Shown here one piece after another: positions 1 through 64,000 of a stretch of DNA of 64,000 nucleotides. Position numbers and translations under genes: made by a program. Positions within the stretch are counted from its first letter, which is position 1, and each line of letters begins with the position of its first letter. Below the pieces are notes generated by a model. It was not told where the DNA came from and ran no database searches. It saw only the letters and a program-made list of their open reading frames with translations. Location of the stretch: contig NZ_LNAL01000008.1 in NCBI RefSeq assembly GCF_001483135.1, positions 124,001 through 188,000 of the forward strand. The letters run 5' to 3'. This DNA comes from Solirubrum puertoriconensis. Lineage in GTDB: Bacteria; Bacteroidota; Bacteroidia; Cytophagales; Hymenobacteraceae.

Positions 1-417
1 GGTGTTGATGCCCTGCACCTTCGATTTGTCGCCCGGTGTGGTGCGGGCGCGCAGCTCGTACTGAAATTTTTGCTTTTTGGCTCCGCCCGTAAACGTGAGC
101 GGCAGCTTGCCCGGCTTGGCCGTGGGCTCGATGCGCAGGTTAACGAGCAGGTAGTTCGGGTTTTCGAGTTTCTCTTGGCTCGTAAGCGTTACGCCGGGGT
201 AGCTGCCATCGATTGCGGCCGTGCCGGAACCGATTCCGGGCCCGTACACGAGCAACTGCAGCTCGGGGTTTTTCATGCCCACCCACCAAAAGGTAGGGTC
301 GATGCGGGTGATGCCGCTTTTGGCAACGGCTACGGGGGCCGGCTCGGCCGCTTGGCTGGCCGCAGGCGCGCCGAGCAGCATCAGCAGCAGCGGCGCCCAG
401 GAATACTTACGGGGCAT
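1..417 (-). CDS. GH13 cyclomaltodextrinase/neopullulanase-like alpha-amylase, N-terminal part (cut by window edge)
   Basis: The leftward reading starts at the ATG at 415-417 and is open to the window edge, so only 139 N-terminal residues are visible. A secretion signal (MPRKYSWAPLLLMLLGAPAA) is followed by a beta-sandwich domain. Its pattern RIDPTFWWVGMKNPELQLLV, with YPGV and NPNYLLVNL further on, is typical of the N-terminal cyclomaltodextrinase domain of secreted GH13 enzymes such as Bacteroides SusA. The last residues (GDKSKVQGINT) match the linker into the catalytic barrel, which lies outside the window. The enzyme would hydrolyse maltodextrin or pullulan in the periplasm. It is divergent from an alpha-glucan phosphorylase, which fits glycogen/maltodextrin use. 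The family call is fairly secure; the exact substrate is not. Confidence 0.8.
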   Translation of the reverse strand, partial: MPRKYSWAPLLLMLLGAPAASQAAEPAPVAVAKSGITRIDPTFWWVGMKNPELQLLVYGPGIGSGTAAIDGSYPGVTLTSQEKLENPNYLLVNLRIEPTAKPGKLPLTFTGGAKKQKFQYELRARTTPGDKSKVQGINT

Positions 418-462
418 AGAATTGGGGAAATGAGCAGAAAAAGCAACCTAGCGGAAACGCAC

Positions 463-496
463 CAAAGTAGCATACTCCGGAGCGCGCACTCAAACC
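463..496 (-). promoter_or_regulatory. Candidate Bacteroidota-type promoter for the GH13 gene
   Basis: Read leftward, TTTG is followed after 21 nt by TACTTTG, close to the Bacteroidota -33/-7 arrangement (TTG, about 19 nt, TAnnTTTG); the -7 box is one base short. It lies about 46 bp upstream of the ATG. A rightward candidate for the phosphorylase (TTG at 508-510, 22 nt, TACTTTTT at 533-540) is weaker. Confidence 0.3.
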
Positions 497-759
497 TACC
501 TCGGCAATTGCAGATAATTTGCGTTATTTATTTACTTTTTCTTGCGCTTAGCCCCTAATTCGCATGCACTTTGCTGCGCCTTGGCCGTGCTAGCCCATCA
601 GCACCTAGGGCTAACGGGCAGGCCAAGGCAGCCAGCCCAGGTAGCTGCGGCTTAAGGGGTTGCGCTCATTGTCTCTCAACGCATTTTGCCGCACTATGCC
701 GTGCGGTCCTTTTCGATCAACAGCCTTACAAGCCTCATTTCTAACTGATTTCACACGAA

Positions 760-2433
760 ATGGCCTTTTCATTTACCTCGTACCAGCCAGCGCCCGAGTT
801 CAGCAAATCGGCGGCCTACTTCTCCATGGAGTTTGCCATCGACCAAGCCCTGAAAACCTACAGCGGTGGCCTGGGCTTTTTGGCGGGCTCGCACATGCGC
901 TCGGCCTACGAGCTGAAGCAGAACCTCATCGGCATTGGTATTCTCTGGAGCTACGGTTACTACGACCAGGCCCGCCAGCAAGACGAGACCCTGCGCGTCG
1001 ACTACATCCAGAAGCAGTACAGCTTTTTGCAGGACACGGGCGTGATGTTCGACATCACCATCCACAGCGCCCCCGTGAAGGTGCGCGCCTACTACCTCGC
1101 GCCCGAGGTGTTTGGCACGTGCCCCATGTTCTTCCTGACCACCGACGTGCCCGAGAATGATTACCTCTCGCGCACCATCTCGCACCACCTCTACGACGCC
1201 GACCTGGCCGCGCGCGTGGCGCAGAGCATTTTGCTGGGCGTGGGCGGCGGTAAGCTGCTCGATATCATCGGCAAAACGCCCGAGGTGTACCACCTCAACG
1301 AGGGCCACGGCCTGCCCCTAGGTTTCTACCTCTACAACAAGCACGGCCACAAGCTGGAAGAGGTGCAGAAGCGCCTGGTGTTTACCACGCACACCCCCGA
1401 GCTGGCCGGCAACGAGGAGCACGGCTTTAAGCTGCTCGACGACATGACCTTCTTCGCCGGTGTATCGGGCGACGAGGTGCGCCGCCTGGGTTTTGTGGAA
1501 CACGAGCGCGTGAACTACACTCTCACGGCCCTGCGTATGTCGCAGATTGCCAACGGCGTATCGGCGGTACACGGCCGCGTATCCAACCAAATGTGGGCTG
1601 GCAACGCGGGCATTTGCCCCATCATCCACATCACCAACTCGCAAAACGGCACGTACTGGCGCGACAAGCAGCTGCACGAAGCCCTGGCCGCCAAGGATAC
1701 CGACGCCCTAAAGGCCCGCAAGCGCCAGCTGAAGCAGGAGCTGTTTAAGGAAGTAGCCAACCAAACCGGCAACCTCTTCGACCCCGATGCCCTGACAGTA
1801 GTGTGGGCCCGCCGCTTTGCCGGCTACAAGCGCGCCAACCTCATTCTGCACGACTTTGCCCGCTTCGAGGCGCTGGTGCGCAGCTCGGATCGTCCGGTGC
1901 AAGTAATTTGGGCTGGCAAGCCCTACCCCAAAGACTACGCCGCCATCGGCCTGTTCAACGACCTGATTAAGCGCACCCGCCACCTGAAGCAGTGCGCCGT
2001 GCTTACGGGCTACGAGCTGCAGCTTTCGGCCTTGCTGAAGAAGGGCTGCGACGTGTGGCTGAACACGCCCCGCTTCCCGCGCGAGGCGTCGGGCACCTCG
2101 GGCATGACGGCCGCCATGAACGGCGCCCTCAACCTGAGCATTCCCGATGGCTGGATTCCGGAGTTTGTGCGCCACGGCGAAAACGGCTTCCTGATTCCGC
2201 TGGCCGAGCTAAACGAAGCCGACGACGTGAAGGACGCCATCGAGGCCAGCGGCACGCTCGACGTGCTGGAGCAGGAGATTCTGCCGCTGTACTACGACAA
2301 CTCCGAGCAGTACTGGAACGTGGTGCAAACCGCCATGCGCGAGGTAGAGCCGCAGTTCGAATCGGGCCGCATGGCCGCCGAGTACTACGAACTGATGTAC
2401 AACGCCTCGGTACTGGCTTCGCAAAAAGCGTAG
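760..2433 (+). CDS. Alpha-glucan family phosphorylase (GT35-like, short form)
   Basis: 557 residues. Family members release glucose-1-phosphate from alpha-1,4-glucan in the cytosol using pyridoxal phosphate. The N-terminus AYFSMEFAIDQALKTYSGGL is diagnostic of the short alpha-glucan phosphorylase group, and other family blocks are HLNEGHG, TTHTPELAGNEEH and VWARRFAGYKRANL (about residues 348-361). Near the C-terminus the segment EASGTSGMTAAMNGALNLS aligns with the PLP-binding loop of glycogen phosphorylases. The residue expected to be the PLP-binding lysine (GTSGMK) is Thr450 here. My recollection is that related short Bacteroidota proteins share this threonine, so it may be a clade trait, and phosphorylase activity should not be assumed. 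The gene is divergent from a maltodextrinase and ends at a shared terminator. Confidence 0.85.
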   Translation: MAFSFTSYQPAPEFSKSAAYFSMEFAIDQALKTYSGGLGFLAGSHMRSAYELKQNLIGIGILWSYGYYDQARQQDETLRVDYIQKQYSFLQDTGVMFDITIHSAPVKVRAYYLAPEVFGTCPMFFLTTDVPENDYLSRTISHHLYDADLAARVAQSILLGVGGGKLLDIIGKTPEVYHLNEGHGLPLGFYLYNKHGHKLEEVQKRLVFTTHTPELAGNEEHGFKLLDDMTFFAGVSGDEVRRLGFVEHERVNYTLTALRMSQIANGVSAVHGRVSNQMWAGNAGICPIIHITNSQNGTYWRDKQLHEALAAKDTDALKARKRQLKQELFKEVANQTGNLFDPDALTVVWARRFAGYKRANLILHDFARFEALVRSSDRPVQVIWAGKPYPKDYAAIGLFNDLIKRTRHLKQCAVLTGYELQLSALLKKGCDVWLNTPRFPREASGTSGMTAAMNGALNLSIPDGWIPEFVRHGENGFLIPLAELNEADDVKDAIEASGTLDVLEQEILPLYYDNSEQYWNVVQTAMREVEPQFESGRMAAEYYELMYNASVLASQKA

Positions 2434-2455
2434 CCATAGGTAATTAGGCACATAC

Positions 2456-2492
2456 CACAAGGGGCGGACACCTAGGGTGCCCGCCCCTTGTG
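2456..2492. terminator. Bidirectional hairpin terminator
   Basis: Perfect 12-bp inverted repeat (CACAAGGGGCGG / CCGCCCCTTGTG) with a 13-nt loop that contains CCTAGG. It lies between two convergent genes (phosphorylase and esterase) and can serve both. Confidence 0.75.
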
Positions 2493-2508
2493 CGTTTAGG
2501 GCAGCGGG

Positions 2509-3210
2509 TTAATCAGCTTGTACCTGCTCGGTACTGCGTAGCACCGGCTCGAGCACCTGCCACACGTTTTCGGCCACAATGCGGTAGCCGGCGGCGTTGG
2601 GGTGGGCGCGGTCGGGCAGGTTCAGTTCGGGCCGACCTAGCACTCCCTGCAGCAGAAAGGGCACAAACGGCAGGCGGTTTTTGTCGGCTACTTGCCTGAA
2701 CAGGGCCTTGAACTCCTGGGCATAGCGGGCAAACTGGTGGTTGCCGAAAGGCCCTAGGTCGAAGGGAAACTCCATGCCTACCAGCACGATCTGGGTGTCG
2801 GGGTACTTGCGGTGCACCTCCTCGACGATGCGCTGCAGGTTTTGGGTGGTTTCGCGCACGGGTATGCCGCGCAGGCCGTCGTTGGCGCCCAGCTCCAGCA
2901 CAAACACATCGGGCCGGCGCTTGCTCAGCACCGAGGGCAGGCGCTGCAAGCCGCCGGCGGTGGTTTCGCCGCTTACACCCGCGTTGATGCACTGCCACGC
3001 CAAGCCGGCCGAATCAATTTTCTGCTGAATAAGGGCCGGAAAAGCTTGTTGGGGCGACAAGCCGTAGCCAGCCGTGAGCGAGTTGCCGAAGAATACAATG
3101 TTGCGCATACGAACCACGGGCGGAGCCGCTTCGGACCGGGCCCGTTCGTCGGGCGAGCAAGCCAGCAGCATTGCCATGCAGGTTACCAGCCAGGGAAAGA
3201 AGCGTCGCAT
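2509..3210 (-). CDS. SGNH/GDSL arylesterase, TesA-like lipoprotein
   Basis: 233 residues from the ATG at 3210; an upstream in-frame TTG at 3228 would add six residues and is less likely. The N-terminus MRRFFPWLVTCMAMLLAC is a lipoprotein signal with the lipid-bearing cysteine at 18. SGNH blocks follow: FFGNSLTAGYGL with nucleophile Ser44 (GNSL in place of GDSL), a Gly block (INAGVSGETTAGG), ELGANDGLRG with the oxyanion Asn, and the catalytic Asp-His pair in DRAHPNAAGY. This matches the TesA/arylesterase branch, which cleaves thioesters or short-chain esters. The lipid anchor suggests a periplasmic, membrane-attached enzyme. It is convergent with the phosphorylase and divergent from the thioredoxin operon. 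Confidence 0.85.
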   Translation of the reverse strand: MRRFFPWLVTCMAMLLACSPDERARSEAAPPVVRMRNIVFFGNSLTAGYGLSPQQAFPALIQQKIDSAGLAWQCINAGVSGETTAGGLQRLPSVLSKRRPDVFVLELGANDGLRGIPVRETTQNLQRIVEEVHRKYPDTQIVLVGMEFPFDLGPFGNHQFARYAQEFKALFRQVADKNRLPFVPFLLQGVLGRPELNLPDRAHPNAAGYRIVAENVWQVLEPVLRSTEQVQAD

Positions 3211-3429
3211 GGTGTTGCTGTACGGCAAAGCATGTATGTGGGGTGGCGAGTTGGCTAGTACCGCCTAGGCAGGAACAGCAGCGCTGCAGCTAGGGTAGCT
3301 TTTGGGCTTGCTCGGGAGGGCATGAAGCCGGCTTGCGACCAGGTTGTGTAAACTATCTGGGCGTTGGTGCGTTGGGGATGTGCTGCCTTACTGCTTTAAA
3401 GGCTAAACTATTTTTTGCCCGAAACGCTT

Positions 3430-3437
3430 TAGGTTTG
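3430..3437 (+). promoter_or_regulatory. -7 promoter element of the thioredoxin operon
   Basis: TAGGTTTG is an exact match to the Bacteroidota -7 consensus TAnnTTTG, 63 nt before the thioredoxin ATG. No convincing -33 TTG lies 19-21 nt upstream. Transcription would begin inside the palindrome at 3442-3464. Confidence 0.45.
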
Positions 3438-3441
3438 CAGC

Positions 3442-3464
3442 CAGATAAGAATGATTCTTATCTG
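3442..3464. promoter_or_regulatory. Perfect 11-1-11 palindrome, Fur/PerR-like operator candidate
   Basis: CAGATAAGAAT-G-ATTCTTATCTG is a perfect palindrome around one central G. The core TAAGAAT-G-ATTCTTA has the 7-1-7 layout of Fur-family boxes and resembles the PerR box. It begins five bases after an exact -7 element, so a bound protein would cover the transcription start of the thioredoxin gene. That it is an operator is inference. Confidence 0.5.
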
Positions 3465-3499
3465 TAACCGCTTCTTTTCTCTACATACACATACCATTC

Positions 3500-3817
3500 A
3501 TGGCCGTAATCAAAGCCACCGACGCTGAATTTCAGCAGCTTCTGCAAGAAAACGAGAAAGTAGTTGTAAAGTACTACGCCGATTGGTGCGGCAACTGCCG
3601 CCTGTTTTCGCCCAAGTTCAAGCGCCTCTCCGACCAGGAAGGCAACGAGCAAGTGGTGTTTCTGGACGTAAACGCCGAGAACAGCCCCGAGGCGCGCAAG
3701 GCCGCCAACGTTACCAACCTGCCCTTCTTTGCCGTATTCCGCAATGGCGAGCTGGTCGATACCGTAGCCGCCAGCAAGGAAGAGGCTGTGGCCTCGCTGA
3801 TCGATAAAATTCGCTAG
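3500..3817 (+). CDS. Thioredoxin-family protein with a CGNC active site
   Basis: 105 residues, the normal thioredoxin length, without a signal peptide, so cytosolic. The active site is W29-C30-G31-N32-C33, with Asn replacing the usual Pro of CGPC, a change that normally alters redox potential. The cis-proline is Pro75 (NLPFF) and the C-terminal helix is intact. It is the first gene of a pair with a small DUF6952-type protein 11 bp downstream. A palindrome resembling a peroxide- or iron-sensing operator covers the promoter, consistent with an oxidative-stress role. The thioredoxin fold is certain; the target proteins are unknown. Confidence 0.92.
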   Translation: MAVIKATDAEFQQLLQENEKVVVKYYADWCGNCRLFSPKFKRLSDQEGNEQVVFLDVNAENSPEARKAANVTNLPFFAVFRNGELVDTVAASKEEAVASLIDKIR

Positions 3818-3828
3818 GACTACCCGCT

Positions 3829-4071
3829 ATGAAAATTCCGGCTATTAAGCGCCTCGTAGAAAGCCAAACGCTGCAAACCCTGGTAGAGGCCGAAGAAGCC
3901 CTGCTCGATGAGCGTCAGCCCTCGTTTGAGGTAGAAGGCGAAGACGAGGGCGAGCAACTCACCCACGTGTTTGCCGCCATCTGGATCCTGAACCACATGA
4001 AAGACCACGGCGTGGAGTTTACGGCCGCGCTGCGCGAGTACACCAAAAAGGTGCGCGTGTCGATTAGTTAA
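3829..4071 (+). CDS. DUF6952-type small protein co-transcribed with thioredoxin
   Basis: 80 residues, acidic in the middle and helical in appearance, starting MKIPAIKRLVESQTLQTLVE. Small proteins of this shape commonly follow thioredoxin genes in Bacteroidota and are grouped as DUF6952; I assign this from memory of the pattern. There are no cysteines, no membrane segment and no signal peptide. It starts 11 bp after the thioredoxin stop and is followed by a strong terminator, so the two genes form one operon. Its function is unknown; position suggests a partner or regulator of the thioredoxin. Confidence 0.7.
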   Translation: MKIPAIKRLVESQTLQTLVEAEEALLDERQPSFEVEGEDEGEQLTHVFAAIWILNHMKDHGVEFTAALREYTKKVRVSIS

Positions 4072-4129
4072 CGAACCGATGCCGCGGCGGCAGACAAATA
4101 CCACGTCTGCTGCTTACTCAGCCATTATC

Positions 4130-4173
4130 AACAGCAAGGGCTGCCCCGGTTGGGGCGGCCCTTGCTGTTTTTT
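4130..4173 (+). terminator. Rho-independent terminator of the thioredoxin operon
   Basis: A stem of about 17 bp (arms begin AACAGCAAGGGC and end GCCCTTGCTGTT, one G-T pair) with loop GGTT is followed by a T run. A smaller hairpin GCAGAC/GTCTGC lies just before it at 4090-4110. Confidence 0.85.
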
Positions 4174-4237
4174 GGTTGAAGCCGGTGTATAGCTCGCCAA
4201 GGTTGAGCTACCTAGGCGCACCTAGGTATCGCCCAAA

Positions 4238-4849
4238 CTACATGCGGGCGAAGTACGCGGCGGCGGCCCGGATGCCCTCATCAGTGCAGAGGCCGCGGAT
4301 GTAGTAGAGGTACACGCTCCGGAATACCTCGGCTACGTTGTAGCGGCTCGGCGGGAAGATTTGCTCGTTCAGCACCATGTTGAGCTGCTCGAGAATGATC
4401 TTGGCTACCAGTCCAATGTTAATGTCGCCGCGCAGCATTTTTTGCAGCACGCCTTCGTTGAGAATGCCCGAAATCTGCGGGTACGAGTACGTAGCCAAGT
4501 GCTGCTGGCCCACTTCCCACACATCGGGGTAGTGGTGAATCAGGTCGGCGAAATACGAAGGGGCAATTTCGCGTAAGTCCCGAATGCCGAGCTCGAGCAA
4601 GCCCAGCAGCCGCCCTACCGGGTTCTGCACGCGGGCAAACAGCTCCTCGTGTTCGCGCTTTTGCCGCTCGATGTCGTAGTAGGTGGTGTGCAGCACCAAG
4701 TCGTGCTTGTCGGCAAACATCTCGCGAAAAGTAGACGGCGACACATCGAGCGCTGCAATAATCTGCTCCTGCGACTGGCTCTCAATGCCTTCGCGCCGAA
4801 ATAGCTGGTGGGCTTCTTCGAGCAGGGTGTCGCGTAAAGTTCGGCTCAT
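4238..4849 (-). CDS. TetR/AcrR-family transcriptional regulator
   Basis: 203 residues. The first ~50 form the TetR DNA-binding domain: a helix with EEAHQLFRREGIESQSQEQI, then the helix-turn-helix ALDVSPSTFREMFADKHDLV. The remaining ~150 residues are a helical ligand/dimer domain. The gene is the last of a leftward run after crtD and cruF, 45 bp behind cruF, so it may be co-transcribed with them and control carotenoid genes. Its ligand and targets cannot be read from the sequence. Confidence 0.88.
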   Translation of the reverse strand: MSRTLRDTLLEEAHQLFRREGIESQSQEQIIAALDVSPSTFREMFADKHDLVLHTTYYDIERQKREHEELFARVQNPVGRLLGLLELGIRDLREIAPSYFADLIHHYPDVWEVGQQHLATYSYPQISGILNEGVLQKMLRGDINIGLVAKIILEQLNMVLNEQIFPPSRYNVAEVFRSVYLYYIRGLCTDEGIRAAAAYFARM

Positions 4850-4893
4850 GTGCGGGTAGTAAGCAGTGGGGGAAGGCGCGGCAGCCAGGCAAA

Positions 4894-5586
4894 TTAGCTG
4901 ATCAGCAAGCCCAATGCAAAAAAGAACAGCAGTTGCAGCATGTACACAAACGGTACCAGCGGATTACGCCCGCCGGCAATCCGGCTGGTGTTGTAATACA
5001 CTTGCAGAATAAGCGACACGGCAAACCAAGCTTTGAAGTTCTGCATCGGGATTACGTCGGCGAACCACTTCCACCAGCCAAAATGCACAGCCACCGGCTC
5101 GATGCACACGTCCAGACCCACCATCAGCACGGCGGCCAACACGGCGCGCGCAAAGCCGGGCAAGGGCAGCCGCTGCGCCAAGCCACCAGCCACATACGTC
5201 AATATCAGCCAGTTAAGCCCAATGATTATGGGCGTACCCAAGAACTTGGGCCCGAGCGTAGTACCGTACTCGTAGCGGCCAAAGATGACGCCTGTTTGCA
5301 CGCCGGCCACCTCCACGCCGTAGCCCACTAGCATGGCCGTTAGCGCAAACCACCCGAACATGGGGGTTGGGCTGTGCTTATCGAAGCCCAGCAGCAACGC
5401 CGCCGTGAGCAGCAGCGTGAGGGGCATAAACTGCAGGTAAAAGCTGGGGTCCTGCGAGTAACCTAGGCCCACAAGGCCTGTGCTATAGAACAACAGCAGC
5501 ACAAACTGAGCGATGCGCAAGCGACGCGACGAGCCTGGCGCAGGCGGAGCAGCCACAGACGGGGTTAGTTGATCGGGTTGTGGCAT
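4894..5586 (-). CDS. cruF: CruF-like carotenoid 1,2-hydratase (carotenoid biosynthesis membrane protein)
   Basis: 230 residues from the ATG at 5586 (two TTG codons just upstream are less likely starts). There are about seven hydrophobic membrane segments. The family signature is visible in GYGVEVAGVQTGVIFGRYEY, then LGTPIIIGLNWLILTY, LDVCIEPVAVHFGWWKW and IPMQNFKAWF. CruF-type enzymes add water to the psi-end of acyclic or monocyclic carotenoids, making 1-hydroxy carotenoids. It starts 26 bp after a CrtI/CrtD-type desaturase, which would use that product. Together they suggest a myxol- or saproxanthin-type pathway, a pigment class known in this lineage; the final pigment is inferred. Confidence 0.85.
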   Translation of the reverse strand: MPQPDQLTPSVAAPPAPGSSRRLRIAQFVLLLFYSTGLVGLGYSQDPSFYLQFMPLTLLLTAALLLGFDKHSPTPMFGWFALTAMLVGYGVEVAGVQTGVIFGRYEYGTTLGPKFLGTPIIIGLNWLILTYVAGGLAQRLPLPGFARAVLAAVLMVGLDVCIEPVAVHFGWWKWFADVIPMQNFKAWFAVSLILQVYYNTSRIAGGRNPLVPFVYMLQLLFFFALGLLIS

Positions 5587-5603
5587 CAACAAGGAGTATT
5601 ACT

Positions 5604-5628
5604 AATTAATAATTATGAATTATTAATT
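5604..5628. repeat. AT-only hairpin at the crtD/cruF junction
   Basis: AATTAATAATT-ATG-AATTATTAATT, perfect 11-bp arms with a 3-nt loop. It overlaps the crtD stop codon, in a genome where spacers are normally GC-rich. It may adjust relative expression or mRNA stability of the two genes. Confidence 0.5.
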
Positions 5629-7133
5629 AAGTCAGCAGTGATTTTGGCCGATAGCAGACACAGCGGAATACCGCCACCGGGGTGCACCGAGCCGCCGCAA
5701 AAATACAGCCCTTCTAGCTTGCGCGAGAAGTTGGGGTGACGCAGAAACGCCGCCATCATTGTGTTGGATGAGCTGCCGTACAACGCCCCACCCTGCGACG
5801 AAGTATCCGCGGCAATGCCCGGGGGCGTCCACACGCGTTCGGCCCGGATCAGCGTCTCAACGTCAATCCCTAGGGCTTGGTTTAGGCGGCGCAGCACGGC
5901 CGCGCGCGTATGCTGCGTAAGGGCCGCCCAGTCCTGGCCTTCGTCGTGGGGCACGTTCACCATCACAAACCAATTTTCGTGGCCGTTGGGGGCGTCGGTG
6001 GGCGTTTTTTTGGAGGTGATGTTGACGTACACAGTCACGTCGTCGGCCACGGTTTTCTGCTGAAAAATGGCCTCAAATTCGCGGCGGTAATCGGCCGAGA
6101 AGAAGATGTTGTGCACGCCCAGCTCCGCAAACTCGCGCCCAATGCCCCAGTAGAAGATCAGCGCCGACGACGACCTAGGCTGCCCTAGGGTACGCTCGGG
6201 CGCCGGCTGCTTGGGCAGCAGGCGGCGGTAGGTAGGCACCACATCCATGTTGCTGACTACCTCCGTGAAATCGTAGATATCCTGCGCCGTGCGCACGCCC
6301 GTAACGCGTCCGCCAGCAGTTATGATTTCCTCCACCGGTTCGTTGTACCTAAACTCCACGCCCAGCTCCTCGGCTAGCTGCACCAAACTACTGGCAATGC
6401 TGTAGATGCCGCCTTCGGGGTAGAACGCGCCAATGCCGTGCTCGAGGTGCGGAATCATGCTCAGCGTGGCAGGGGCTTGGTAGGGGTCGGAGCCGTTGTA
6501 GGTGGCAAACCGGTCGAAGAGTTGCACCAGGCGCGCATCCTGCGGAAAGGCCCGCTGGTGCCGCCGGTGCATGGAGTTAAGCAAACCTAGGCGCGGCATT
6601 TCGGCCACAGCGCGCAAGGTGTCGCGGCTGAGGTAGCTCTGCGGCCGGTGCAGCGACTTGTGCAGAAATGTACTGGCCGTGGCCTCGTAAGCGCGGCGGG
6701 CGCCGTGCAAAAAGCGACGCACCTCGGCGGCGGGCACCTGCAGCTTTTGCTCTACCTCGTGGGCAAATTTATCCTCGTCGGCCCAGGCCGTGAGGCGCGT
6801 GCCATCGGCAAAGAAGTACTGCGTAATCGGGTCGAGACGCTCGTAGCGGAAATAGTCTTTGGGGTCGCGCTCGGCTAGCCGAAACAGCTCGTCGACCAGC
6901 TGCGGCAGCGTAAACAACGAGGGGCCCGCATCGAACCGGTAGCCGCCGGGCAAGTCGAACTGGTGCATCTTGCCCCCGAACGAGTCGCGGCCTTCGAATA
7001 CCGTGACTTTGTGCCCCGTGGCGGCCAGCCGCACAGCCGCCGCAATACCGCCAATGCCCGCCCCGATTACGGCCACGGGCTGCTTGAGGGAAGACGCTTG
7101 GCGGAACTTACGGGCGGCGGGCAAAACGGACAT
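5613..7133 (-). CDS. crtD: CrtI/CrtD-family carotenoid desaturase (probable 1-hydroxycarotenoid 3,4-desaturase)
   Basis: 506 residues. An FAD-binding Rossmann motif (VAVIGAGIGGIAAAVRLA, near residues 20-37) is followed by FEGRDSFGGKM and FDAGPSLFT, as in phytoene desaturases. The C-terminal block GGSVHPGGGIPLCLLSAKI fits, from memory, the CrtD subgroup (desaturation of 1-hydroxy carotenoids at C3-C4) better than phytoene desaturase CrtI. The immediate downstream partner is a CruF-type hydratase, which makes the CrtD substrate. No other carotenoid genes (crtB, crtY, crtZ) are in the window. The family is certain; the choice of CrtD over CrtI is inference. Confidence 0.82.
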   Translation of the reverse strand: MSVLPAARKFRQASSLKQPVAVIGAGIGGIAAAVRLAATGHKVTVFEGRDSFGGKMHQFDLPGGYRFDAGPSLFTLPQLVDELFRLAERDPKDYFRYERLDPITQYFFADGTRLTAWADEDKFAHEVEQKLQVPAAEVRRFLHGARRAYEATASTFLHKSLHRPQSYLSRDTLRAVAEMPRLGLLNSMHRRHQRAFPQDARLVQLFDRFATYNGSDPYQAPATLSMIPHLEHGIGAFYPEGGIYSIASSLVQLAEELGVEFRYNEPVEEIITAGGRVTGVRTAQDIYDFTEVVSNMDVVPTYRRLLPKQPAPERTLGQPRSSSALIFYWGIGREFAELGVHNIFFSADYRREFEAIFQQKTVADDVTVYVNITSKKTPTDAPNGHENWFVMVNVPHDEGQDWAALTQHTRAAVLRRLNQALGIDVETLIRAERVWTPPGIAADTSSQGGALYGSSSNTMMAAFLRHPNFSRKLEGLYFCGGSVHPGGGIPLCLLSAKITADLINNS

Positions 7134-7185
7134 AAATCTAGTTGAACGCGAAAGTCAGAAGTAAACCGCAGGAAAGCCGATTCGT

Positions 7186-8412
7186 TCACAGTTGGTTGTT
7201 GGCGGCCTCCATACGCTGGTACCGTAAGCTGGTTGGCTGGGCCGGATCGACGTAAAAGGCAAACCGAGCAGTTTCCGTTTCCATCACGAAACGCACTTCA
7301 TCAGGTCGCTGCGGGTTGCGAAAGCGCTGCATCTGCTGAAAGCGTACTTCCGTAACCCGTGCCGGGTTGTGTTTATCGAGCACGTGCACACCACGTGCTT
7401 CGTCGAGCAGGTAGTAGGAGTGCGTTTGCCAAACGTAGCGCCGGGGCACCTCGTAATCCAGCACTTCATAATAGCCTGCGTAGCGAAATTGCTGGCGTAT
7501 TTGCCCCTGGGTATTCAGCACGAAAGCATTAGGTGCGTTGCGCAGGTGCTTGGCCGCCACCCATTCGTAATCCTTCAGGCTATCGGCACCTAGGAATTCG
7601 CGGTAGTGCCCGTAGCGGTAAACGGTAAAAAGCGTGGTATCCGTAAGCGGCAGCGCGGCTATTAGCGAAGCATCGGGCTTCTTCAGCTTCACGCTGGTAC
7701 CGTTGGGGCGGCGCAACTCTTCGCAGTTTAGGACCGTTCCGTCGGCCAGGAGTTGGGCTTCGCAGTCGGGGCCTTCTCCGCCCATCCAGGACCCGGCCGT
7801 TAGCTGCCGCACTCGCCCATCAAGGCCGACTGTTAGCACACAATTCCTCGACACGTCGCTGTCGGGGATGCCCACCGGTATAGTGAAAACCAGCGTTTGG
7901 CTTGGCGCGTGGTAGCCGATAAAGCATGGGCGCTCCGGCGCACTCACTGTCACGATGTCGCGGCCAACCGTGTTGTAGAAGTCAGCCTTAGCTAGGTGAC
8001 GCCGAAATACCTGCCGCCCTGTTGGGTCGAGCAAGGTGATGGTTTGTCCGCCTTCGTAGCCACGCACCCGGTGGGTAAGCCGAAAGGTGGCAGTGTCTTC
8101 GGCGTAGAACGGTCCCACAATTCCCTCCGTCACTGCTACTAACGGCTTAGTCGAATCCGTTTCAGCCCGAAGCAGCAGGCGGTAGCGTTGCTGGCCGATG
8201 TAAAAGGTGGTATCGTGCCCCGGTTGGTAACCGTATCGCGGGCGGCTCGCATCCACCGTGTCGGGCACTGCTACGGGGTTGGTTGGAGCGGTGACTGTTT
8301 TAGCTGCACGCTGCGCAACGGGCGGAGTAGATTGCTCCGCCGCACGTTGCGGTTCGCAGGCAGCTAATAGCAGCATAATTGCCAGTGCGGCACCTATTGG
8401 TCGGCTAATCAT
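7186..8412 (-). CDS. Uncharacterised lipoprotein
   Basis: 408 residues. The N-terminus MISRPIGAALAIMLLLAAC is a lipoprotein signal with Cys19 as lipidation site, followed by a Pro/Thr/Ala-rich linker to about residue 55. The rest is beta-rich and globular with scattered cysteines (PDCEAQLL, LNCEEL). I recognise no known family. Short repeating elements such as LDPTGRQVFRR, VGLDGRVRQL and LNTQGQIRQQF look like blades of a beta-propeller, which is a guess from spacing. It lies 52 bp upstream of crtD on the same strand, without an obvious terminator between them. Confidence 0.6.
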   Translation of the reverse strand: MISRPIGAALAIMLLLAACEPQRAAEQSTPPVAQRAAKTVTAPTNPVAVPDTVDASRPRYGYQPGHDTTFYIGQQRYRLLLRAETDSTKPLVAVTEGIVGPFYAEDTATFRLTHRVRGYEGGQTITLLDPTGRQVFRRHLAKADFYNTVGRDIVTVSAPERPCFIGYHAPSQTLVFTIPVGIPDSDVSRNCVLTVGLDGRVRQLTAGSWMGGEGPDCEAQLLADGTVLNCEELRRPNGTSVKLKKPDASLIAALPLTDTTLFTVYRYGHYREFLGADSLKDYEWVAAKHLRNAPNAFVLNTQGQIRQQFRYAGYYEVLDYEVPRRYVWQTHSYYLLDEARGVHVLDKHNPARVTEVRFQQMQRFRNPQRPDEVRFVMETETARFAFYVDPAQPTSLRYQRMEAANNQL

Positions 8413-8462
8413 GCCGGAAAGTAGCCAAAGCTGAACCGTTGTAACTGCTGCTTACCTGCAAT

Positions 8463-8520
8463 AACCAGTGTAGGCTGCTGAGGTAGGCATACTTACCCTC
8501 CTCAACAGCCTACACTGGTT
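8463..8520 (-). terminator. Long hairpin downstream of the rlmI-like gene
   Basis: Arms of about 21 bp (outer part AACCAGTGTAGGCTG / CAGCCTACACTGGTT perfect, one mismatch further in) lie between the methyltransferase stop and the lipoprotein start. No strong T run follows on either strand, so it may be a terminator or an mRNA-stability element. Confidence 0.6.
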
Positions 8521-8536
8521 GCTTATGTTGGTTAAT

Positions 8537-9724
8537 TTAATCAACCGCCAGCACTAGGCCCTTCAGGTACTCGCCTTCGGGGTGGAACAGGCTTACGGGG
8601 TGGTCGGCAGGTTGGGTGAGGCGGTGCAGGATGCGCGCCGGGCGGCCGGCCTCGATAGCGGCGGCCATTACGGCGCCCTCGAACAGCTCCATGCTTACTA
8701 CCTGCGAACAGCTGAAGGTAAACAGCAGCCCACCGGGCGCGATTTGCTTGATGCCGGCCACGTTCAGGCGCTTGTAGCCCATAATGGCGTTGTGGCGGGC
8801 CGAGAGGTGCTTGGCAAACGCCGGCGGATCGAGCACGATGAGGTCGTACTGGTTGTGGCGGTCTTTCAGGAAGCTGAACACGTCCTGCGCGTAGGCTTCA
8901 TGCTTGTCACCTAGGCCCGATAGCTCGGCGTTGCGGTTGGTCAGCTCGATGGCTTTTTTGCTTGAATCGACGGAGTGCACCAGCTCGGCGCCGGCTTGCA
9001 GAGCATATACTGAGAAGCCGCCGGTGTAGCAGAACGTGTTGAGCACGCGGCGCCCCGGCGCGTAGCGGGCCAACAGGGCGCGGTTGTCGCGCTGGTCGAT
9101 GAAGAAGCCGGTTTTCTGGCCGGTTTCCCAGTCTACGGCAAAGCGGTGACCGTTTTCGTTTACCACGTGCTCCGCCCCGGTGCTCTCGCCGAAGAGGTAG
9201 CTGTTTTGCGCATCGGGCGCGGCCTTAGCAGGCACGGTTTCGCTGCTCTTGTCGTAAATAGCGCGCAGACCGGGTACGGCTTGCTGCAGCGCGGCGGCAA
9301 TTTCGGGGCGGGCCTGGTACATGCCGGCGCTGTGGGCCTGCACCACGGCTACGTCGCCGTACACGTCGATAATCAGGCCGGGCAGGCCGTCGCCCTCGGC
9401 GTGCACCAGGCGGTACACGTTGGTGTTGCCTTGGCCCGTGAGGCCTAGGCTGTGGCGTAGCTTGTAGGCGTTGCGCAGCTTCTCAACCCAGAAGTCGGCA
9501 TCGATAGGCGCGGTTTCGCCGAAGGCCAGCATGCGCACGGCAATAGAGCCCGGCGCGTAGTGACCCTGGCCCAGCAGCTCGCCGTTGTGCGCGTGCACGC
9601 TCACCACCTTGCCTTCCACCACTTCGCCCTGCATGCGGGCAATGGCGCCCGAAAACACCCACGGGTGCAGGCGGCGCAAGGATTGGTCTTTACCGGGCTT
9701 AAGAAAGATGGTAGCGGCTGACAT
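8537..9724 (-). CDS. rlmI: Class I SAM-dependent rRNA methyltransferase, RlmI-like (23S rRNA m5C1962)
   Basis: 395 residues from the ATG at 9724. An in-frame TTG at 9754 lies inside the promoter -7 box, so it is rejected as a start. The N-terminal ~75 residues form a PUA RNA-binding domain (IFLKPGKDQSLRRLHPWVFS). A linking segment carries VYRLVHAEGDGLPGLIIDVY, and the Rossmann domain has TGFFIDQRDNR, VLNTFCYTGGFSVYALQAGA, the catalytic DPPAF motif and FSCSQ with the catalytic cysteine. This is the architecture of RlmI/YccW, which methylates C5 of cytidine 1962 in 23S rRNA. Monocistronic, with its own promoter and hairpin. Confidence 0.88.
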   Translation of the reverse strand: MSAATIFLKPGKDQSLRRLHPWVFSGAIARMQGEVVEGKVVSVHAHNGELLGQGHYAPGSIAVRMLAFGETAPIDADFWVEKLRNAYKLRHSLGLTGQGNTNVYRLVHAEGDGLPGLIIDVYGDVAVVQAHSAGMYQARPEIAAALQQAVPGLRAIYDKSSETVPAKAAPDAQNSYLFGESTGAEHVVNENGHRFAVDWETGQKTGFFIDQRDNRALLARYAPGRRVLNTFCYTGGFSVYALQAGAELVHSVDSSKKAIELTNRNAELSGLGDKHEAYAQDVFSFLKDRHNQYDLIVLDPPAFAKHLSARHNAIMGYKRLNVAGIKQIAPGGLLFTFSCSQVVSMELFEGAVMAAAIEAGRPARILHRLTQPADHPVSLFHPEGEYLKGLVLAVD

Positions 9725-9751
9725 GGTATTCGGCAAAACAAGTACGAAAGG

Positions 9752-9759
9752 CAAAGGTA
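9752..9759 (-). promoter_or_regulatory. -7 promoter element of the rlmI-like gene
   Basis: Read leftward the sequence is TACCTTTG, an exact match to TAnnTTTG, 28 bp before the ATG. No clear -33 TTG is present. It excludes the upstream TTG as the translation start. Confidence 0.5.
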
Positions 9760-9893
9760 CGCACCCCAGCGCGGCCAGCCGAGATAAGCACCAGGCATAC
9801 GGACAACGCCCGCGCCGCCTAGGTTCAACCAGCCCTAGGTTTGCTCGGCAGCTACGGCTCGCATGTGCGCCAGCTTTCCGACCTTTGCCGCCG

Positions 9894-10370
9894 ATGAATA
9901 CCGCCCCTGCTGCCGTCGAAATTCTGGCCTACGCCCCCGAACACCAAGCCGCCTTCCGCGACCTGAACCACGAGTGGATTACCCGCTACTTCGTGCTCGA
10001 AGACCTCGACCGCCGCATGCTCGACGACCCACAGGGCTACATTCTTGATCGGGGCGGCTACATCTTCATGGCCCGCCACAACGGCGAACTGGTAGGCACC
10101 TGTGCCCTCATCTTCGAGCACGAGGGCGTGTACGAGCTGGCCAAAATGGCCGTAACGCCCAGCGCACAAGGCCTAGGTATTGGGTGGCTGCTGGGCCAGG
10201 CCGCCATTGCCAAAGCCCGCGAGATAGGTGCCCACGAAGTGGAGCTGCTCTCGAACCGCAAACTGGCGCCGGCACTGCAACTGTATTGCAAGCTGGGATT
10301 TTTGGAGGCGCCGTTGCCGGCCTCGGAATACCAGCGGGCCGATATCCGAATGGTACTTACCCTCGGGTAG
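9894..10370 (+). CDS. GNAT-family N-acetyltransferase
   Basis: 158 residues from the ATG at 9894; longer readings run back into the neighbouring promoter region. The acetyl-CoA binding motif is LAKMAVTPSAQGLGIGWLLG (Q-x-x-G-x-G/A form), preceded by the strand GTCALIFEHEGVYE and followed by LQLYCKLGF, the usual C-terminal GNAT helix. The substrate is unknown; the N-terminal half resembles small cytosolic GNATs of the MarR-GNAT type. Its 3' end overlaps the convergent SRPBCC gene by 14 nt. Confidence 0.88.
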   Translation: MNTAPAAVEILAYAPEHQAAFRDLNHEWITRYFVLEDLDRRMLDDPQGYILDRGGYIFMARHNGELVGTCALIFEHEGVYELAKMAVTPSAQGLGIGWLLGQAAIAKAREIGAHEVELLSNRKLAPALQLYCKLGFLEAPLPASEYQRADIRMVLTLG

Positions 10371-10815
10371 GCCGCCCGAAGTAGCGCCGATAAATTGGCC
10401 GACGCCAGGCAAATTGCGCCCACACCAGCGGATACAGCAAAGCATCGAGCACCAGTGATGCGGTGCGGTACTCCAGATCTTCCACTATCACGGTGCCGCC
10501 GTTGGGGGCGGCTTCCATCAGGTGGCGGTGCTGCCAGTAGCGCAGCGGCGCGGGCAGTTGCTGTCCTAGGTCGACGAAGTAGCGCCCGCCGCTGGGTAGC
10601 TCGCCGTGCTCGGTAATGAGCGAGGTCCAGCGGGCAAGGCGCAGCGGTCCTAGGTGCATTTCAATCTCGACTAAGTCGCCGCGTTGGCAGCCATCGAAGC
10701 GCAAGAGGCGCAACTGCGGCAGCGGCGGGGCTAGGTCGAGGAATAGCTGACAGGTGAAGCCGGCCCACACTTGGGCGGGTGCTTGGGCCACGGGGGTGCG
10801 GAGCTGCATGCGCAT
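10357..10815 (-). CDS. SRPBCC-family (START-like) ligand-binding protein
   Basis: 152 residues from the ATG at 10815 (a second ATG at 10809 is possible). The open frame continues upstream through sequence that does not look coding. The pattern of an N-terminal strand MQLRTPVAQAPAQVWAGFT, a central RGDLVEIEM..GP strand pair, and a long C-terminal amphipathic helix (LVLDALLYPLVWAQFAWRRP) fits the helix-grip fold of SRPBCC proteins. These bind hydrophobic ligands; this one has no recognisable catalytic residues. It is convergent with the GNAT gene and divergent from a BioF-like gene. Confidence 0.7.
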   Translation of the reverse strand: MRMQLRTPVAQAPAQVWAGFTCQLFLDLAPPLPQLRLLRFDGCQRGDLVEIEMHLGPLRLARWTSLITEHGELPSGGRYFVDLGQQLPAPLRYWQHRHLMEAAPNGGTVIVEDLEYRTASLVLDALLYPLVWAQFAWRRPIYRRYFGRPTRG

Positions 10816-10847
10816 ATGCAAGGCTAACCGGACAAGGGCAAGGGATG

Positions 10848-10878
10848 TTGCCGCGGCGTTCGAAAGCTTGTATGTTGG
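10848..10878 (+). promoter_or_regulatory. Candidate promoter of the BioF-like gene
   Basis: TTG at 10848-10850, a 20-nt spacer, then TATGTTGG (seven of eight positions of TAnnTTTG) at 10871-10878, 31 nt before the ATG at 10910. Confidence 0.4.
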
Positions 10879-10909
10879 TTGAGGTAGTTTCCTCTTAGCC
10901 AAGTTGTCT

Positions 10910-11983
10910 ATGCTGCACGCCGACCACCTGCCGGGCCGCACCCTGCTTGCCGCCGACGGCCGCGAGTACCTGTTCTGCAGCGGCACGGGCTACCTGGGCA
11001 TTGCTCGCAACCCAGCGTTTGCAGCGCTGCTCGCCGAAGGCCTTGCCCGCTACGGCAGCAATTACAGCAGCTCGCGCAACAGCTCGCTGCAGCTGCGCAT
11101 CTACGAGGAGGCTGAAAGCTACCTGGCGCGCTACGCCGGCGCCGAGGCGGCCCTAACGGTATCTTCGGGCTACCTGGCCGGGCAAATGGCCGTGAAGGCG
11201 TTGGCACAGGCTGGGCGCTTTGAGTACGCCCCGGGCACGCACCCCGCCGCTTGGCTTACCGACCACCCCGGCCCGGTAGCTGCCACCCGAACCTTCGACG
11301 AATGGGCGCAGCACCTGCTGCGCCGCTTGCGCCACGAAACGCCGCACCCGGTAGTTCTCGTTAGCAACTCGCTCGATGCTTTGCGGGTGCAGCGCTACGA
11401 TTTTAGTTGGACGAAAGAGCTGCCTACCGACCGCGCCATTACCCTGCTCATCGACGATTCGCACGGTTTCGGGCTGATTGGCCGCGAGGGGGCTGGCATC
11501 TTTACCGAAATATCCGCGCCCGCTACGGTGCGGCTGGTTGTCGTTAGCTCCCTAGGTAAGGCTTGCGGCATACCGGGTGGGGTGGTACTCGGCGATGCCG
11601 CTTTTGTAGGCAGTTTGCGTCGGAGTGCGTTTTTTGCGGCTAGCTCGCCCGTAGTGCCTGCTTACTTGTATGCTTTTCTGCACGCCCAAGAGCTATACCA
11701 ACAAGCCCGGCAACAGTTGGCCGCCAACGTACAACGCTTTGCCGATGCTGCGCCAGCCGGGCTTTTTCAAGGTACCGAGGGATTTCCGGTGTTCTACACA
11801 GCCGCCAACGAGCTAGCCGATTACCTGCAACAGCGCGAGGTGCTTATCTCAAGTTTTCCCTACCCCGCTCCTACCGACCCGTGCATTACCCGAGTAGTGC
11901 TATCGGCCCTGCATAGCCCGGCCGATGTGGAGCGAGTGGCTGACCTGTGTACTGCGTTTGCGAAAAGGCAAGTGCTCAACTAG
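10910..11983 (+). CDS. PLP-dependent aminotransferase class I/II, BioF/KBL-like alpha-oxoamine synthase
   Basis: 357 residues from the ATG at 10910 (an in-frame TTG two codons earlier is less likely). Family features are LFCSGTGYLGIARNPAF, YGSNYSSSRNSS, the PLP aspartate in LLIDDSHGFGLIGREG, and the PLP lysine in SSLGKACGIPGG. The family condenses an amino acid with an acyl-CoA (8-amino-7-oxononanoate synthase, 2-amino-3-ketobutyrate ligase, serine palmitoyltransferase). No biotin genes are adjacent, and it is shorter than typical BioF (about 380-390 residues), so the substrate is open. It could make an unusual oxoamine lipid precursor or a degradation product. Confidence 0.75.
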   Translation: MLHADHLPGRTLLAADGREYLFCSGTGYLGIARNPAFAALLAEGLARYGSNYSSSRNSSLQLRIYEEAESYLARYAGAEAALTVSSGYLAGQMAVKALAQAGRFEYAPGTHPAAWLTDHPGPVAATRTFDEWAQHLLRRLRHETPHPVVLVSNSLDALRVQRYDFSWTKELPTDRAITLLIDDSHGFGLIGREGAGIFTEISAPATVRLVVVSSLGKACGIPGGVVLGDAAFVGSLRRSAFFAASSPVVPAYLYAFLHAQELYQQARQQLAANVQRFADAAPAGLFQGTEGFPVFYTAANELADYLQQREVLISSFPYPAPTDPCITRVVLSALHSPADVERVADLCTAFAKRQVLN

Positions 11984-12091
11984 CACAAAAGAAGATAAAC
12001 GGCAATTGGGCACGGCTGGTGGAAGCGCATGCTCTGCTCTTTGCAGTAATGCTCCAGTGTGTAGAATTGCGCTTATTGCCAGTGTAAATTA

Positions 12092-12107
12092 TTTAGAAGA
12101 TTCTAAA
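12092..12107. promoter_or_regulatory. Palindrome upstream of the siderophore-receptor promoter
   Basis: TTTAGAA-GA-TTCTAAA, perfect 7-bp arms, ends five bases before the -33 element at 12113. A related imperfect copy sits at the transcription start (12150-12166). The pair looks like operator sites for an iron-responsive repressor (inference). Confidence 0.45.
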
Positions 12108-12112
12108 CAAGC

Positions 12113-12143
12113 TTGTGTAAATAGGCTTGATCATATACTTTTG
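12113..12143 (+). promoter_or_regulatory. Promoter of the TonB siderophore-receptor operon
   Basis: TTG (12113-12115), a 20-nt spacer, then TACTTTTG (12136-12143), an exact TAnnTTTG. Start of transcription is expected near 12149, about 60 nt before the ATG. Confidence 0.6.
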
Positions 12144-12149
12144 CTACTG

Positions 12150-12166
12150 TTTAGAACCATTCCAAA
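12150..12166. promoter_or_regulatory. Second operator-like inverted repeat at the transcription start
   Basis: TTTAGAA-CCA-TTCCAAA, 6 of 7 arm positions complementary. It shares its left half with the site at 12092-12107. The two copies bracket the promoter. Confidence 0.4.
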
Positions 12167-12210
12167 GTAGCAACCCCGAACACCTGCGTGGCTGCTACTC
12201 ACCATTATTC

Positions 12211-14625
12211 ATGCATTCATCACTTTTGCTCGCCCTGCTGGCGACGGGGTTGCCGCTTCCGTCATCAGCTGCTTCTGAATTTCCATCGCCCCTGGTTATG
12301 CCTGTTGCGGGTGGCATACTTGAAGGCGTAGTTCGCACCACCGATGGCCAACCTGCCGCTTTTGCTGCGGTAGCCCTCAAAGGCACTTCCTACGGCACCA
12401 ACACCGATGCGCAGGGCCGTTTTGTGTTGTCGGGCGTGCCCGTGGGCCGCTACACCCTGGTAGCGTCGGCAGTAGGGTTTGCCCCCGCCGAGCAAGCGGT
12501 GGACGTAACGGAAAATGCCACCTTCACGGTGCCGGCTATCAGCTTGGCGCGCACCAATCAGGAGCTAGGCGAAGTAATGATTACGGGCCGCAGCTACACG
12601 GCCTACAAGCGCGACGCTACCAACCTGGCTACCCGTTCCGAAACGCCGCTGCGCGACATTCCGCAGAGCGTGCAGGTGTTGCCCGAAGCCGTGCTGCGCG
12701 ACCAGCAGGTGCAGCTACTGCAGGAGAGCATTCGCAACTTTGCCGGCATTACGCAGTTTGGCGGCTACAACGACTTCAACATGCGCGGTTTCCGGTCGAG
12801 CACCGGCAACTTCGCCCTGAACGGACAACGCCTAGGTGGCTCCTCGTACACGCCGCAGCCTACCTACAACCTGGAGAGCGTGGAGGCCGTGAAGGGTCCG
12901 GCTTCGGTGCTATACGGTTTTGCGGCGCCCGGCGGCATCATCAACCAGACCACCAAGCTGCCCCAGGCCGAAGCCCGGCGCGAAATACGCCTGACTTACG
13001 GCAGCTTCAACCAAATGCGGGGCGTGGCCGATGCCACCGGCGCACTTACCGCCGACGGCAAGTGGCTGTACCGTGTGGTGGCGGGCGCCGAGCGCACCGG
13101 CCACCAAATGCGCGATTGGAAAACCCGCAACGTGTTCATTAATCCCTCGCTCACGTTCCGGCCTTCCGACCGCACCCAGCTTACGTTGACGTCCTCGTAC
13201 TTCCACCAGAACGAAGACGGTGGCACCTGGTACAACCGTGGCATCATGGCCGTGCAGGGCGACCTAGGGGTGCTGCCCCGCGACTGGAGCCACCACGAGC
13301 CCGACGACAAGGCCCACGACAGGATCTGGAATACGCAGCTATTGGCCCAACACCGTTTGTCCGACAAGCTTAGCGTGAACCTGCTGGCACGCTACACGCA
13401 CTACGATTTCCTGCAGCAGTATCACCACATCAACCGGCGCAGCTTCAACGCCGCCGCAGGTACCATTAGCCGACACTTCCGCGACTTCCATGACGTCAAC
13501 TCCGATGTATTCGTCAACGGCTACCTGACCTGGAAGCCGACCACGGGCAGCATCGAGCATACCGTTTTGGCCGGCGTAGACTACGGCAACAGCCAGCGCC
13601 GCTACGACTACGCGCAGAGCTACGAGGGCGTGCCGGGCCTGAATATTTTCAATCCGCGCTACGGCCTCTCCGACCGCGCTGCTTACCGCGGCGAGGGTTA
13701 CAACGCCACCTACCAGAACCCGGTGGCCTTTATCGGGGGCTACGTGCAGGACCAGCTCACGCTTACGCCGCAGCTGAAGGCCGTGCTGGGTTTGCGTTAT
13801 GACACATACCGCAGCACCAGCCTCGACCTAGACCGCACCGAGCAGGTTAGCGACCCTGCGGCGGCCGTAGTAGCCACCCGCGATACTTCGTCGGCATCGG
13901 CTTTTGTGCCCCGTGCCGGGTTGGTGTATCAGCCGCTGCCGCAGCTAAGCCTGTACGGCTCGTACAGCCAGAGTTTCGAGCCGCAGTACTCCAACCTGCC
14001 CCGCTCCGGCGGCCCCTTCGACCCCGAAACCGGCAAGCAATGGGAAGTAGGTGCCCGCACCGAGCTGCTGGACCGCCGCCTGGTTGGTTCGCTGGCCTTC
14101 TACCGCATTCGTAAGGTCAACATTCTTACCACCGACCCGACCGACCCCGACGGGCAGCGGCAGATTGCCGGCAACGAGGCTACCAGCCGGGGCGTGGAAG
14201 CCTCGCTGACGGGCCGCGTGCTACCCGGCCTGAACCTGATTGCCAACTACGCCTACAACGAGGCGCGCATCACCAAAAACGGTAACCCCGACCAGCCCTA
14301 CGGCTCGCCTTGGTTCGAGAATGCGCCCAACCACTCGGGCAACGTGTGGGCGGTGTACACCGTGCCCCAAGGCACCTTGCAAGGCCTGGCCCTAGGTGGC
14401 GGCGCCTACTACGTGGGCAAGCGTTACAGCTTCGATTCGGGTTTCTCGATACCGAGCTACAAAACCTTCGATGCCGTGGCGAGCTATGAGCTTAAGCGTG
14501 CTTCGCTGTCCCTGAACGTTTACAACCTGGCCGACACGCGTTACTACTCGGGCGTGTTCTTCCGCGATGTGGTGTGGGTAGGCAACGGCCGCTCGTTCCG
14601 CCTCACGGCAGGTTACACCTTCTAA
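12211..14625 (+). CDS. TonB-dependent siderophore receptor with N-terminal carboxypeptidase-regulatory-like domain
   Basis: 804 residues from the ATG at 12211; the longer frame back to 12127 runs through the promoter. A signal peptide (MHSSLLLALLATGLPLPSSA) is followed by a carboxypeptidase-regulatory-like domain (GVVRTTDGQPAAFAAVALKG, residues about 35-115). A plug domain contains RDIPQSVQVLPEAVLRDQQ, FNMRGFRSSTG and VEAVKGPASVLYG. The rest is a 22-strand-type barrel ending RSFRLTAGYTF. The RDIPQSVQV plug is typical of ferric-siderophore receptors (FhuA/FecA/FoxA class). It imports a siderophore-iron complex across the outer membrane. It is co-transcribed with a PepSY membrane protein 13 nt downstream, and inverted repeats around its promoter suggest iron control. 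Confidence 0.92.
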   Translation: MHSSLLLALLATGLPLPSSAASEFPSPLVMPVAGGILEGVVRTTDGQPAAFAAVALKGTSYGTNTDAQGRFVLSGVPVGRYTLVASAVGFAPAEQAVDVTENATFTVPAISLARTNQELGEVMITGRSYTAYKRDATNLATRSETPLRDIPQSVQVLPEAVLRDQQVQLLQESIRNFAGITQFGGYNDFNMRGFRSSTGNFALNGQRLGGSSYTPQPTYNLESVEAVKGPASVLYGFAAPGGIINQTTKLPQAEARREIRLTYGSFNQMRGVADATGALTADGKWLYRVVAGAERTGHQMRDWKTRNVFINPSLTFRPSDRTQLTLTSSYFHQNEDGGTWYNRGIMAVQGDLGVLPRDWSHHEPDDKAHDRIWNTQLLAQHRLSDKLSVNLLARYTHYDFLQQYHHINRRSFNAAAGTISRHFRDFHDVNSDVFVNGYLTWKPTTGSIEHTVLAGVDYGNSQRRYDYAQSYEGVPGLNIFNPRYGLSDRAAYRGEGYNATYQNPVAFIGGYVQDQLTLTPQLKAVLGLRYDTYRSTSLDLDRTEQVSDPAAAVVATRDTSSASAFVPRAGLVYQPLPQLSLYGSYSQSFEPQYSNLPRSGGPFDPETGKQWEVGARTELLDRRLVGSLAFYRIRKVNILTTDPTDPDGQRQIAGNEATSRGVEASLTGRVLPGLNLIANYAYNEARITKNGNPDQPYGSPWFENAPNHSGNVWAVYTVPQGTLQGLALGGGAYYVGKRYSFDSGFSIPSYKTFDAVASYELKRASLSLNVYNLADTRYYSGVFFRDVVWVGNGRSFRLTAGYTF

Positions 14626-14638
14626 AGCGGCCCAGCGC

Positions 14639-15760
14639 ATGTCTCGCTCGCAAGTAACCAGGCGCCTGTTCAAGCTGCATAGTTGGCTGGGCCTGGCCAC
14701 GGGTGTACTGCTGCTGGTGGTGAGTTTAAGTGGCGTGGTCCTGCTTTTTGAGCCCGAGCTGGATCACGCCCTGAACCCGCGTTTGCTTACCGTTGCCGTG
14801 CCCGCTCAGCCGCAACCCTCGCTCGATGGGGTGCTGCGGGCGGCCCGCCAGCGGTTTCCGCAACCCGCTTACCTGCGCCTGCGCCGGCTGCCCGTCACCC
14901 CCGATCAGGCCGTGGAAGTCAGCGTCGATCAGCCCGACCACACCTGGACGCTGGCTTATTTTGACCCTTACACCGCCCGCTACCTAGGCCAGCGCAACGC
15001 TCGGGAGCATTTGTTTGGCTGGCTCCTGGGGCTCCACTACAGCCTGCTCGGAGGCAAAGCGGGCGAGTTGGTAGTGGCCTTGTTGGGCATTGCGTTGCTG
15101 CTCAGCGTGGGCACGGGTGCTGTAGTGTACCGCAAGCACCTGCTGCCAGTGCTGCTGTTTCGGCAGCGAATCAACTGGAAAAATGCCCGCACCGCGGCCT
15201 CTGGCCTGCACCGGGTGGTGGGCGTGTGGGCGCTGCTATTTAACCTGGTTATGGCCGGTAGCGGCGCCTGGATGTTGCGCGCCTCCTTTCTGCCGAGCTC
15301 GTACCAAACAGAAGCCGAACCTGAATTAACGCTGCAGCCTACCCTACAGGTCTCGCTCGATACCCTGACCCAGCGGGCCAACGCGGCCGTACCCGGCTTG
15401 CAGGTACAGGGCCTGTTGCTGCCCCGCACAGCGGCTGATACCTTGGTGACGGTGTGGGGCCGATTGGCCGATAGCCCACTGTACGGCAACTTCAGCCAAA
15501 CCGTGGAGTTCTCGGCCAGTACGGGGCGCGTTGTGCGAGCTGATGATGTGCGGACCAGCGGCGTGGCCGAACGCGCGGAGCTGGTAGCCCTAACGCTGCA
15601 CTTCGGGCAGTTTGGCGGTTGGCTCATTAAGTTGCTCTGGACCGTGGGCGGACTTTCGCCAGCGTTGCTCAGCATCACCGGTTTTGTGCTGTGGCGCCGC
15701 CGCACCGCGCCCCGAAACCACACCGCTCGGCGCCAGCCCGCAAGGCAACTTTCGCGCTAA
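14639..15760 (+). CDS. PepSY-associated transmembrane protein (putative siderophore-iron reductase)
   Basis: 373 residues with four main hydrophobic segments: about 16-38 (LATGVLLLVVSLSGVVLLF), about 139-163, about 192-212 and about 335-352. The opening RRLFKLHSWLGLATG plus histidines in the membrane segments is typical of PepSY-associated TM proteins, a family placed by others in ferric-siderophore reduction at the inner membrane. It starts 13 nt after the receptor gene stop, so the pair is an operon. I see no siderophore biosynthesis or ABC transport genes nearby. The convergent hydrolase ends 10 bp away, without a clear hairpin. Confidence 0.85.
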   Translation: MSRSQVTRRLFKLHSWLGLATGVLLLVVSLSGVVLLFEPELDHALNPRLLTVAVPAQPQPSLDGVLRAARQRFPQPAYLRLRRLPVTPDQAVEVSVDQPDHTWTLAYFDPYTARYLGQRNAREHLFGWLLGLHYSLLGGKAGELVVALLGIALLLSVGTGAVVYRKHLLPVLLFRQRINWKNARTAASGLHRVVGVWALLFNLVMAGSGAWMLRASFLPSSYQTEAEPELTLQPTLQVSLDTLTQRANAAVPGLQVQGLLLPRTAADTLVTVWGRLADSPLYGNFSQTVEFSASTGRVVRADDVRTSGVAERAELVALTLHFGQFGGWLIKLLWTVGGLSPALLSITGFVLWRRRTAPRNHTARRQPARQLSR

Positions 15761-15770
15761 GCACCATTCA

Positions 15771-16685
15771 TCAACTCGAAGTTGGCGCCATTTCGGCCAG
15801 AAAACCATCCAGCACTTGGGTTAGCTCGGCCGGCTTTTCTTCGGGTAGAAAGTGCCCGCAGTTGAGCCGCACGGTGCGGGCTTGCGGTAGCAAGGCTTGC
15901 CAGCGGCCTAGGTGCTGTTCGTTGAAGAAGGGGTCGTGGGCAGCCCAAACGAGCAGCGTTGGCTTGCTGGCTAAGCGCGGTAGATCCTGCCGGCGGGCTT
16001 CGTACCAATCGGAGGCGCGCACGAGCCATTGCCCGAGGCGCCAGGGGCCGGTGCGCTGACTGCGGCGGGCAAATGGCTGCAAGTAGTGTCGATGAATAGC
16101 GGGGGTGAGTTGCCGCGCGTCGGCGAAGCCTTTTTTCAGCAGCACCCGCGGCGAGAAGTTTAACCCTAGGTACAGCCAGCGGCCCAGCCAACTGTGCAGC
16201 AGCCAATCGGCCTGTCGGGCCTGCGGTTCGGTACTGGTGTCCCACAACCAAGTATTCAGCACCACCAAGCGGCTGATGCGCTTGGGGTGTTGCGCGGCAA
16301 AGCCGAGGCCAATGGGGCCGCCGAAGTCGTGCACCACCAGCGTTACCTGGGTTAGCTGCAGGTAGTCGAGCAGGTAAGCTAGGTTGGCTGCGTGGCTGGC
16401 GGGGTGGTAATCCCAATCGGTGGGTTTGTCGGAAAGGCCAAAGCCTAGGTGGTCGGGCACGATGCAGCGGTAGTGCTGCCGCAATGCCTTAATCTGGTGC
16501 CGGAACAGCCACGACCACGTGGGCGTGCCGTGCACGAATACAATGGCTTCTCCCCGGCCCTCATCGAGGTAGTGCAGACGGCCGGCCGGGGTTTGCAGGT
16601 AATGCGCGGTAAAGGGGTACTCGGCGGTGTCGAGCCAGGCTGGCGTAGCTGCTTGTGTAACGGGGGTAGCGGTTGGGGTTTCCAT
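15771..16685 (-). CDS. Haloalkane dehalogenase-like alpha/beta hydrolase
   Basis: 304 residues from the ATG at 16685 (an in-frame TTG at 16739 is less likely). The oxyanion-hole motif is HGTPTWSWLFR. The nucleophile elbow is VVHDFGGPIG, with Asp where esterases have Ser, as in haloalkane dehalogenases and epoxide hydrolases. The acid is probably in WAAHDPFFNEQHLG, and the His lies in NCGHFLPEEKPAEL. In true dehalogenases the residue after the nucleophile is the halide-binding Trp; here it is Phe, so dehalogenation is doubtful. It lies downstream of a Crp/Fnr-type regulator on the same strand, 76 bp away, possibly under its control. Confidence 0.8.
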   Translation of the reverse strand: METPTATPVTQAATPAWLDTAEYPFTAHYLQTPAGRLHYLDEGRGEAIVFVHGTPTWSWLFRHQIKALRQHYRCIVPDHLGFGLSDKPTDWDYHPASHAANLAYLLDYLQLTQVTLVVHDFGGPIGLGFAAQHPKRISRLVVLNTWLWDTSTEPQARQADWLLHSWLGRWLYLGLNFSPRVLLKKGFADARQLTPAIHRHYLQPFARRSQRTGPWRLGQWLVRASDWYEARRQDLPRLASKPTLLVWAAHDPFFNEQHLGRWQALLPQARTVRLNCGHFLPEEKPAELTQVLDGFLAEMAPTSS

Positions 16686-16761
16686 GGTTCCGTGGACTGG
16701 AGAAGTTGACGGAACAAAGGAGCCCACGCGGCTCAGCAAAACTCTTGGTTTGCACCAAGAT

Positions 16762-17331
16762 TTAGACCGGCAGCTGGTTCAGCAGCTTGCTGAAGTTGGT
16801 AGCATCCATGCCTAGGTACGAGGCCAGGTGTTTGTGCGGTACCGCGTTGAGCAGGTGCGGGCTGCGCCGCAAAAACAGCTGAAACCGCTCGGCCATGGAG
16901 CAGGTAAGCAGCTCCGTTTGGCGGTGCAGCACGCCCACCAGTATCTGCTCGGTGAGCTTGCGCATCAGCCGCTCCGCCGCCGGCGACTCGAGCATGAGCT
17001 GCTCCATTTTGTCGTAGGGCAAGCGCAGCAAGCGGCTCGGCGTGATGCACTCCAGGAAGTGCGGCGAGGGCTGCCGCACCAGCACCGATTCCGGAATGCC
17101 CGTGAACGACGGCGGGTAGGTGAAAGCCAGGGTGTACTCCTTGCCGTCGCGCAGGTGGTAGCTGCGCTGTATGCCCTCGAGCACGAAGTACAAGTACCGC
17201 CCCACTTCGCCGGCCCGCGTGATGAACTCGCGCCGGCCGAAGTGCACCTCCTGCCACAGCGGTAATATGCGCCCTAGGTCGGCATCGGGCACGGGGTAGA
17301 TGCGGCGCAGGAAATCGGCAAATGGCTCCAT
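16762..17331 (-). CDS. Crp/Fnr-family transcriptional regulator
   Basis: 189 residues. The N-terminal cyclic-nucleotide-binding-like beta-roll is seen in FGRREFITRAGEVGRYLYFV, LEGIQRSYHLRDGKEYTLAF and ESVLVRQPSPHFLECI. A long dimer helix (residues about 115-145) follows, then a C-terminal helix-turn-helix KHLASYLGMDATNFSKLLNQ. This is the short Crp/Fnr form common in Bacteroidota, without the Fnr cysteines. The effector is unknown. It may act on the dehalogenase-like gene directly downstream. Confidence 0.87.
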   Translation of the reverse strand: MEPFADFLRRIYPVPDADLGRILPLWQEVHFGRREFITRAGEVGRYLYFVLEGIQRSYHLRDGKEYTLAFTYPPSFTGIPESVLVRQPSPHFLECITPSRLLRLPYDKMEQLMLESPAAERLMRKLTEQILVGVLHRQTELLTCSMAERFQLFLRRSPHLLNAVPHKHLASYLGMDATNFSKLLNQLPV

Positions 17332-17337
17332 AACAAA

Positions 17338-17364
17338 GCAGCTCCTGCATATGCTAGGAGCTGC
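17338..17364. terminator. Small hairpin between the helicase and Crp genes
   Basis: GCAGCTCCT / AGGAGCTGC, perfect 9-bp arms around GCATATGCT. It lies after the helicase stop and seven bases before the Crp start, so it may act as an attenuator, terminator or operator. No T run follows. Confidence 0.4.
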
Positions 17365-17394
17365 GCTAAAACTAGTCTACTGGCTAGGCACTTG

Positions 17395-20301
17395 CTACCC
17401 TAGTAGCTCCTCAATATCCTCCTTGGTGAGGCTCTTGATGATGGCCTCGTCGGTGGTTATCAGGTCCGACACCAGCTGAATCTTGCGGTTTTGCAGGGCC
17501 AGGATTTTCTCCTCCACCGTGCCCTTGGTGATGAACTTGTAGGTAAACACCGTGCGCTCCTGCCCAATGCGGTGGGCGCGGTCGACGGCCTGAGCTTCCA
17601 CGGCCGGGTTCCACCACGGGTCGAGAATGAACACGTAGTCGGCGGCGGTGAGGTTGAGGCCTACGCCCCCGGCTTTCAGGCTGATAAGGAACACGCGCAG
17701 ATCGTCGGTTTCCTGAAACCGGGCTACTTCCTTATGCCGGTCGCGGGTATTGCCGTCGAGGTAGGCGTACTCAATCTGCTTCTCATCAAGCACGTGGCGC
17801 ACCAGCTCCAGGTGCTTCACAAACTGGCTAAACACCAGCACTTTGTGCCCTTCCGATACCACGCCGCGAATCATGCGCACCACCTCGCGCAACTTGCCCG
17901 ATTCGGCCTCGTAGGTTTCGTCGGCCATGCGGGGGTGGTTGGCAATCTGGCGGAGCTTGGTAAGGCCCTGCAGCAGCATAAACTGGGTGCTGGCGGTGCC
18001 GTGCTCCTCAATGCTCTGCAGAATCTTGTTGCGGTAGTAGCTCTTGGTTTCCTCGTAGCACTGCTGCTGCTCTTCCGTCATGCGGCAGTAGCTTAGGTGC
18101 TCGATCTTTTCGGGCAGCTCGGTGGCCACCTGCGCCTTGTGCCGGCGCAGGATAAACGGCTTAATGAGCGTGTGCAGGCGCCGGGTTTTGAGCTCGTCTT
18201 TCTCCTTCTCAATCGGCTTCAGGAACTCCTTGCGGAAGAACGCCTGAGAACCTAGGAGGCCCGGGTTGATAAACGACATCTGTGACCACAAATCCATGGT
18301 GCTGTTCTCCACGGGCGTGCCCGTGAGGATCAGCCGGTGGCGCGAGTGCAGGTGCCGCACCGCCTGCGAGGTGGTGGAGCTGGGGTTCTTGATAGCCTGC
18401 GACTCGTCGAGGATGACGTAGTCGAACTTGTAGGTTTTGAGCAGTTCCGCATCGAGGCGCACGATGCCGTACGACGTCAGGATGAGGTCGTAGTCGGCAA
18501 ACTGCTCCACGTTTTTGTCGCGGTAGGTACCGGTGTAAGTCAGCACGCGCAGGCCCGGCGTAAACTTCTGGGCTTCGTTCAGCCAGTTGTACACCAGCGA
18601 GGTAGGCATTACCAGCAACGAGGCCGCGCCGCCGGCCGCACCGCTTTCCTTGCGCTGCAGCAGCATGGCCAAGGTTTGCACGGTTTTACCTAGGCCCATG
18701 TCGTCGGCCAGGCAGCCGCCGAAGTGGTAGTCCTGCACAAAGTGCAACCAGTTGTAGCCGGCTTGCTGATAAGGGCGTAGCATGCCGTTGAAGCCGGCGG
18801 GCAGCGGGCGGTCTTCCACAGCCTCAAAGCCACGCAGGCGCTCCAGCTTACGCGACATGGTTACGGTGGCGAGGTTGCCGTTCTCCAGGTCCGAAACCAG
18901 CGCTACGTGGTGCTTTTTGAGCGTGAGCGAGTGGTGGTGCTCCTCGGAGAAGGCAAACAGCTCGAGGTACTGCGTAAACCACTCCTCCGGAATGATGGCA
19001 ATTTGGCCGTTGGGCAGCTTAAACTCGTGGCGCTTCTGCAGAATGTAGGGCCGCAGCTTCACGAAGGGTATTTCGAACTCGCCGAAACGCACCGTGCCGT
19101 GAATATCGAACCAGTCGTTGGTCTCGGTGATGCCTACGTTCACCGTTACCGTGCCGATGAAGTAATCCTTGCCCGAGGTGCTGCCCTGCTGCACCGTGAA
19201 ACCTAGGCGCGCCAACTCCTCGGCGTGCGAGTGCAGCCACTTAAAGGCGGTGGCTTTTTCGAGCACGGCGCGGCCGTTGCGCACCTCCAAGGCACGGTCT
19301 TGCAGCTCCCGGATGAAATTCTGCTCGTTTTCCAGGTCGCGAATAAGGCGGTGGAACACGTACGAGTCGGAGGTCTTCTCCAGCTTCACGCTCACACGCT
19401 TATCGTGGTTGCGCACGATATGGTCGCCGTACTGGAAGGCAATGTCGAAATGAATCTGCTCGGCGTTGGGGTCCGTGTCGTACATCGTAGCGCCATGCCC
19501 CGGTACATCCGAAAAGATGAGGTGCGGCTTGGCCTGGTAGCGCTCCGAGCGAATATCGAACCCGCGGGCATGCACATCAAAGGACTCTACCAAGGGCGCT
19601 ACAAAGCGCTGGTAGTAGCTGTCTTCTACTTGCCTAGGTATGACGATGAACTTCTTATTCAGGAAAGGCTGCAGCTTCTTGCCGTCAACCTCGTTGCGGA
19701 AGTTGTGCAGCACACCGTCGAGCAGCATCCAAGCGGGTTGGCAGCACACCATCACGGCATCGCGCTGCTGAAAGTCGAGCTTCTGGCCGCGGTACTGAAT
19801 GGTGGGGAAGTAATGCGTGTTTTCGGGGTTGCGGCGGAAGTGAAACAGCACCGAAGCCGGCTCGGGCGCTACCGAGATTTCCTTCCAGGTAGGCTCGCCG
19901 TCTTTGCCCATGATGAACACCTGCTTGCCGTGCAGGCCATCGAGCAACTGCCCCATGCGCTGCTGAATGTAGTTGCAGATGCGCTCCTGCAGGGCCTTGT
20001 CGCCTTTTTCGGGGTCGTAGATCTTCAGGAAGAAGTCGGCCGGGGTGGTTTTCTTTGGCCAAAACTCTTTGATGACGGCGTCTTGCTGAATTTGGTCAGT
20101 CAGGGCTATCAGCTCGAAGTCGATAGCGTCGAGGCCATCGGCAAATTCGGCCGCGTTCATGGCCGAAATGTTCTGGTGCTGCAGGGTTAATTGCCCCTTG
20201 GCATTACGCTGAACCACGTAGGATTCAAACAGATATCCCAAGTACTCGTGCTCAAAGAGCGAGTACACTATCTGGAAAGGCTGTAAAGTAGAAACCTTCA
20301 T
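17395..20301 (-). CDS. SNF2/SWI2-family DEAD/DEAH-box helicase
   Basis: 968 residues. The first ~500 are a family-specific region, probably substrate or nucleic-acid binding. The ATPase core follows: RPYQQAGYNWLHF (motif Q), LADDMGLGKTVQTLAML (Walker A, about residue 545), VMPTSLVYNW (Ia), LDESQAIKN (Walker B, DESQ form) and LTGTPVEN (III). Then come the second RecA lobe with VFSQFVKHLELVRHVL, LKAGGVGLNLTAADYV and AHRIGQERTVFTYKFI (VI). Such bacterial Snf2 enzymes translocate on DNA and displace proteins such as stalled polymerase. It is probably monocistronic, with an AT-rich palindromic region at its promoter. Confidence 0.92.
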   Translation of the reverse strand: MKVSTLQPFQIVYSLFEHEYLGYLFESYVVQRNAKGQLTLQHQNISAMNAAEFADGLDAIDFELIALTDQIQQDAVIKEFWPKKTTPADFFLKIYDPEKGDKALQERICNYIQQRMGQLLDGLHGKQVFIMGKDGEPTWKEISVAPEPASVLFHFRRNPENTHYFPTIQYRGQKLDFQQRDAVMVCCQPAWMLLDGVLHNFRNEVDGKKLQPFLNKKFIVIPRQVEDSYYQRFVAPLVESFDVHARGFDIRSERYQAKPHLIFSDVPGHGATMYDTDPNAEQIHFDIAFQYGDHIVRNHDKRVSVKLEKTSDSYVFHRLIRDLENEQNFIRELQDRALEVRNGRAVLEKATAFKWLHSHAEELARLGFTVQQGSTSGKDYFIGTVTVNVGITETNDWFDIHGTVRFGEFEIPFVKLRPYILQKRHEFKLPNGQIAIIPEEWFTQYLELFAFSEEHHHSLTLKKHHVALVSDLENGNLATVTMSRKLERLRGFEAVEDRPLPAGFNGMLRPYQQAGYNWLHFVQDYHFGGCLADDMGLGKTVQTLAMLLQRKESGAAGGAASLLVMPTSLVYNWLNEAQKFTPGLRVLTYTGTYRDKNVEQFADYDLILTSYGIVRLDAELLKTYKFDYVILDESQAIKNPSSTTSQAVRHLHSRHRLILTGTPVENSTMDLWSQMSFINPGLLGSQAFFRKEFLKPIEKEKDELKTRRLHTLIKPFILRRHKAQVATELPEKIEHLSYCRMTEEQQQCYEETKSYYRNKILQSIEEHGTASTQFMLLQGLTKLRQIANHPRMADETYEAESGKLREVVRMIRGVVSEGHKVLVFSQFVKHLELVRHVLDEKQIEYAYLDGNTRDRHKEVARFQETDDLRVFLISLKAGGVGLNLTAADYVFILDPWWNPAVEAQAVDRAHRIGQERTVFTYKFITKGTVEEKILALQNRKIQLVSDLITTDEAIIKSLTKEDIEELLG

Positions 20302-20345
20302 GGCGACAACGAAAGCAGCGTTGAAAGTAGGAACAAATGCTAAAT

Positions 20346-20397
20346 AGCATATAATTTCAATAATATTGAAATTAATTCTATAAATAGTTATACGCTA
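20346..20397. repeat. Nested AT-rich inverted repeats upstream of the helicase gene
   Basis: Inner palindrome TAATTTCAAT-AAT-ATTGAAATTA (20352-20374, perfect 10-bp arms) lies inside an outer pair TAGCATATAA (20346-20355) / TTATACGCTA (20388-20397, 9 of 10). It sits 45-96 bp upstream of the helicase ATG, where a regulator would bind. The rest of the 20302-20504 spacer shows nothing else clear. Confidence 0.45.
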
Positions 20398-20504
20398 TAG
20401 ACCAACAATACTAGTCCAGTAGGCGAACTACCGGCATAGCTCTATTAACAACCCAGAGGTGGGGCCAAAAGTTGGTTTGCCGCGGCCGAAAACGGTCGAG
20501 CTGG

Positions 20505-21734
20505 CTAGAGGTTCTCGCGCAAGTCTATCTGCGGGGCGTTGAGCGCCGGCCTGATCGACACCGTGATGGTGATGAGCACAATGGCCACGCCAACCCACAC
20601 CACATCGGAGAGCTGCATTTTTACGGGGTAAGCATTTACCACGCTGGTGGCCATGCCCATCGAAACCAACTCGAAGCGCTGTTGCAGCCAGCAAATTGTT
20701 ACCCCCGTGATTAGGCCGGTAACTGCCCCCACTTGGGCCACAATGGCGCCTTCCATCAGGAAAATGCGCCGAATGGTGTTGGGTGTAGCACCCATGGCCA
20801 TCAGGATAGCCACGTCCTTCTTCTTGTCGATAACCAGCATCGAGAGCGAGAAGAAGATGTTGAGCGAGGCAATGAGCAGGATAAAGGCGAAGGTGATGAA
20901 CACGAACATCTTCTCCACCTTAATGGCCTTGAGCAGCGACACGTGCTGCTCGTCGGAGTTGAGTACCTGAAACTGCTCGCCCAGGAGCTGCTTCAGTTCC
21001 GTCTGCACCTCATCAATGGAACGGCCGGTTACGTTCACCTCCAAGGAGGTGCGGCGGTTGCCGTACTTGAGCAGGCGCTGGGCAAACTCCAGCGGCACGA
21101 AGATGTAACTGTCGTCGACGTGTTGCTCGATGGCAAATACGCCGCCGGCCAATATGGGCTCTTGGTTGAACGCGTTTTCGGGGTTGATGCTGAGCGTGCG
21201 CTTGCCCGGCGTGTTGCGCGGGTACAACAGCTGCAAGGGCGAAAAGCGGTTCTCGAGCGCGATGCTGAGCTCGTGCTGCACACCGGCGCCAATTAGGGCG
21301 AAGTCTTCGCCGTTGCGGCGCAGGCGGTGGTCGCCGTCAACAATGGCCGAATCGATGTCGCTCTGCCCGTAGTAATTCTCCGACACGCCCTTCATCTTCA
21401 CCACCATTTGCCGCTCGTGGTAGCGCAGCAGGGCGTTGTCTTCGATAACCTCGGTTACCAACCCCACGCCCGGCACCGTACCTAGGCGCTGCAGCAAAAA
21501 GCTATCGACGGCAAAGCTCTTGCCCTGCAAGGCGGTAATCTTCAGGTCGGGGTCGGATTTGCCGTAGAGCGAGCGTACTAGGTCTTCGAGGCCGTTGAAT
21601 ACCGATAGCACAATGATCAGCGCCATCGTTCCCACGGCCACCCCAATCATGGAGATGTTGGAAATGATGCTGATGATGTTGCGCTTTTTCTTCGAGCGGA
21701 AGTAGCGCCAGGCTATCAGAAAAGGTACGTTCAT
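20505..21734 (-). CDS. LolC/LolE-like ABC transporter permease (FtsX domain)
   Basis: 409 residues from the ATG at 21734 (TTG at 21752 would add six). The start MNVPFLIAWRYFRSKKKRN and the first membrane helix ISNISMIGVAVGTMALIIVL are typical of LolC/E. A periplasmic domain of about 220 residues follows, then an FtsX domain with three helices (FVFITFAFILLIASLNIFF, about residue 340 onward, and a C-terminal pair). MGATPNTIRRIFLMEGAIV is the conserved coupling loop. With an ATPase (LolD-like, not in this window) it would extract lipoproteins from the inner membrane. It lies downstream of rbfA, with a methyltransferase gene and a hairpin in between. Confidence 0.85.
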   Translation of the reverse strand: MNVPFLIAWRYFRSKKKRNIISIISNISMIGVAVGTMALIIVLSVFNGLEDLVRSLYGKSDPDLKITALQGKSFAVDSFLLQRLGTVPGVGLVTEVIEDNALLRYHERQMVVKMKGVSENYYGQSDIDSAIVDGDHRLRRNGEDFALIGAGVQHELSIALENRFSPLQLLYPRNTPGKRTLSINPENAFNQEPILAGGVFAIEQHVDDSYIFVPLEFAQRLLKYGNRRTSLEVNVTGRSIDEVQTELKQLLGEQFQVLNSDEQHVSLLKAIKVEKMFVFITFAFILLIASLNIFFSLSMLVIDKKKDVAILMAMGATPNTIRRIFLMEGAIVAQVGAVTGLITGVTICWLQQRFELVSMGMATSVVNAYPVKMQLSDVVWVGVAIVLITITVSIRPALNAPQIDLRENL

Positions 21735-21779
21735 GCGGCGGAGCAGGCCCAAACGCGGGCTGTCGGGCTAGTAAAGTAG

Positions 21780-21810
21780 CCGGCCGGTAGTACGATGAAC
21801 TACCGGCCGG
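21780..21810 (-). terminator. GC-rich hairpin after the methyltransferase gene
   Basis: CCGGCCGGTAGT / ACTACCGGCCGG, perfect 12-bp arms and a 7-nt loop, five bases after the methyltransferase stop. On the leftward strand a weak T-containing tract follows. Confidence 0.6.
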
Positions 21811-21814
21811 GTTC

Positions 21815-22624
21815 TTATTTCCAAGCTTTCACGATCAAACCCGTGCCCGAATCGTGGCGGGAGGTGGTATCCAGCCAGTTCAGCAGCAAGCAGAGCGGGA
21901 AGGTAACGAGATAGTAGAAAGGCAGCACTAGGAAGAACAGCTTTGAGGCGCCAAGCAGCAAAATGGGGTACTTCATCGACAAGCGCCACGAAATCTGGCC
22001 CGGAATGCCGTAGCTGTACTTGGCCTCGATGCGGTCGAAACCGGCTTTGCGCAGCTTCTGCTGAATCTCGTCGATGTTATACCCGTCGCGCACGTGCTCC
22101 TCGATAAAGCTGGCGTCGTCGGCACCGTGCACATCGGAGCCGCCTTGGTCGGAAGGCGTGCTGATGATGAGCATGCCGCCGTCCTTTAGCGAAGTGTGCA
22201 GGTTGGTCATTACCTCCACATCTTCCAGAATATGCTCCATCACGTCGATGGCCAGGGCCAGATCGAAGGAATTGGGTTGCTGGTACAGCACGAGGTCTTG
22301 CATGGCAAACTGCACGTTGGGCCGCCCAATCTGCCGGAAGAAGTTGTTGGAGTCGTTTACCTGCTCATCCTTTACATCCACAGCCAGAATCTGCCACTTC
22401 GGGCTCATGCCCGACAGCCAGTAGGTGTACTGCCCGTAGCCTGCCCCCGCATCGATGATGTTGATGGCCTGGTCGCGGCGGTTCTGGGCCCACTGGCGTA
22501 GCTCGCGGTGCACGTGCCAGGTACGGAGCAGCAGCAGGTCGAGCAGGTTGTAAAACAGCCGGCGGAGCCAAGGCGTGCGGTTGAACACGTTGCCAAGCGT
22601 CCGCTTAATCGGGTCGTAATGCAA
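21815..22624 (-). CDS. Class I SAM-dependent methyltransferase
   Basis: 269 residues if translation starts at the TTG at 22622-22624 (giving MHYDPIKRTLGNVFNRTPWL, the start I expect for the family). The open frame extends to 22708 but that part lies in repetitive spacer. The SAM-binding motif I is INIIDAGAGYGQYTYWLSG, followed by acidic ILAVDVKD, and the motif with DLALAIDVMEHILED is typical of Methyltransf_11/25. The C-terminal ~50 residues contain a hydrophobic helix (LFFLVLPFYYLVTFPLCLLL), so the enzyme is probably membrane-associated. The substrate is unknown. It sits between rbfA and a LolE-like gene. Confidence 0.8.
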   Translation of the reverse strand: MHYDPIKRTLGNVFNRTPWLRRLFYNLLDLLLLRTWHVHRELRQWAQNRRDQAINIIDAGAGYGQYTYWLSGMSPKWQILAVDVKDEQVNDSNNFFRQIGRPNVQFAMQDLVLYQQPNSFDLALAIDVMEHILEDVEVMTNLHTSLKDGGMLIISTPSDQGGSDVHGADDASFIEEHVRDGYNIDEIQQKLRKAGFDRIEAKYSYGIPGQISWRLSMKYPILLLGASKLFFLVLPFYYLVTFPLCLLLNWLDTTSRHDSGTGLIVKAWK

Positions 22625-22633
22625 GGGGAGGAA

Positions 22634-22728
22634 GTATTGGGTACTAAGTACTGGGGTTGCGCAGTGAGAGCAGTTTTGGCGGCAGAATACTGAGTACGCA
22701 CTACTCAATACCCGTTGCTCACTACTAG
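22634..22728. repeat. Spacer built of inverted AGTA/GAGTA-type short repeats
   Basis: The left part reads GTATTGGGTACTAAGTACT and the right part AGTACGCACTACTCAATAC; the second is the inverted complement of the first at 15 of 19 positions. The spacer runs into the rbfA stop region. It resembles the GAGTT-unit spacers at 23161-23398 and 26311-26448. Confidence 0.5.
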
Positions 22729-23141
22729 TCCTCGTCGGCGAAGAGGCGCGGGCGTTGCGGCTTGTCGTCTTCGTCTTCGGGCGGCGCCGGCGGAATGTTC
22801 AGGTCGGACAGGACCTTGTCCATATGCGTGGCATAAGCGGCCGAGTCGTCGAGGAAAAACTGCAGATCGGGGATGACGCGCAATTGGTTGCGCACGCGCT
22901 TGGCCAACGCAAGGCGCACCTCCTTGGTGTGCTCCTGAACCGCCGCTACCTGGCTTTTCGGATCGGAGGCCAGCAGCACGCTGAGGTAAATGCGCGCCAC
23001 GCCTAGGTCGGGGCTTACGCGCACAGCCGTGATGCTGGGCGGCAGGGTGCCGGCGAACAAGTGCGGCAAATCGCGCCGGAACACTTCGGCCAGCTCTTTA
23101 GTAAGCAGGCTGGCGAATTTCTGCTGTCGTTTGCTTTCCAT
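22725..23141 (-). CDS. rbfA: Ribosome-binding factor A
   Basis: 138 residues. The KH-like domain begins ESKRQQKFASLLTKELAEVF and contains ITAVRVSPDLGVARIYLSVL, LRLAL-like helices and LRVIPDLQFFLDDSAAYATH, all characteristic of RbfA. The C-terminal ~25 residues are acidic and disordered (EDEDDKPQRPR), common in this lineage. RbfA binds the 30S subunit during late 16S rRNA maturation and helps cold adaptation. The promoter -7 box is eight bases from the start codon. Genes downstream on the same strand are a methyltransferase and a LolE-like permease. Confidence 0.93.
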   Translation of the reverse strand: MESKRQQKFASLLTKELAEVFRRDLPHLFAGTLPPSITAVRVSPDLGVARIYLSVLLASDPKSQVAAVQEHTKEVRLALAKRVRNQLRVIPDLQFFLDDSAAYATHMDKVLSDLNIPPAPPEDEDDKPQRPRLFADED

Positions 23142-23149
23142 AGAATGTG

Positions 23150-23157
23150 CAAAGGTA
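23150..23157 (-). promoter_or_regulatory. -7 promoter element of rbfA, eight bases before the start codon
   Basis: TACCTTTG read leftward, an exact TAnnTTTG. The expected transcription start is near 23145, giving a leader of only about four bases. No -33 TTG is evident. Confidence 0.5.
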
Positions 23158-23160
23158 AAA

Positions 23161-23398
23161 GGAGTTTAAGAGTTGGGCAGGTTAGGCGTTTAAGAGTTAG
23201 CGAGTTTTTGGGTTACCAAGGTGTGAGGCGGCAGGCACAGGCAAAGCAAAAGCGCATCACCACGAGCCAATACAGAGGCAACGGCGCGGCGCTACCTTTG
23301 GGTACGAATTGCGGAGTAGCGTTGATCAGCAGGCCGACGAACTGCCGCCTGCGCACCTAAACTCGTTAACTCCTACCCTCACAAACTCCTGAACTCCC
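23161..23398. repeat. Inverted arrays of GAGTT units in the rbfA / membrane-protein spacer
   Basis: Rightward GAGTT-type units fill 23161-23214 (for example GAGTTAGCGAGTTT at 23194-23207). The complementary AACTC-type units fill 23359-23398 (AAACTCGTTAACTC at 23359-23372, 13 of 14 complementary to the former). Between them lie about 140 bp holding a rightward -7 element at 23293. The arrays could fold into one large stem in RNA or single-stranded DNA. Confidence 0.55.
23293..23300 (+). promoter_or_regulatory. -7 promoter element for the polytopic membrane protein gene
   Basis: TACCTTTG, an exact TAnnTTTG, about 98 nt upstream of the probable TTG start at 23399. No good -33 element is seen. 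Confidence 0.4.
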
Positions 23399-24820
23399 TT
23401 GCTTCAGTTTTTTCGAAGTACACTTCCTTCGCGCCTCGTGCTGCTGGTGTTGCTGGCCCTAGGTTTGCGGTTGCCGCTGCTGTGGCTGGGCGAGGTGCCG
23501 CTCTCTTTGGCCGAGCTGCGGGGCTGGCTGCTGGGCGAACGGCTGCATGCCGGCGCCGTGCTCTACCGCGACCTGTACGACCACACCGCTCCGCTGGCTG
23601 CTGTTTTCTACGGTCTGCTCGATTTGGCCTTACCTCGCTCTTGGGTGCTCTACCGCGTTGCGGCCCTAGGGCTGGTGGTGGTGCAGGCCATACGGCTAAG
23701 CGTAGTGTTCAACCGCTACAACGTACACCCCGAGCGCGGCTACTTGGCCGCGCTTACGTACGTGCTGCTCGCCAGCGTTACCACCGACCTCGATGTGCTT
23801 TCGCCCTTGCTGATGGGGCAAACCTTTGTGGTATTCTCGCTGAGCGCCCTGCTGCCCACCTCGCGCGAGGGCTACGACAGCAGCCGCCTGTTTCGGGCGG
23901 GGTTTCTGCTGGGGCTAGCCGCACTTTGCTACTTGCCGTTGGCTTGGCTGCTGGTGGTGGGGTTGGTTGCGGTCATCAGCTTCGCGGCTAATTCGTTCCG
24001 GAGCTTTTTGCTGCTGCTGTGCGGCTTTGCCTTTCCGTACGCTGTAGCGGCTACCTTCTTCCTGTACACCAACTCGTTGCCGAGCTTTCGGCAGTTTCAC
24101 TTCGAGCCCATGTTTACGGGCGCAGCCATGGCCGATGCCCTGCCCCGCAACCTACAGCTGAGCTTAGCCATTCTGCCGGGCATAGTACTGCTGGCAGCCC
24201 TGGCGCGCACGTTCACATCCTCGCTAGGATTGGTGTTTCAGGTGAAGTTTCAGCAGCTCATGCTGGTATGGTTGGCCGTGGCTTTGGTGTTGGGCGCACT
24301 GCTGCGTGCTACAGCGCCGGGCATACTGGCGGTAGCCTTGCCCCCGTTGGTGTACTTCGCGCTGTTTTTGTGGCAACGCACGCAGCGCGTGTGGGTGGCC
24401 GAAACTATGTTTTTGGTACTGGTGGGCGCGGTGGTGGTAGTGCGCTACCGCACCTTGCTAGGCATCGAGCAATTGCTGCGCCTGCCCAGCGAGGCCAACT
24501 ACGCCGCTCAGCCCGATAAGCGCTACGCCACTGTGCGGGGGCAAAGCGTGCTGGTGCTTGGCCCAAGCCGCGGGGTGTACGTCGAGAACTCAGCGGGCAG
24601 TCCCTACATCGACTGGCGCTTGGCGCAGCGTGATTTTGGCTACCTCAATCAGTACAGCACTATTTTCCGGCTGGCCAACAACTTAGCTTCGCCCCCGCCC
24701 TACCTCATCGATGAACTGAACTTGCTGCCGGAGCTGCGCTACAAGCTGCCAAAGGTGTTTGGCCGCTATCAGCCCACCAACACACCTAGGGTGTACAAGC
24801 TACCTGCCGCTAAGCGCTGA
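23399..24820 (+). CDS. Polytopic membrane protein, possibly GT-C glycosyltransferase-like
   Basis: 473 residues. The only start near the expected position is TTG at 23399 (MLQFFRSTLPSRLVLLVLLA); there is no ATG close by. Roughly ten hydrophobic segments are followed by a soluble C-terminal domain of about 100 residues (from RSVLVLG-like GQSVLVLGPSRGVYVEN). The motif YRDLYDHTAPLAAVFYGL in the first periplasmic loop resembles the DxD-type loop of GT-C glycosyltransferases (family 39-like). I cannot name the family with confidence. The gene is divergent from rbfA and ends before a very long hairpin shared with rpiB. Confidence 0.65.
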   Translation: MLQFFRSTLPSRLVLLVLLALGLRLPLLWLGEVPLSLAELRGWLLGERLHAGAVLYRDLYDHTAPLAAVFYGLLDLALPRSWVLYRVAALGLVVVQAIRLSVVFNRYNVHPERGYLAALTYVLLASVTTDLDVLSPLLMGQTFVVFSLSALLPTSREGYDSSRLFRAGFLLGLAALCYLPLAWLLVVGLVAVISFAANSFRSFLLLLCGFAFPYAVAATFFLYTNSLPSFRQFHFEPMFTGAAMADALPRNLQLSLAILPGIVLLAALARTFTSSLGLVFQVKFQQLMLVWLAVALVLGALLRATAPGILAVALPPLVYFALFLWQRTQRVWVAETMFLVLVGAVVVVRYRTLLGIEQLLRLPSEANYAAQPDKRYATVRGQSVLVLGPSRGVYVENSAGSPYIDWRLAQRDFGYLNQYSTIFRLANNLASPPPYLIDELNLLPELRYKLPKVFGRYQPTNTPRVYKLPAAKR

Positions 24821-24830
24821 TACGGCCACT

Positions 24831-24896
24831 ACCTGCCCCCATCAACACGAAGGCCGCTGATACTAATCAGCGGCCTTCGTGTTGATGGGGGCAGGT
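24831..24896. terminator. Perfect 31-bp hairpin between convergent genes
   Basis: Left arm 24831-24861 and right arm 24866-24895/6 are perfectly complementary over 31 bp around the loop ACTA. It sits between the membrane-protein gene and rpiB, which converge, and probably terminates both. The stem is two to three times longer than the other terminators here. Confidence 0.8.
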
Positions 24897-24909
24897 CCTT
24901 GTTGCCTGC

Positions 24910-25344
24910 TTAGCACTCAATCTTGCCCACGCGGTTCTGGTGGCGGCCACCCTCAAAGGCAGTGTTCAGAAACTCGGTGGCAATGGCGCGGGCTTCGTCC
25001 TCGGTTACGTAACGGGCCGGCAAGCACAGCACATTGGCGTTATTGTGCTGGCGGGCCAACGAGGCCAGTTCCGGCAACCAGGCAATGGCTGCCCGCACGC
25101 CTTGGTGTTTGTTGGCTGTAATGCACACACCGTTGGCCGAGCCGCAGATGAGGATGCCCTGCGGCAACTCGCCCGCAGCTACTGCCGCAGCCAGTGGGTG
25201 CGCAAAATCGGGGTAATCGGCCGAGTCGGTGGAGTGGGTGCCAAAGTCACGCACTTCGTAGCCTTGCTCTTCCAGCCAAGGCTTCAGCATTTCCTTGTAG
25301 GCAAAACCGGCGTGGTCGGAGCCAATAGCTAATTGCTTATTCAT
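24910..25344 (-). CDS. rpiB: Ribose-5-phosphate isomerase B
   Basis: 144 residues from the ATG at 25344; the same frame continues upstream through tatC sequence, which is not coding in that frame. Signature motifs are LAIGSDHAGFAYKE, YPDFAHPLA, the active-site cysteine in ILICGSANGVCITANK, GVRAAIAWLPELASLARQHN and NVLCLPARYV. RpiB interconverts ribose-5-phosphate and ribulose-5-phosphate in the pentose phosphate pathway. The catalytic loop CGSANGV differs slightly from E. coli CGTGIGM, as is usual for this phylum. It follows tatC, separated by a terminator hairpin. Confidence 0.93.
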   Translation of the reverse strand: MNKQLAIGSDHAGFAYKEMLKPWLEEQGYEVRDFGTHSTDSADYPDFAHPLAAAVAAGELPQGILICGSANGVCITANKHQGVRAAIAWLPELASLARQHNNANVLCLPARYVTEDEARAIATEFLNTAFEGGRHQNRVGKIEC

Positions 25345-25403
25345 GCGGGTTATGGGTTTAATGCCACTGCTGGCACCTAGGTGAGTCAATGGGCAGCAAA
25401 GAA

Positions 25404-25429
25404 AAAGAGCGGGCCGCAACCCGCTCTTT
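25404..25429 (-). terminator. Rho-independent terminator of tatC
   Basis: AAAGAGCGGG / CCCGCTCTTT, perfect 10-bp arms with a 6-nt loop, eight bases after the tatC stop. On the leftward strand it is followed by TTCTTTG. Confidence 0.8.
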
Positions 25430-25436
25430 CTGATAT

Positions 25437-26312
25437 CTACACTTGGCCGTGGTTTTCGGCCAGCTGGGCGTTCAGGCGGTCTACATCCTTGCGCCGCACC
25501 ACGCGGGCAATGTTGATGCTCAGCTCGTAGAGTAAAATCACCGGAATGGTTACGATAATTTGGGCCGTAACATCGGGCGGGGTGATGACCGCGGCCACAA
25601 CCAGGATAACTACGATGGCGTGCTTGCGGTACAGGCGCATGACCTCGGGCGTGACGAGCCCGGCTTTGGCCAGGAAAAACACAATCATGGGCAGCTCGAA
25701 CACGAAGGCGCAGGAAAGCGACATGGTGGTGAGCGTACTGATGTAGCTCTGCAGGTCGATTTGGTTTTCGATGGTGGGGTCGAGCTGGTACGAGGCCAGA
25801 AACTGAATGCTCAGCGGCGCCGCGATGTAGTACCCGAACAGCAGGCCCAGCACAAACAGCACCGACACGAAGAACACCGCCCCGCGCGAGTTGGCCCGCT
25901 CGTGCGGGTACAACCCCGGACTGATAAACCGCCACAACTCCCAGAACATGTACGGAAACCCCAGGGCCAAGCCCACCACAAACGACGTGCTGATGTGCAT
26001 GCTCAGCTGCCCGCTCATCTGCCGGTTTTGCAGGTCGAAGGTCAGCTCCTTAAGACACAGATCGGGCGTGTTGAGGCTTTGCCCCAGCTGGCAGAACATG
26101 CGGTAGGTCCAGAAATCCGGTCGCGAGGGCCCCAGAATCAGCTCGTGAAATAGGAACTCTTTCGCCAGGAAAGCCCCCAGCGTGAATACCACAACGGCAA
26201 TGGCGGCCCGGATGATGTGCCAGCGCAGGGCCTCTAGGTGGTCGATAAAAGACATTTCGCCCCCTTCGGCGGCCGCGCGGTTTTGCTGAAATTGTTGGGT
26301 TGGGGACTGCAA
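25437..26312 (-). CDS. tatC: Twin-arginine translocase subunit TatC
   Basis: 291 residues from a TTG start at 26312; the first ATG (26255, MSFIDHLEALRWHIIRA) would drop 19 residues. I prefer the longer form because the preceding AAAEGGE looks coding. Six membrane helices are visible. Conserved TatC features are EMSFIDHLEALRWHI (N-terminal glutamates), GFPYMFWELWRFISPGLYPHE and FELPMIVFFLAKAGLVTP. TatC recognises twin-arginine signal peptides and forms the Tat complex with TatA/B, which are not in this window. The start codon overlaps the beginning of a GAGTT repeat array. Confidence 0.93.
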   Translation of the reverse strand: MQSPTQQFQQNRAAAEGGEMSFIDHLEALRWHIIRAAIAVVVFTLGAFLAKEFLFHELILGPSRPDFWTYRMFCQLGQSLNTPDLCLKELTFDLQNRQMSGQLSMHISTSFVVGLALGFPYMFWELWRFISPGLYPHERANSRGAVFFVSVLFVLGLLFGYYIAAPLSIQFLASYQLDPTIENQIDLQSYISTLTTMSLSCAFVFELPMIVFFLAKAGLVTPEVMRLYRKHAIVVILVVAAVITPPDVTAQIIVTIPVILLYELSINIARVVRRKDVDRLNAQLAENHGQV

Positions 26313-26448
26313 AGAGTTGATGAGTTAGGAAGTTGGCGAGTTTATGAGTTCAGGCATCCAACCCGTGGTAAGCAGGTAGAGGTACGCGCAAAGCCGGCGA
26401 GTAGATTTTCTCCGGCTCCAAAACTCATAAACTGTTCAACTCTTAAAC
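26311..26448. repeat. Inverted GAGTT/AACTC arrays between tatC and glyA
   Basis: GAGTT-type units at 26313-26354 and AACTC-type units at 26420-26448 face each other. AGTTTATGAGTT at 26339-26350 is perfectly complementary to AACTCATAAACT at 26422-26433. The array begins over the tatC start codon and ends over the glyA stop codon, so it fills the whole spacer edge to edge. Confidence 0.55.
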
Positions 26449-27738
26449 CGAAAAGAGTGGCAAATCGCGCATCATGGCGTTTACCTGCTGGCGCACCTCG
26501 CCAATGCGGGTATCGTTGTCGTGGTTCATCAGCACCTGATCGATGAAGTCGACGATGCGAGCCATATCGGCTTCGCGCAAACCGCGGGTGGTTACAGCGG
26601 CCGAACCGATGCGCATACCCGAGGTAACAAACGGCGACTTGTCGTCGAAGGGTACCATGTTTTTGTTGATGGTGATATCGGCCTTAATCAGGGTGTTCTC
26701 GGCAAGTTTGCCCGTCAACCCCTTCGAGCGCAGGTCAATCAGCATCAGGTGGTTATCGGTGCCGCCCGAAATAATTTTGTAGCCGCGCTCCGTAAAGGCC
26801 GAGGCCAGTGCCTGCGCGTTGCGGATTACCTGCTGCGTGTACTCGCCGTAGGCGTCGCTCAAGGCTTCGCCGAAGGCTACCGCTTTGGCACCGATTACGT
26901 GCTCGAGCGGACCGCCCTGCGTGCCGGGGAACACGGCACCATCCAGCACCGACGACATCGAGCGGATTTCGCCCTTCGGGGTTTTCAGACCTAGGGGGTT
27001 GTCGAAGTCGTGGCCCAGCATGATGAGGCCGCCACGCGGGCCACGCAGGGTTTTGTGCGTGGTAGTGGTTACGATGTGGCAGTGCTCGAAGGGCGAGTTC
27101 AGCAAACCCTTGGCAATAAGGCCCGAAGGGTGCGAAATATCGGCCAGTAGCAGCGCACCTACCTCATCGGCGGCTTCGCGCAGGGCCTGGTAGTTCCAGT
27201 CGCGCGAGTAGGCCGAGGCCCCGCAGATGATGAGCTTCGGCTGCTCGCGGCGGGCGGTTTCCTTTACCTTTTCCCAATCGATGAGGCCGGTTTCGGGCTC
27301 CACGCCGTAGAACGAAGGCTGGTACAGCTTGCCCGAAAAATTTACCGGCGAACCGTGTGTAAGGTGGCCGCCGTGCGAAAGGTCGAAGCCAAGGATTTTG
27401 TCGCCGGGCTTCAGAATGCCCAGCATTACGGCGGCGTTGGCCTGCGCACCCGAGTGGGGCTGCACGTTGGCCCACTCCACGCCGAACAATTCTTTCACCC
27501 GGTCGATGGCCAGCTGCTCAATCTGATCGACGATTTCGCAGCCGCCGTAGTAGCGCTTGCCGGGCAGGCCCTCGGCGTATTTGTTCGTCAGGATGGAGCC
27601 CTGGGCTTGCATCACCTGCTCCGAAACAAAGTTTTCGGAGGCGATAAGCTCCAGCCCGTGCATCTGCCGCTCTTTTTCACGGCGAATCAGATCGAATACA
27701 ACGGTATCGGGAGCGAGAGTGCGGGTCGTGGTTTCCAT
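26443..27738 (-). CDS. glyA: Serine hydroxymethyltransferase
   Basis: 431 residues. Typical blocks are [66 protein letters not shown] and the PLP lysine in [16 protein letters not shown]. GlyA converts serine and tetrahydrofolate to glycine and methylene-tetrahydrofolate in the cytosol. Full family length. The promoter -7 box is only four bases upstream of the ATG, so the mRNA is probably leaderless. The stop codon lies inside a repeat array leading to tatC. Confidence 0.95.
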
Positions 27739-27742
27739 TCTT

Positions 27743-27750
27743 CAAAGGTA
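27743..27750 (-). promoter_or_regulatory. -7 promoter element of glyA abutting the start codon
   Basis: TACCTTTG read leftward, an exact TAnnTTTG, ends four bases before the ATG at 27738. Transcription is expected to start at or next to the A of the ATG. A TTG lies 23 nt upstream of the box, slightly too far for a standard -33. Confidence 0.5.
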
Positions 27751-27965
27751 AGGCGCGGCTTCTTACCGATGAACAACCCTGCCCCTGGCTTGCGCACAAC
27801 TACTTGCCCTAGGTGGCGCCTAGGTTTTGGGGTTGCCGGCCAACCAAAGCCAAGCCCGGCCGTTAGGGCAGGTAACCTAGGTTGTGGTACGTGCTTTTTC
27901 TTCATCGGCAGCAACGGGTGTAGTTTGCCAATTGTTATTACTTGCTGCCTGAAGCCTTTCGCCCC

Positions 27966-29255
27966 GTGAGTTACTTTCTGTCGGAACAGCTTGCCCGGTT
28001 GCGCACCGGCACCCTCACGCCGCTCACCGATTTCTATGAGCAGCAGCGCGATATATTTAGTCGTTGGGCCCGGCGCCAGTTTGGCACCACGCCCGATTCG
28101 GCCCATGCGGTGTTGCGCGAGGTATTGCTTGAGTTCTACGACCAAGCCAACGATGGCCGCCTTAGCCGCTGGCCCACCGACTTACGTGCCCACCTCTACG
28201 GGGTAGCGCGGCAAATCCTGACGGCTACCGTAACCAACACAGCGCTGCCGGCCGAAAGCCCCCTGCCCGCTTCCGAAGCCGACCGCCGCCTGTTGGTGCT
28301 GCGTACCATGCGCCAGCTGCCCTACGACAGCCAGTTGGTGCTGCAGCAGTTTTACTTCCATGGCTCCAACTTCGAAACGCTGGCCGTAAAACTCGGCTAC
28401 CCCAATGCCAATGTAGCGCGCCGCCAGAAATCGGACGCGCTGCGCAAGCTCTACGAGGCACTCCAGCGTTTGGGAGCCGTGGGTACCGCCGAGCTGCTGC
28501 CTCACCTTACCGAGGTTGAGCGGGCATCTGATGGCCTGATGGCCAGCGCCGAACAAGACGAGTTTGATGCGCAAATGATGCTGGATGCCGAGCTGCGCCA
28601 AGCCTGCTTAGCCTACGAACAATACGCCGCCGACCTGCGCTGGGCTGCCGGCCGCGAAACCCTGCGCTTGCGCCTGGAGTCGCTCGATCGGCGGGTGGCG
28701 CAACGCATGGCGGCGCAGCAGCGCATTAGCCGGCGGCAGCGCCGCCAGCGGGTACGCTTGGGTGCCATAGCGGGTGCCTTAGCCGTGCTGCTTGGTAGCC
28801 TGGTGGTGCTGTGGCCCAAACGCGATACGCCTACCAGGGCCTGGGCTAATTATGATCTGCAGGAGCCTCGCCTACCGGCCACCACTACCGATGGCCGCCC
28901 CCTGCTGGAACAAAGCATGAACCTGTACCACAACGGTAGCTACCCAGCTGCCCTGCACACGTTGCGCCGTTTGCCCGCAGGTGCCCTAGGTCAGGATACC
29001 TTCTTGTTCTACAATGGCTTACTGCTGCTACGGCAAGAGCAGCCCCAACAAGCCGAAAGCTATTTTCAGCGGGTAAGCGAAATGCCTAACTCGCCCATGG
29101 CGGGGCGGGCCACGTTTTACCTAGGGCTAGCCCACTGGCAACAGCAAGAGCTGCCACAAGCCCAGGCAGCCTTGCAGCGCGCCGTTGGTACTGCCCCCAG
29201 CCCCCATCGCAATATGGCTCAGCGGGCCCTGCGCGAAGCTGGTTTTCAACAATAA
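27966..29255 (+). CDS. Fusion protein: sigma-70-like region, anti-sigma-like region, transmembrane anchor, TPR domain
   Basis: 429 residues from GTG at 27966 (TTG at 27942 would add eight). Residues about 22-88 resemble ECF sigma region 2 (FYEQQRDIFSRWARRQFGTT, LREVLLEFY, LRAHLYGVARQIL). About 107-164 resemble region 4 of Bacteroidota sigma factors (LPYDSQLVLQQFYF, LAVKLGYPNANVARRQKSDA). About 180-262 look like the cytoplasmic part of an anti-sigma factor (MASAEQDEFDAQMMLDAELR, then Arg-rich helices). One membrane helix follows (VRLGAIAGALAVLLGSLVVL, about 263-284), then TPR-like repeats outside (SMNLYHNGSYPAALHTL, YFQRVSEM, LGLAHWQQQELPQAQAAL). These are normally two genes; here they are one uninterrupted frame. 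Domain limits are estimates. It ends at a bidirectional terminator. Confidence 0.75.
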   Translation: MSYFLSEQLARLRTGTLTPLTDFYEQQRDIFSRWARRQFGTTPDSAHAVLREVLLEFYDQANDGRLSRWPTDLRAHLYGVARQILTATVTNTALPAESPLPASEADRRLLVLRTMRQLPYDSQLVLQQFYFHGSNFETLAVKLGYPNANVARRQKSDALRKLYEALQRLGAVGTAELLPHLTEVERASDGLMASAEQDEFDAQMMLDAELRQACLAYEQYAADLRWAAGRETLRLRLESLDRRVAQRMAAQQRISRRQRRQRVRLGAIAGALAVLLGSLVVLWPKRDTPTRAWANYDLQEPRLPATTTDGRPLLEQSMNLYHNGSYPAALHTLRRLPAGALGQDTFLFYNGLLLLRQEQPQQAESYFQRVSEMPNSPMAGRATFYLGLAHWQQQELPQAQAALQRAVGTAPSPHRNMAQRALREAGFQQ

Positions 29256-29287
29256 AGCCCGGCGGAACAGCTGCTCCGCCGGGCTTT
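29254..29287. terminator. Bidirectional hairpin terminator
   Basis: AAAGCCCGGCGGA / TCCGCCGGGCTTT, perfect 13-bp arms with an 8-nt loop, overlapping the stop codon of the sigma-fusion gene. It faces the convergent beta-helix gene. Confidence 0.8.
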
Positions 29288-29310
29288 ACGGTTTTGTGCA
29301 AGGCTACAAC

Positions 29311-31914
29311 TTACTTGCGCACCACGCGCTGCTGGTAGCGCTGGCCGTTGAGCGTGGCCGTGAGCACGTAGCTACCGGCGCGGCAGTTAGGAGCGGCTTG
29401 CAGCTGGTTCAGGCCAGCAGTTACCTCTTGCCTCTTCGCCCACACCACGCGGCCCATCAGGTCGGTGAGCGTGAAAGTGGCTATGCCCGCTGCCGGGGCA
29501 GTAAGTTCTACCTCGAAACTGTTGTCGAAAGCCGTGGGGAAGGCAGCCAAAGCCGAACCAGCACCAAACGAAACCACTTGAGGACCATAGAAAGCGACTT
29601 TTCCGTCGTGGTCGAGTTGGCGCAGGCGGTAGTAGCGCGTGCCTTGCTTGCCGGGCTCGGTATCTACGTAGCGGTAGTTGCGCGCAGTTGCCGAGTTGCC
29701 TTCTGGTGCGGCCACAAAACCTAGCTCGCGGTAGTGCTGCCCATCGGCCGATACCTCCACGGCAAAGCCACGGTTGTTCAGCTCGGTGGCCGTTGCCCAG
29801 GTAAGCACGGCGGTTTGCTGCTGGCGGCGGGCGCTAAACGCCGTAAGGCCTACCGGCAACGGCCGCTGAAACGTTGCCAGCGCGTAGTAACCTAGGGCAT
29901 CGGCTCCGTCGAGGGTGGCAAAATAGCCCGTGGCCGTGGTGCCGCGGCTCGCTACGCCCTTGGGTTGCCACGGCGACGACCCGTTGGCCGAGCGGAAGAA
30001 AGCTTGTTCCTCCCAAGGTTGTCCGGCCAGTTCGTGGTTGGCGTACTCAACGCGCATGTTCAGGCGCATGCCGCTGGGCGCCGCGTTGGCCGAGGTCAGA
30101 TTGAAGTAACGCAGAATGCCGCGGTTGCCGTTGTTGCTGATGGGGGCTGTGCCAGTGATGCGCGTTACGGTAATCGCCGAGCTGGGCACTACCGATCCGC
30201 TGGCGGGTGCCAAAGCAAAACCCATGCTGCCAAAATCCTCGGTGCTGCCTTCGCGCAGCGTACGGGCCGCTTCTACGGTGCCCAGCACATAGCTGGTGGT
30301 GGTTTCGGCTATGGAGGCCAGCGGCGGCAGAACAATTTTATGCTGCCCCGCAGCCGACGTGTTTTCGTCGGTGGCTACAATGCCTTTGCTGAGCGTAAGC
30401 TTGTTGCCGATGATTACGTCGCCGATCAGGGTTTTGGTACCCTGCTCCAGCACCTCGAGGTTGTAGTACGTGCCGCCGCCAATCAACTGGTTGCCGTTGC
30501 CGGTAATCTGTACGGCACCTAGGGTCGAGATAAACGCCCCGTAGTTGTAGAGGTTGCCTTTGATATCGAGAATGCCGCCAGTTTGCGTAAAGCGCGACGA
30601 GGTGGTAAAATCCTTGTCGAACACCAGCTTACCCGCTGTCAATACCAAGTTGCCCGCAATGGCAAGGTTATTTAGCACAGTGGTGGTACCGCCCGCAACC
30701 GACAGCAGTTGGCCGGCAGGCACCGCATGCGAAGCAACCACAACGGTACCGCCGCGCACAAACAGCGAGTTTACCCCGCTCGAGCCGTTGTTTACCACCG
30801 TCGAAACCGTGTTGTTGCCGAGCTCGGCGCGCCCCGCTACTACTTCGATAGCCTTAAACGACTGCCCCGAGCTCGACGACGATAGGTTGATGTTCTTGGC
30901 TACGTTGTTGGCTACCACGTTGGGCAGGGCCGCGTTCGTACCCCAGCTGAGCGTCATGCCAATGAAGTCGTCGGTGCCGGTGTTTGTCCAGACGCCGCCG
31001 TTACCTTCTGCTGCCGTGCCGCCAATTACGTTGCCCGTAATGGTGTTGCTGTTGGAGTTGGTGCCGCCCCTGAAGCTGAGTGCGGTTTGCCCCGTGGCCG
31101 GGCGCGTAGCCGCCACTGCCGAGAGGGAGTGGTAAAAGCTGTTGTTGGTAATCGTCCAGGCGTTGTTGTTGGTGCCTACCGACAAGCCAAACGCACTGAA
31201 GTTGTCGAACTCGTTGTTGCTGAAGGTAACGTTGTCGTTGGCTGATGCCGCTGACATTGATCCTACATACACCAGATTGGCCGGAACTTCGGTGCTGCTG
31301 ATGTTGCCAAAATAATTTCCGGTAAAGCTGTTGTTGTCGTTACCGACCGAGCTGGCTCCGCGGCGCAGCTCGACTACTCCCCCATCGGTAATGGTATTGT
31401 TGCCGAGCAACCGCACCCCGCTTATGGTGTTGTTGCGGGCATCGTTGGTAAGCACCAAAGCCGGCTCAGCGTCATCGGGAGCATTGTTCATCACAACGCT
31501 CAGCTGCTGGCTACCCACGTTGTTGGCACCACTGAGGGTTACGTAGTGTGCCCCGCTCAGCGTAATGGTGCCCTGTATTTGGGTGTTGGCCGCGTTATTA
31601 TCGGGCTTAATCACGAGCGTTCGGCTCGCTGTACCTACTTTATTGATAAGCACATTCTCGCTCAGGATAGCTCCGTTCACGATGTGCAGCTCGTACGACT
31701 GATCGAGGGTAGTGGGTATTTCGGCCAACGCCTCCGTTAGGGTAGCGTACCTACCCTGCCCTACTTTATACACTTTGGGCTGGCCCTGCCCAAGCGCCTG
31801 CCCCGGCCCCAACCAGCCCGCCGCCGCTACCAAGAGCATTGCAGGTACTGTGGCCGCGTGCTGAGCAGCCCACCGCGGCAGCTTACTCATAAACGATGGT
31901 ACACGTTGCTTCAT
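29311..31914 (-). CDS. T9SS-exported right-handed beta-helix protein
   Basis: 867 residues from the ATG at 31914 (MKQRVPSFMSKLPRWAAQHA); the open frame runs a further 29 codons into AT-rich sequence. A signal peptide ending near LGPGQALGQ is followed by a long repetitive Asn/Gly/Thr/Ser-rich region (about 60-600) with motifs such as NNTISGVRLLGNNTI, NNEFDNFSAFGLS and SNTITGNVIGG, typical of a parallel beta-helix. An Ig/FN3-like segment (FSARRQQQTAVLTWATATEL) and a C-terminal T9SS type A sorting domain follow (AFPTAFDNSFEVEL to QRYQQRVVRK). The protein is expected on the cell surface or secreted, perhaps as a polysaccharide-binding or adhesive protein. The gene stands alone. Confidence 0.87.
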   Translation of the reverse strand: MKQRVPSFMSKLPRWAAQHAATVPAMLLVAAAGWLGPGQALGQGQPKVYKVGQGRYATLTEALAEIPTTLDQSYELHIVNGAILSENVLINKVGTASRTLVIKPDNNAANTQIQGTITLSGAHYVTLSGANNVGSQQLSVVMNNAPDDAEPALVLTNDARNNTISGVRLLGNNTITDGGVVELRRGASSVGNDNNSFTGNYFGNISSTEVPANLVYVGSMSAASANDNVTFSNNEFDNFSAFGLSVGTNNNAWTITNNSFYHSLSAVAATRPATGQTALSFRGGTNSNSNTITGNVIGGTAAEGNGGVWTNTGTDDFIGMTLSWGTNAALPNVVANNVAKNINLSSSSSGQSFKAIEVVAGRAELGNNTVSTVVNNGSSGVNSLFVRGGTVVVASHAVPAGQLLSVAGGTTTVLNNLAIAGNLVLTAGKLVFDKDFTTSSRFTQTGGILDIKGNLYNYGAFISTLGAVQITGNGNQLIGGGTYYNLEVLEQGTKTLIGDVIIGNKLTLSKGIVATDENTSAAGQHKIVLPPLASIAETTTSYVLGTVEAARTLREGSTEDFGSMGFALAPASGSVVPSSAITVTRITGTAPISNNGNRGILRYFNLTSANAAPSGMRLNMRVEYANHELAGQPWEEQAFFRSANGSSPWQPKGVASRGTTATGYFATLDGADALGYYALATFQRPLPVGLTAFSARRQQQTAVLTWATATELNNRGFAVEVSADGQHYRELGFVAAPEGNSATARNYRYVDTEPGKQGTRYYRLRQLDHDGKVAFYGPQVVSFGAGSALAAFPTAFDNSFEVELTAPAAGIATFTLTDLMGRVVWAKRQEVTAGLNQLQAAPNCRAGSYVLTATLNGQRYQQRVVRK

Positions 31915-32437
31915 ATGCTTTGATTTAGATTTTATCAAGATTTCAGCTTTGTAATCGCGCCGCTTTTTTATTGAACAACTGCAGTTATTCCGGTTGCACA
32001 AGCTGGATGTTTACAACTCTTTTGGTAGGCAAAGGCTCAAATCCGCGTTAGGAAGCGCCGCCTCATACAACTCGCTATAACCATAAAAAAGCGTTCTGAG
32101 CCGGTCAAACAGAGTAATCAACATAACTTAGTAACCTAAGTTACTATTGGGCGACGTTGATGCAAACAGCTCATCTTTAATTTACTGTAATCATATTAGT
32201 ACCTCGAGATTATAAAGCATAGTAATTATATAATATTTTAAACAGTATATATGATATGAAGTTATTCTGCTCGCTCAAAGGGCCATAGGTTTTAGTAGCT
32301 GCTTTTACCAAATCAGCATTGCTTGCCAGCTCCTTTTTATTTGTAATATTCTTATCAAAACACTAGTACAACTGCATACTCCATAAATAAGCCGCTGCTG
32401 TTAGTTATTTAGAAAGTTCTTACCGCTTCGGGTAGGG
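31915..32437. other. AT-rich intergenic stretch of about 520 bp
   Basis: No plausible gene on either strand. It is much richer in A+T than its surroundings. It contains overlapping palindromes at 32124-32146: TAACTTAG-TAAC-CTAAGTTA and TAGTAAC-CTAA-GTTACTA. I find no exact TAnnTTTG box facing the beta-helix gene. It may carry the regulatory region of that gene or be a remnant of an older insertion. Confidence 0.5.
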
Positions 32438-33142
32438 TTATCGGTGCCCGATGGGGTAAGGGGGTTCCAAGTTTTCCTGGCTCAGCAACTCCCACGTGTC
32501 CAAATTAAGCGCTGACAAGTGCCGAAGCTCGGGGTTGTGCCTGTACACGCAGCCGGTATCTAAGCCAATAGTCCCTGCCCGCCGCTTTACCCGCCGCCGT
32601 AGCTCCGCGGTTGGAGTGGGTGTGTGGCCGTGGAGCAGGCGCTTGCCCTGCAGGCGCGAAGCATCGAAAGTAAAGTTCTTGATGTTGAGCATACTGCGCT
32701 GATCGGTGCGCATGCGCTCGGGCGGCAGCCGAAAGTCGAATCCGGCGTGTACCAGCACAAAATCAGGCAGCTCCAGCGTAAGCGGCAGCGCCTCAAGCCA
32801 CTGCAAGTAGAGCTCCGGAATATGCTGCGGGTATGTTACCCCAAAGCTGCCTAGGGTTAGTTGGTCGGCCTTTGGGCCGGCCGCCCACGGGGCCAGAGGC
32901 CGCGCCTCGCGGGCGGCCTGCAGCACCTCCAGATCGTGGTTGCCCAGCAGGCAGTGCACCTGGTGGCCGGTGCGCTGCAGCTCCATCAGGTAATCGAGCA
33001 CGCCGCGGCTGTCGGGGCCTTTGTTTACGTAGTCGCCCAGCAGGTATAGCTCGTCGGTGGTGCTGAGGCCAATGCGCTCTTCAACCAAGTGGCGCAGGGT
33101 GCGCAGGCAGCCGTGAATATCGGTGGTAGCGTAGCGGGGCAT
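32438..33142 (-). CDS. Metallophosphoesterase, PPP-type serine/threonine phosphatase
   Basis: 234 residues from the ATG at 33142 (MPRYATTDIHGCL); the frame continues 19 codons upstream without need. The metal-binding PPP motifs are all present: TDIHG, LGDYVNKGPDS, LLGNHDLEVL, VHAGFDF and LLHGHTPTP. The family includes bacterial diadenosine tetraphosphatase-like and PrpA/B-type protein phosphatases. The length and the LDTGCVY motif near the C-terminus fit bacterial PPP phosphatases. The substrate is unknown. Single gene with its own spacer. Confidence 0.9.
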   Translation of the reverse strand: MPRYATTDIHGCLRTLRHLVEERIGLSTTDELYLLGDYVNKGPDSRGVLDYLMELQRTGHQVHCLLGNHDLEVLQAAREARPLAPWAAGPKADQLTLGSFGVTYPQHIPELYLQWLEALPLTLELPDFVLVHAGFDFRLPPERMRTDQRSMLNIKNFTFDASRLQGKRLLHGHTPTPTAELRRRVKRRAGTIGLDTGCVYRHNPELRHLSALNLDTWELLSQENLEPPYPIGHR

Positions 33143-33193
33143 AAGGTTGAGCAGCAGGGAAGCGGAAACAAGACTATACGCACGGGCACAAAA

Positions 33194-33218
33194 AAGCACC
33201 GCCTAGGTGGCGGTGCTT
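33194..33218 (-). terminator. Rho-independent terminator
   Basis: AAGCACCGCC / GGCGGTGCTT, perfect 10-bp arms with TAGGT loop (the loop region contains CCTAGG), followed on the leftward strand by a T run. It terminates the small disordered-protein gene at 33245-33469. Confidence 0.8.
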
Positions 33219-33244
33219 CGTTTTGGCAAAACAGTATGTAAGAA

Positions 33245-33469
33245 CTAGTGGCCGCCGCCGTAGCTGGGCTTGTCTAGGTCGGGTTTGTTGAGGTTGCGGT
33301 TGGGATGAGCTTGCGGCGCATCTTTGGCCAGCTGCTCCAAACGCTCCTCGGTTTCGTCGTCGCGGTTGGTAACGGGCAATTGGCCTACAGCGCGCGGCTG
33401 GCCTTCGCCGGCCGGATCACCGTGGTTTTCTTTCGATTGCTTGTTGGTGTTATTGCTCTTGTAAGGCAT
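33245..33469 (-). CDS. Small hydrophilic disordered protein
   Basis: 74 residues, rich in Asn, Pro, Asp, Glu, Lys and Gly, with almost no hydrophobic residues and no cysteine. It starts MPYKSNNTNKQSKENHGDPA and ends DLDKPSYGGGH. The composition is that of a hydrophilin or other intrinsically disordered stress protein; I know no named family. It lies directly downstream of a second disordered protein gene on the same strand (62 bp spacer) and has its own terminator, which supports it being a real transcript. Confidence 0.6.
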   Translation of the reverse strand: MPYKSNNTNKQSKENHGDPAGEGQPRAVGQLPVTNRDDETEERLEQLAKDAPQAHPNRNLNKPDLDKPSYGGGH

Positions 33470-33530
33470 GACTTTCTGAGGTTTAAACGTGATACTCCTA
33501 GGTTCTCAGTAGCCCGGCACTGCCAGAGAG

Positions 33531-34112
33531 TTAGAACCCTTTGGCAATGCCCGACTCCTGCGCGTCGGGGTCAGTGAGGTCGGCGTTGGTATCGGGCCGA
33601 GCATCTTCAGCCTTCATGTTGTAGTCGATGGCAGCGCCGCGGCGAGCATCGTTGCCGGAGGCTACGTCGGAGCCGGATTCATCTTCGCCGGCATCGTTGC
33701 GGCGGTCTACGCTGTCAAAATCGTCTTCGTCGGTCAGGTCTTCGTCGGCGTTGCGGGCCCGCATGGTGTCGCCTTCGGTCTCGCTTACCGGGTCGGGCAA
33801 GCGGCGCGGGTCGAGCATGTCGGGCGTAGGCATGTCCTCGTTGGGTACTACGGGGCGGCCTTCGTCGTCGGAGCGCATATTGTCGGCCGGGTGGCCGGGC
33901 TTGTCGGCGTCTTCGTTGACGGAAACCGAGGTAATGCCGTCCGACGAATCGGTGCCGAAGCCCTGCTTGCCGTCGCGGTTGCCGAAGCCGCCGCGGGCGT
34001 TTTCGTTTTTGGGCGGATCGGCGCCCGGAATTATATGTCCAGCGTTTAGTTCTTCGTCGGTCGTATCGTTAGGTACTTCCCGAATCGGCCGGTTTTTTGG
34101 ATCAATAGCCAT
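33531..34112 (-). CDS. Acidic, Asp-rich disordered protein
   Basis: 193 residues, strongly acidic (long runs of D/E mixed with N, G, R and P), no signal peptide, no membrane segment, no cysteine. Example segments are [19 protein letters not shown] and [20 protein letters not shown]. No family recognised. The composition predicts an extended, soluble, highly charged protein, as in desiccation- or stress-related hydrophilins; this is inference. The antisense open frame of 295 codons across this locus (33628 onward) is a shadow of the biased composition, apart from its last part, which is the pterin dehydratase. Confidence 0.65.
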
Positions 34113-34180
34113 GGAAGTTGGGTGCGGTGTTTTGGAAGAGAAGGTTCTTGCGGAGGTTTACTGTGCGGGGCCGGTTTGGG

Positions 34181-34210
34181 TTGCCGTTCGGCCGAAGCTG
34201 TGTATGTTGG
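34181..34210 (+). promoter_or_regulatory. Promoter of the pterin dehydratase gene
   Basis: TTG at 34181-34183, a 19-nt spacer, then TATGTTGG at 34203-34210 (seven of eight TAnnTTTG positions). The same TATGTTGG box occurs before the BioF-like gene. It lies 48 nt before the ATG. Confidence 0.45.
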
Positions 34211-34257
34211 CAAGGCCCACCGGCTTGCACAACGTTTTACCGACCACCTCAACCATT

Positions 34258-34515
34258 ATGTGGACCGAAACCGACAACTCGCTACGCTGCACCTTCCGCT
34301 TCAAGGATTTTCAAACGGCGTTCAGCTTCATGACCGACGTAGCCGAAGAAGCCGAACACCAGGACCACCACCCGTGGTGGGCCAACGAGTGGAACACCGT
34401 GGAGTTTCGGTTGCGCACCCACGACGCAGGCAACACCGTATCGAAGCGCGACCACCGCTTAGCCGAGGCCATCGATAAGATTGCGGCCGAATACGGTGGC
34501 GAGGCGGTAGCCTAG
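34258..34515 (+). CDS. 4a-hydroxytetrahydrobiopterin dehydratase (PCD/DCoH)
   Basis: 85 residues from the ATG at 34258. It is slightly shorter than the usual 95-110 because it begins directly at the first strand ([18 protein letters not shown]). The family core is complete: [20 protein letters not shown] with the active-site histidines, then [20 protein letters not shown]. The enzyme dehydrates 4a-hydroxy-tetrahydrobiopterin to recycle the pterin cofactor after aromatic amino-acid hydroxylation. No hydroxylase gene is adjacent. It lies upstream of rsmI, which has its own promoter. Confidence 0.9.
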
Positions 34516-34584
34516 GTGCAGTTGTTTGTACCGAACGGCGCAGCTAAATCCACGTAATCCGTCGAAACCGAAAATTTCGTGGTT

Positions 34585-34592
34585 TAGCTTTG
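34585..34592 (+). promoter_or_regulatory. -7 promoter element of rsmI, six bases before the ATG
   Basis: TAGCTTTG, an exact TAnnTTTG, ends six bases before the ATG at 34599. Expected leader length is about two bases. A -33 TTG is not evident. Confidence 0.45.
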
Positions 34593-34598
34593 CTGCCC

Positions 34599-35297
34599 AT
34601 GCAAGACAATACGCCCGAACCCGCCGCGCTTACCATCGTGCCCACGCCTATTGGCAACCTCGAGGACATTACCCTCCGGGCCATTCGGGTGCTGGGCGAA
34701 GTGGATGTGGTGCTGGCCGAAGATACCCGCACCAGTGGCCGCCTGCTGCAGCACCTAGGGCTGAAAAAGCCCATGCAGAGCTACCACCTGCACAACGAGC
34801 ACAAAGTAGTAGCAGGCCTGCTCGAGCGCCTCAAAAAGGGCGAGCGAATGGCGTTGGTATCGGATGCGGGCACGCCGGGCATCTCGGACCCCGGCTTTTT
34901 GCTCGTGCGCGAGTGCTTGGCCAAGGGCCTGAAAGTAGAGTGTTTGCCCGGTGCCACGGCGTTTGTGCCCGCGCTGCTGAAATCGGGCTTCGGGGCCGAG
35001 CGGTTTACGTTTGAGGGCTTTTTGCCCGTAAAAAAAGGGCGCCAAACCCGCCTGCGCGAACTTGCCGAGGAGCGTCGAACGTTAATCTTCTACGAGTCGC
35101 CGCACCGTGTGGTGAAAACGCTCGAGCAGTTGGCCGAGGTATTCGGCCCCGAGCGGCCCGCCTCGGTAAGCCGCGAACTAACTAAGTTGTACGAAGAGAC
35201 CGTGACGGACACGCTGGCCAATTTGGCCCGGGTGTTTGGCGCGCGTCCGGCTATCAAAGGAGAAATTGTCATTGTCGTTCAAGGACTTCGCGAATAA
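34599..35297 (+). CDS. rsmI: 16S rRNA (cytidine(1402)-2'-O)-methyltransferase
   Basis: 232 residues from the ATG at 34599 (a TTG three codons earlier overlaps the promoter box). Signature motifs are LTIVPTPIGNLEDITLRAI, VLAEDTRTSGRLLQHL, LVSDAGTPGISDPGFLLV, VECLPGATAFVPALLKSG and FYESPHRVVKTLEQL, the defining set for RsmI of the tetrapyrrole-methylase fold. It methylates the ribose of C1402 in the 30S P-site. The last 26 nt overlap the lnt start, implying translational coupling. Confidence 0.95.
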   Translation: MQDNTPEPAALTIVPTPIGNLEDITLRAIRVLGEVDVVLAEDTRTSGRLLQHLGLKKPMQSYHLHNEHKVVAGLLERLKKGERMALVSDAGTPGISDPGFLLVRECLAKGLKVECLPGATAFVPALLKSGFGAERFTFEGFLPVKKGRQTRLRELAEERRTLIFYESPHRVVKTLEQLAEVFGPERPASVSRELTKLYEETVTDTLANLARVFGARPAIKGEIVIVVQGLRE

Positions 35298-36906
35298 ACC
35301 CTGGCTGCTGGTTCTGCTAGGGCCTCTGTTGCTGTGGGTTGGTTGGCCGGTGCACCCGGCACCCGCCCCGCTGCTACTGTTGGTTGGTTTGGTACCGCTG
35401 CTACGCCTCGAGCAGGTGCTGCGGACGCAAGGCGCCCGCACCGGCCGTTTTTGGTGGCTTAGCTACCTGTTTCTGCTGCTCTGGAATGTGCTCACCACCT
35501 ACTGGGTGGCCTACAGCACCTTAGGCGGCGGCATTGCGGCCAACATCCTGAACGCGGCTCTGCAAAGCCTGCCGCTGCTGGCCTTCTGGCATACGCGTCG
35601 CCGGCTAGGCCCGGTGCTGGGCTACCTAGGGTTTGTGGTGTATTGGCTGGCCTTCGAGCAGCTGCACCTTACCTGGGACCTCTCGTGGCCCTGGCTGACG
35701 CTCGGCAACGGTTTTGCCATGGTACCCAGCTGGGTGCAGTGGTACGAGTACACCGGACAGCTCGGCGGCTCGCTGTGGGTGCTGCTGGCCAACCTGGCGG
35801 TGTTCTGGGTGCTGTTTGGCCGCCAAGAGCTGGGAGCACCTAGGGTGCTGGGCATGCGCTGGCGGCCTTGGCTAGCGGCTTTTGCCGCGTTGGTGGTGCC
35901 GCTGCTGGTGTCGTTTGCCATTGACGCCCGTTGGCAGGAGAAAGGCCCAGCGGCCGAGGTGGTGGTGGTACAACCCAACATCGATCCGTTTCAGGAGAAG
36001 TTTGCCGGTGGCGCCAACTACATTCCGCCCGCTCAGCAGCTGCAGCGCTTGGTGTCGCTCACCGAATCGGCCCTGACGCCGCAAACCAAGTTGGTGCTCT
36101 GGCCCGAAACGGCGCTGGAAGAAACCCACTGGGAAAACCAGCTGGCCCAGCAGCCCGATGTGCAGCGCGTGCAGAGCTTGGTAGCTGCGCACCCCGGTAT
36201 GCGCCTGATTACCGGCATTACCTCCGTCAGTTCCTACGCCTCGAAAGAGGTAGCCAGCCCCACGGCCCGCTTCCGCGACGACCTCGGCTACTACGATGTG
36301 TTTAACGCGGCCCTGCACGTAAGCAGCCCCACCGGGCCGCTGCAGGTGTACCACAAATCGAAGCTGGTGCCCGGCGTGGAGAAAGTGCCCGGCTGGCTCA
36401 ACTCGGCCCTAGGTACCATCGACCTAGGCGGCGTAGTTGGCTCGTACGGCTCGCAGGAGCAGCGCACGGTGTTTCGCTCGTTTAGCCCCACCGCCGACAG
36501 TTCGCTGCGCGTGGCACCGGTCATCTGCTACGAATCGGTGTATTCCGACTACGTGAGCGAGTACGTGCGGCGTGGGGCCACGCTTATCGGCATCATCACC
36601 AACGACGGCTGGTGGAGCGACTCGCCCGGCTACAAGCAGCACCTTACCTACGGCCGCCTGCGCGCCATCGAAACCCGCCGCGACATTGCCCGCTCGGCCA
36701 ATACCGGCATTTCGGGCTTCATCAACCAGCGCGGAGATATTGTGCAGCAAACCGATTGGTGGGTGCCCGCCGTGAGCCGCTACACCGTGCACCTCAACGA
36801 CGAGCTTACCTTTTACACCCGCCACGGCGAGCTGCTGGGCCACGCTGTGCAGGCCGTAGCCGTGCTGCTGCTCGGCTTTGTGGTTGTTCGGCGTTTTATA
36901 AAGTAG
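35272..36906 (+). CDS. lnt: Apolipoprotein N-acyltransferase
   Basis: 544 residues if it starts at TTG 35272, which has an unusually good Shine-Dalgarno (AAAGGAG, 35256-35262) nine bases upstream; TTG at 35266 is the alternative. The first ~230 residues contain about seven membrane helices. The nitrilase-type periplasmic domain carries the catalytic triad: Glu in LVLWPETALEE, Lys in VYHKSKLVPGVEKVP and Cys in VAPVICYESVYSDY. It adds the third acyl chain to lipoproteins, several of which are encoded in this window. A final membrane helix is at the C-terminus (VQAVAVLLLGFVVVRRF). It overlaps rsmI and forms an operon with it. Confidence 0.92.
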   Translation: MSFKDFANKPWLLVLLGPLLLWVGWPVHPAPAPLLLLVGLVPLLRLEQVLRTQGARTGRFWWLSYLFLLLWNVLTTYWVAYSTLGGGIAANILNAALQSLPLLAFWHTRRRLGPVLGYLGFVVYWLAFEQLHLTWDLSWPWLTLGNGFAMVPSWVQWYEYTGQLGGSLWVLLANLAVFWVLFGRQELGAPRVLGMRWRPWLAAFAALVVPLLVSFAIDARWQEKGPAAEVVVVQPNIDPFQEKFAGGANYIPPAQQLQRLVSLTESALTPQTKLVLWPETALEETHWENQLAQQPDVQRVQSLVAAHPGMRLITGITSVSSYASKEVASPTARFRDDLGYYDVFNAALHVSSPTGPLQVYHKSKLVPGVEKVPGWLNSALGTIDLGGVVGSYGSQEQRTVFRSFSPTADSSLRVAPVICYESVYSDYVSEYVRRGATLIGIITNDGWWSDSPGYKQHLTYGRLRAIETRRDIARSANTGISGFINQRGDIVQQTDWWVPAVSRYTVHLNDELTFYTRHGELLGHAVQAVAVLLLGFVVVRRFIK

Positions 36907-36922
36907 GTGCGCCCAAGCTCCA

Positions 36923-36943
36923 CTCCTCAGATGAAGAGGGGAG
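36923..36943 (+). repeat. Short repeat, copy 1, upstream of the inositol monophosphatase gene
   Basis: CTCCTCAG-ATG-AAGAGGGGAG, imperfectly palindromic. A second copy lies downstream of the same gene at 37801-37820. Confidence 0.5.
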
Positions 36944-36971
36944 TTTCGTTGTTCAATCCGTTCCTTATTCC

Positions 36972-37772
36972 ATGACTCCAGATTTCAACCAACTAAGCCT
37001 TCAAGTAGCCGATGTAGCCCGCCGGGCCGGGCAGTTTATTCGCCAAGAGGCGGCCAACTTCGACCGTGGCCGTGTGGAAAACAAGGGCCTACACAACCTG
37101 GTATCGTACGTCGATGAGGAATCGGAGCGGATGGTAGTAGCGGGGCTGCGCGAGCTGTTGCCCGAGGCTGGTTTTATTACCGAAGAAGGCACGGCTGGCG
37201 AAGCCACGCGTCAGGAGTACACCTGGATTATCGATCCGCTCGATGGCACCACCAATTTCATCCACGGCTTGCCGTGCTACTCGGTGAGCATTGCGCTGCT
37301 GCACGGCCAGGAGCTGGCAATTGGCGTGGTGTACGAAGTCAACCTCGACGAATGCTTTCGGGCGGTGCGCGGCGGCGGCGCTTTCTGCAACGATACGCCC
37401 ATTTGGGTGTCGTCCGCGCCCGACCTCAACCATTCGTTGGTGGCTACAGGCTTCCCGTACAGCAACTTCAACCGCATCGATATTTACTTGCCTATTCTCA
37501 AGGAGTTTATGCGCCGCACCAACGGCGTGCGCCGCGTGGGCTCGGCGGCCGTCGATTTGGCGTGGGTGGCCGCTGGCCGCTTCGAGGGGTATTTCGAGTT
37601 CAACATCAACTCCTACGACGTAGCCGCCGGCATTTTACTGGTGCGCGAAGCAGGCGGGCAGGTAACCCAGTTCCTCATCGACGGCGACCCGATTTTCAAT
37701 CGCGAGATATTGGCTACCAACGGCCGCGTGCACCGCGAAATGCAAGGGGTAATAGCCGAGCACTGGCAGTAG
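36972..37772 (+). CDS. Inositol monophosphatase family protein (SuhB-like)
   Basis: 266 residues from the ATG at 36972. Metal-binding motifs are FITEEGTAGEA (Glu), WIIDPLDGTTNFIHGLP (D-P-L-D-G-T) and NSYDVAAGILLVREAGG, the place of the usual WDxAAG with Tyr for Trp. The family dephosphorylates inositol phosphates, 3'-phosphoadenosine 5'-phosphate or related sugars using magnesium. Full length. The gene lies 65 bp after lnt and is flanked on both sides by copies of a short repeat. Confidence 0.9.
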   Translation: MTPDFNQLSLQVADVARRAGQFIRQEAANFDRGRVENKGLHNLVSYVDEESERMVVAGLRELLPEAGFITEEGTAGEATRQEYTWIIDPLDGTTNFIHGLPCYSVSIALLHGQELAIGVVYEVNLDECFRAVRGGGAFCNDTPIWVSSAPDLNHSLVATGFPYSNFNRIDIYLPILKEFMRRTNGVRRVGSAAVDLAWVAAGRFEGYFEFNINSYDVAAGILLVREAGGQVTQFLIDGDPIFNREILATNGRVHREMQGVIAEHWQ

Positions 37773-37800
37773 ATAGCAAGCAGTGGCAGAATAAACTTCC

Positions 37801-37820
37801 CTCCTCAGCGGAAGAGGGGA
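37801..37820 (+). repeat. Short repeat, copy 2, downstream of the inositol monophosphatase gene
   Basis: CTCCTCAG-CGG-AAGAGGGGA. It matches copy 1 (36923-36943) at 17 of 19-20 positions. The two are in direct orientation. Confidence 0.5.
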
Positions 37821-37850
37821 TGTTCACTCGCAACTTTTTACCTGCCACGC

Positions 37851-37858
37851 TAGTTTTG
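37851..37858 (+). promoter_or_regulatory. -7 promoter element of the FeoB-associated protein gene
   Basis: TAGTTTTG, an exact TAnnTTTG, ends eight bases before the ATG at 37867. Expected leader is about three bases. Confidence 0.45.
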
Positions 37859-37866
37859 CAAGCGTT

Positions 37867-38067
37867 ATGCTGATTCAGGAACTCATCATTCTGGCGCTTT
37901 TCCTAGGTGCGGCCTTCTACGTGGGGCGCCGCCTATGGCAGAGCTTCTTTGCCAAATCGGAGGGTGCTTGCCCCAAAGGTTGCGGGGGCGCGTGCAGCGC
38001 TATCAACGTCGATGCCCTGCAGCGCACCATTGAAAAAGCTCAGCAGCAAAAGCAACAGCCCGCCTAG
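37867..38067 (+). CDS. FeoB-associated Cys-rich membrane protein
   Basis: 66 residues. One N-terminal membrane helix (LIQELIILALFLGAAFYVG) is followed by a short cytoplasmic tail with the cysteine cluster GACPKGCGGACSA (three Cys), then a Gln/Lys-rich end. This matches the small FeoB-associated protein family, which is usually encoded next to feoB and may help ferrous-iron transport. No feoA or feoB lies in this window, so here it is an orphan or works with a remote transporter. A GC-rich hairpin follows. Confidence 0.8.
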   Translation: MLIQELIILALFLGAAFYVGRRLWQSFFAKSEGACPKGCGGACSAINVDALQRTIEKAQQQKQQPA

Positions 38068-38092
38068 TTAAGCATTTCGCTTCTGGCATATA

Positions 38093-38133
38093 ACCCGCCC
38101 CGCCCATGGCTGCGTATAGCCGGGGCGGGGCGG
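38093..38133 (+). terminator. GC-rich hairpin after the FeoB-associated protein gene
   Basis: Arms CCGCCCCGCCC...GGCT and AGCC-GGGGCGGGGCGG pair almost completely around GCGTA, with a two-base bulge. There is no long T run, so termination is probable but not certain. Confidence 0.55.
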
Positions 38134-38195
38134 CGTGTTTTCGGCCGCTTCGTTTTCCTTCTCTCAATCCTTCCACACCAAGCACCCCCTGCGTT

Positions 38196-38537
38196 ATGCA
38201 AGACAAAGAAGAAGAACGCGCCCTTGTCAACGTCGAACGAAAGCTGACCGAAGACGGCTTTACCTCCGATTTCAACGTGCAAGACGGCCGTTTGTGCGTT
38301 ATCGGCTCCGAAACCAATAAAACCTACGGCCCCGAGGAGGTGACCATCGTTGATTTTTACCGTTTTGAGGGCGAAAGCAACCCCGACGATATGTCGATTC
38401 TGTACGCCATTGAAACTGCCGACGGCATCCGCGGCACCATCTCGAATGCCTTTGGCACCTACGCCGATGCCGACGTGGACGATTTTCTGCGGAAAGTAGA
38501 AGACCTAGGAAAAAACCTCGACAAGGCACACAAGTAA
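38196..38537 (+). CDS. Conserved small protein of unknown function
   Basis: 113 residues from the ATG at 38196 (MQDKEEERALVNVERKLTED). It is acidic, cytosolic and alpha/beta in appearance. A central segment FYRFEGESNPDDMSILYAIE is followed by GIRGTISNAFGTYADADVDD. Small proteins of this pattern in Bacteroidota sometimes carry the automatic label 'phosphoribosylpyrophosphate synthetase'. That enzyme is about 310 residues with a PRPP loop, neither of which is present, so I reject the label. Function unknown. Neighbours give no clue. Confidence 0.7.
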   Translation: MQDKEEERALVNVERKLTEDGFTSDFNVQDGRLCVIGSETNKTYGPEEVTIVDFYRFEGESNPDDMSILYAIETADGIRGTISNAFGTYADADVDDFLRKVEDLGKNLDKAHK

Positions 38538-38642
38538 GCCTTCGCCCGTATACCTATTGCCGCGCCGCCACCAGTTGCCTCTCTACAACCTAGGGAGCAG
38601 CGGGGGCGGCGCTCCGTTTTTCATCCTTCCCCCAAGCTGGCC

Positions 38643-39929
38643 ATGAAAACAAGCATTCCTCACCACCCGCTGCGCCGAGCCGCCGACCTCGATCCGCTCC
38701 TCGAGGCCATTGGTGATGCGCGCGTGGTGCTGCTGGGCGAGGCCTCGCACGGCACCCACGAGTACTACACCTGGCGCGCGGCCCTGAGCAAGCGCCTGAT
38801 TCAGGAGAAAGGTTTCAACTTTATTGCTGTGGAGGGCGACTGGCCCGATTGCTTCGAGGTGAACCTCGCCGTGAAGCAGCAGCCCGACGCCCAGCCCAGC
38901 TCCAAATTGCTGCAAACCTTTAACCGCTGGCCCACCTGGATGTGGGGCAACTGGGAAATTGCGCACTTGGTGGATTGGCTGCGTCAGCACAATGCCCAGC
39001 AGCCTACGGGCCAGAAGGCCGGTTTTTATGGGCTCGATGTTTACTCGTTGTGGGAGTCGCTGGAGCAAATCATGCAGTACGCCGGCCGTAAAGGCGAAGC
39101 CGCAGCCCAAGCCGCCCAGCGCGCCTACCAGTGCTTCGAGCCGTACAGCGCCGACCCGCAGGAGTACGCCGAGGCCGTGGCTTTTGTGAGCGAAGATTGC
39201 GAAGACGAAGTACTCACGATGCTGCGCGCCCTGCAACGCCGCACGCCTACCACCGGCACCGACGGCCTCGAAAAGGAAATAGACTTTGCCACCGAGCAGA
39301 ATGCGCTGGTAGCCGTGAATGCCGAACGCTACTACAAAGCCATGCTGCGCGGCGGGGGCTCGTCGTGGAACGTGCGCGACCACCACATGATGGAAACCCT
39401 GCAGCGCCTGCTCGATTTGCACGGCCCCGACAGCAAGGCCATCGTGTGGGAGCACAACACGCACGTGGGCGACGCCCGCTACACCGATATGGTGGCCGAT
39501 GGCATGGTGAACGTTGGCCAGTTGGCCCGCCAGGAGCTCGGCCGCGAAAACGTGTTCATCGTAGGGTTTGGCTCGTACCAAGGCTCCGTAATTGCGGGCA
39601 AAAGCTGGGGCGCCCCCTTCGAGAAGATGACCGTGCCCGAAGCGCGCAACAACTCCTGGGAAGCCCTGCTGCATACCGATATCGGTCAAAATGCGCTGCT
39701 GTTCTCGAGCGAGCTGCGCCGCCACGATGCCCTGCTCGACCACCTAAACCACCGCGCCATTGGCGTGGTGTACCGGCCCGAGCGCGAACGGTTTGGTAAC
39801 TACGTGCCCACGGTAGTGCCCGAGCGCTATGATGCGTTCCTGTACATCGACGAAACCAAGGCGCTGCACCCGTTGCCCACCGCCGCCGACGAGCACGTAC
39901 CGCCCGACTTGTACCCCTGGGTGTACTAG
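38643..39929 (+). CDS. Erythromycin esterase family protein
   Basis: 428 residues from the ATG at 38643. Family hallmarks are VVLLGEASHGTHEYYTWRA (Glu and His of the active centre), FIAVEGDWPDC, GFYGLDVYSLWESLEQIMQY, IVWEHNTHVGDARYTDM and VYRPERERFGNYVPTVVP. The erythromycin esterase (EreA/EreB-like) fold is common in environmental bacteria, where the substrate is usually unknown and macrolide resistance is not implied. No signal peptide. Single gene; the downstream spacer holds a decayed repeat and a FAD-oxidoreductase gene reading toward it. Confidence 0.85.
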   Translation: MKTSIPHHPLRRAADLDPLLEAIGDARVVLLGEASHGTHEYYTWRAALSKRLIQEKGFNFIAVEGDWPDCFEVNLAVKQQPDAQPSSKLLQTFNRWPTWMWGNWEIAHLVDWLRQHNAQQPTGQKAGFYGLDVYSLWESLEQIMQYAGRKGEAAAQAAQRAYQCFEPYSADPQEYAEAVAFVSEDCEDEVLTMLRALQRRTPTTGTDGLEKEIDFATEQNALVAVNAERYYKAMLRGGGSSWNVRDHHMMETLQRLLDLHGPDSKAIVWEHNTHVGDARYTDMVADGMVNVGQLARQELGRENVFIVGFGSYQGSVIAGKSWGAPFEKMTVPEARNNSWEALLHTDIGQNALLFSSELRRHDALLDHLNHRAIGVVYRPERERFGNYVPTVVPERYDAFLYIDETKALHPLPTAADEHVPPDLYPWVY

Positions 39930-39989
39930 CCCGAGGGCGCTGCTCGCCTCAAACCAGCCTATTGCCCCACGTATCTGCGGTGGCACCTA

Positions 39990-40046
39990 GGACGAAATGC
40001 TTCGGCTGCGCCTTTGCATGACGACCTAAGGAAGTCGTTGCCGCGT
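39990..40046. repeat. Possible decayed copy of a dispersed hairpin repeat
   Basis: AAATGCTTCGGCTGCGCCTTTGCATGACG-like sequence resembles the arm of the REP-type element at 57306-57388 (which has AAGCAT and GCATGACG). It is followed by a small hairpin ACGAC-CTAAGGAA-GTCGT. The similarity is partial and judged by eye. The remainder of 39930-40105 shows no gene. Confidence 0.3.
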
Positions 40047-40105
40047 AATACGGTACTTCGGCTCGTGCCTCAGGATGCCCGGAGCGAAAACAAGTGCATT
40101 GCTAA

Positions 40106-41395
40106 TCAGCCCTGCCGCTGCGCAATAATGGCTTCGGCTACTTCGCGGCCGGTAGCCATGGCGCCGTTCAGCGAGGGGTACGAGGCCCAGTCGCCGCAAC
40201 GGTACAGGCTCTCGGCCAGCTGCAACGGTTGGCGCGCGGGTTGCCCGGCTTCGTACGCTGGTAAGGCGTGTTCGAGGTGGTAAGTACCTAGGCGGCGCCA
40301 CTTGCCAGCCGTTGGGCCAAACCAAGCCATTAGTTCCTCGCGCAGGCGCTGGGCTAGTTCGTCGTCGGCGAAGCCGTGGTTGCCATGCGTACTTACCGAT
40401 ACCAGCGTTTGTCCCACCGGAGCGTACTCCTGCGCCACATCACTCAAAAAAGCCACGTTCTGCGCCAAAGCATTGGGAGCGGCGTTCAGGCGTAACAGCC
40501 CGTCGGCGCGGCCGGGCGAGCGGCCCTCGGCAGCAAAGTACGTGCAGGTAGTACGGCGCGCCTGGGTGGGCTCTTGTGTGCTGAGGGCCGGCACCAACTG
40601 GCGCAGGGCGGGGCCATCGGTGGCCAGCACCACGGCGCTGCCCTCGTAACTGCGGCCATCGGTTAGCTGCACCCTAGGTCCGTCGATGGCGGCTACGCGG
40701 GCGTGCAGTACCACGCTTTCGGCCGGGAGGCGCGCTGCTAGCTGCTTGGGTATTTCCTGAATGCCGCGAGCGGGCAGGGCCGCGTCGCCTTCCACAAACT
40801 GCTTGAATACGAACTCGAAGAAGTTACTGGCCGTGGTCAGCTCCCGATCGAGGTACACGCCGCCGAAGAAAGGCCGGAAAAACGATTCGATGATTTGTTC
40901 GCTCCAGCCGTAGCGCCGCAGAAAAGTAAGCGTATCGGTGGCTTCGCGGGCCAGCAGTTCCTCGCTGCTGTGGCGCGTTACGTGTTGCGCCAAGCTTACC
41001 AAGCGCAGCTTATCGGCCAAGCTGCCAATAGGCGCCGCAACGGCCGATAGCCCGCGCAAGGGCTGCCGCAGTGGGTTGCGCAGGGTAGTTTCTTGACCAA
41101 AGGGCAGCCGAATAACTGCACCCGAGGTGAAGGTTTTCAGCTGCAGCGCGCCGTAGTCGATGAGCCGCTGCACCTCGGGGTACTTGGTGAGCAGGATCTG
41201 AAAGCCGTGGTCGAGCCGAAAGCCGTCGGGCGTAACGTCGGTGCGCACGCGGCCACCCACGGCATCGGCCGCTTCGAGCAGCAGCACTGGCCAGCCGGCG
41301 CGGTGCAGGTAGCAGGCACAGGTGAGTCCGGCCATGCCGGCTCCAATGATGATAACGGGCTTTTGAGCAGCGGGGGAGGAGGCGTCGGGAGTCAT
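40106..41395 (-). CDS. NAD(P)/FAD-dependent oxidoreductase (protoporphyrinogen-oxidase/amine-oxidase-like)
   Basis: 429 residues. The N-terminal dinucleotide-binding motif is VIIIGAGMAGLTCACYLHRA, followed by LLEAADAVGGRVRTD and FRLDHGFQILLTKYPE. The C-terminal flavin motif is YRCGDWASYPSLNGAMATG. The fold is that of flavin amine oxidases, protoporphyrinogen oxidases and carotenoid desaturases. The central FFRPFFGGVYLDRELTTAS is common to an uncharacterised bacterial subgroup. No partner gene suggests a substrate. Cytosolic or peripherally membrane-bound; single gene. Confidence 0.85.
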   Translation of the reverse strand: MTPDASSPAAQKPVIIIGAGMAGLTCACYLHRAGWPVLLLEAADAVGGRVRTDVTPDGFRLDHGFQILLTKYPEVQRLIDYGALQLKTFTSGAVIRLPFGQETTLRNPLRQPLRGLSAVAAPIGSLADKLRLVSLAQHVTRHSSEELLAREATDTLTFLRRYGWSEQIIESFFRPFFGGVYLDRELTTASNFFEFVFKQFVEGDAALPARGIQEIPKQLAARLPAESVVLHARVAAIDGPRVQLTDGRSYEGSAVVLATDGPALRQLVPALSTQEPTQARRTTCTYFAAEGRSPGRADGLLRLNAAPNALAQNVAFLSDVAQEYAPVGQTLVSVSTHGNHGFADDELAQRLREELMAWFGPTAGKWRRLGTYHLEHALPAYEAGQPARQPLQLAESLYRCGDWASYPSLNGAMATGREVAEAIIAQRQG

Positions 41396-41432
41396 ACGTT
41401 GCCCAAACTTGAAAGTAGGCCGTAAGGTTGGC

Positions 41433-41990
41433 TTAGCCGTAGAGTTTCACCCCGTACTGCTGCTCGAAAGCGCGAATCTGTTCATAGCTCAGATTTTGCT
41501 TGAGCAGAAACGTACGTTGCCCTCCTACCATTTCCCACACGGGCACCCGCCGCTCGTACCACGCTTGCAGCAGTTGCTGCAACGTTTGCGCTTGCTGTTG
41601 CTGGCGAATACGCACTGCCATTTCGGGCCATTGCCCAATCCGTATTGTCGTTTCCCCCGGCGAACCTACCCACCGAAACGCGGCTTGCAGGTACCCGCAG
41701 TAGTCCAGTTGGATAGGCGAGCCAACGTGCAGTGACTGCTCTTCAATCCGGCCGTGGCACTCCCGGTAAGCCACGTCGGCGGTGAGTGTTAATACGCCAA
41801 CCACCTGCTCGCTTCTGCTGGTCAGGGAAAATCCAGAAAAAGACAACAAACCCACCTCAACGCCGGCAGCCGGGGGTTCGGGTACTAGAATCGGCAAGCT
41901 CAACAACAGTACCTCACCCGGGTGAAAATACTCTCCACGCAGGGCAGCTCGATGAGCCCGCTCCAATAAATTGGGAGAAACATAGGGCAT
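41433..41990 (-). CDS. Hypothetical protein
   Basis: 185 residues, soluble, with no signal peptide or membrane segment. The first half is beta-rich (GEVLLLSLPILVPEPPAAGV, VEVGLLSFSGFSLTS); the second half is helical with a Gln-rich stretch (RIRQQQQAQTLQQLLQAWYE). It ends LSYEQIRAFEQQYGVKLYG. I recognise no family. It lies 38 bp upstream of the FAD-oxidoreductase on the same strand, so co-transcription is possible. Start chosen at the ATG at 41990. Confidence 0.55.
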   Translation of the reverse strand: MPYVSPNLLERAHRAALRGEYFHPGEVLLLSLPILVPEPPAAGVEVGLLSFSGFSLTSRSEQVVGVLTLTADVAYRECHGRIEEQSLHVGSPIQLDYCGYLQAAFRWVGSPGETTIRIGQWPEMAVRIRQQQQAQTLQQLLQAWYERRVPVWEMVGGQRTFLLKQNLSYEQIRAFEQQYGVKLYG

Positions 41991-42017
41991 AAGTGGGCAA
42001 TTACAGCGTAGGCTACC

Positions 42018-42659
42018 CTACCACAAGCGGCGGCGCTTCGGAATCTTGCGGGTTTTCTGGGTGTAGAATTCGGCCACCCCTTTGCGCGTCATCGGAATAT
42101 CCCAACGGCCAATTAGCTGCCCGGCTGCATAGCCTGTTAGCTGCTTGCCGGGGTACGTTTCACCTAGGAGCTTGGCATCGGCGGCGGCAACATCGGTGCC
42201 CACTTGCCCGTGGCAGCGCAAGCACATATCGTTCGGCATCAGCACCAAGGGGCTCTGCACCAGAAATTTCTCCTGACTGGGGCGCTGGGCACGTAGCGAG
42301 TCGCCTTCGGTAATGGGGCGGGGCGGCAGCAGCTCGCGGTGCGGCTGTGCCTCCAGCTCGCGGGCTAGCGTAACCACGGCGGGCAGGCGCTCGGGCTGAC
42401 AGAAAGGGTGCGCTGCGGCCACGCCACCGGCATTAAGGCGCTCGGTAAGCTGCGCGCGCCAGCCGCGGTCGGCGGTGCGGGTAAGCGAATCAGCAGCCCA
42501 GCGAGCGGCCTGCAGCAATTGCTCGGGCTTAATGCGCTTGGGATGAAAGTTTTCGACCTCGCGGGCCAACTCCTTGGTGTTCTCCAGGTGCTCAACTTGG
42601 TCGGGGCGGCAGGCGGCCAGCAGGGGCAGCAAGGCCAGCAGGAATAGGCTTCGGCGCAT
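42018..42659 (-). CDS. c-type haem lipoprotein with Tll0287-like (DUF3365) domain
   Basis: 213 residues from the ATG at 42659; the frame upstream is antisense to the prfA start. The lipoprotein signal is MRRSLFLLALLPLLAAC, with the lipidated Cys at 17. A sensor-like domain (LLQAARWAADSLTRTADRG, LTERLNAGGVAAAHPFC) is followed by one haem-binding motif MCLRCHGQVG and then GRWDIPMTRKGVAEFYTQKT. This is the Tll0287-like/DUF3365 arrangement, often a periplasmic redox or haem sensor. No electron-transfer partner is next to it. It is divergent from prfA. Confidence 0.82.
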   Translation of the reverse strand: MRRSLFLLALLPLLAACRPDQVEHLENTKELAREVENFHPKRIKPEQLLQAARWAADSLTRTADRGWRAQLTERLNAGGVAAAHPFCQPERLPAVVTLARELEAQPHRELLPPRPITEGDSLRAQRPSQEKFLVQSPLVLMPNDMCLRCHGQVGTDVAAADAKLLGETYPGKQLTGYAAGQLIGRWDIPMTRKGVAEFYTQKTRKIPKRRRLW

Positions 42660-42710
42660 ATAGCAAAACGACAACACTGCCGGAACCACTCCTAGGCCCG
42701 ACGGGTTTTG

Positions 42711-42718
42711 TACCTTTG
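42711..42718 (+). promoter_or_regulatory. -7 promoter element of prfA
   Basis: TACCTTTG, an exact TAnnTTTG, 36 bp before the prfA ATG. No -33 TTG at the expected distance. Confidence 0.45.
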
Positions 42719-42753
42719 CAAAAGTACCGCCCAATTTCGGACCCCAACGACCG

Positions 42754-43827
42754 ATGCTCGACAAATTAGAGGCTATCAGCCAGCGCTTCAACGACGTGAG
42801 CCAGCAACTGCTGGACCCCGAGGTCATGAGCGACATGAAGCGCTATAAAGCCCTCAACAAAGAATACAAAGACCTCAACAAGATTGTAACGGAGTACAAA
42901 GCCTACCAGAACGTACTCTCGAACATCGAAGGCGCCCGCGAAGTCATTGCCACGGAGAAGGATCAGGACTTCCGCCAGATGGCCAAAGACGAGCTGGACA
43001 TGCTGCTGCCCGAGCAGGAACGCCTGGAAGCCGTCATCAAAGACCTGCTGATTCCGAAGGACCCGAACGATTCCAAGGACATCATTATGGAAATCCGGGC
43101 CGGGGCCGGCGGCGACGAAGCCGCGCTGTTTGCCGGCGACCTGCAGCGCATGTACATGCGCTTTGCCGAAAAGCAGGGCTGGAAGATGGAACTCATCGAC
43201 GCCATGGAAGGCACGGCGGGCGGCTACAAAGAAATTATTGTGGCGGTGCGCGGCGAGGACGTGTACGGCAAGCTGAAGTTCGAATCGGGCGTGCACCGCG
43301 TACAGCGCGTGCCGGCCACCGAAACCCAGGGCCGCATCCACACCTCGGTGGCTTCCATCGTGGTGCTGCCCGAGGCCGAGGAATTCGACGTCGAACTGAA
43401 CATGAACGACATCCGCAAGGACTTATTCTGCGCCTCGGGCCCCGGCGGGCAGTCGGTAAACACTACCTATTCGGCCGTACGCCTGACGCACTTGCCCACC
43501 GGCTTGGTGGCCCAGTGCCAGGACCAGAAGTCGCAGATGAAAAACTTCGATAAGGCCCTGCAGGTTCTCCGCTCGCGCGTGTACGAGATGGAGCTGGCCA
43601 AGAAGAACGAAGCCGAAGGTGCGCAGCGCAAGAGCATGATTGGCGGCGGTGACCGTTCCGACAAAATCCGTACCTACAACTACCCGCAAGGTCGCGTTAC
43701 CGACCACCGCATCGGCTACACAGTATACAACCTGGTATCGGTGATGGACGGCAACATCGACGACTTTGTGGAGCAGCTGCGCATCGCCGAAAGCGCCGAG
43801 CGCCTGCAAGAAGGCACTGTGGCTTAA
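42754..43827 (+). CDS. prfA: Peptide chain release factor 1
   Basis: 357 residues. The codon-recognition tripeptide PAT is at residues 187-189 (QRVPATETQGRIHTS), and the catalytic GGQ is at 231-233 (ASGPGGQSVNTTYSAVRLTH). The PxT motif assigns it to RF1, which reads UAA and UAG. The conserved AGAGGDEAALFAGDL block is present. Full length, with no sign of an internal frameshift. It has its own promoter and a strong terminator. CCTAGG does not occur inside this gene, in contrast to its neighbours. Confidence 0.96.
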   Translation: MLDKLEAISQRFNDVSQQLLDPEVMSDMKRYKALNKEYKDLNKIVTEYKAYQNVLSNIEGAREVIATEKDQDFRQMAKDELDMLLPEQERLEAVIKDLLIPKDPNDSKDIIMEIRAGAGGDEAALFAGDLQRMYMRFAEKQGWKMELIDAMEGTAGGYKEIIVAVRGEDVYGKLKFESGVHRVQRVPATETQGRIHTSVASIVVLPEAEEFDVELNMNDIRKDLFCASGPGGQSVNTTYSAVRLTHLPTGLVAQCQDQKSQMKNFDKALQVLRSRVYEMELAKKNEAEGAQRKSMIGGGDRSDKIRTYNYPQGRVTDHRIGYTVYNLVSVMDGNIDDFVEQLRIAESAERLQEGTVA

Positions 43828-43860
43828 ACTTCGCTGCCTTTCACTTATTTGCTATTCGTC

Positions 43861-43896
43861 AAAACGGGTTCTGCTACGGCGGAACCCGTTTTTTTT
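43861..43896 (+). terminator. Rho-independent terminator of prfA
   Basis: AAAACGGGTTC / GAACCCGTTTT, 11-bp perfect arms with a 10-nt loop, followed by a T run of eight. Confidence 0.9.
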
Positions 43897-43980
43897 GCCT
43901 CTGGCTTAGTTTCTTTGCACTCGTACCTAGCGTTGCTGCAGGCCGTCGGCAACTCGCAACCAACCTGACTGCTCCTGCCC

Positions 43981-44577
43981 ATGGATTGTTCGCGTTGCAT
44001 TACGCTCGAGAATAGCCGCGTACGGCTGCGCCCCCTCGAAGCCTCGGACTTTGATGCTTTAAAGCAGATTGCTTTCGATGCCGACATTTGGCGCTATCTG
44101 ACTACCCCTCCGCCGCGCGACAACATGGCTTTGGCCGCCTACCTAGCGCAAACGCTAAAGGACCGACAACAAGGCAAACGCTACCCCTTCGCCATCATCG
44201 ACTTGGAAACTGGGCGCCTGGCCGGCAGCACCAGCTACGGCAGCTTTGCCATGCCCGATGGCCGTTTGGAAATTGGCTGGACGTGGCTGGGCAAAGAGTT
44301 TCAGCGCACAGGCGTAAACCGCGCCGCCAAGCACCTGCTGCTGAAGTATGCCTTTGGCGAGCTGGGCTGCGAACGGGTAGAGCTGAAAACCGATTTGCGC
44401 AACCACCAGTCGCAGGAGGCCATGCGCCGCATGGGCGCGGTGCAGGAAGGAGTGCTGCGCAGCCACATGGCCCTGCCCGATGGTTCGCGCCGCGACTCAG
44501 TGTACTTCAGCATTCTGCGCTCGGAGTGGGATAAGCTGCGCCAGTCGGTATTTAGGGAGTACGACAGCCGTGGCTAA
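43981..44577 (+). CDS. GNAT-family acetyltransferase, RimJ/RimL-like
   Basis: 198 residues. The opening VRLRPLEASDFDALKQIAFD is typical of RimJ/RimL-type acetyltransferases. The acetyl-CoA site is in IGWTWLGKEFQRTGVNRAAK (the usual R-x-x-G-x-G/A loop is relaxed), followed by LLLKYAFGELGCERVELKTD and SQEAMRRMGAVQEGVLR. Possible substrates are the N-terminus of a ribosomal protein or a small amine; this cannot be told here. Its 3' end overlaps the GTG start of dgkA by 8 nt, so the pair is translationally coupled. Confidence 0.85.
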   Translation: MDCSRCITLENSRVRLRPLEASDFDALKQIAFDADIWRYLTTPPPRDNMALAAYLAQTLKDRQQGKRYPFAIIDLETGRLAGSTSYGSFAMPDGRLEIGWTWLGKEFQRTGVNRAAKHLLLKYAFGELGCERVELKTDLRNHQSQEAMRRMGAVQEGVLRSHMALPDGSRRDSVYFSILRSEWDKLRQSVFREYDSRG

Positions 44578-44971
44578 GCCCCCGAGCCGGCACCGCGCGC
44601 GTTGGCGCCACGAGGTAGCCTCGTTTGGCTACGCCTTGCAGGGCATTGGCGAAGCCCTGAAATCGGAACCGCACCTGCGCTTTCATGCCCTGGCCACCGT
44701 GGCGGCCGTTGCCCTAGGTGCGTGGCTGCAATTGCCTAGGTACGATTGGGCCTTGGTGGTACTGGCCATTGGCGCCGTCTGGACGGCCGAGCTGATGAAT
44801 ACGGCCGTGGAAAGCATTGTCGATTTGGTGTCGCCCGACTTCCATGTGCTGGCCGGCCGCGCCAAAGACGTAGCCGCTGGCGCCGTGCTGCTGGCCTCGT
44901 TGGCCGCCGTGGTGGTAGGCTTGCTGGTGTTTGGCCCGCCGCTGTGGGCCAAGCTGCTGCCGCTGCTGTAG
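44570..44971 (+). CDS. dgkA: Diacylglycerol kinase family protein (undecaprenol kinase-like)
   Basis: 133 residues from GTG at 44570, overlapping the preceding gene; the frame continues further back but that part reads through the GNAT gene. Three membrane helices follow an amphipathic N-terminus (YALQGIGEALKSEPHLRFHA). The signature is WTAELMNTAVESIVDLVSPD with the catalytic Glu and Asn, then FHVLAGRAKDVAAGAVLLAS. The family phosphorylates diacylglycerol or undecaprenol. Its stop codon directly abuts the stop codon of the convergent kptA gene, with no spacer. Confidence 0.87.
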   Translation: MAKPPSRHRARWRHEVASFGYALQGIGEALKSEPHLRFHALATVAAVALGAWLQLPRYDWALVVLAIGAVWTAELMNTAVESIVDLVSPDFHVLAGRAKDVAAGAVLLASLAAVVVGLLVFGPPLWAKLLPLL

Positions 44972-45526
44972 CTACTCGGCGGTACCTAGGATAAACCGCG
45001 GCGGTACGCTATCCGTCAGCCACACGCCGTTTTCTGATTGGTAAAATAAGTGCCCTAGATCGTGCATCTGGCCGGCGGCAATGGTCAGCACCACGGGGCT
45101 GCCGTAGCGCTGGCCCACGCTGCGGGCGGTAGCCGCATCAGCCGAAAGGTGCACGTGGTGGCGCTTTTGTTTGAGCAAGCCATGTTGCCGAATGCTGCCC
45201 AGATTACGCTCGGCAGTGCCGTGATACAACAACTCGGGTGGTGTTTGCGGCTGGTAGCCTAGGTCGATGGAAACCGAATGGCCTTGGTTGGCCCGAATGC
45301 GCTGCCCATCGGGGCTGAAGGCAAAGCGCTGCTTGTCGTTGTTGGCTACTACGGCCTCCAAAGTGGCCTGGCTAATGCCGCGGCCGTGCTGCTGCAGTCG
45401 CTCCAACAACTCTGCTACATTGGCCCAGCCGGCGCCATCGAGCCGAAGGCCGATAAGCTGCGGCTGGTGGCGCAGCACCAACGACAGAAACTTGCTTAGG
45501 CGGCGGTCGGAATCGGGGGTAGCCAT
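44972..45526 (-). CDS. kptA: RNA 2'-phosphotransferase (Tpt1/KptA family)
   Basis: 184 residues from the ATG at 45526. The N-terminal winged-helix part is LSKFLSLVLRHQPQLIGLRL, with DGAGWANVAELL. The ADP-ribosyltransferase-like part has LYHGTAERNLGSIRQHGLL, KRHHVHLSAD and GSPVVLTIAAG. The Arg-His-Arg-Arg set of Tpt1 can be followed through these motifs. In eukaryotes Tpt1 removes the splice-junction 2'-phosphate from tRNA using NAD+. Bacteria lack that splicing pathway, so the role here is unknown (perhaps repair of 2'-phosphorylated RNA). The longer frame to 46084 is a shadow. Confidence 0.9.
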   Translation of the reverse strand: MATPDSDRRLSKFLSLVLRHQPQLIGLRLDGAGWANVAELLERLQQHGRGISQATLEAVVANNDKQRFAFSPDGQRIRANQGHSVSIDLGYQPQTPPELLYHGTAERNLGSIRQHGLLKQKRHHVHLSADAATARSVGQRYGSPVVLTIAAGQMHDLGHLFYQSENGVWLTDSVPPRFILGTAE

Positions 45527-45588
45527 GGCAACGCTGATTGCGTAAGGGAAAAGTAAGTAAGCCCGTCTGGCAACGCCGGGGCAAGTTG

Positions 45589-45596
45589 TAGATTTG
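45589..45596 (+). promoter_or_regulatory. -7 promoter element of the DUF6970 lipoprotein gene
   Basis: TAGATTTG, an exact TAnnTTTG, 24 bp before the ATG at 45620. -33 element unclear. Confidence 0.4.
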
Positions 45597-45619
45597 CCGC
45601 CTTCTCTCGAAAAAAGCCT

Positions 45620-46087
45620 ATGCGCTGTATTGCTGCTTTTGCCCTTGGTGCTTTGCTGCTGAGCGGTTCGTGCGCCCGCCGCGTCGACCTGACTACGCCC
45701 ACCGATACCTCGGAACCTAGGGCTACGGGCAACGCCTCCACGCCCGCACCCACCACCACGCCAACCACCATTCCGGTGCCCGACGGCGGTCAGGTTCCTT
45801 TCGACAAGCGCAACCGCCCCACGTGGCTGGACGACAAGATCAACAAGTACCTGGCAGCCAAGCCCGAGAACCCGCCCATCCGCATCATGAGTTACCAGTA
45901 CAACGGCCAAACGGTGTACTACGAATCGGCGCCCTGCTGCGACCAGTTCACTACGCTCTACGATGCCAAAGGCAACATCCTGTGCCGCCCCGATGGCGGC
46001 ATAACGGGCCGCGGCGACGGCCGCTGCGCCGATTTTGAGAAGCGTCGCACCAACGAACAACTGGTGTGGCAGGATCCGCGCCAATAA
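45620..46087 (+). CDS. DUF6970-type lipoprotein
   Basis: 155 residues. The lipoprotein signal MRCIAAFALGALLLSGSC (lipidated Cys18) is followed by a Thr/Pro-rich linker to about residue 60. The C-terminal domain has IRIMSYQYNGQTVYYESAPC, a Cys-Cys pair (APCCDQF), LYDAKGNILCRPDGGITG and GRCADFEKRR. I recall this pattern from the DUF6970 family of Bacteroidota, of unknown function; the cysteines probably form disulfides in the periplasm. Single gene, divergent from kptA. Confidence 0.75.
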   Translation: MRCIAAFALGALLLSGSCARRVDLTTPTDTSEPRATGNASTPAPTTTPTTIPVPDGGQVPFDKRNRPTWLDDKINKYLAAKPENPPIRIMSYQYNGQTVYYESAPCCDQFTTLYDAKGNILCRPDGGITGRGDGRCADFEKRRTNEQLVWQDPRQ

Positions 46088-46159
46088 CCTTTTGCTCTTT
46101 ACCTCGGGTAAGATGACCTACTCACACCTAGGCCCGTCTTCCGCATACACTACTCAACA

Positions 46160-46639
46160 ATGATTAACACGATCGAAAAGCTCGGCGCCTACAACGTATG
46201 GGCCAATGGTAAACTACTCAGCCACCTCGATGGCATTGTAGCCACCGGCCAACAGCTGCCCGAGCGCGCCCTTCGCCTTTTTAGCCACGTACTGAATGCC
46301 CAAGCCATTTGGCTGGCGCGCCTTACGGGCACCCAAAGCCCTGTAAAAGTGTGGCAGGAGCACGATTTGCAAGGCCTGCACAAGCTGCACCAGCAAACTT
46401 CGCCCTCGCTGCACCAGTACATGCAGGATGCCGACGATGCCGAGATGACGCGCATGATCAGCTACGCCAACTCGCTGGGCAACGCCTACGACAGCCAAGT
46501 GTCGGACATCCTGACGCACGTGTGCGTGCACGCCAACTACCACCGTGCGCAAGTAGCTGCCGATTTGCGCCAGAACGGCTTAGAGCCCATCAACACCGAT
46601 TTTATTACCTATTGCCGCGAGCTGGCCGGCCAGGCTTAG
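46160..46639 (+). CDS. DinB-family protein (YfiT-like four-helix metalloprotein)
   Basis: 159 residues. The helix-bundle fold is indicated by IEKLGAYNVWANGKLLSHLD and the metal-binding histidines in LRLFSHVLNAQAIWLARL and LTHVCVHANYHRAQVAADLR. DinB/YfiT-like proteins act as thiol-dependent transferases, often with bacillithiol or similar cofactors. The name reflects family membership and does not mean DNA polymerase IV. The substrate is unknown. Single gene ended by a strong terminator. Confidence 0.87.
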   Translation: MINTIEKLGAYNVWANGKLLSHLDGIVATGQQLPERALRLFSHVLNAQAIWLARLTGTQSPVKVWQEHDLQGLHKLHQQTSPSLHQYMQDADDAEMTRMISYANSLGNAYDSQVSDILTHVCVHANYHRAQVAADLRQNGLEPINTDFITYCRELAGQA

Positions 46640-46673
46640 GCCGCGTAACCTAGGGGGCCGCTCCCTGCGTTTC

Positions 46674-46703
46674 AAAACCCTTCCAGCTCGGGAGGGTTTT
46701 TTA
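46674..46703 (+). terminator. Rho-independent terminator of the DinB-family gene
   Basis: AAAACCCTTCC / GGGAGGGTTTT, 11-bp arms with one G-T pair, loop AGCTC, followed by T residues. Confidence 0.85.
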
Positions 46704-46734
46704 TTGCTCCTTTACCTTATCAGCCACAGAAACC

Positions 46735-47361
46735 ATGTCGGATAATACCACTGCCTCGGCGGCCGTGCTGGCGCCCGAGCGCCTGGCCCAGGCCTATACT
46801 TACGAATCGTACCGCCAACTCATCGACGATTTGCTGGCCCAAGGCCTCACCACGGGCCCCAACCAATCGGCCGATTTGCTGAAGTACGCCCGCCTGAACG
46901 AACAGCGCATGTCGCGCATCGACAAAACGGTGGTGCTGGTGCCCGAGCTGCAGGCCGAACTCGACCGCCTGCAGGGCCGCTACGTGTGGCTGGTGCTTAC
47001 CGAAGGCTGGTGCGGCGACGCCGCCCAAATTGTGCCCGTGTTCGAAGCCGTGGTGCGCGCCAGCCACGACAAGCTAAAATCGGCCTACCTGCTGCGCGAC
47101 GACAACCTGGACCTAATGGACCGCTACCTCACCAACGGCGGCCGCTCCATTCCGAAGCTCGTTGTGCTGCAAGCCGATACACTGACCGAAGTAGCCACTT
47201 GGGGCCCGCGTCCAGCTCCGGCCCAGGAGATGTTTCTGCGCCTGAAGGCCCAGCAGCTGCCCTTCGAGGAATTTGCCACCCAGTTGCACAGCTGGTACGC
47301 CAAAGACCGCACCCAGAGCACCCAGCAAGAGTTGTTGGCACTGCTGCAGCAATTAGCTTAG
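46735..47361 (+). CDS. Thioredoxin-family protein with a single active-site cysteine (CGDA)
   Basis: 208 residues. The thioredoxin fold is in the C-terminal half: VWLVLTEGWCGDAAQIVPVF, then LRDDNLDLMDRYLTNGGRSI and the cis-Pro strand IPKLVVLQADTL. The second cysteine of CxxC is replaced by Ala, so the protein cannot do ordinary dithiol exchange; it may bind or reduce by a monothiol route. The N-terminal ~70 residues are a helical extension. It resembles the Thioredoxin_9 type found in Bacteroidota and Firmicutes. No signal peptide. Second gene in a run of independent cytosolic enzymes. Confidence 0.85.
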   Translation: MSDNTTASAAVLAPERLAQAYTYESYRQLIDDLLAQGLTTGPNQSADLLKYARLNEQRMSRIDKTVVLVPELQAELDRLQGRYVWLVLTEGWCGDAAQIVPVFEAVVRASHDKLKSAYLLRDDNLDLMDRYLTNGGRSIPKLVVLQADTLTEVATWGPRPAPAQEMFLRLKAQQLPFEEFATQLHSWYAKDRTQSTQQELLALLQQLA

Positions 47362-47437
47362 CTGCCCCAACCAGCCCGGCCCCGCGCCACCTAGGCGGTC
47401 CGAGGCATCTCTATTTCCTCCGATTTACGCTTTGTTC

Positions 47438-48028
47438 ATGTCCGTAAAACACGCCCAAACCAAGTACCCGGTAGCCGATTTCATTAAGCACCGCTGGAGC
47501 GCCCGTTCGTTTTCCAACCAGCCCATCGACGACGAAACCTTGCGGACGCTGTTTGAGGCCGCGGCTTGGGCCCCCAGCGCCATGAACGAGCAACCCTGGC
47601 GCTTTGTGTACGCCCACCGCGAGCAAACCGAGGCTTTCGGGCAGCTGTGGAGCTGCTTGTTGCCCGGCAACCAACCTTGGGCTAAAAATGCGGCCGTGCT
47701 GGTGCTGGTGCTGGCGCACAAAGCCTTTGCCCAAAACGGCCAGCTCAACCGCCACTACCTGCACGATACGGGCATGGCCACTACCAATTTGTTGCTGCAA
47801 GCCGGCGAGCTGGGCATTCATGGGCACCCCATGGGCGGCTTCGACGTGGCCAAAACGCGTGAAACATACAACCTGCCCGACGAGTTGGAGCCCGTTACCG
47901 TACTGGCCCTAGGGTACGTGGGCCCAGCCGAGCAGCTGGAGGAGCCATTCCGTTCGCGCGAGTTGGCCGCGCGCAGTCGCAAACCCCTCGAGGAGTTCGT
48001 ATTCGAAAACAATCTGCCCAAGCAGTAG
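47438..48028 (+). CDS. Nitroreductase family protein
   Basis: 196 residues from the ATG at 47438. FMN-binding motifs are IKHRWSARSFSNQPIDDETL (R-x-S-x-R form), FEAAAWAPSAMNEQPWRFVY, DTGMATTNLLLQAGELGIHG and the C-terminal VTVLALGYVGPAEQ. Members reduce nitroaromatics, quinones or flavins with NAD(P)H. The natural substrate is open. A -7-like sequence TACGCTTTG (one base longer than consensus) ends three bases before the ATG. The pirin gene follows 41 bp downstream on the same strand, so the two may be co-transcribed. Confidence 0.9.
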   Translation: MSVKHAQTKYPVADFIKHRWSARSFSNQPIDDETLRTLFEAAAWAPSAMNEQPWRFVYAHREQTEAFGQLWSCLLPGNQPWAKNAAVLVLVLAHKAFAQNGQLNRHYLHDTGMATTNLLLQAGELGIHGHPMGGFDVAKTRETYNLPDELEPVTVLALGYVGPAEQLEEPFRSRELAARSRKPLEEFVFENNLPKQ

Positions 48029-48069
48029 CTTCTGCTGCTACCTTCCACACCTCATTCTGTTCTGCTGCA

Positions 48070-48780
48070 ATGAAAACCCAACGCTTTGCCGCCGCCGAGC
48101 GCGGCCTAAAAGACATTGGTTGGCTGCAAAGCAACTTCACCTTTAGCTTTAGCTCCTACGCCAACCCTGCGCGGTCCGGCTTTGGGCTGCTGCGCGTGTT
48201 CAACGACGACTTTGTGAAGCCCGGCAACGGCTTTGGCATCCATCCGCACCAGAACATGGAAATCATTTCCGTGATGCTGGCCGGCCGCATGAACCACATC
48301 GACACCCTAGGGTACAAAGAAGTAGTGGAGCAGGACTGGGTGCAGATTATGAGTGCCGGCGCCGGCTTGCGCCACGAGGAGCACAACGTGGGCGACGACG
48401 AGGTGAACTTCCTACAGATCTGGATCGAGCCCAAGCTGCAGAACATCAGTCCGCGCTATCAGCGGCGGCAGTTTCCGCGCGAGCAGCGCCGCAACAAGCT
48501 CACCACCGTAGTGTCGAACGAGGAAGGCCAGGCCCATTGCTGGATCAACCAAAACGCCAAGCTGAGCCTGGGCTACTTTGATGCTGGCCAAACGCTGACG
48601 TACTCGCTGAATCCGCTGAATAAGTGCTTGTTCTTGTTCGTGATTGAGGGCGAGCTGCGCGTAGCCGGCGAGCCGCTGCCCAAGCGCGAAGCCCTAGGTA
48701 TTTGGGAGACGGACAGCCTCGCCATCGAGTGCACCTCCGAAAGCCAGTTTCTGCTTATCGAGGTACCCGTAAACCACTAA
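48070..48780 (+). CDS. Pirin family protein
   Basis: 236 residues, a bicupin. The metal-binding motif of the N-terminal cupin is GFGIHPHQNMEIISVMLAGR with further ligand histidine and glutamate at GLRHEEHN. The second cupin (LNKCLFLFVIEGELRVAGEP) has lost the metal ligands, as usual. Pirins include quercetin dioxygenases (YhhW type) and regulators. The order nitroreductase-pirin suggests redox handling of aromatics, which is inference. It ends at a strong bidirectional terminator. Confidence 0.92.
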   Translation: MKTQRFAAAERGLKDIGWLQSNFTFSFSSYANPARSGFGLLRVFNDDFVKPGNGFGIHPHQNMEIISVMLAGRMNHIDTLGYKEVVEQDWVQIMSAGAGLRHEEHNVGDDEVNFLQIWIEPKLQNISPRYQRRQFPREQRRNKLTTVVSNEEGQAHCWINQNAKLSLGYFDAGQTLTYSLNPLNKCLFLFVIEGELRVAGEPLPKREALGIWETDSLAIECTSESQFLLIEVPVNH

Positions 48781-48799
48781 GCTTTACTTCAGAAACAAC

Positions 48800-48835
48800 A
48801 AAAAGCCCGCCCGGCTACTGCCGGGCGGGCTTTTT
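48800..48835. terminator. Bidirectional rho-independent terminator
   Basis: AAAAAGCCCGCCCGGC / GCCGGGCGGGCTTTTT, perfect 16-bp arms with loop TACT and A/T tracts on both sides. It serves the convergent pirin and DUF4382 genes. Confidence 0.92.
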
Positions 48836-48855
48836 GCATGCGTGGCTAGCCGCGA

Positions 48856-49671
48856 CTACTGCACCGCAATGGTGCCTAGGTCGGTGGTAGCGTTGTTGGT
48901 TACGGTTACGCCGGTGCGGGTTACCTCTTTGTAAGCCGCCTGGTTCTGCGGAGCCGTAGTGGTCGGGAACAGCTTTACGGTGTAAGTACCAGCTGGCAGG
49001 CTCATTAGCTGGAAGCTACCCGTAGCATCGGCTTGGGTGCTGAACGTATCGGGCACCGTGATGCTTTGGCGAATGGCCAACACTTGGGGCAGGGCAGCCG
49101 AGGGCGAAGCCACGCCGCGCAACATGCCGTTCAGGTCTTGGGCTACTACGCGAATTACCGGCTTGAGCAGGTAGCGGTCGGAGCCGTTGCCGCGCTCTAC
49201 AATGGATTTAGCCACGTCGAAGTCGAGGAGCAGCTGATAGGTTTCGCGCTCCTTCAGGTTCACGTTCTGCAGCTTCAGCTTTACGCCCGAGGTTTGGCCG
49301 CTCGGGGTTTTGAGGGCGAAGGTGCCGGTGCGGGTGGTAACGGTGTTGTTGGGGCCGAGTACCAGGCGAATTTCCTTGATGTCGCCGGGCTCGAAATCGG
49401 TATCCACGAGCAGCGCCGACTTGCCGTTCACGTACTCAAGGATGTTGATGCTTTGTGCCGTGAAGGGCAGGTTCTGCCAACCATCGGGGTTGCCTTCGTC
49501 TTTGAGGTGTACCTCAATCTGGCGCAAGTCGAGGTTCACAGCCCGGAAGTCGCCAGGAGCGTCGGTCATCCGAATCTGCAATTTGGCCGACTTCGAATCG
49601 TTGTCTTTGCCGCAGCCACCTAGGGCCAGGGCGGCCATCAGGGCCAGCGGAGCGAGAGGAGATTTTTTCAT
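48856..49671 (-). CDS. DUF4382 lipoprotein with C-terminal carboxypeptidase-regulatory-like domain
   Basis: 271 residues. The lipoprotein signal is MKKSPLAPLALMAALALGGC (Cys20). The DUF4382 domain begins KLQIRMTDAPGDFRAVNLDL with VHLKDE and continues to LLLDFDVAKSIVERG and YLLKPVIRVV. The last ~80 residues (VLAIRQSITVPDTFSTQADA, LPAGTYTVKLFP) form a small beta-sandwich of carboxypeptidase-regulatory type. The protein is anchored to the outside of a membrane; its function is unknown. The spacer 49672-49844 contains only AT-rich sequence without clear signals. Confidence 0.85.
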   Translation of the reverse strand: MKKSPLAPLALMAALALGGCGKDNDSKSAKLQIRMTDAPGDFRAVNLDLRQIEVHLKDEGNPDGWQNLPFTAQSINILEYVNGKSALLVDTDFEPGDIKEIRLVLGPNNTVTTRTGTFALKTPSGQTSGVKLKLQNVNLKERETYQLLLDFDVAKSIVERGNGSDRYLLKPVIRVVAQDLNGMLRGVASPSAALPQVLAIRQSITVPDTFSTQADATGSFQLMSLPAGTYTVKLFPTTTAPQNQAAYKEVTRTGVTVTNNATTDLGTIAVQ

Positions 49672-49844
49672 TGGTGGAGAAAGAGGAGGCGGGGAAAAAA
49701 TGCAAGCGGGCCTAATACGAGCGAACGGAAAAAAGGGTACGCAGCATAAAATATACCATTTCGGCTATTAATATCCTTCCGGTTACAGCATCGCCGCACT
49801 GGCTGCTTGTTAAAAATCCTCAGCGATAATCGGACCAAAAACAA

Positions 49845-49876
49845 ACCGGCCCGCCGATGCAGCTCGGCGGGCCGGT
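49845..49876 (-). terminator. Rho-independent terminator of the AsmA-family gene
   Basis: ACCGGCCCGCCGA / TCGGCGGGCCGGT, perfect 13-bp arms with a 6-nt loop; leftward it runs into a T-rich stretch (TTTGTTTTTGG). Confidence 0.85.
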
Positions 49877-49894
49877 ACCTGGGAACATTGCAAC

Positions 49895-52800
49895 TTACTT
49901 ACGTCCAGCGGAGGTAGTATCGGTTTTGGTAGGCTCGGGCTGCGGCGCCTCGGTTGGCGGAGTAGCCTCGGTTGGGGCGGATTGTGCTGGCTGCGCGGGC
50001 TTCTTGCGGCGGTTCAGCAGGTTATCGAGGCCCTGGCTGGCCTTGGCTTTCAACTTGGCTTCGGCTTCGAGGCGCTTTTTTTCAATTTCCTGCTGTGCCT
50101 TGGCTTGCAGCTCCAGTTGCTTGCGCTCCAACTCGCGGCGGGCGCTGTCCTGGGCTACCTGGGCTTTGGCGGCCAGCTTAAGCTTGGCATCATCCACCTT
50201 GCTCTGCACCACGCTTTGCACGAGGCTCTTGGCTAGGTCCTTGGCTTGGGCTTTGGCACCAGCCGTGGTGAGGCGCACCTCGGGGTTAGCCATGGTGCCT
50301 CCAATCTTCAGGCCCATCGTTACGCGTTCGGTGCCTTTGATGTCCTGCACACCGGTTAGCTGCGTGAGCTTGGCGTTGAGCTGGTTGCCGATTTTGCCGG
50401 TAGGCACATCCAGCGCCATTACGTACTCGAGGTTGCCCGCCACGTTAGAGGAGCCGCCCACGGTAGTCTTGATCTGCCCAACGGTGAAATCAAACGGCTT
50501 GACAATGAAGTTGCCGTTGAGCATTTCAGCAGCCACGTCTTTGTTTTCCACCACAAAGCGCTTCAGTTCTTCCAGTTGGGTAAGGTTGCTCACCTTGGCC
50601 AGTGCAGGCGAGCTGCCCACGGCGGCGCGTACCACCTCAAACAAGCCTTTGCCGGTAAGCGTGCTGTACACGGGCATCATGTCCTGGCCCATTTCGCCGC
50701 TCACGTTGAAGTTGGTGGAGAAAATACCCTCCACCTGCGAGGCCAGCGGCAAGAGTACCTTCACGGAGTTGAAGGCCCGGAAAGCATTTTGGAAATCGAG
50801 GTTCTTGATGTTCAAGCCCAGCGAAAAGCGCGGATGCTGCAGGTTCTTGCTGCTGTAGCTGCCGTTGGTAGCAAACGCACCACCTAGGGTGTTGAAGGTA
50901 AGCCCGTTCAGGTTCACCGTTTCGTCGTTCACGGCCACGGTGCCCTTCACGTTGTCGAGCTTCAGGTTGTCGTACACTACCTGGCCCACGTTGGCATTCA
51001 GCTTCAAATCGAAATACTTCGGAATTTCCAGCACGCCCTGGGCAGCGGCCGGTGCTGCTTGGCCTGGGGTGGCCGCTGTGGCCGTAGCAGTAGGCTTGCC
51101 GCTTACCTCGTCCACCATCCACTCGTTCACGTTGAAGCGGCGCGAGTTCACGGTGAGGTTGCCGCGCAGCGGCTGGCCAGGCGTGAACAAATAGCCCATG
51201 TAGTTGCTGATGGTACCCGAAGCCGCAATGTCGGACGAGCCTACGAAGCCCGCCATGTTCTGCAGCACAATATTGGCGTTGTTGAACGTGGCCGTGGCCT
51301 GCGTAATGCGCATGCCCTGCGGCAAATCGGTGCTCTTGTAGGTTACGTTTTGGGCATTCACCGTGCCCGAAGCCACGATGTTCTGGTAGCGTTCGGCCTC
51401 GATGTCGGCCATGCTGCCTTTGGCGGCAATGTTGCCGTTGAGGCGGCCCGTTACGGTCATGCCTTCAAGCGGGAAGATCTTGGTCAGTTTGGTCAGGTCG
51501 ACTACGCCTTTCACGTTGGCATCGAACACGGGCTTGTCGATGTTCTGGGCCGCCACGCGGCCCTCCAGCGGTTCGCCGTCGAGCAGCATCCGGAACTGCG
51601 GAATATCAATACGCGTGTCATTCACTTGGCCGGTGGTGTTCACCACGGTGCCATTCAGGGTCAGGTTCTGAATGGGGGCCGGAAACTGCTTGGCCTTTAC
51701 GTAGCCGTTGGTGAGGCGCAGGGCGGCCTGCGTTACCGGCATCTGAGTTTTTGAGTACGTGCCTTTGGCGGTGGCATCCACAAATAGCAAGCCGCGCAGC
51801 ACCATGTCGGGCACGGGATACACCTTGGTCGCTTCAGCCAAATCGATGTTGGCTTTCACGCGGCCATCCACTTTCATGGGCTCCAAGCCATCAATGGCTA
51901 CGCTGCCGTCGACAGGGTTCTTGCCTAGGTCGAGGTGGAAGCGTTTGACGTTGACCTTCACGTTGTTGGTGAAGCCCGAGGGGTTATCCACCTGCATGTC
52001 GATGTTGATGTTGCGGGCCGCCTCTGGCAACTCGGGGTAGTGGAACATGCCGTTCGTTACCTGCAGGTTTACGCCGTAGCCGGGCATACGCACCTCGTTT
52101 TGCACTCCCTTGAAGTAACCATCGAACGCCACCTTACCGGCGGTTTCAATCTTGTCAAAATCCTTCGTGAAGGTGCCCGGCACCAAACTTAGAATGTTCT
52201 TAAAATCGGTTTCGAGCGCCTTGAAGGTGAGGTCGTAGGTGATATCGGTTTCGTTGGGCAGGCCAATAGCGCCTTGGAAGCTGAACGGAAAGTCATTCAG
52301 CCGCACCTGGTTGTCCTTAAAGGTGAAGAGCATCTTGCCTAGGTCCATGCCCATGGTCACGTCGGCTGTCAGCTGTTTCTTGTCGAGGTACGTGGTGCCG
52401 TCGTAGCTCATCGTCAGGGCTTCGGCCGTGGTCTGCGACTTCAGATCGAACATGTTCTCGGCAAAATTGCCCGCGCCCGAGTGGTCGATGCCGTGCAGCT
52501 GCATGGCAAACGGAATGCTCTCATCGGCGTAGCGCAGGCGGCCATCGGCAATTTTCCAACCTTTGATGGTGAGCTTCACGGCGGCCGTGTCCTTGCCCTG
52601 CTCGGCCAAAGCTGAGTCCGGAATGACAATATCCCAGTTCGCGCGGCCGCTCTGCAGCACGTGCACGTTGATGTCGGGCTGCTCCAGGTTTACCTGGTTG
52701 ATCTTGATCTGGTCGCCACCGATAACGCTCATCAGGTCGAGCCCGATATCAAGGCGCGGTAAGTAAGCCAAGGTGTCGCGCGCAAACGAATCTTGCCCAA

Positions 52801-53020
52801 TAATGCGTAGCTGCTCGATGCTCAGCGCCATATCGGGAAAGGTGCGCAGCAGGCTTACGCTCACGTTTTCGGGCTGGTACTCTACCCGCGCCGATAGCTT
52901 TTGGGCGAGTTGTTTGTCGAGGGCGGCTTTTAGCTTATCCTTGAAGAGTACCGGCGCTAGCGCAAGGCCAGCTACCAGCACTACGAGGAAAATCAGGAGG
53001 CCCAGAAAAAATTTACGCAT
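49895..53020 (-). CDS. AsmA-family protein (large outer-membrane biogenesis / lipid-transfer-like protein)
   Basis: 1041 residues from the ATG at 53020; the open frame continues 50 codons into the divergent promoter region. An N-terminal membrane anchor (MRKFFLGLLIFLVVLVAGLA) is followed by the AsmA N-terminal domain and a very long beta-rich groove. Repeats include VNLEQPDINVHVLQSGRANW, LNGTVVNTTGQ, GVVDLTKLTKIFP and GTVAVNDETVNLNGL. An AsmA C-terminal part follows, then a charged coiled coil (RRELERKQLELQAKAQQEIE, about 950-1010) and a disordered Pro/Thr tail. AsmA/TamB/YhdP-like proteins bridge the envelope and move phospholipid. It is divergent from the PorP/SprF gene. Confidence 0.87.
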   Translation of the reverse strand: MRKFFLGLLIFLVVLVAGLALAPVLFKDKLKAALDKQLAQKLSARVEYQPENVSVSLLRTFPDMALSIEQLRIIGQDSFARDTLAYLPRLDIGLDLMSVIGGDQIKINQVNLEQPDINVHVLQSGRANWDIVIPDSALAEQGKDTAAVKLTIKGWKIADGRLRYADESIPFAMQLHGIDHSGAGNFAENMFDLKSQTTAEALTMSYDGTTYLDKKQLTADVTMGMDLGKMLFTFKDNQVRLNDFPFSFQGAIGLPNETDITYDLTFKALETDFKNILSLVPGTFTKDFDKIETAGKVAFDGYFKGVQNEVRMPGYGVNLQVTNGMFHYPELPEAARNINIDMQVDNPSGFTNNVKVNVKRFHLDLGKNPVDGSVAIDGLEPMKVDGRVKANIDLAEATKVYPVPDMVLRGLLFVDATAKGTYSKTQMPVTQAALRLTNGYVKAKQFPAPIQNLTLNGTVVNTTGQVNDTRIDIPQFRMLLDGEPLEGRVAAQNIDKPVFDANVKGVVDLTKLTKIFPLEGMTVTGRLNGNIAAKGSMADIEAERYQNIVASGTVNAQNVTYKSTDLPQGMRITQATATFNNANIVLQNMAGFVGSSDIAASGTISNYMGYLFTPGQPLRGNLTVNSRRFNVNEWMVDEVSGKPTATATAATPGQAAPAAAQGVLEIPKYFDLKLNANVGQVVYDNLKLDNVKGTVAVNDETVNLNGLTFNTLGGAFATNGSYSSKNLQHPRFSLGLNIKNLDFQNAFRAFNSVKVLLPLASQVEGIFSTNFNVSGEMGQDMMPVYSTLTGKGLFEVVRAAVGSSPALAKVSNLTQLEELKRFVVENKDVAAEMLNGNFIVKPFDFTVGQIKTTVGGSSNVAGNLEYVMALDVPTGKIGNQLNAKLTQLTGVQDIKGTERVTMGLKIGGTMANPEVRLTTAGAKAQAKDLAKSLVQSVVQSKVDDAKLKLAAKAQVAQDSARRELERKQLELQAKAQQEIEKKRLEAEAKLKAKASQGLDNLLNRRKKPAQPAQSAPTEATPPTEAPQPEPTKTDTTSAGRK

Positions 53021-53172
53021 GGGTATGGTATTGAAGGCGAAGCCGAAACACCTAGGGCAAATGTTCGGCCAGCTTAGGTGGCAGTAGAAAGATGGGCGAA
53101 TTTGCAATTTTAGTTCCGGCGCCCCGCACCCACGCACCAAACGCAGCCATTCCGCCGTTAGTACCGCCACCT

Positions 53173-54243
53173 ATGCGCGCTATATCTGCCCCCATATGCT
53201 TGCCCTGCCGTGCGCTACCCGTGCGGCGCACGTGGGTAGCGACAATGTTGGCGGCAGTTGGAGCCCTAGGTGCCGTATCCGAGTTGCAAGCGCAGGACGT
53301 GTACTACTCGCAGCCCTACGCTACGCGGCTGCACCTCAACCCCGCATTTACGGGCCTGCTCGATGACTTCAGCGCGACGTTGGCCTACCGCAATCAATAC
53401 CCCACGCTCATCGGCACGCTGCAAAGCAGCCAGCTCGCCGCCGATTACCGCTTTCGTGACCAACGCAGCGCCCTAGGTCTGCTGGTGAATGCCGACAGAG
53501 GAGGGGGCCTGAACCTGACGCGACTCGAAGCGGGCTTTACCTACGCTTACCGCACCCGCCTTGCCCAGGACTTGTACGCCAGTGCCGGGGCACATGCAGC
53601 CTACGGCTCGCAACGCATCAACTACGGCAACCTGCTTTTCGGCGACCAGCTCGATGCCGATGGCAACTCCACCGGCCCTTCGGCCGAGCCCGTTGAGCTG
53701 TACGACCCCAAGCGTTACCTCACCCTAGGTGCGGGGGGGTTACTTTACAGCAGCCAAGCGTGGTTTGGCCTCGCCGCGCATCATCTCAATCAGCCGCTTA
53801 TTGGCTATGCCACAGGTGCTAAGCTTCCGGTTCGATTGGCAGCACACGGTGGGTACAAATACTATTTCGTGCGCAGCAGCGTTAAGCAGCAGTACCGCGA
53901 GGTTAGCCTCGCGCCTACGGCCGCCTACACCTACCAAGGCGGTTCGCAGCGCGCCGAAGTGGGCCTTTACGGTACCAGCACTCCGCTTATCCTAGGCGTG
54001 CTGTGGCGTGGTGCTTTGCCCGGGCCCGGCAAGGCACAACAAAGCTTGGTAACACTTCTTGGCTTGGCATGGAACGGCTTCCGGTTCGGTTACAGTTACG
54101 ACGTGAGCCTCAGCCGTTTCAGCCGCGAAGTTGGCGGCGCGCACGAGCTAACATTGTGTTTAGAAAAGATTGACTTGCTCGAAGCCGCGAAGCGTCGGCT
54201 CAGGCGCAAAAATTACGCCGCTCCCCCTTGTCCGACCTTCTGA
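53173..54243 (+). CDS. PorP/SprF family T9SS-associated membrane protein
   Basis: 356 residues from the ATG at 53173; an ATG at 53245 (MLAAVGALGAVSELQAQ, a good signal peptide) would be an alternative and would remove an unusual Arg/Pro-rich leader. The mature part starts QDVYYSQPYATRLHLNPAFT, the diagnostic PorP/SprF beginning, and continues as an outer-membrane beta-barrel (YRFRDQRSALGLLVNADRGG, GYKYYFVRSSVKQQ). PorP/SprF proteins work with the type IX secretion system or anchor secreted proteins. The gldJ-like gene follows 71 bp downstream, consistent with a T9SS/gliding locus. Confidence 0.87.
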   Translation: MRAISAPICLPCRALPVRRTWVATMLAAVGALGAVSELQAQDVYYSQPYATRLHLNPAFTGLLDDFSATLAYRNQYPTLIGTLQSSQLAADYRFRDQRSALGLLVNADRGGGLNLTRLEAGFTYAYRTRLAQDLYASAGAHAAYGSQRINYGNLLFGDQLDADGNSTGPSAEPVELYDPKRYLTLGAGGLLYSSQAWFGLAAHHLNQPLIGYATGAKLPVRLAAHGGYKYYFVRSSVKQQYREVSLAPTAAYTYQGGSQRAEVGLYGTSTPLILGVLWRGALPGPGKAQQSLVTLLGLAWNGFRFGYSYDVSLSRFSREVGGAHELTLCLEKIDLLEAAKRRLRRKNYAAPPCPTF

Positions 54244-54314
54244 AAACTCGTAGTATTGCATTCAGTTTGCCTATCTCAAGCCTTTTTCGCTCAAGGAGTT
54301 CCACGTAAACAAGT

Positions 54315-55583
54315 ATGAATTTTTCCAAGTACCTGCGTTTAGCTGTCGTTGGCGCGTGCGCCCTGTCGGCTTGCAAAAGCGGTCCGCCTTCGGCTCAGAA
54401 GCCCGGTAAGTACTCGTCCACCACGGGCATCGAGTACAACACCGAGGAGGGCATGAAGGTAGCTGACTATCAAGGTATCCCGGAAGGCCCGGGCCTTGTG
54501 TTTATCGAAGGCGGCCGTACAGTTCTAGGTTCGGGCGAGGAGGACGTGGCCATGACCCACGACAACCTCGAGCGCACTGTGACTGTGGCCTCGTTCTACA
54601 TGGACGAAGCCGAAGTAGCCAACATTCACTGGCTCGAGTACCTGCACTACGTTCGCAAAGACTCGTCGGAGGAAGTTTACCAGAAGGCGCTGCCGGACAC
54701 CACGGTGTGGGCCCGCGACCTGTCGTTTAACGACCCCTACGTTGATTACTACCTGCGTTACCCCGGCTTCCGCTACTTCCCAGTAGTGGGTGTAAGCTGG
54801 CTGCAAGCCAACGACTACTGCACTTGGCGTACGGCTAAGGTAAACGAAAACCTTGCTGGCATTGCTGACGAAGGTGGTGGAGAGGCTCCGAAGAAAAAAG
54901 GTGGCCTGTTCGGCAAGAAAAACAAAGGCGGCGATGCTGCTGCCGATGGTGCCGAAGGCACCGACGAAGAAGGCAAGGTGAAAATCTCGATCGAGAACGG
55001 TAACACGCTCCCGAACTACCGCCTGCCCACCGAGGCTGAATGGGAATACGCTGCTCAGGCAATGATTGGCACCCAGGAAACCGGCAACGAAAACCAAGAG
55101 AACAAGCGCGTATACCCGTGGGATGGTCGCCAGATGCGTAACCCCTACGGCAAGAAGATGGGCCAGTTCCTGGCTAACTTCAAGCGTGGCCGCGGTGACT
55201 ACGCCGGTATTGCCGGTTCGCTCAACGACGGTGCTATGATCACGGAGTACATCTACAACTACCCGCCCAACGACTACGGCCTGTACAACATGGCTGGCAA
55301 CGTAAACGAGTGGGTGCAGGACGTATACCGCCCGCTGTCGTTCGAAGACATGGAAGACCTGAACCCCTTCCGTCGTAACGGTGTCCTCGACGAATCGGAG
55401 AAGTACGACAAGAAAGGCTACCAGTCGCTGATCGACGACCACGTACGCGTGTACAAAGGCGGCTCGTGGAAGGACGTAGCTTACTGGCTCTCGCCCGGTA
55501 CGCGTCGCTTCATGGCCGAAGATTCGGCTACGGCCTCTATTGGCTTCCGCTGCGCCATGATCAACCCTGGCTCGAACAAGTAA
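54315..55583 (+). CDS. gldJ: GldJ-like gliding-motility/T9SS lipoprotein (SUMF1/FGE fold)
   Basis: 422 residues. The lipoprotein signal MNFSKYLRLAVVGACALSAC (Cys20) is followed by TGIEYNTEEGM and PGLVFIEGGRTVLG, the start of the formylglycine-generating-enzyme-like domain of GldJ. Further blocks are MDEAEVANIHWLEYLHYV, LPNYRLPTEAEWEYAAQAM, YNMAGNVNEWVQDVYRPL and RRFMAEDSATASIGFRCAM. It probably has a structural role in the T9SS/gliding complex and no enzyme activity. Around residues 190-225 there is a Lys/Gly/Glu-rich insertion (EAPKKKGGLFGKKNKGGDAA). Codon choice uses more CGT, GGT and GCT than neighbours, suggesting high expression. GldK is the alternative name. Confidence 0.85.
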   Translation: MNFSKYLRLAVVGACALSACKSGPPSAQKPGKYSSTTGIEYNTEEGMKVADYQGIPEGPGLVFIEGGRTVLGSGEEDVAMTHDNLERTVTVASFYMDEAEVANIHWLEYLHYVRKDSSEEVYQKALPDTTVWARDLSFNDPYVDYYLRYPGFRYFPVVGVSWLQANDYCTWRTAKVNENLAGIADEGGGEAPKKKGGLFGKKNKGGDAAADGAEGTDEEGKVKISIENGNTLPNYRLPTEAEWEYAAQAMIGTQETGNENQENKRVYPWDGRQMRNPYGKKMGQFLANFKRGRGDYAGIAGSLNDGAMITEYIYNYPPNDYGLYNMAGNVNEWVQDVYRPLSFEDMEDLNPFRRNGVLDESEKYDKKGYQSLIDDHVRVYKGGSWKDVAYWLSPGTRRFMAEDSATASIGFRCAMINPGSNK

Positions 55584-55606
55584 GCCACCTAGGGTACCCT
55601 ACTTAC

Positions 55607-55639
55607 AAACGGCCCGGACTCTTGCAGTCCGGGCCGTTT
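55607..55639. terminator. Bidirectional terminator
   Basis: AAACGGCCCGGACT / AGTCCGGGCCGTTT, perfect 14-bp arms with loop CTTGC, between gldJ and the convergent comF pseudogene. Confidence 0.9.
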
Positions 55640-55653
55640 TGCTTTTTATCTAC

Positions 55654-56349
55654 CTAGGCGCAAGCAATGGTAGCAATGCTCACCCGCGCGGCCCCGGCTT
55701 GCAGCAGCTTTTGCGCGCAAGCCTCCAAAGTGGCGCCGGTGGTAAGCACGTCGTCGACCACCAGCACGTGCTTGCCCGTAACTGCGGCGGGTTCGGCCAC
55801 CTCAAATACGTTGGCTACGTTTTCCCAACGCTCGGCTCGGGTTTTCTTGGTTTGGGTAGTAGTGTAGCTGGTTCGCCGCAGCACATGCGCCGACCACGGC
55901 ACCTGCAGGCTGGCGGCCAAGCCTTCGGCAAATGCATCAGCTTGGTTGTAACCGCGCTTGGCCAGCTTGCGGCGGTGCAGCGGCACGGGCACGATCAGAT
56001 CTACCGTACCTAGGCTACCATGAGTTGCTAGCTCCTGCCCATACATCCTGCCGAGTACGGTGCCTATATCCGACTGACCGCGGTACTTAAGTTGGTGCAA
56101 CAAGTGCTGCACGCGGCCCCGGCGCAGAAAGCGCAAATAGCTGAGCACGTGCCCGACGGGCACGCGGCCCCAAAAGCGCGGCGCCAGTGGGTTATCGGCA
56201 GGTGAGAGTAGATGTTAGTCGGTGTAGGGCAGCGCGGTACGGCACGGGGTACATATGTGCTGTTCGCCGCGGCTCAGGGCTTGCTCACAGGCTAGGCAGG
56301 TGCGCGGAAAAATCAGCGAAACGAAATCGGATAGGGCAGTGCGCACCAT
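55654..56349 (-). pseudogene. comF: comF (amidophosphoribosyltransferase-like competence protein) interrupted by an in-frame TAA
   Basis: Two same-frame pieces make one ComF. The N-terminal part (from ATG 56349, MVRTALSDFVSLIFPRTC) carries the zinc ribbon CLACEQ...HICTPC and ends LPYTD. After a TAA codon at 56215-56217 the frame continues HLLSPADNPLAPRFWGRV, then SYLRFLRRGRVQHLLHQLKY and the phosphoribosyltransferase motif HVLVVDDVLTTGATLE. There is no frameshift: 54 nt, 18 codons, separate the stop from the downstream ATG-frame start at 56163. Rejoined length is about 231 residues, the family norm. A single change such as TAC to TAA would explain it. A sequencing error or stop readthrough cannot be excluded. 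Confidence 0.85.
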
Positions 56350-56474
56350 AAGCAACGGCAATGGGTAACTGATCCAGCATACGTGCCTAGGAACCGACTG
56401 TTGAAACCTAGGGCGCAAGCAGGCGGTTGTGGTTACTTTCGTGCTTTCACTTAGCCATACCCTTGCCGAAGCCC

Positions 56475-56855
56475 ATGAGCCTCGTTACTGAATTCAACGA
56501 CTACCGCCAGCGCATGAACGAAAAGATCATGGCGGCGGATAACAAAGTCATCAAGCGCTTCTTCAACCTCGATACCAATACCTACCAAGCCGGCGCCCTC
56601 GATGTGCGGACCAAGGAAATGCTGGGCCTGGCCTGCTCCATGGTGCTCCGCTGCGACGACTGCATCAAGTACCACCTAGGCAAGTGCTACGAGGAGGGCA
56701 TCAACGACTCGGAGATTTACGAGGTGTTTGCCATTGCCAACCTCATCGGCGGCAGCATCGTGATTCCGCACTTCCGCCGCGCCGTGGAGTACTGGGAAGC
56801 CCTAAAGGAAGAAACCGCTACGCCGGCTGCGCCCCACGCCGAACACAGCGCCTAG
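56475..56855 (+). CDS. Carboxymuconolactone decarboxylase / AhpD-like protein
   Basis: 126 residues from the ATG at 56475 (MSLVTEFNDYRQRMNEKIMA). The AhpD-like core is LDVRTKEMLGLACSMVLRCD with the C-x-x-C-x(3)-H motif (RCDDCIKYHLGKCYEEG), followed by AIANLIGGSIVIPHFRRAV. The CxxC and His indicate peroxidase or thiol-disulfide activity rather than lactone decarboxylation. It is the first gene of a tight pair: the next gene starts two bases after its stop. It is divergent from comF. Confidence 0.9.
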   Translation: MSLVTEFNDYRQRMNEKIMAADNKVIKRFFNLDTNTYQAGALDVRTKEMLGLACSMVLRCDDCIKYHLGKCYEEGINDSEIYEVFAIANLIGGSIVIPHFRRAVEYWEALKEETATPAAPHAEHSA

Positions 56856-56857
56856 GT

Positions 56858-57217
56858 ATGCTGAATCCCCAGGAAACCGAAGCGCAGTTTGAGCACCGTT
56901 GGTGGGAGCTGATGACCGAGCTGCGCCAGCGCTTCGGCAAAAAGCCCGACCTAAATGCCCTGCTGCTGCTCATTGGCGTGCAGGAGCTAGGGCAGGGGGC
57001 AGGCCCGTTCTCGAAAGAGCAAAAGCAGGACCTGATGCACATTGCTACCTGCAAGCTGTTCAGCCTATCGGGCTACTACGAGCTGGAGCGCATCGACGAA
57101 GACGGCTGGCCGCACTACCGCTTGGCAAAGCCGGTGCCCTTCGCCAACCTGAAAGAACAGGAGCGCATGCTGAGGTGGCACATCCTGGAGTACTTCGCGC
57201 AGCAGGAAGACGAGTGA
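56858..57217 (+). CDS. Conserved hypothetical protein co-transcribed with the AhpD-like gene
   Basis: 119 residues from the ATG at 56858, two bases after the preceding stop. It is a soluble, mostly helical protein: EHRWWELMTELRQRFGKKPD, then LNALLLLIGVQELGQGAGPF and MHIATCKLFSLSGYYELERI. The end reads LKEQERMLRWHILEYFAQQE. I recognise no named family. The tight spacing strongly suggests functional linkage to the AhpD-like thiol protein. Confidence 0.7.
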   Translation: MLNPQETEAQFEHRWWELMTELRQRFGKKPDLNALLLLIGVQELGQGAGPFSKEQKQDLMHIATCKLFSLSGYYELERIDEDGWPHYRLAKPVPFANLKEQERMLRWHILEYFAQQEDE

Positions 57218-57305
57218 CCATTCCGCTTTTCCTGTGAGCGGCGAATGGAAAGACGCTTGACGCATCAGACAAGGTCTCTGCTTCCTTGAACATCCAATTC
57301 TAGGC

Positions 57306-57388
57306 CGTCATGCTGAGCTTGTCGAAGCATCTCTACTGGTAGCGCTGCAACGAAGCGGTAGAGATGCTTTGACAAGCTCAGCATGACG
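57306..57388. repeat. REP-like long hairpin element
   Basis: 31-nt arms (57306-57336 and 57358-57388) pair completely apart from one G-T position, around a 21-nt loop. The outer end reads CGTCATGCTGAGCTTGTC. Sequences of this kind are dispersed in many copies in intergenic regions of several Bacteroidota genomes, as I recall. It lies between a hypothetical gene and exonuclease III, both rightward, and may stop transcription or stabilise the 3' end. Confidence 0.7.
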
Positions 57389-57408
57389 TTCATTTTATTG
57401 TTTAGTCT

Positions 57409-58173
57409 TTGAAAATCATCTCTTACAACGTCAACGGCCTGCGCTCGGCCCTGAGCAAAGGGTTGCTTGATTGGGTGAAAGAAGCCAATCCCGATGTGCT
57501 CTGCCTGCAGGAAATAAAGGCCGGCCGCGAGGCATTGGACGTAGCCGGCTTCGAGGCCCTAGGTTATCACGCTTACCTGTACCCCGCCCAGAAACCGGGC
57601 TACAGCGGCGTAGCCATCTTCAGCAAGCAGGTACCTAGGTCGGTAACCATGGGCTGCGGCCACGAGCTGTACGACCACGAGGGCCGCGTGCTGCGCCTCG
57701 ACTTTGCGGATGTATCGGTGCTGAACGTGTACATGCCCTCGGGCACCAGCGGCCCCGAGCGGCAGCAGTTCAAGCTCGAGTGGCTGGCGTGGTTTTCTAC
57801 CTACATCAAAGCACTGCGCCACACGGTGCCGCCGCTGGTTATTTGCGGCGACTTCAACTGCTGCCCCACGCCCATCGACCTGCACAACCCCAAGGCCAAC
57901 CAGAACAGCCCCGGCTACACGCCCGAGGAGCGCGCCTGGTTTGCGGCGTTTTTGGCCGATGGCTACACCGATTCGTTCCGGCACCATCACCCCGAAACGC
58001 CGCACCAGTACTCGTGGTGGAGCTACCGGGCGGGCAGCCGCTCGCGCAACGTGGGCTGGCGCCTCGATTACCTGCTGGCCGACAACGCACTGCAACCTAG
58101 GTTGGCGGCGGCGGGTCTGTTACCCGATGCCGTGCACTCCGACCACTGCCCGGCGTACGTAGAGTTGGCGTAG
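57409..58173 (+). CDS. xth: Exodeoxyribonuclease III / AP endonuclease
   Basis: 254 residues from the TTG at 57409, the only suitable start before MKIISYNVNGLRSALSKGLL. Motifs are LCLQEIKAGREAL (metal-binding Glu), GYSGVAIFSKQVP, VLNVYMPSGTSGPERQQFKL (Tyr), VICGDFNCCPTPIDLHNP (Asp, Asn), SRNVGWRLDYLLAD and the catalytic His in VHSDHCPAYVEL. The enzyme cuts at abasic sites and has 3'-5' exonuclease activity in base-excision repair. Full length. Its start lies 20 bp after the REP-like hairpin. Confidence 0.93.
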   Translation: MKIISYNVNGLRSALSKGLLDWVKEANPDVLCLQEIKAGREALDVAGFEALGYHAYLYPAQKPGYSGVAIFSKQVPRSVTMGCGHELYDHEGRVLRLDFADVSVLNVYMPSGTSGPERQQFKLEWLAWFSTYIKALRHTVPPLVICGDFNCCPTPIDLHNPKANQNSPGYTPEERAWFAAFLADGYTDSFRHHHPETPHQYSWWSYRAGSRSRNVGWRLDYLLADNALQPRLAAAGLLPDAVHSDHCPAYVELA

Positions 58174-58314
58174 CCAAAGTCTGGGCTACAACTGGGCAAT
58201 TTTTTCGAGCTGGCAGTGGTTAAAAGCTCAACGGCGCGGTACCGCTCAGCCTACTGAGCGGTTTCGTCGTATCTTCCTGTACTCTGCCGTTCACCTGTGT
58301 CGAAAGGTTCTGCC

Positions 58315-61300
58315 ATGCCGGCAACGCAATACGTTTCTTCTGCGGCCGCTCCTGCCAGTTGGCAGGCCGTACGCCAACACTTAGAAGGCTTCAAACGCAA
58401 GTTTTACCTCAGCCTGCTGGTGCGCGGGGTGCTGGTAGCCGGTGGGCTGCTGCTCACGCTGTTTGTTGTCTTCAACCTGCTCGAGTACTTCCTATACCTG
58501 CCCACGTGGGTGCGGGGCGGCCTGCTGTTCGGGTTTTTGGGGCTGACGGTGTGGGCTTTTGTGCACTGGATTTGGCAGCCGCTGGCCGCCCTTACCAACC
58601 TGCGCCGCCTGCTTTCCGACGAGCAAGCCGCCCAGCGGGTAGGTCAGTTGTTCCCGGAGGTGCAAGACCGCCTGCTGAACGCCCTGCAACTGCAAGGCCA
58701 AGCCCGCGACAACGCCCTGATTGCCGCCAGCCTCGAGCAGCGCGCCGGTCAACTGCAAGGCATCGACTTTGCCGGCCGCATCCGCATTAAGGAAGAAACC
58801 CGCCCCTTGTGGAAGTACGCCGCCGTGCCGGCCTTGGTAGCCGCCAGCTTGCTGCTGGTGTGGCCGAGCCTGTTTGTGCAAGGCACCGAACGCATTTTCC
58901 ACTACAACCGGGCGTACTCGCGGCCCATGCCGTTTCGCTTTGTAGTTGGTAATAAGCAGCTACAAACCTTCAAAAACGAAGACTTCAAGCTAGAAGTAAC
59001 CGTAGAGGGCGACGTGATGCCCAACGAAGTGAGCGTGCTGTACGACGGCCGCGAACGACGCCTTACCAAGGTAGGTCCGGGCCGGTTTGCCTTCACGTTT
59101 CAGCAGCCGCAGCGCAGCACTGAGTTTCAGCTGGCTGCCGCGGGCTTCACCTCCGACGATTACCAGCTGCGGGTGCTGGAGCGCCCCACGCTGCGCGAGT
59201 TTGCCGTGCGTGCCGAGTACCCCAGCTACCTGCGCCGCGCCGCCGAAACTCTGCCCAACGACGGCAATCTGACCGTACCCGAAGGCACCCGCCTTACCTG
59301 GCAGTTCAATACCACCGCTACCGAGCAGGTAAAGCTCGAGTTCCTGGATCCGAACGAAACCGTAACGGCCCAAGCAGCCTACGATGACCGCTTCACCGTT
59401 ACGCGCCAAGCCTTGCGCAGCCAGCCTTACCGCGTGCAGTTGCGCAACGCCATCAGCCCCCAGCGTGACCCCATTGAGTACCAGCTTACGGTAGTGCCCG
59501 ACCAAGCACCTAGCATCACGGTAGAGGCCTTTGCTGACACTGCCACGCGCCGCTACCTCGCCCTGGCCGGCACCCTGCGCGACGACTACGGCCTGACGCG
59601 CCTAGCGCTGCATTACCGCGTGGGCACGGCCCAACGCCCCGGCCAGTGGCGCACGGCACCTATTGCCTTGGCCAACAACGGCCCTGCCCAAACCTACACC
59701 CACCAATGGGATCTAACCCCGCTACGCCTGAAGGCCGGCGACCAGCTGGAGTACGCCGTGGAGGTATGGGACAACGATGGGCTGCATGGCCCCAAAAGCG
59801 CCCGCACGCGCCCGATTACCTACCGCCTGCCCTCGCGAACGGAGATGCGCGAACAGCTTAACGCCGCATCTTCGTCGATGCAAAACAAGATGACCAGCGC
59901 CCAGGAGCAGAGCAAAAAGCTGCAACGTGAGCTGGCCAAAGCCGAGCAAAAGCTGAAAACCAAGCGCGAACTGAGCTATTCCGACCGCAAGGAGATGCAA
60001 CAGCTGCTGCAGCAAAAGCAGCAGATGGATCAGCAGCTTTCGGAGATGAAGCAGATGTTTGAGCAGCTGCAGCAAAAGCAGGAGCAGATGGATCCGCGCA
60101 GCCAGCAGCTCGCCGAAAAGGCCCAGGAGCTGCAGAAGCTGATGGACTCGATGATGGACGAGCAGACCAAGAAGCTGTACGAGGAGCTGCAAAAGCTGCT
60201 GCAGCAACAGAAGGCGCCCGAAGGCGAAATCCAGAAGCTGCTCGAAAAGCTCGAGAACAAGGAGGAAACGCTGCAAAAAGAGCTGGAGCGCGCCATGGAC
60301 CTGTTCAAGCAATTGCAACTCGAGCAAAAGATGGAAAGCACCACCGAGCAGCTCGAGAAGCTGGCCGAGCAGGAGCAGAAGCTGGCCGAGCAAACCCAAA
60401 AAGCTGCCGACAAGCCCAACGACCAGCGCAAGCAGGAAAACGAGCAGCTAAAGCAGCAGCAGCAAGAAGCGCAAAAGGCGTTCGAGGAAGTGAAGAAAGA
60501 ACTGCAGGAACTCCAGAAGATGGATCAGCAGCTCGACAACCAGAACAACCTTGACCCCATGCAGCAGCAGCAACAGGAAACCGAGCAGCAAATGCAGGAT
60601 AGCCAGGAGCAGCTGCAGAAAAACCAAAACCAGAAAGCCAGCCAAAGCCAGCAACAGGCCGCCCAAAACATGAAGGAAATGGCGCAGAAGATGCGCCAGC
60701 AGATGGAGGAAGAGGAGTCGGATGAGCAGCAAGAGAACATCGACCACCTGCGCGACATCCTCGAAAACCTGCTGAAGCTTTCCTTCGACCAGGAAAATTT
60801 GATGAAGCAGTTCCGGCAGGTCGATCAGTCGGACCCGCGGTTTGTGCAGCTCAGCCAAAACCAGCGCAAGCTCCGCGACGATGCCGTGGTGGTGCAGGAC
60901 TCGCTGAATGCTTTGGCCAAGCGCGTGTTCCAGATCCAGAGCTTTGTAACGCGCGAAGTGGCTGAGATGAACGGCCAGATGGACCAAGCCATGGAGCAGC
61001 TGCGCCAGCGCAACCTAGGGCGCGCCACCAGCTCGCAGCAGCTGGCCATGACCTCGATGAACAACCTGGCGCTGATGCTGAACGATGCTCTGAAGCAAAT
61101 GCAGGAACAGCAGCGCCAGGCCCAGCAAAACCAGTCGGGAAGCGGCAGCCGCGGCAAAAAGAAGAAAAGCGGCCAGCAGAACCCCGGCGCCGGCCAAATG
61201 GGTAAGTTGCAGCAACAGCTCAACCAACAAATTCAGCAGTTGCAGCAAAGCGGCAAAAGCGGCCGCCAACTTTCGGAAGAATTGGCCAAGATGGCCGCTC

Positions 61301-61719
61301 AGCAGCAGATGCTACGCGAGGCCCTGCAGCAGCTCGAAAAAATGCAGCAGCAAGCTAAGGATGGCAAAAACGGCCAGCAAAAAGGCAACGACGGCCAGGG
61401 CGGCCTAGGGGATTTGAAGAAGATGATGGAACAAACCGAGGAAGACCTCGTAAACAAACGGTTGACGGAGCAAACCGTTATGCGCCAGCGTCAGATCCTG
61501 AGCCGCCTTCTGGAGGCTGAGAAATCGGCCCGGGAGCGGGACCTCGACAACAAGCGCGAAGCCGAAACGGCACGGACGGTGCCGCCCGGTTTTCCGCCCG
61601 CTTTCGAGAAATATCGTCGGGAACGTAACCGTCAGACGGAGTTGCTACGTACGGTACCGCCGGCCCTCACTCCATATTATCAGCGGGAGGTGAGCGAGTA
61701 TTTTCAGAAAATGAAATAG
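58315..61719 (+). CDS. DUF4175-type giant coiled-coil membrane protein
   Basis: 1134 residues from the ATG at 58315 (a GTG six codons earlier is possible). Two N-terminal membrane helices (VRGVLVAGGLLLTLFVVFNL and LLFGFLGLTVWAFVHWIW) and one at about 160-180 come first. They are followed by Ig-like beta domains (about 190-500, e.g. YQLRVLERPTLREFAVRAEY). From about residue 510 onward there is a Gln/Glu/Lys-rich coiled coil (QLLQQKQQMDQQLSEMKQMF) with disordered gaps. It ends RRERNRQTELLRTVPPALTP. The arrangement matches DUF4175 proteins of Bacteroidota, of unknown function. CAG/CTG bias creates long antisense poly-Leu frames that are not genes. Followed 41 bp later by an RsbW-like kinase gene. 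Confidence 0.85.
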   Translation: MPATQYVSSAAAPASWQAVRQHLEGFKRKFYLSLLVRGVLVAGGLLLTLFVVFNLLEYFLYLPTWVRGGLLFGFLGLTVWAFVHWIWQPLAALTNLRRLLSDEQAAQRVGQLFPEVQDRLLNALQLQGQARDNALIAASLEQRAGQLQGIDFAGRIRIKEETRPLWKYAAVPALVAASLLLVWPSLFVQGTERIFHYNRAYSRPMPFRFVVGNKQLQTFKNEDFKLEVTVEGDVMPNEVSVLYDGRERRLTKVGPGRFAFTFQQPQRSTEFQLAAAGFTSDDYQLRVLERPTLREFAVRAEYPSYLRRAAETLPNDGNLTVPEGTRLTWQFNTTATEQVKLEFLDPNETVTAQAAYDDRFTVTRQALRSQPYRVQLRNAISPQRDPIEYQLTVVPDQAPSITVEAFADTATRRYLALAGTLRDDYGLTRLALHYRVGTAQRPGQWRTAPIALANNGPAQTYTHQWDLTPLRLKAGDQLEYAVEVWDNDGLHGPKSARTRPITYRLPSRTEMREQLNAASSSMQNKMTSAQEQSKKLQRELAKAEQKLKTKRELSYSDRKEMQQLLQQKQQMDQQLSEMKQMFEQLQQKQEQMDPRSQQLAEKAQELQKLMDSMMDEQTKKLYEELQKLLQQQKAPEGEIQKLLEKLENKEETLQKELERAMDLFKQLQLEQKMESTTEQLEKLAEQEQKLAEQTQKAADKPNDQRKQENEQLKQQQQEAQKAFEEVKKELQELQKMDQQLDNQNNLDPMQQQQQETEQQMQDSQEQLQKNQNQKASQSQQQAAQNMKEMAQKMRQQMEEEESDEQQENIDHLRDILENLLKLSFDQENLMKQFRQVDQSDPRFVQLSQNQRKLRDDAVVVQDSLNALAKRVFQIQSFVTREVAEMNGQMDQAMEQLRQRNLGRATSSQQLAMTSMNNLALMLNDALKQMQEQQRQAQQNQSGSGSRGKKKKSGQQNPGAGQMGKLQQQLNQQIQQLQQSGKSGRQLSEELAKMAAQQQMLREALQQLEKMQQQAKDGKNGQQKGNDGQGGLGDLKKMMEQTEEDLVNKRLTEQTVMRQRQILSRLLEAEKSARERDLDNKREAETARTVPPGFPPAFEKYRRERNRQTELLRTVPPALTPYYQREVSEYFQKMK

Positions 61720-61760
61720 CGCTGCCTATTTTTACGCCCGTTGCCCCCTTTCTCCACACC

Positions 61761-62192
61761 ATGAAGCAGGTTAAAATCCAGATTCCTTCCCTCGTCGAGA
61801 ACATCCGCGTGGTGGAAAGTTTCATCGACAACTCGAAGGAAACGTTTCACATTGAGGACGACATTTACGGCAACATCATGGTGGCCGTAACGGAGGCCGT
61901 GAACAACGCCATTCGCCACGGCAACAAGTTCGACAAGGACAAAAATGTGTTGCTGTGCCTTTCCGTGGACGAAGGCCAGGTGAAGTTTGAAATTGAAGAC
62001 CAAGGACCGGGCTTCGATTACAACAACCTGCTCGACCCTACTGCCCCCGAGAACCTCGAAAACCCCGGCGGCCGCGGCATCTTCCTGATTCGCCACTTGG
62101 CCGACGAAGTGGAGTTCACCAAGGACGGCCGCAAAGTAGAACTTACGTTCTTCTTGCCGCCGAGCTCGGGCAACGGCCACGCTACTGCCTAA
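61761..62192 (+). CDS. RsbW-like ATP-binding protein (anti-sigma-type serine kinase)
   Basis: 143 residues. The GHKL ATPase boxes are complete: N box (MVAVTEAVNNAIRHGNK), G1 (FEIEDQGPGFDYNN) and G2 (NPGGRGIFLIRHLADE). The size and the absence of other domains match RsbW/SpoIIAB-type kinases, which bind a sigma factor and phosphorylate an anti-anti-sigma protein. In Bacteroidota, such proteins commonly lie next to ybeY, as here, and their partner is unknown. The stop and the ybeY region are only a few bases apart, so they are co-transcribed. Confidence 0.88.
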   Translation: MKQVKIQIPSLVENIRVVESFIDNSKETFHIEDDIYGNIMVAVTEAVNNAIRHGNKFDKDKNVLLCLSVDEGQVKFEIEDQGPGFDYNNLLDPTAPENLENPGGRGIFLIRHLADEVEFTKDGRKVELTFFLPPSSGNGHATA

Positions 62193-62221
62193 CCGTGTCA
62201 TCTTACCCTCTCGACACCGCC

Positions 62222-62710
62222 ATGCAAGACGATACCCAGCTACCGCCTTCCCACGACGACGAGGCCTACGACCCGTTGCACGATGCGCCGGGTATCGAGT
62301 TTGTGGTAGAGGATGTAGACTTTGAGCTGGCCGACGCCACCGCCCTTACCGATTGGATTGAGCGCGTAGCGGCCGTGCACGAGCACAAAATTGTGCAGCT
62401 CACCTACATTTTCTGCTCCGATGAGTACTTGCACCGCGTAAACGTGGAGTACCTCGACCACGACACGTACACCGACGTTATTACCTTTGACAACGCCGAT
62501 GACGCCGACATCATCGAGGGCGACGTATTCATTTCGGTGGAGCGGGTGCGCGAAAACGCCCAATCGCACAACGTGAGCTTCCGCGACGAACTGCACCGCG
62601 TGATGATTCATGGCGTGCTGCACCTGCTGGGCTACAAAGACAAAGATCTGCTGAGCCAGACGGCCATGCGCAAGAAAGAAGACGACTGCTTGTCGCTGCG
62701 CACCTTCTAG
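62222..62710 (+). CDS. ybeY: Endoribonuclease YbeY (rRNA maturation)
   Basis: 162 residues from the ATG at 62222; GTG at 62195 is the alternative. Typical blocks are LTYIFCSDEYLHRVNVEYLD, DTYTDVITFDNADDADIIEG and the metal site FRDELHRVMIHGVLHLLGYK. The canonical zinc motif is HGxLHLxGxDH; here the third histidine position is Asp (GYKDKD), a change I associate with Bacteroidota YbeY. The N-terminal ~30 residues are an acidic extension. YbeY processes the 3' end of 16S rRNA and takes part in ribosome quality control. A strong terminator follows. Confidence 0.9.
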   Translation: MQDDTQLPPSHDDEAYDPLHDAPGIEFVVEDVDFELADATALTDWIERVAAVHEHKIVQLTYIFCSDEYLHRVNVEYLDHDTYTDVITFDNADDADIIEGDVFISVERVRENAQSHNVSFRDELHRVMIHGVLHLLGYKDKDLLSQTAMRKKEDDCLSLRTF

Positions 62711-62731
62711 CTCATTTTAGCTGCTGCTATT

Positions 62732-62767
62732 ACGAAAAACGCCCGCTTAGCCGCGGGCGTTTTTCGT
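62732..62767 (+). terminator. Rho-independent terminator of the rsbW-like/ybeY operon
   Basis: ACGAAAAACGCCCGC / GCGGGCGTTTTTCGT, perfect 15-bp arms with loop TTAGCC. Confidence 0.9.
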
Positions 62768-62890
62768 GTGGGCCTTATGTCGGCGGCGCTTAGGCAACCT
62801 CAACCACCTAGGGTTAGGAACTATCCGGTCTTGCTCTTACTCTTGTAGTTGTTCGGCACTTAGGCAGGCCTGGGTCCGGCTTTTTCAGCT

Positions 62891-63619
62891 ATGTCCGTCT
62901 CTCCATCTTCGCTGCCCATCATTCAGGGCGAGGTGCTCGATTTTTACTTAAGCCAGGGCTACTACCGAATGCATCAGGACCTGTTTACCTGCCGGTTCCT
63001 GCCCATCGACGAAGGCCTGTACACGGTGCACTGGCTGCGCCTCGACCTAGGGCGCGTATCGTTTGGCACGGAGCAGCGGCGCCTGCTGCGCCAGAACAAG
63101 CGGTTTACGGCCGTGGTGCGCCCGTTCCGACTTACCGCCGAGTACGAGGAGCTGTATGCCCGCTACCGCAGCACCGTCACCTTCGATGCGCCCGAAACAG
63201 TGGAGGCTTTTTTGCTGGCTGGCGCGCAGCACAACGTATTCACCACGCAAGTAATCGAGCTGCGCGACGGGGAGCGGCTGATTGCCGCCGGCATTTTCGA
63301 CAGCGGCGAGCAAAGCTTGGCGGGCATCATGAACTTCTACGACCCCACGTACCGCAAGCACAGCCTGGGCAAGTACCTGATGCTGCTCAAGATCATCTAT
63401 GCCTTGCAGGAGGAAAAAGCTTATTACTACCCCGGCTACGTGGTGCACAACTACCCCAAGTTCGACTACAAGCTGTACCCGTGCCCGGCCGCTACAGAGG
63501 TATACGATTGTGCCAGCGGCTATTGGCTGCCTTTTTCATGGGATACAGTAGCAGCTCAATCGGCTGAATTGCTGAAGGATTGGCCGCCCAAGTTCGGGGA
63601 AGAAGCGGAGGCGGAATAA
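62891..63619 (+). CDS. Arginyl-tRNA--protein transferase-like protein (ATE family)
   Basis: 242 residues from the ATG at 62891. The segment FTCRFLPIDEGLYTVHWLRL resembles the N-terminal ATE domain without its CxxC. The C-terminal GNAT-like domain is clear: VIELRDGERLIAAGIFDSGE, NFYDPTYRKHSLGKYLMLLK and YYYPGYVVHNYPKFDYKLYP. ATE enzymes add Arg (or Leu in the related Bpt) to N-termini of proteins for the N-degron pathway. No clpS or aat genes are adjacent. Whether it uses arginyl- or leucyl-tRNA cannot be judged here. Single gene. Confidence 0.82.
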   Translation: MSVSPSSLPIIQGEVLDFYLSQGYYRMHQDLFTCRFLPIDEGLYTVHWLRLDLGRVSFGTEQRRLLRQNKRFTAVVRPFRLTAEYEELYARYRSTVTFDAPETVEAFLLAGAQHNVFTTQVIELRDGERLIAAGIFDSGEQSLAGIMNFYDPTYRKHSLGKYLMLLKIIYALQEEKAYYYPGYVVHNYPKFDYKLYPCPAATEVYDCASGYWLPFSWDTVAAQSAELLKDWPPKFGEEAEAE

Positions 63620-63717
63620 GGCGCTTCTGTTCCCTAGGTAGGTAATGCCAGCTGTCACCGAAGACAGCCATATTGAGCTCGTTATCAGCTAATCACCTAA
63701 AAAAGCGGCAGAGTGCG

Positions 63718-63725
63718 TATCTTTG
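63718..63725 (+). promoter_or_regulatory. -7 promoter element of mnmG
   Basis: TATCTTTG, an exact TAnnTTTG. It predicts an mRNA leader of about 130 nt before the mnmG ATG, long for this genome. Confidence 0.5.
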
Positions 63726-63767
63726 CGCACGTTCTGAGCGGGTTAGACCACAAGTCACTTGATATAC

Positions 63768-63817
63768 GAAAACCGTTTCTGCCGAGCGTGGAAGCGGTTT
63801 TGTGTTTTGGCACAAAA
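63768..63817 (+). promoter_or_regulatory. Structured leader upstream of mnmG
   Basis: Two hairpins lie in the predicted leader: AACCGTTTC/GAAGCGGTT around TGCCGAGCGTG, and TTTTGTG/CACAAAA around TTTTGG (63798-63817). The second ends about 45 nt before the ATG, and the first ends in a T-rich stretch, so an attenuator is possible. No known riboswitch is recognised. Confidence 0.35.
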
Positions 63818-63861
63818 CGCGGGCTAACGCTGTTCATACCCTCCGAAACAACCCTCCAGCT

Positions 63862-64000
63862 ATGCTGACTCAGGAATACGATGTAATTGTGGTAGGCGCC
63901 GGCCACGCCGGTTGCGAAGCAGCGGCGGCCGCGGCCAACCTAGGCTCGAAGGTGCTGCTCATCACGATGAACATGAACACCATCGCGCAGATGTCGTGCA
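63862..64000 (+). CDS. mnmG: tRNA uridine-5-carboxymethylaminomethyl modification enzyme MnmG, N-terminal part (cut by window edge)
   Basis: 46 residues are visible from the ATG at 63862. They contain the FAD-binding motif [20 protein letters not shown] followed by [16 protein letters not shown], which is diagnostic for MnmG/GidA ([10 protein letters not shown]). With MnmE, it installs the carboxymethylaminomethyl group on U34 of certain tRNAs. The rest of the gene lies beyond the window. Confidence 0.95.

Follow-up and report, generated by a model that had tools for sequence, protein, structure and literature searches.

Sigma and anti-sigma functions joined in one polypeptide are described as established for IutY and as proposed for ECF36, ECF48, ECF52 and ECF53 (PMC8999054, PMC9249621, PMC5411451, PMC5826349), and only 6% of Bacteroidetes ECFs are reported to have a class I anti-sigma factor next to them (PMC7406223). 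Here we examine a 429-residue protein (the window protein) encoded in a 64,000-nucleotide stretch of DNA from Solirubrum puertoriconensis (the window). A sequence-only reading of the window had presented a cis-tethered sigma factor as a different signalling logic; the idea is not new, the design being already known from IutY and proposed for ECF52. The oddity of this locus is instead the clade-wide degeneracy of its sigma half. Among the matches listed in the literature searched (published, mostly open-access articles), we found no description of such a fused, degenerate family.

Like the window protein, IutY (Pseudomonas putida, ECF243) combines sigma and anti-sigma functions with a single transmembrane (TM) helix (PMC5411451, PMC8999054, PMC9249621). 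As characterized in those sources, the periplasmic part of IutY is FecR-like and works with a TonB-dependent receptor, whereas the outer part of the window protein is a TPR domain, not a FecR-like one; the sigma half of IutY is active after Prc and RseP cleavage, whereas that of the window protein is degenerate; and the window protein, unlike IutY as described, has a full anti-sigma-like domain between sigma4 and the TM helix. In ECF52 (SCO4117 of Streptomyces coelicolor), as in ECF48 and ECF53, a sigma domain, an anti-sigma domain and a TM helix share one chain as they do here, and ECF52 also has an extracytoplasmic domain (PMC5826349, PMC8999054). ECF52, which these accounts report from Actinobacteria only, differs in having a zinc-finger domain and a carbohydrate-binding module, neither of which matched the window protein (Pfam, E 10), and in a sigma domain annotated with the sigma70-ECF profile TIGR02937, on which the window protein scores 17.3 bits against a cut-off of 42.9.

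Two further systems share some traits with the window protein. ECF42 has a TPR domain, C-terminal to its ECF sigma and essential for activity, in an account that mentions neither an anti-sigma domain nor a TM helix (PMC8999054). PhyR, of the alphaproteobacterial general stress response, is described as having a sigma fold, degenerate promoter and core contacts and an anti-sigma partner (PMC8103513), but it is a response regulator, and Pfam and NCBIfam scans found no receiver domain in the window protein. Homology in both halves extends to Bacteroidota gene pairs of an ECF sigma and a TPR anti-sigma factor (L017-L022), which differ in being separate genes and in having a sigma half with an intact region 2.2 motif and a longer linker. 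At two of these canonical pairs, L017 (G025 C1:2406566) and L019 (G021 C1:1027143), a further Sigma70_r2 gene is located upstream at a distance of about 2 kb.

The window protein is read from one open frame at 27966-29255 (+), from a GTG start that aligns with the start codons of relatives to a TAA stop at 29253-29255; an alternative upstream start, TTG at 27942, would give 437 residues. On the same strand follow a sigma2-like domain (28017-28235, residues 18-90, delimited by AlphaFold2 helices, alignments and the residue census described below), a shortened sigma2-sigma4 linker (28236-28268, residues 91-101, from AlphaFold2 secondary structure and the length census) and a sigma4-like helix-turn-helix domain (28269-28469, residues 102-168, from a Sigma70_r4 match below cut-off, VIA and conservation), whose highly conserved recognition helix lies near residues 147-163. 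A class-I-like anti-sigma domain (28485-28703, residues 174-246), recognized by homology to the second gene of split pairs and by AlphaFold2 helices, is followed by a single TM helix (28758-28814, residues 265-283; hydropathy 2.33 over 19 residues, against at most 1.4 in all other segments) and a TPR domain (28881-29237, residues 306-424; TPR_16 and VIA), which is probably periplasmic. An Arg-rich stretch precedes the TM helix, suggesting that this side is cytoplasmic. The open frame, the AlphaFold2 model, the TPR_16 match and conservation confirm what the sequence-only reading had claimed: sigma-derived, anti-sigma-like and TPR segments, together with one TM helix, form a single intact polypeptide.

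Profile searches divided the claim about individual domains. The TPR match was significant (TPR_16, Pfam, E 7e-10), while Sigma70_r4 matched weakly and below cut-off (E 0.0084 at full length, E 0.0018 for the cytoplasmic part alone; 18.2 bits against a curated cut-off of 24.1) and Sigma70_r2 gave no match at E 10 (Pfam). Four further clade members were likewise without a Sigma70_r2 match at E 1, whereas all six distant sigma proteins scanned singly matched at E 1 or better (four of six above cut-off), and the same genome holds 20 other Sigma70_r2 matches, all above cut-off. Structure prediction agreed with the proposed layout, giving sigma2-like, sigma4-like and anti-sigma-like helices plus a TPR array (whole protein: mean pLDDT 87, pTM 0.58). 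The full-length fold search was dominated by TPR matches, so the cytoplasmic part was folded separately, and residues 1-248 are predicted as one unit (pLDDT 92.5, pTM 0.86).

The top Foldseek matches of residues 1-248 are the ECF sigmas 6dv9_F, 8z6g, 6kon_F, 6in7 and 1or7, with weak E-values (best 1.7e-3, none below 0.001). VIA placed the sigma4 part on SigL region 4 (3hug_G) with Z 8.3 and rmsd 1.9 over 74 residues, a Z level that VIA calls common among helical folds; because of this, the sigma-fold call also leans on homology to split relatives with sigma profiles. The predicted fold has both the sigma2 and the sigma4 of an ECF sigma factor (group IV sigma70), and the TPR part matched the YbgF TPR (2xev_B) with Z 15.7 and rmsd 2.3 over 119 residues. 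The VIA rows also include 9n9q_C, a chain of an RNA-guided transcription complex, at Z 7.5 and rmsd 24.4, its Z being within 1 of that of many other sigma rows; a literature search on a relation to RNA-guided (Cas12f-type) sigma factors gave nothing useful.

The anti-sigma region consists, in the AlphaFold2 model, of helices at 174-188 and 194-206 and one long helix at 208-247. In its placement it is like a class I anti-sigma factor: it is helical, lies on the cytoplasmic side ahead of a TM helix, and is encoded together with its sigma or, in split pairs, beside it. The window protein matched neither zf-HC2, DUF4880 nor a similar anti-sigma profile, and among 52 rows such profiles gave weak matches only (zf-HC2 in two, DUF4880 in four). 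A zinc-type anti-sigma factor is thus without profile support in the window protein.

Both split and fused forms occur among relatives. An initial set gave matches at E 1e-3 in 54 of 98 genomes, many of them merely ECF-like; the named relatives of the window genome are H. gummosus and Hymenobacter sp. 15J16-1T3B. In the same genus (g1), all eight genomes examined carry one full-length frame. Of 120 genomes from the neighbouring genus (g5), 91 have a match at E 1e-20 and 29 do not; eight of these 91 have one-frame copies (L009, L033, L034, L036-L040). Among the other 83, the split count rests on the 39 whose open reading frames were read: all 39 have two adjacent genes, the second being homologous to the anti-sigma part. 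The fused form was also found on a named Hymenobacter gummosus contig (L032). With one frame in eight of eight g1 genomes, in eight g5 genomes and in L032, a frameshift or assembly error is ruled out, and the fusion is real rather than an artificial joining of two genes that are separate in all relatives. Order-wide, 63 of 390 genomes match at E 1e-18 (at most four candidates scored per genome); among the matches listed, full-length single frames are confined to g1 and g5, and the distant relatives in the family and order (L017-L022) are adjacent pairs where read. On one contig (G144, C207) the anti-sigma/TPR gene occurs twice with equal scores, the copies facing opposite ways at a distance of about 11 kb; this could be either an assembly duplication or a real inverted repeat.

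The fused copies appear to have arisen repeatedly. A tree was built from 17 fused, 5 overlapping and 37 separate copies (59 rows); on it the fused state requires four changes, at least two of them forced by the starred branches alone; an earlier 47-row tree gave three changes, at least two. A topology that groups all fused copies together is worse by 81 log-likelihood units (AU p 7e-7), which rejects a single origin: fusion occurred more than once. Inside g5, repeated gain is indistinguishable from loss after fusion. Five of the eight g5 junctions viewed in DNA show a 4-base ATGA overlap between the sigma-like and anti-sigma-like genes (L016, L104, L105, L109, L111), and the overlapping pairs fall in a g5 sub-clade that also contains fused copies. 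Such an overlap is a possible step towards fusion.

The Asp and Gln of region 2.2 contact core. To describe the sigma half we compared 56 clade copies (39 split, 17 fused) with 19 ECFs from the same genome (of the 20 Sigma70_r2 matches, one RpoD-like protein being excluded), 16 sigma proteins of distant pairs and other ECFs, and 30 further sigma proteins from eight genomes; the last set includes two identical pairs and eight near-identical proteins that are probably RpoD (287 aa). Of the 65 comparators, 64 have the region 2.2 Asp (18/19 own, 16/16 distant, 30/30 further), against three of 56 clade copies (2/39 split, 1/17 fused), and the window protein has AHAVLR in place of AxDxxQ. The Gln is kept more often within the clade (10/39 split, 9/17 fused) and is less uniform among comparators (16/19 own, 16/16 distant, 15/30 further). 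No clade copy, split (0/39) or fused (0/17), has the Asn of region 2.3-2.4, which occurs in 17/19 own, 7/16 distant (most others having Arg) and 19/30 further proteins; at that place the window protein has Gln, as do the eight further rows that are probably RpoD.

The surroundings of these residues have changed as well. Over the 20 residues around the region 2.4 place, net charge averages +4.1 in own ECFs and +4.2 in distant ones, against -0.6 in g5 split, +0.1 in g5 fused and +0.1 in g1 fused copies. From the region 2.4 place to the sigma4 Gly there are at least 67 residues in every comparator and at most 62 in the clade. A profile built from own and distant sigma proteins scores those at 143-242 bits, which is high by construction, and the clade at 54-80. 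The account of M. tuberculosis sigmaH reports that its linker passes through the active-site cleft and that deleting it abolished transcription, and that Asn88 is a wedge opening the promoter, N88A causing a defect (PMC6411747); by the domain limits given there, the linker has 40 residues in sigmaH versus about 11 in the window protein. Among the hallmarks of an ECF sigma factor, the window protein lacks the 2.2 Asp and Gln and the 2.3-2.4 Asn and has lost most of the sigma3.2 linker, and the sigma half, split or fused, is by these sequence measures degenerate throughout the clade. Because split copies show the same losses, its decay would most simply have preceded fusion.

Conservation within the clade is uneven. 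Among sigma segments it is lowest in the 2.3-2.4 helix, where the commonest residue has a mean frequency of 0.61 and one position reaches at least 95%. It is highest in the sigma4 recognition helix (mean 0.81, nine positions reaching at least 95%), with Q154 and K155 present in 56/56 copies, and in the specificity-loop segment, which is level with it (mean 0.81, four such positions). dN/dS was estimated by segment in 13 close pairs. Within the sigma half the ranges were 0.03-0.41 (regions 2.1-2.2), 0.06-0.36 (region 2.3-2.4 plus linker) and 0.00-0.24 (sigma4); further along the chain they were 0.04-0.43 (anti-sigma domain), 0.10-0.93 (TM part), 0.10-1.13 (periplasmic linker) and 0.04-0.42 (TPR domain). 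Apart from the TM and periplasmic-linker segments, most values are far below 1 and conservation exceeds chance, so this appears to be a functional gene. The sequence recognized by sigma4 seems to be more important than the one recognized by region 2.4.

ToxR and CadC are examples of membrane-tethered regulators that bind DNA. The reading we prefer, at a probability of roughly 0.4, is that the locus encodes a regulator with a similar logic: a pseudo-sigma that remains joined to its anti-sigma domain and is coupled to a TPR sensor in the periplasm. In the Hymenobacter lineage, a sigma/anti-sigma pair of ECF origin would have ceased to provide a conventional sigma factor, its sigma2 now serving mainly as a hold for the anti-sigma domain. 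The two halves would remain together, the tethered protein would bind DNA via sigma4, and control would come from the TPR sensor reading a protein or peptide partner; DNA binding, topology, TPR ligand and output are all points that we infer. Such a regulator would need no release step, with regulated proteolysis staying compatible, and because its halves need not part, fusing them would cost nothing.

Several points count against the pseudo-sigma. A pure DNA-binding role for sigma4 leaves unexplained the constraint on both regions 2.1-2.2 and the specificity loop, the region 2.4 Asn varies among comparators too (the 7/16 of the distant set), and a good share of copies, fused and split, keep the 2.2 Gln. 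Helix 1 of class I anti-sigma factors is reported to contact the -35-binding part of sigma4 (PMC7406223), and this contact would block DNA binding while the halves are joined. Very divergent members of the sigma70 family are also described as working, for example the two-protein SigO-RsoA (PMC8103513), which weighs against taking divergence as loss of sigma function. A search for an operator of the protein found none.

More tentatively still, the whole lineage may have converted an ECF sigma/anti-sigma pair into a one-component, membrane-tethered regulator that keeps a -35-type DNA-reading helix, with release becoming unneeded and repeated fusion following. If this is true, gene fusion would serve as a visible sign of the point at which releasing sigma ceases to matter. 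The usual sigma/anti-sigma model, a main bacterial signalling design, requires the two to separate. The split, overlapping and fused states at one locus in close relatives, with degeneracy of the sigma half present in split copies too, are a natural experiment on the need for release, whatever the mechanism. The locus also offers a test case for sigma folds used outside transcription initiation.

Alternatively, the protein may be a working, divergent ECF sigma factor that its own anti-sigma domain keeps at the membrane until regulated intramembrane proteolysis frees it, as in IutY and as proposed for ECF52. We consider this possible but rather doubtful. The order of parts is that of ECF52 and the principle that of IutY, the region 2.1-2.2 and specificity-loop segments are still constrained, and outside the clade the relatives are normal pairs of neighbouring genes, with six of six distant sigma proteins matching Sigma70_r2. 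Set against this, the clade has lost the 2.2 Asp, the 2.4 Asn with its charge and most of the linker, and an intramembrane cut would leave an intact anti-sigma domain attached unless it were degraded in cis. The sequence-only reading had proposed a cis-tethered sigma factor that would need proteolytic release or act at the membrane: a sigma-derived part is indeed tethered within the chain, but with no Sigma70_r2 match and with hallmarks and most of the linker lost, a working sigma factor that needs release is not to be assumed.

Less probable again is a decoy in the manner of PhyR, in which a sigma mimic would free or capture the anti-sigma domain on a signal and so change the activity of another, real ECF. 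The sigma-like domain of PhyR is described as having the correct fold with promoter- and core-contacting regions apparently degenerate (PMC8103513), and the 20 Sigma70_r2 matches in the genome could be clients. Against this, the DNA recognition helix is among the best kept parts although a decoy would have no use for it, and the fused form has the anti-sigma domain in cis with its mimic. That the gene is simply decaying without function is very improbable: hallmark residues are lost and 29 of 120 g5 genomes lack a match at E 1e-20, but the frame is open in all eight genomes of the genus, dN/dS is below 0.5 in the sigma, anti-sigma and TPR parts of all 13 pairs, and a glyA-like neighbour stands at all ten g1 and g5 loci examined.

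Neighbour genes were compared in 14 stretches (14 kb), ten from g1 and g5 loci and four more distant (L126-L129), the latter without a match to any window neighbour. The glyA-like gene adjoins the locus in 10/10 g1/g5 loci, and a phosphatase-like gene (window 32438-33199) is present in 8/10; both names are presumptive, given from the look of the sequences. A large convergent gene at 29311-32001 (-), called a beta-helix/T9SS gene in the sequence-only reading, comes and goes among relatives: it lies beside four of the ten loci (L118, L119, L121, L124) and was not found within 14 kb in L116, L117, L120, L122, L123 and L125. It is thus unsupported as a conserved partner, and nothing points to it as the adjacent target that the same reading had suggested.

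Upstream of the gene, a block of the form AACC-N13-GCCGTTA (27842-27865, +) precedes eight of nine fused g1-set copies, lying (with N13 or N14) 100-135 bases ahead of them and being absent from L008. To the eye it is ECF-promoter-like, but an association with the divergent glyA-like gene is just as plausible. A looser form of the pattern occurs at other distances in four of the other loci. Genome-wide, the pattern had 72 matches in eight genomes versus 72 for a reversed-pattern control, and a bipartite 4-mer search reached at most 6/19 loci versus 3-5 in 30 shuffles; no convincing promoter or regulon motif emerged from either search. A second element, TTACTTG/TATCTTG (27938-27944, + in the window), was seen in 30 of 44 g1/g5 copies, at most 120 bases ahead of the start, whereas 200 shuffles averaged 0.9 and never exceeded 4; in this comparison the motif was chosen after viewing the sequences and the 44 copies are related. 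It resembles what we take to be the Bacteroidota housekeeping -7 element and may be a housekeeping promoter element; if real, it would argue against ECF-type autoregulation.
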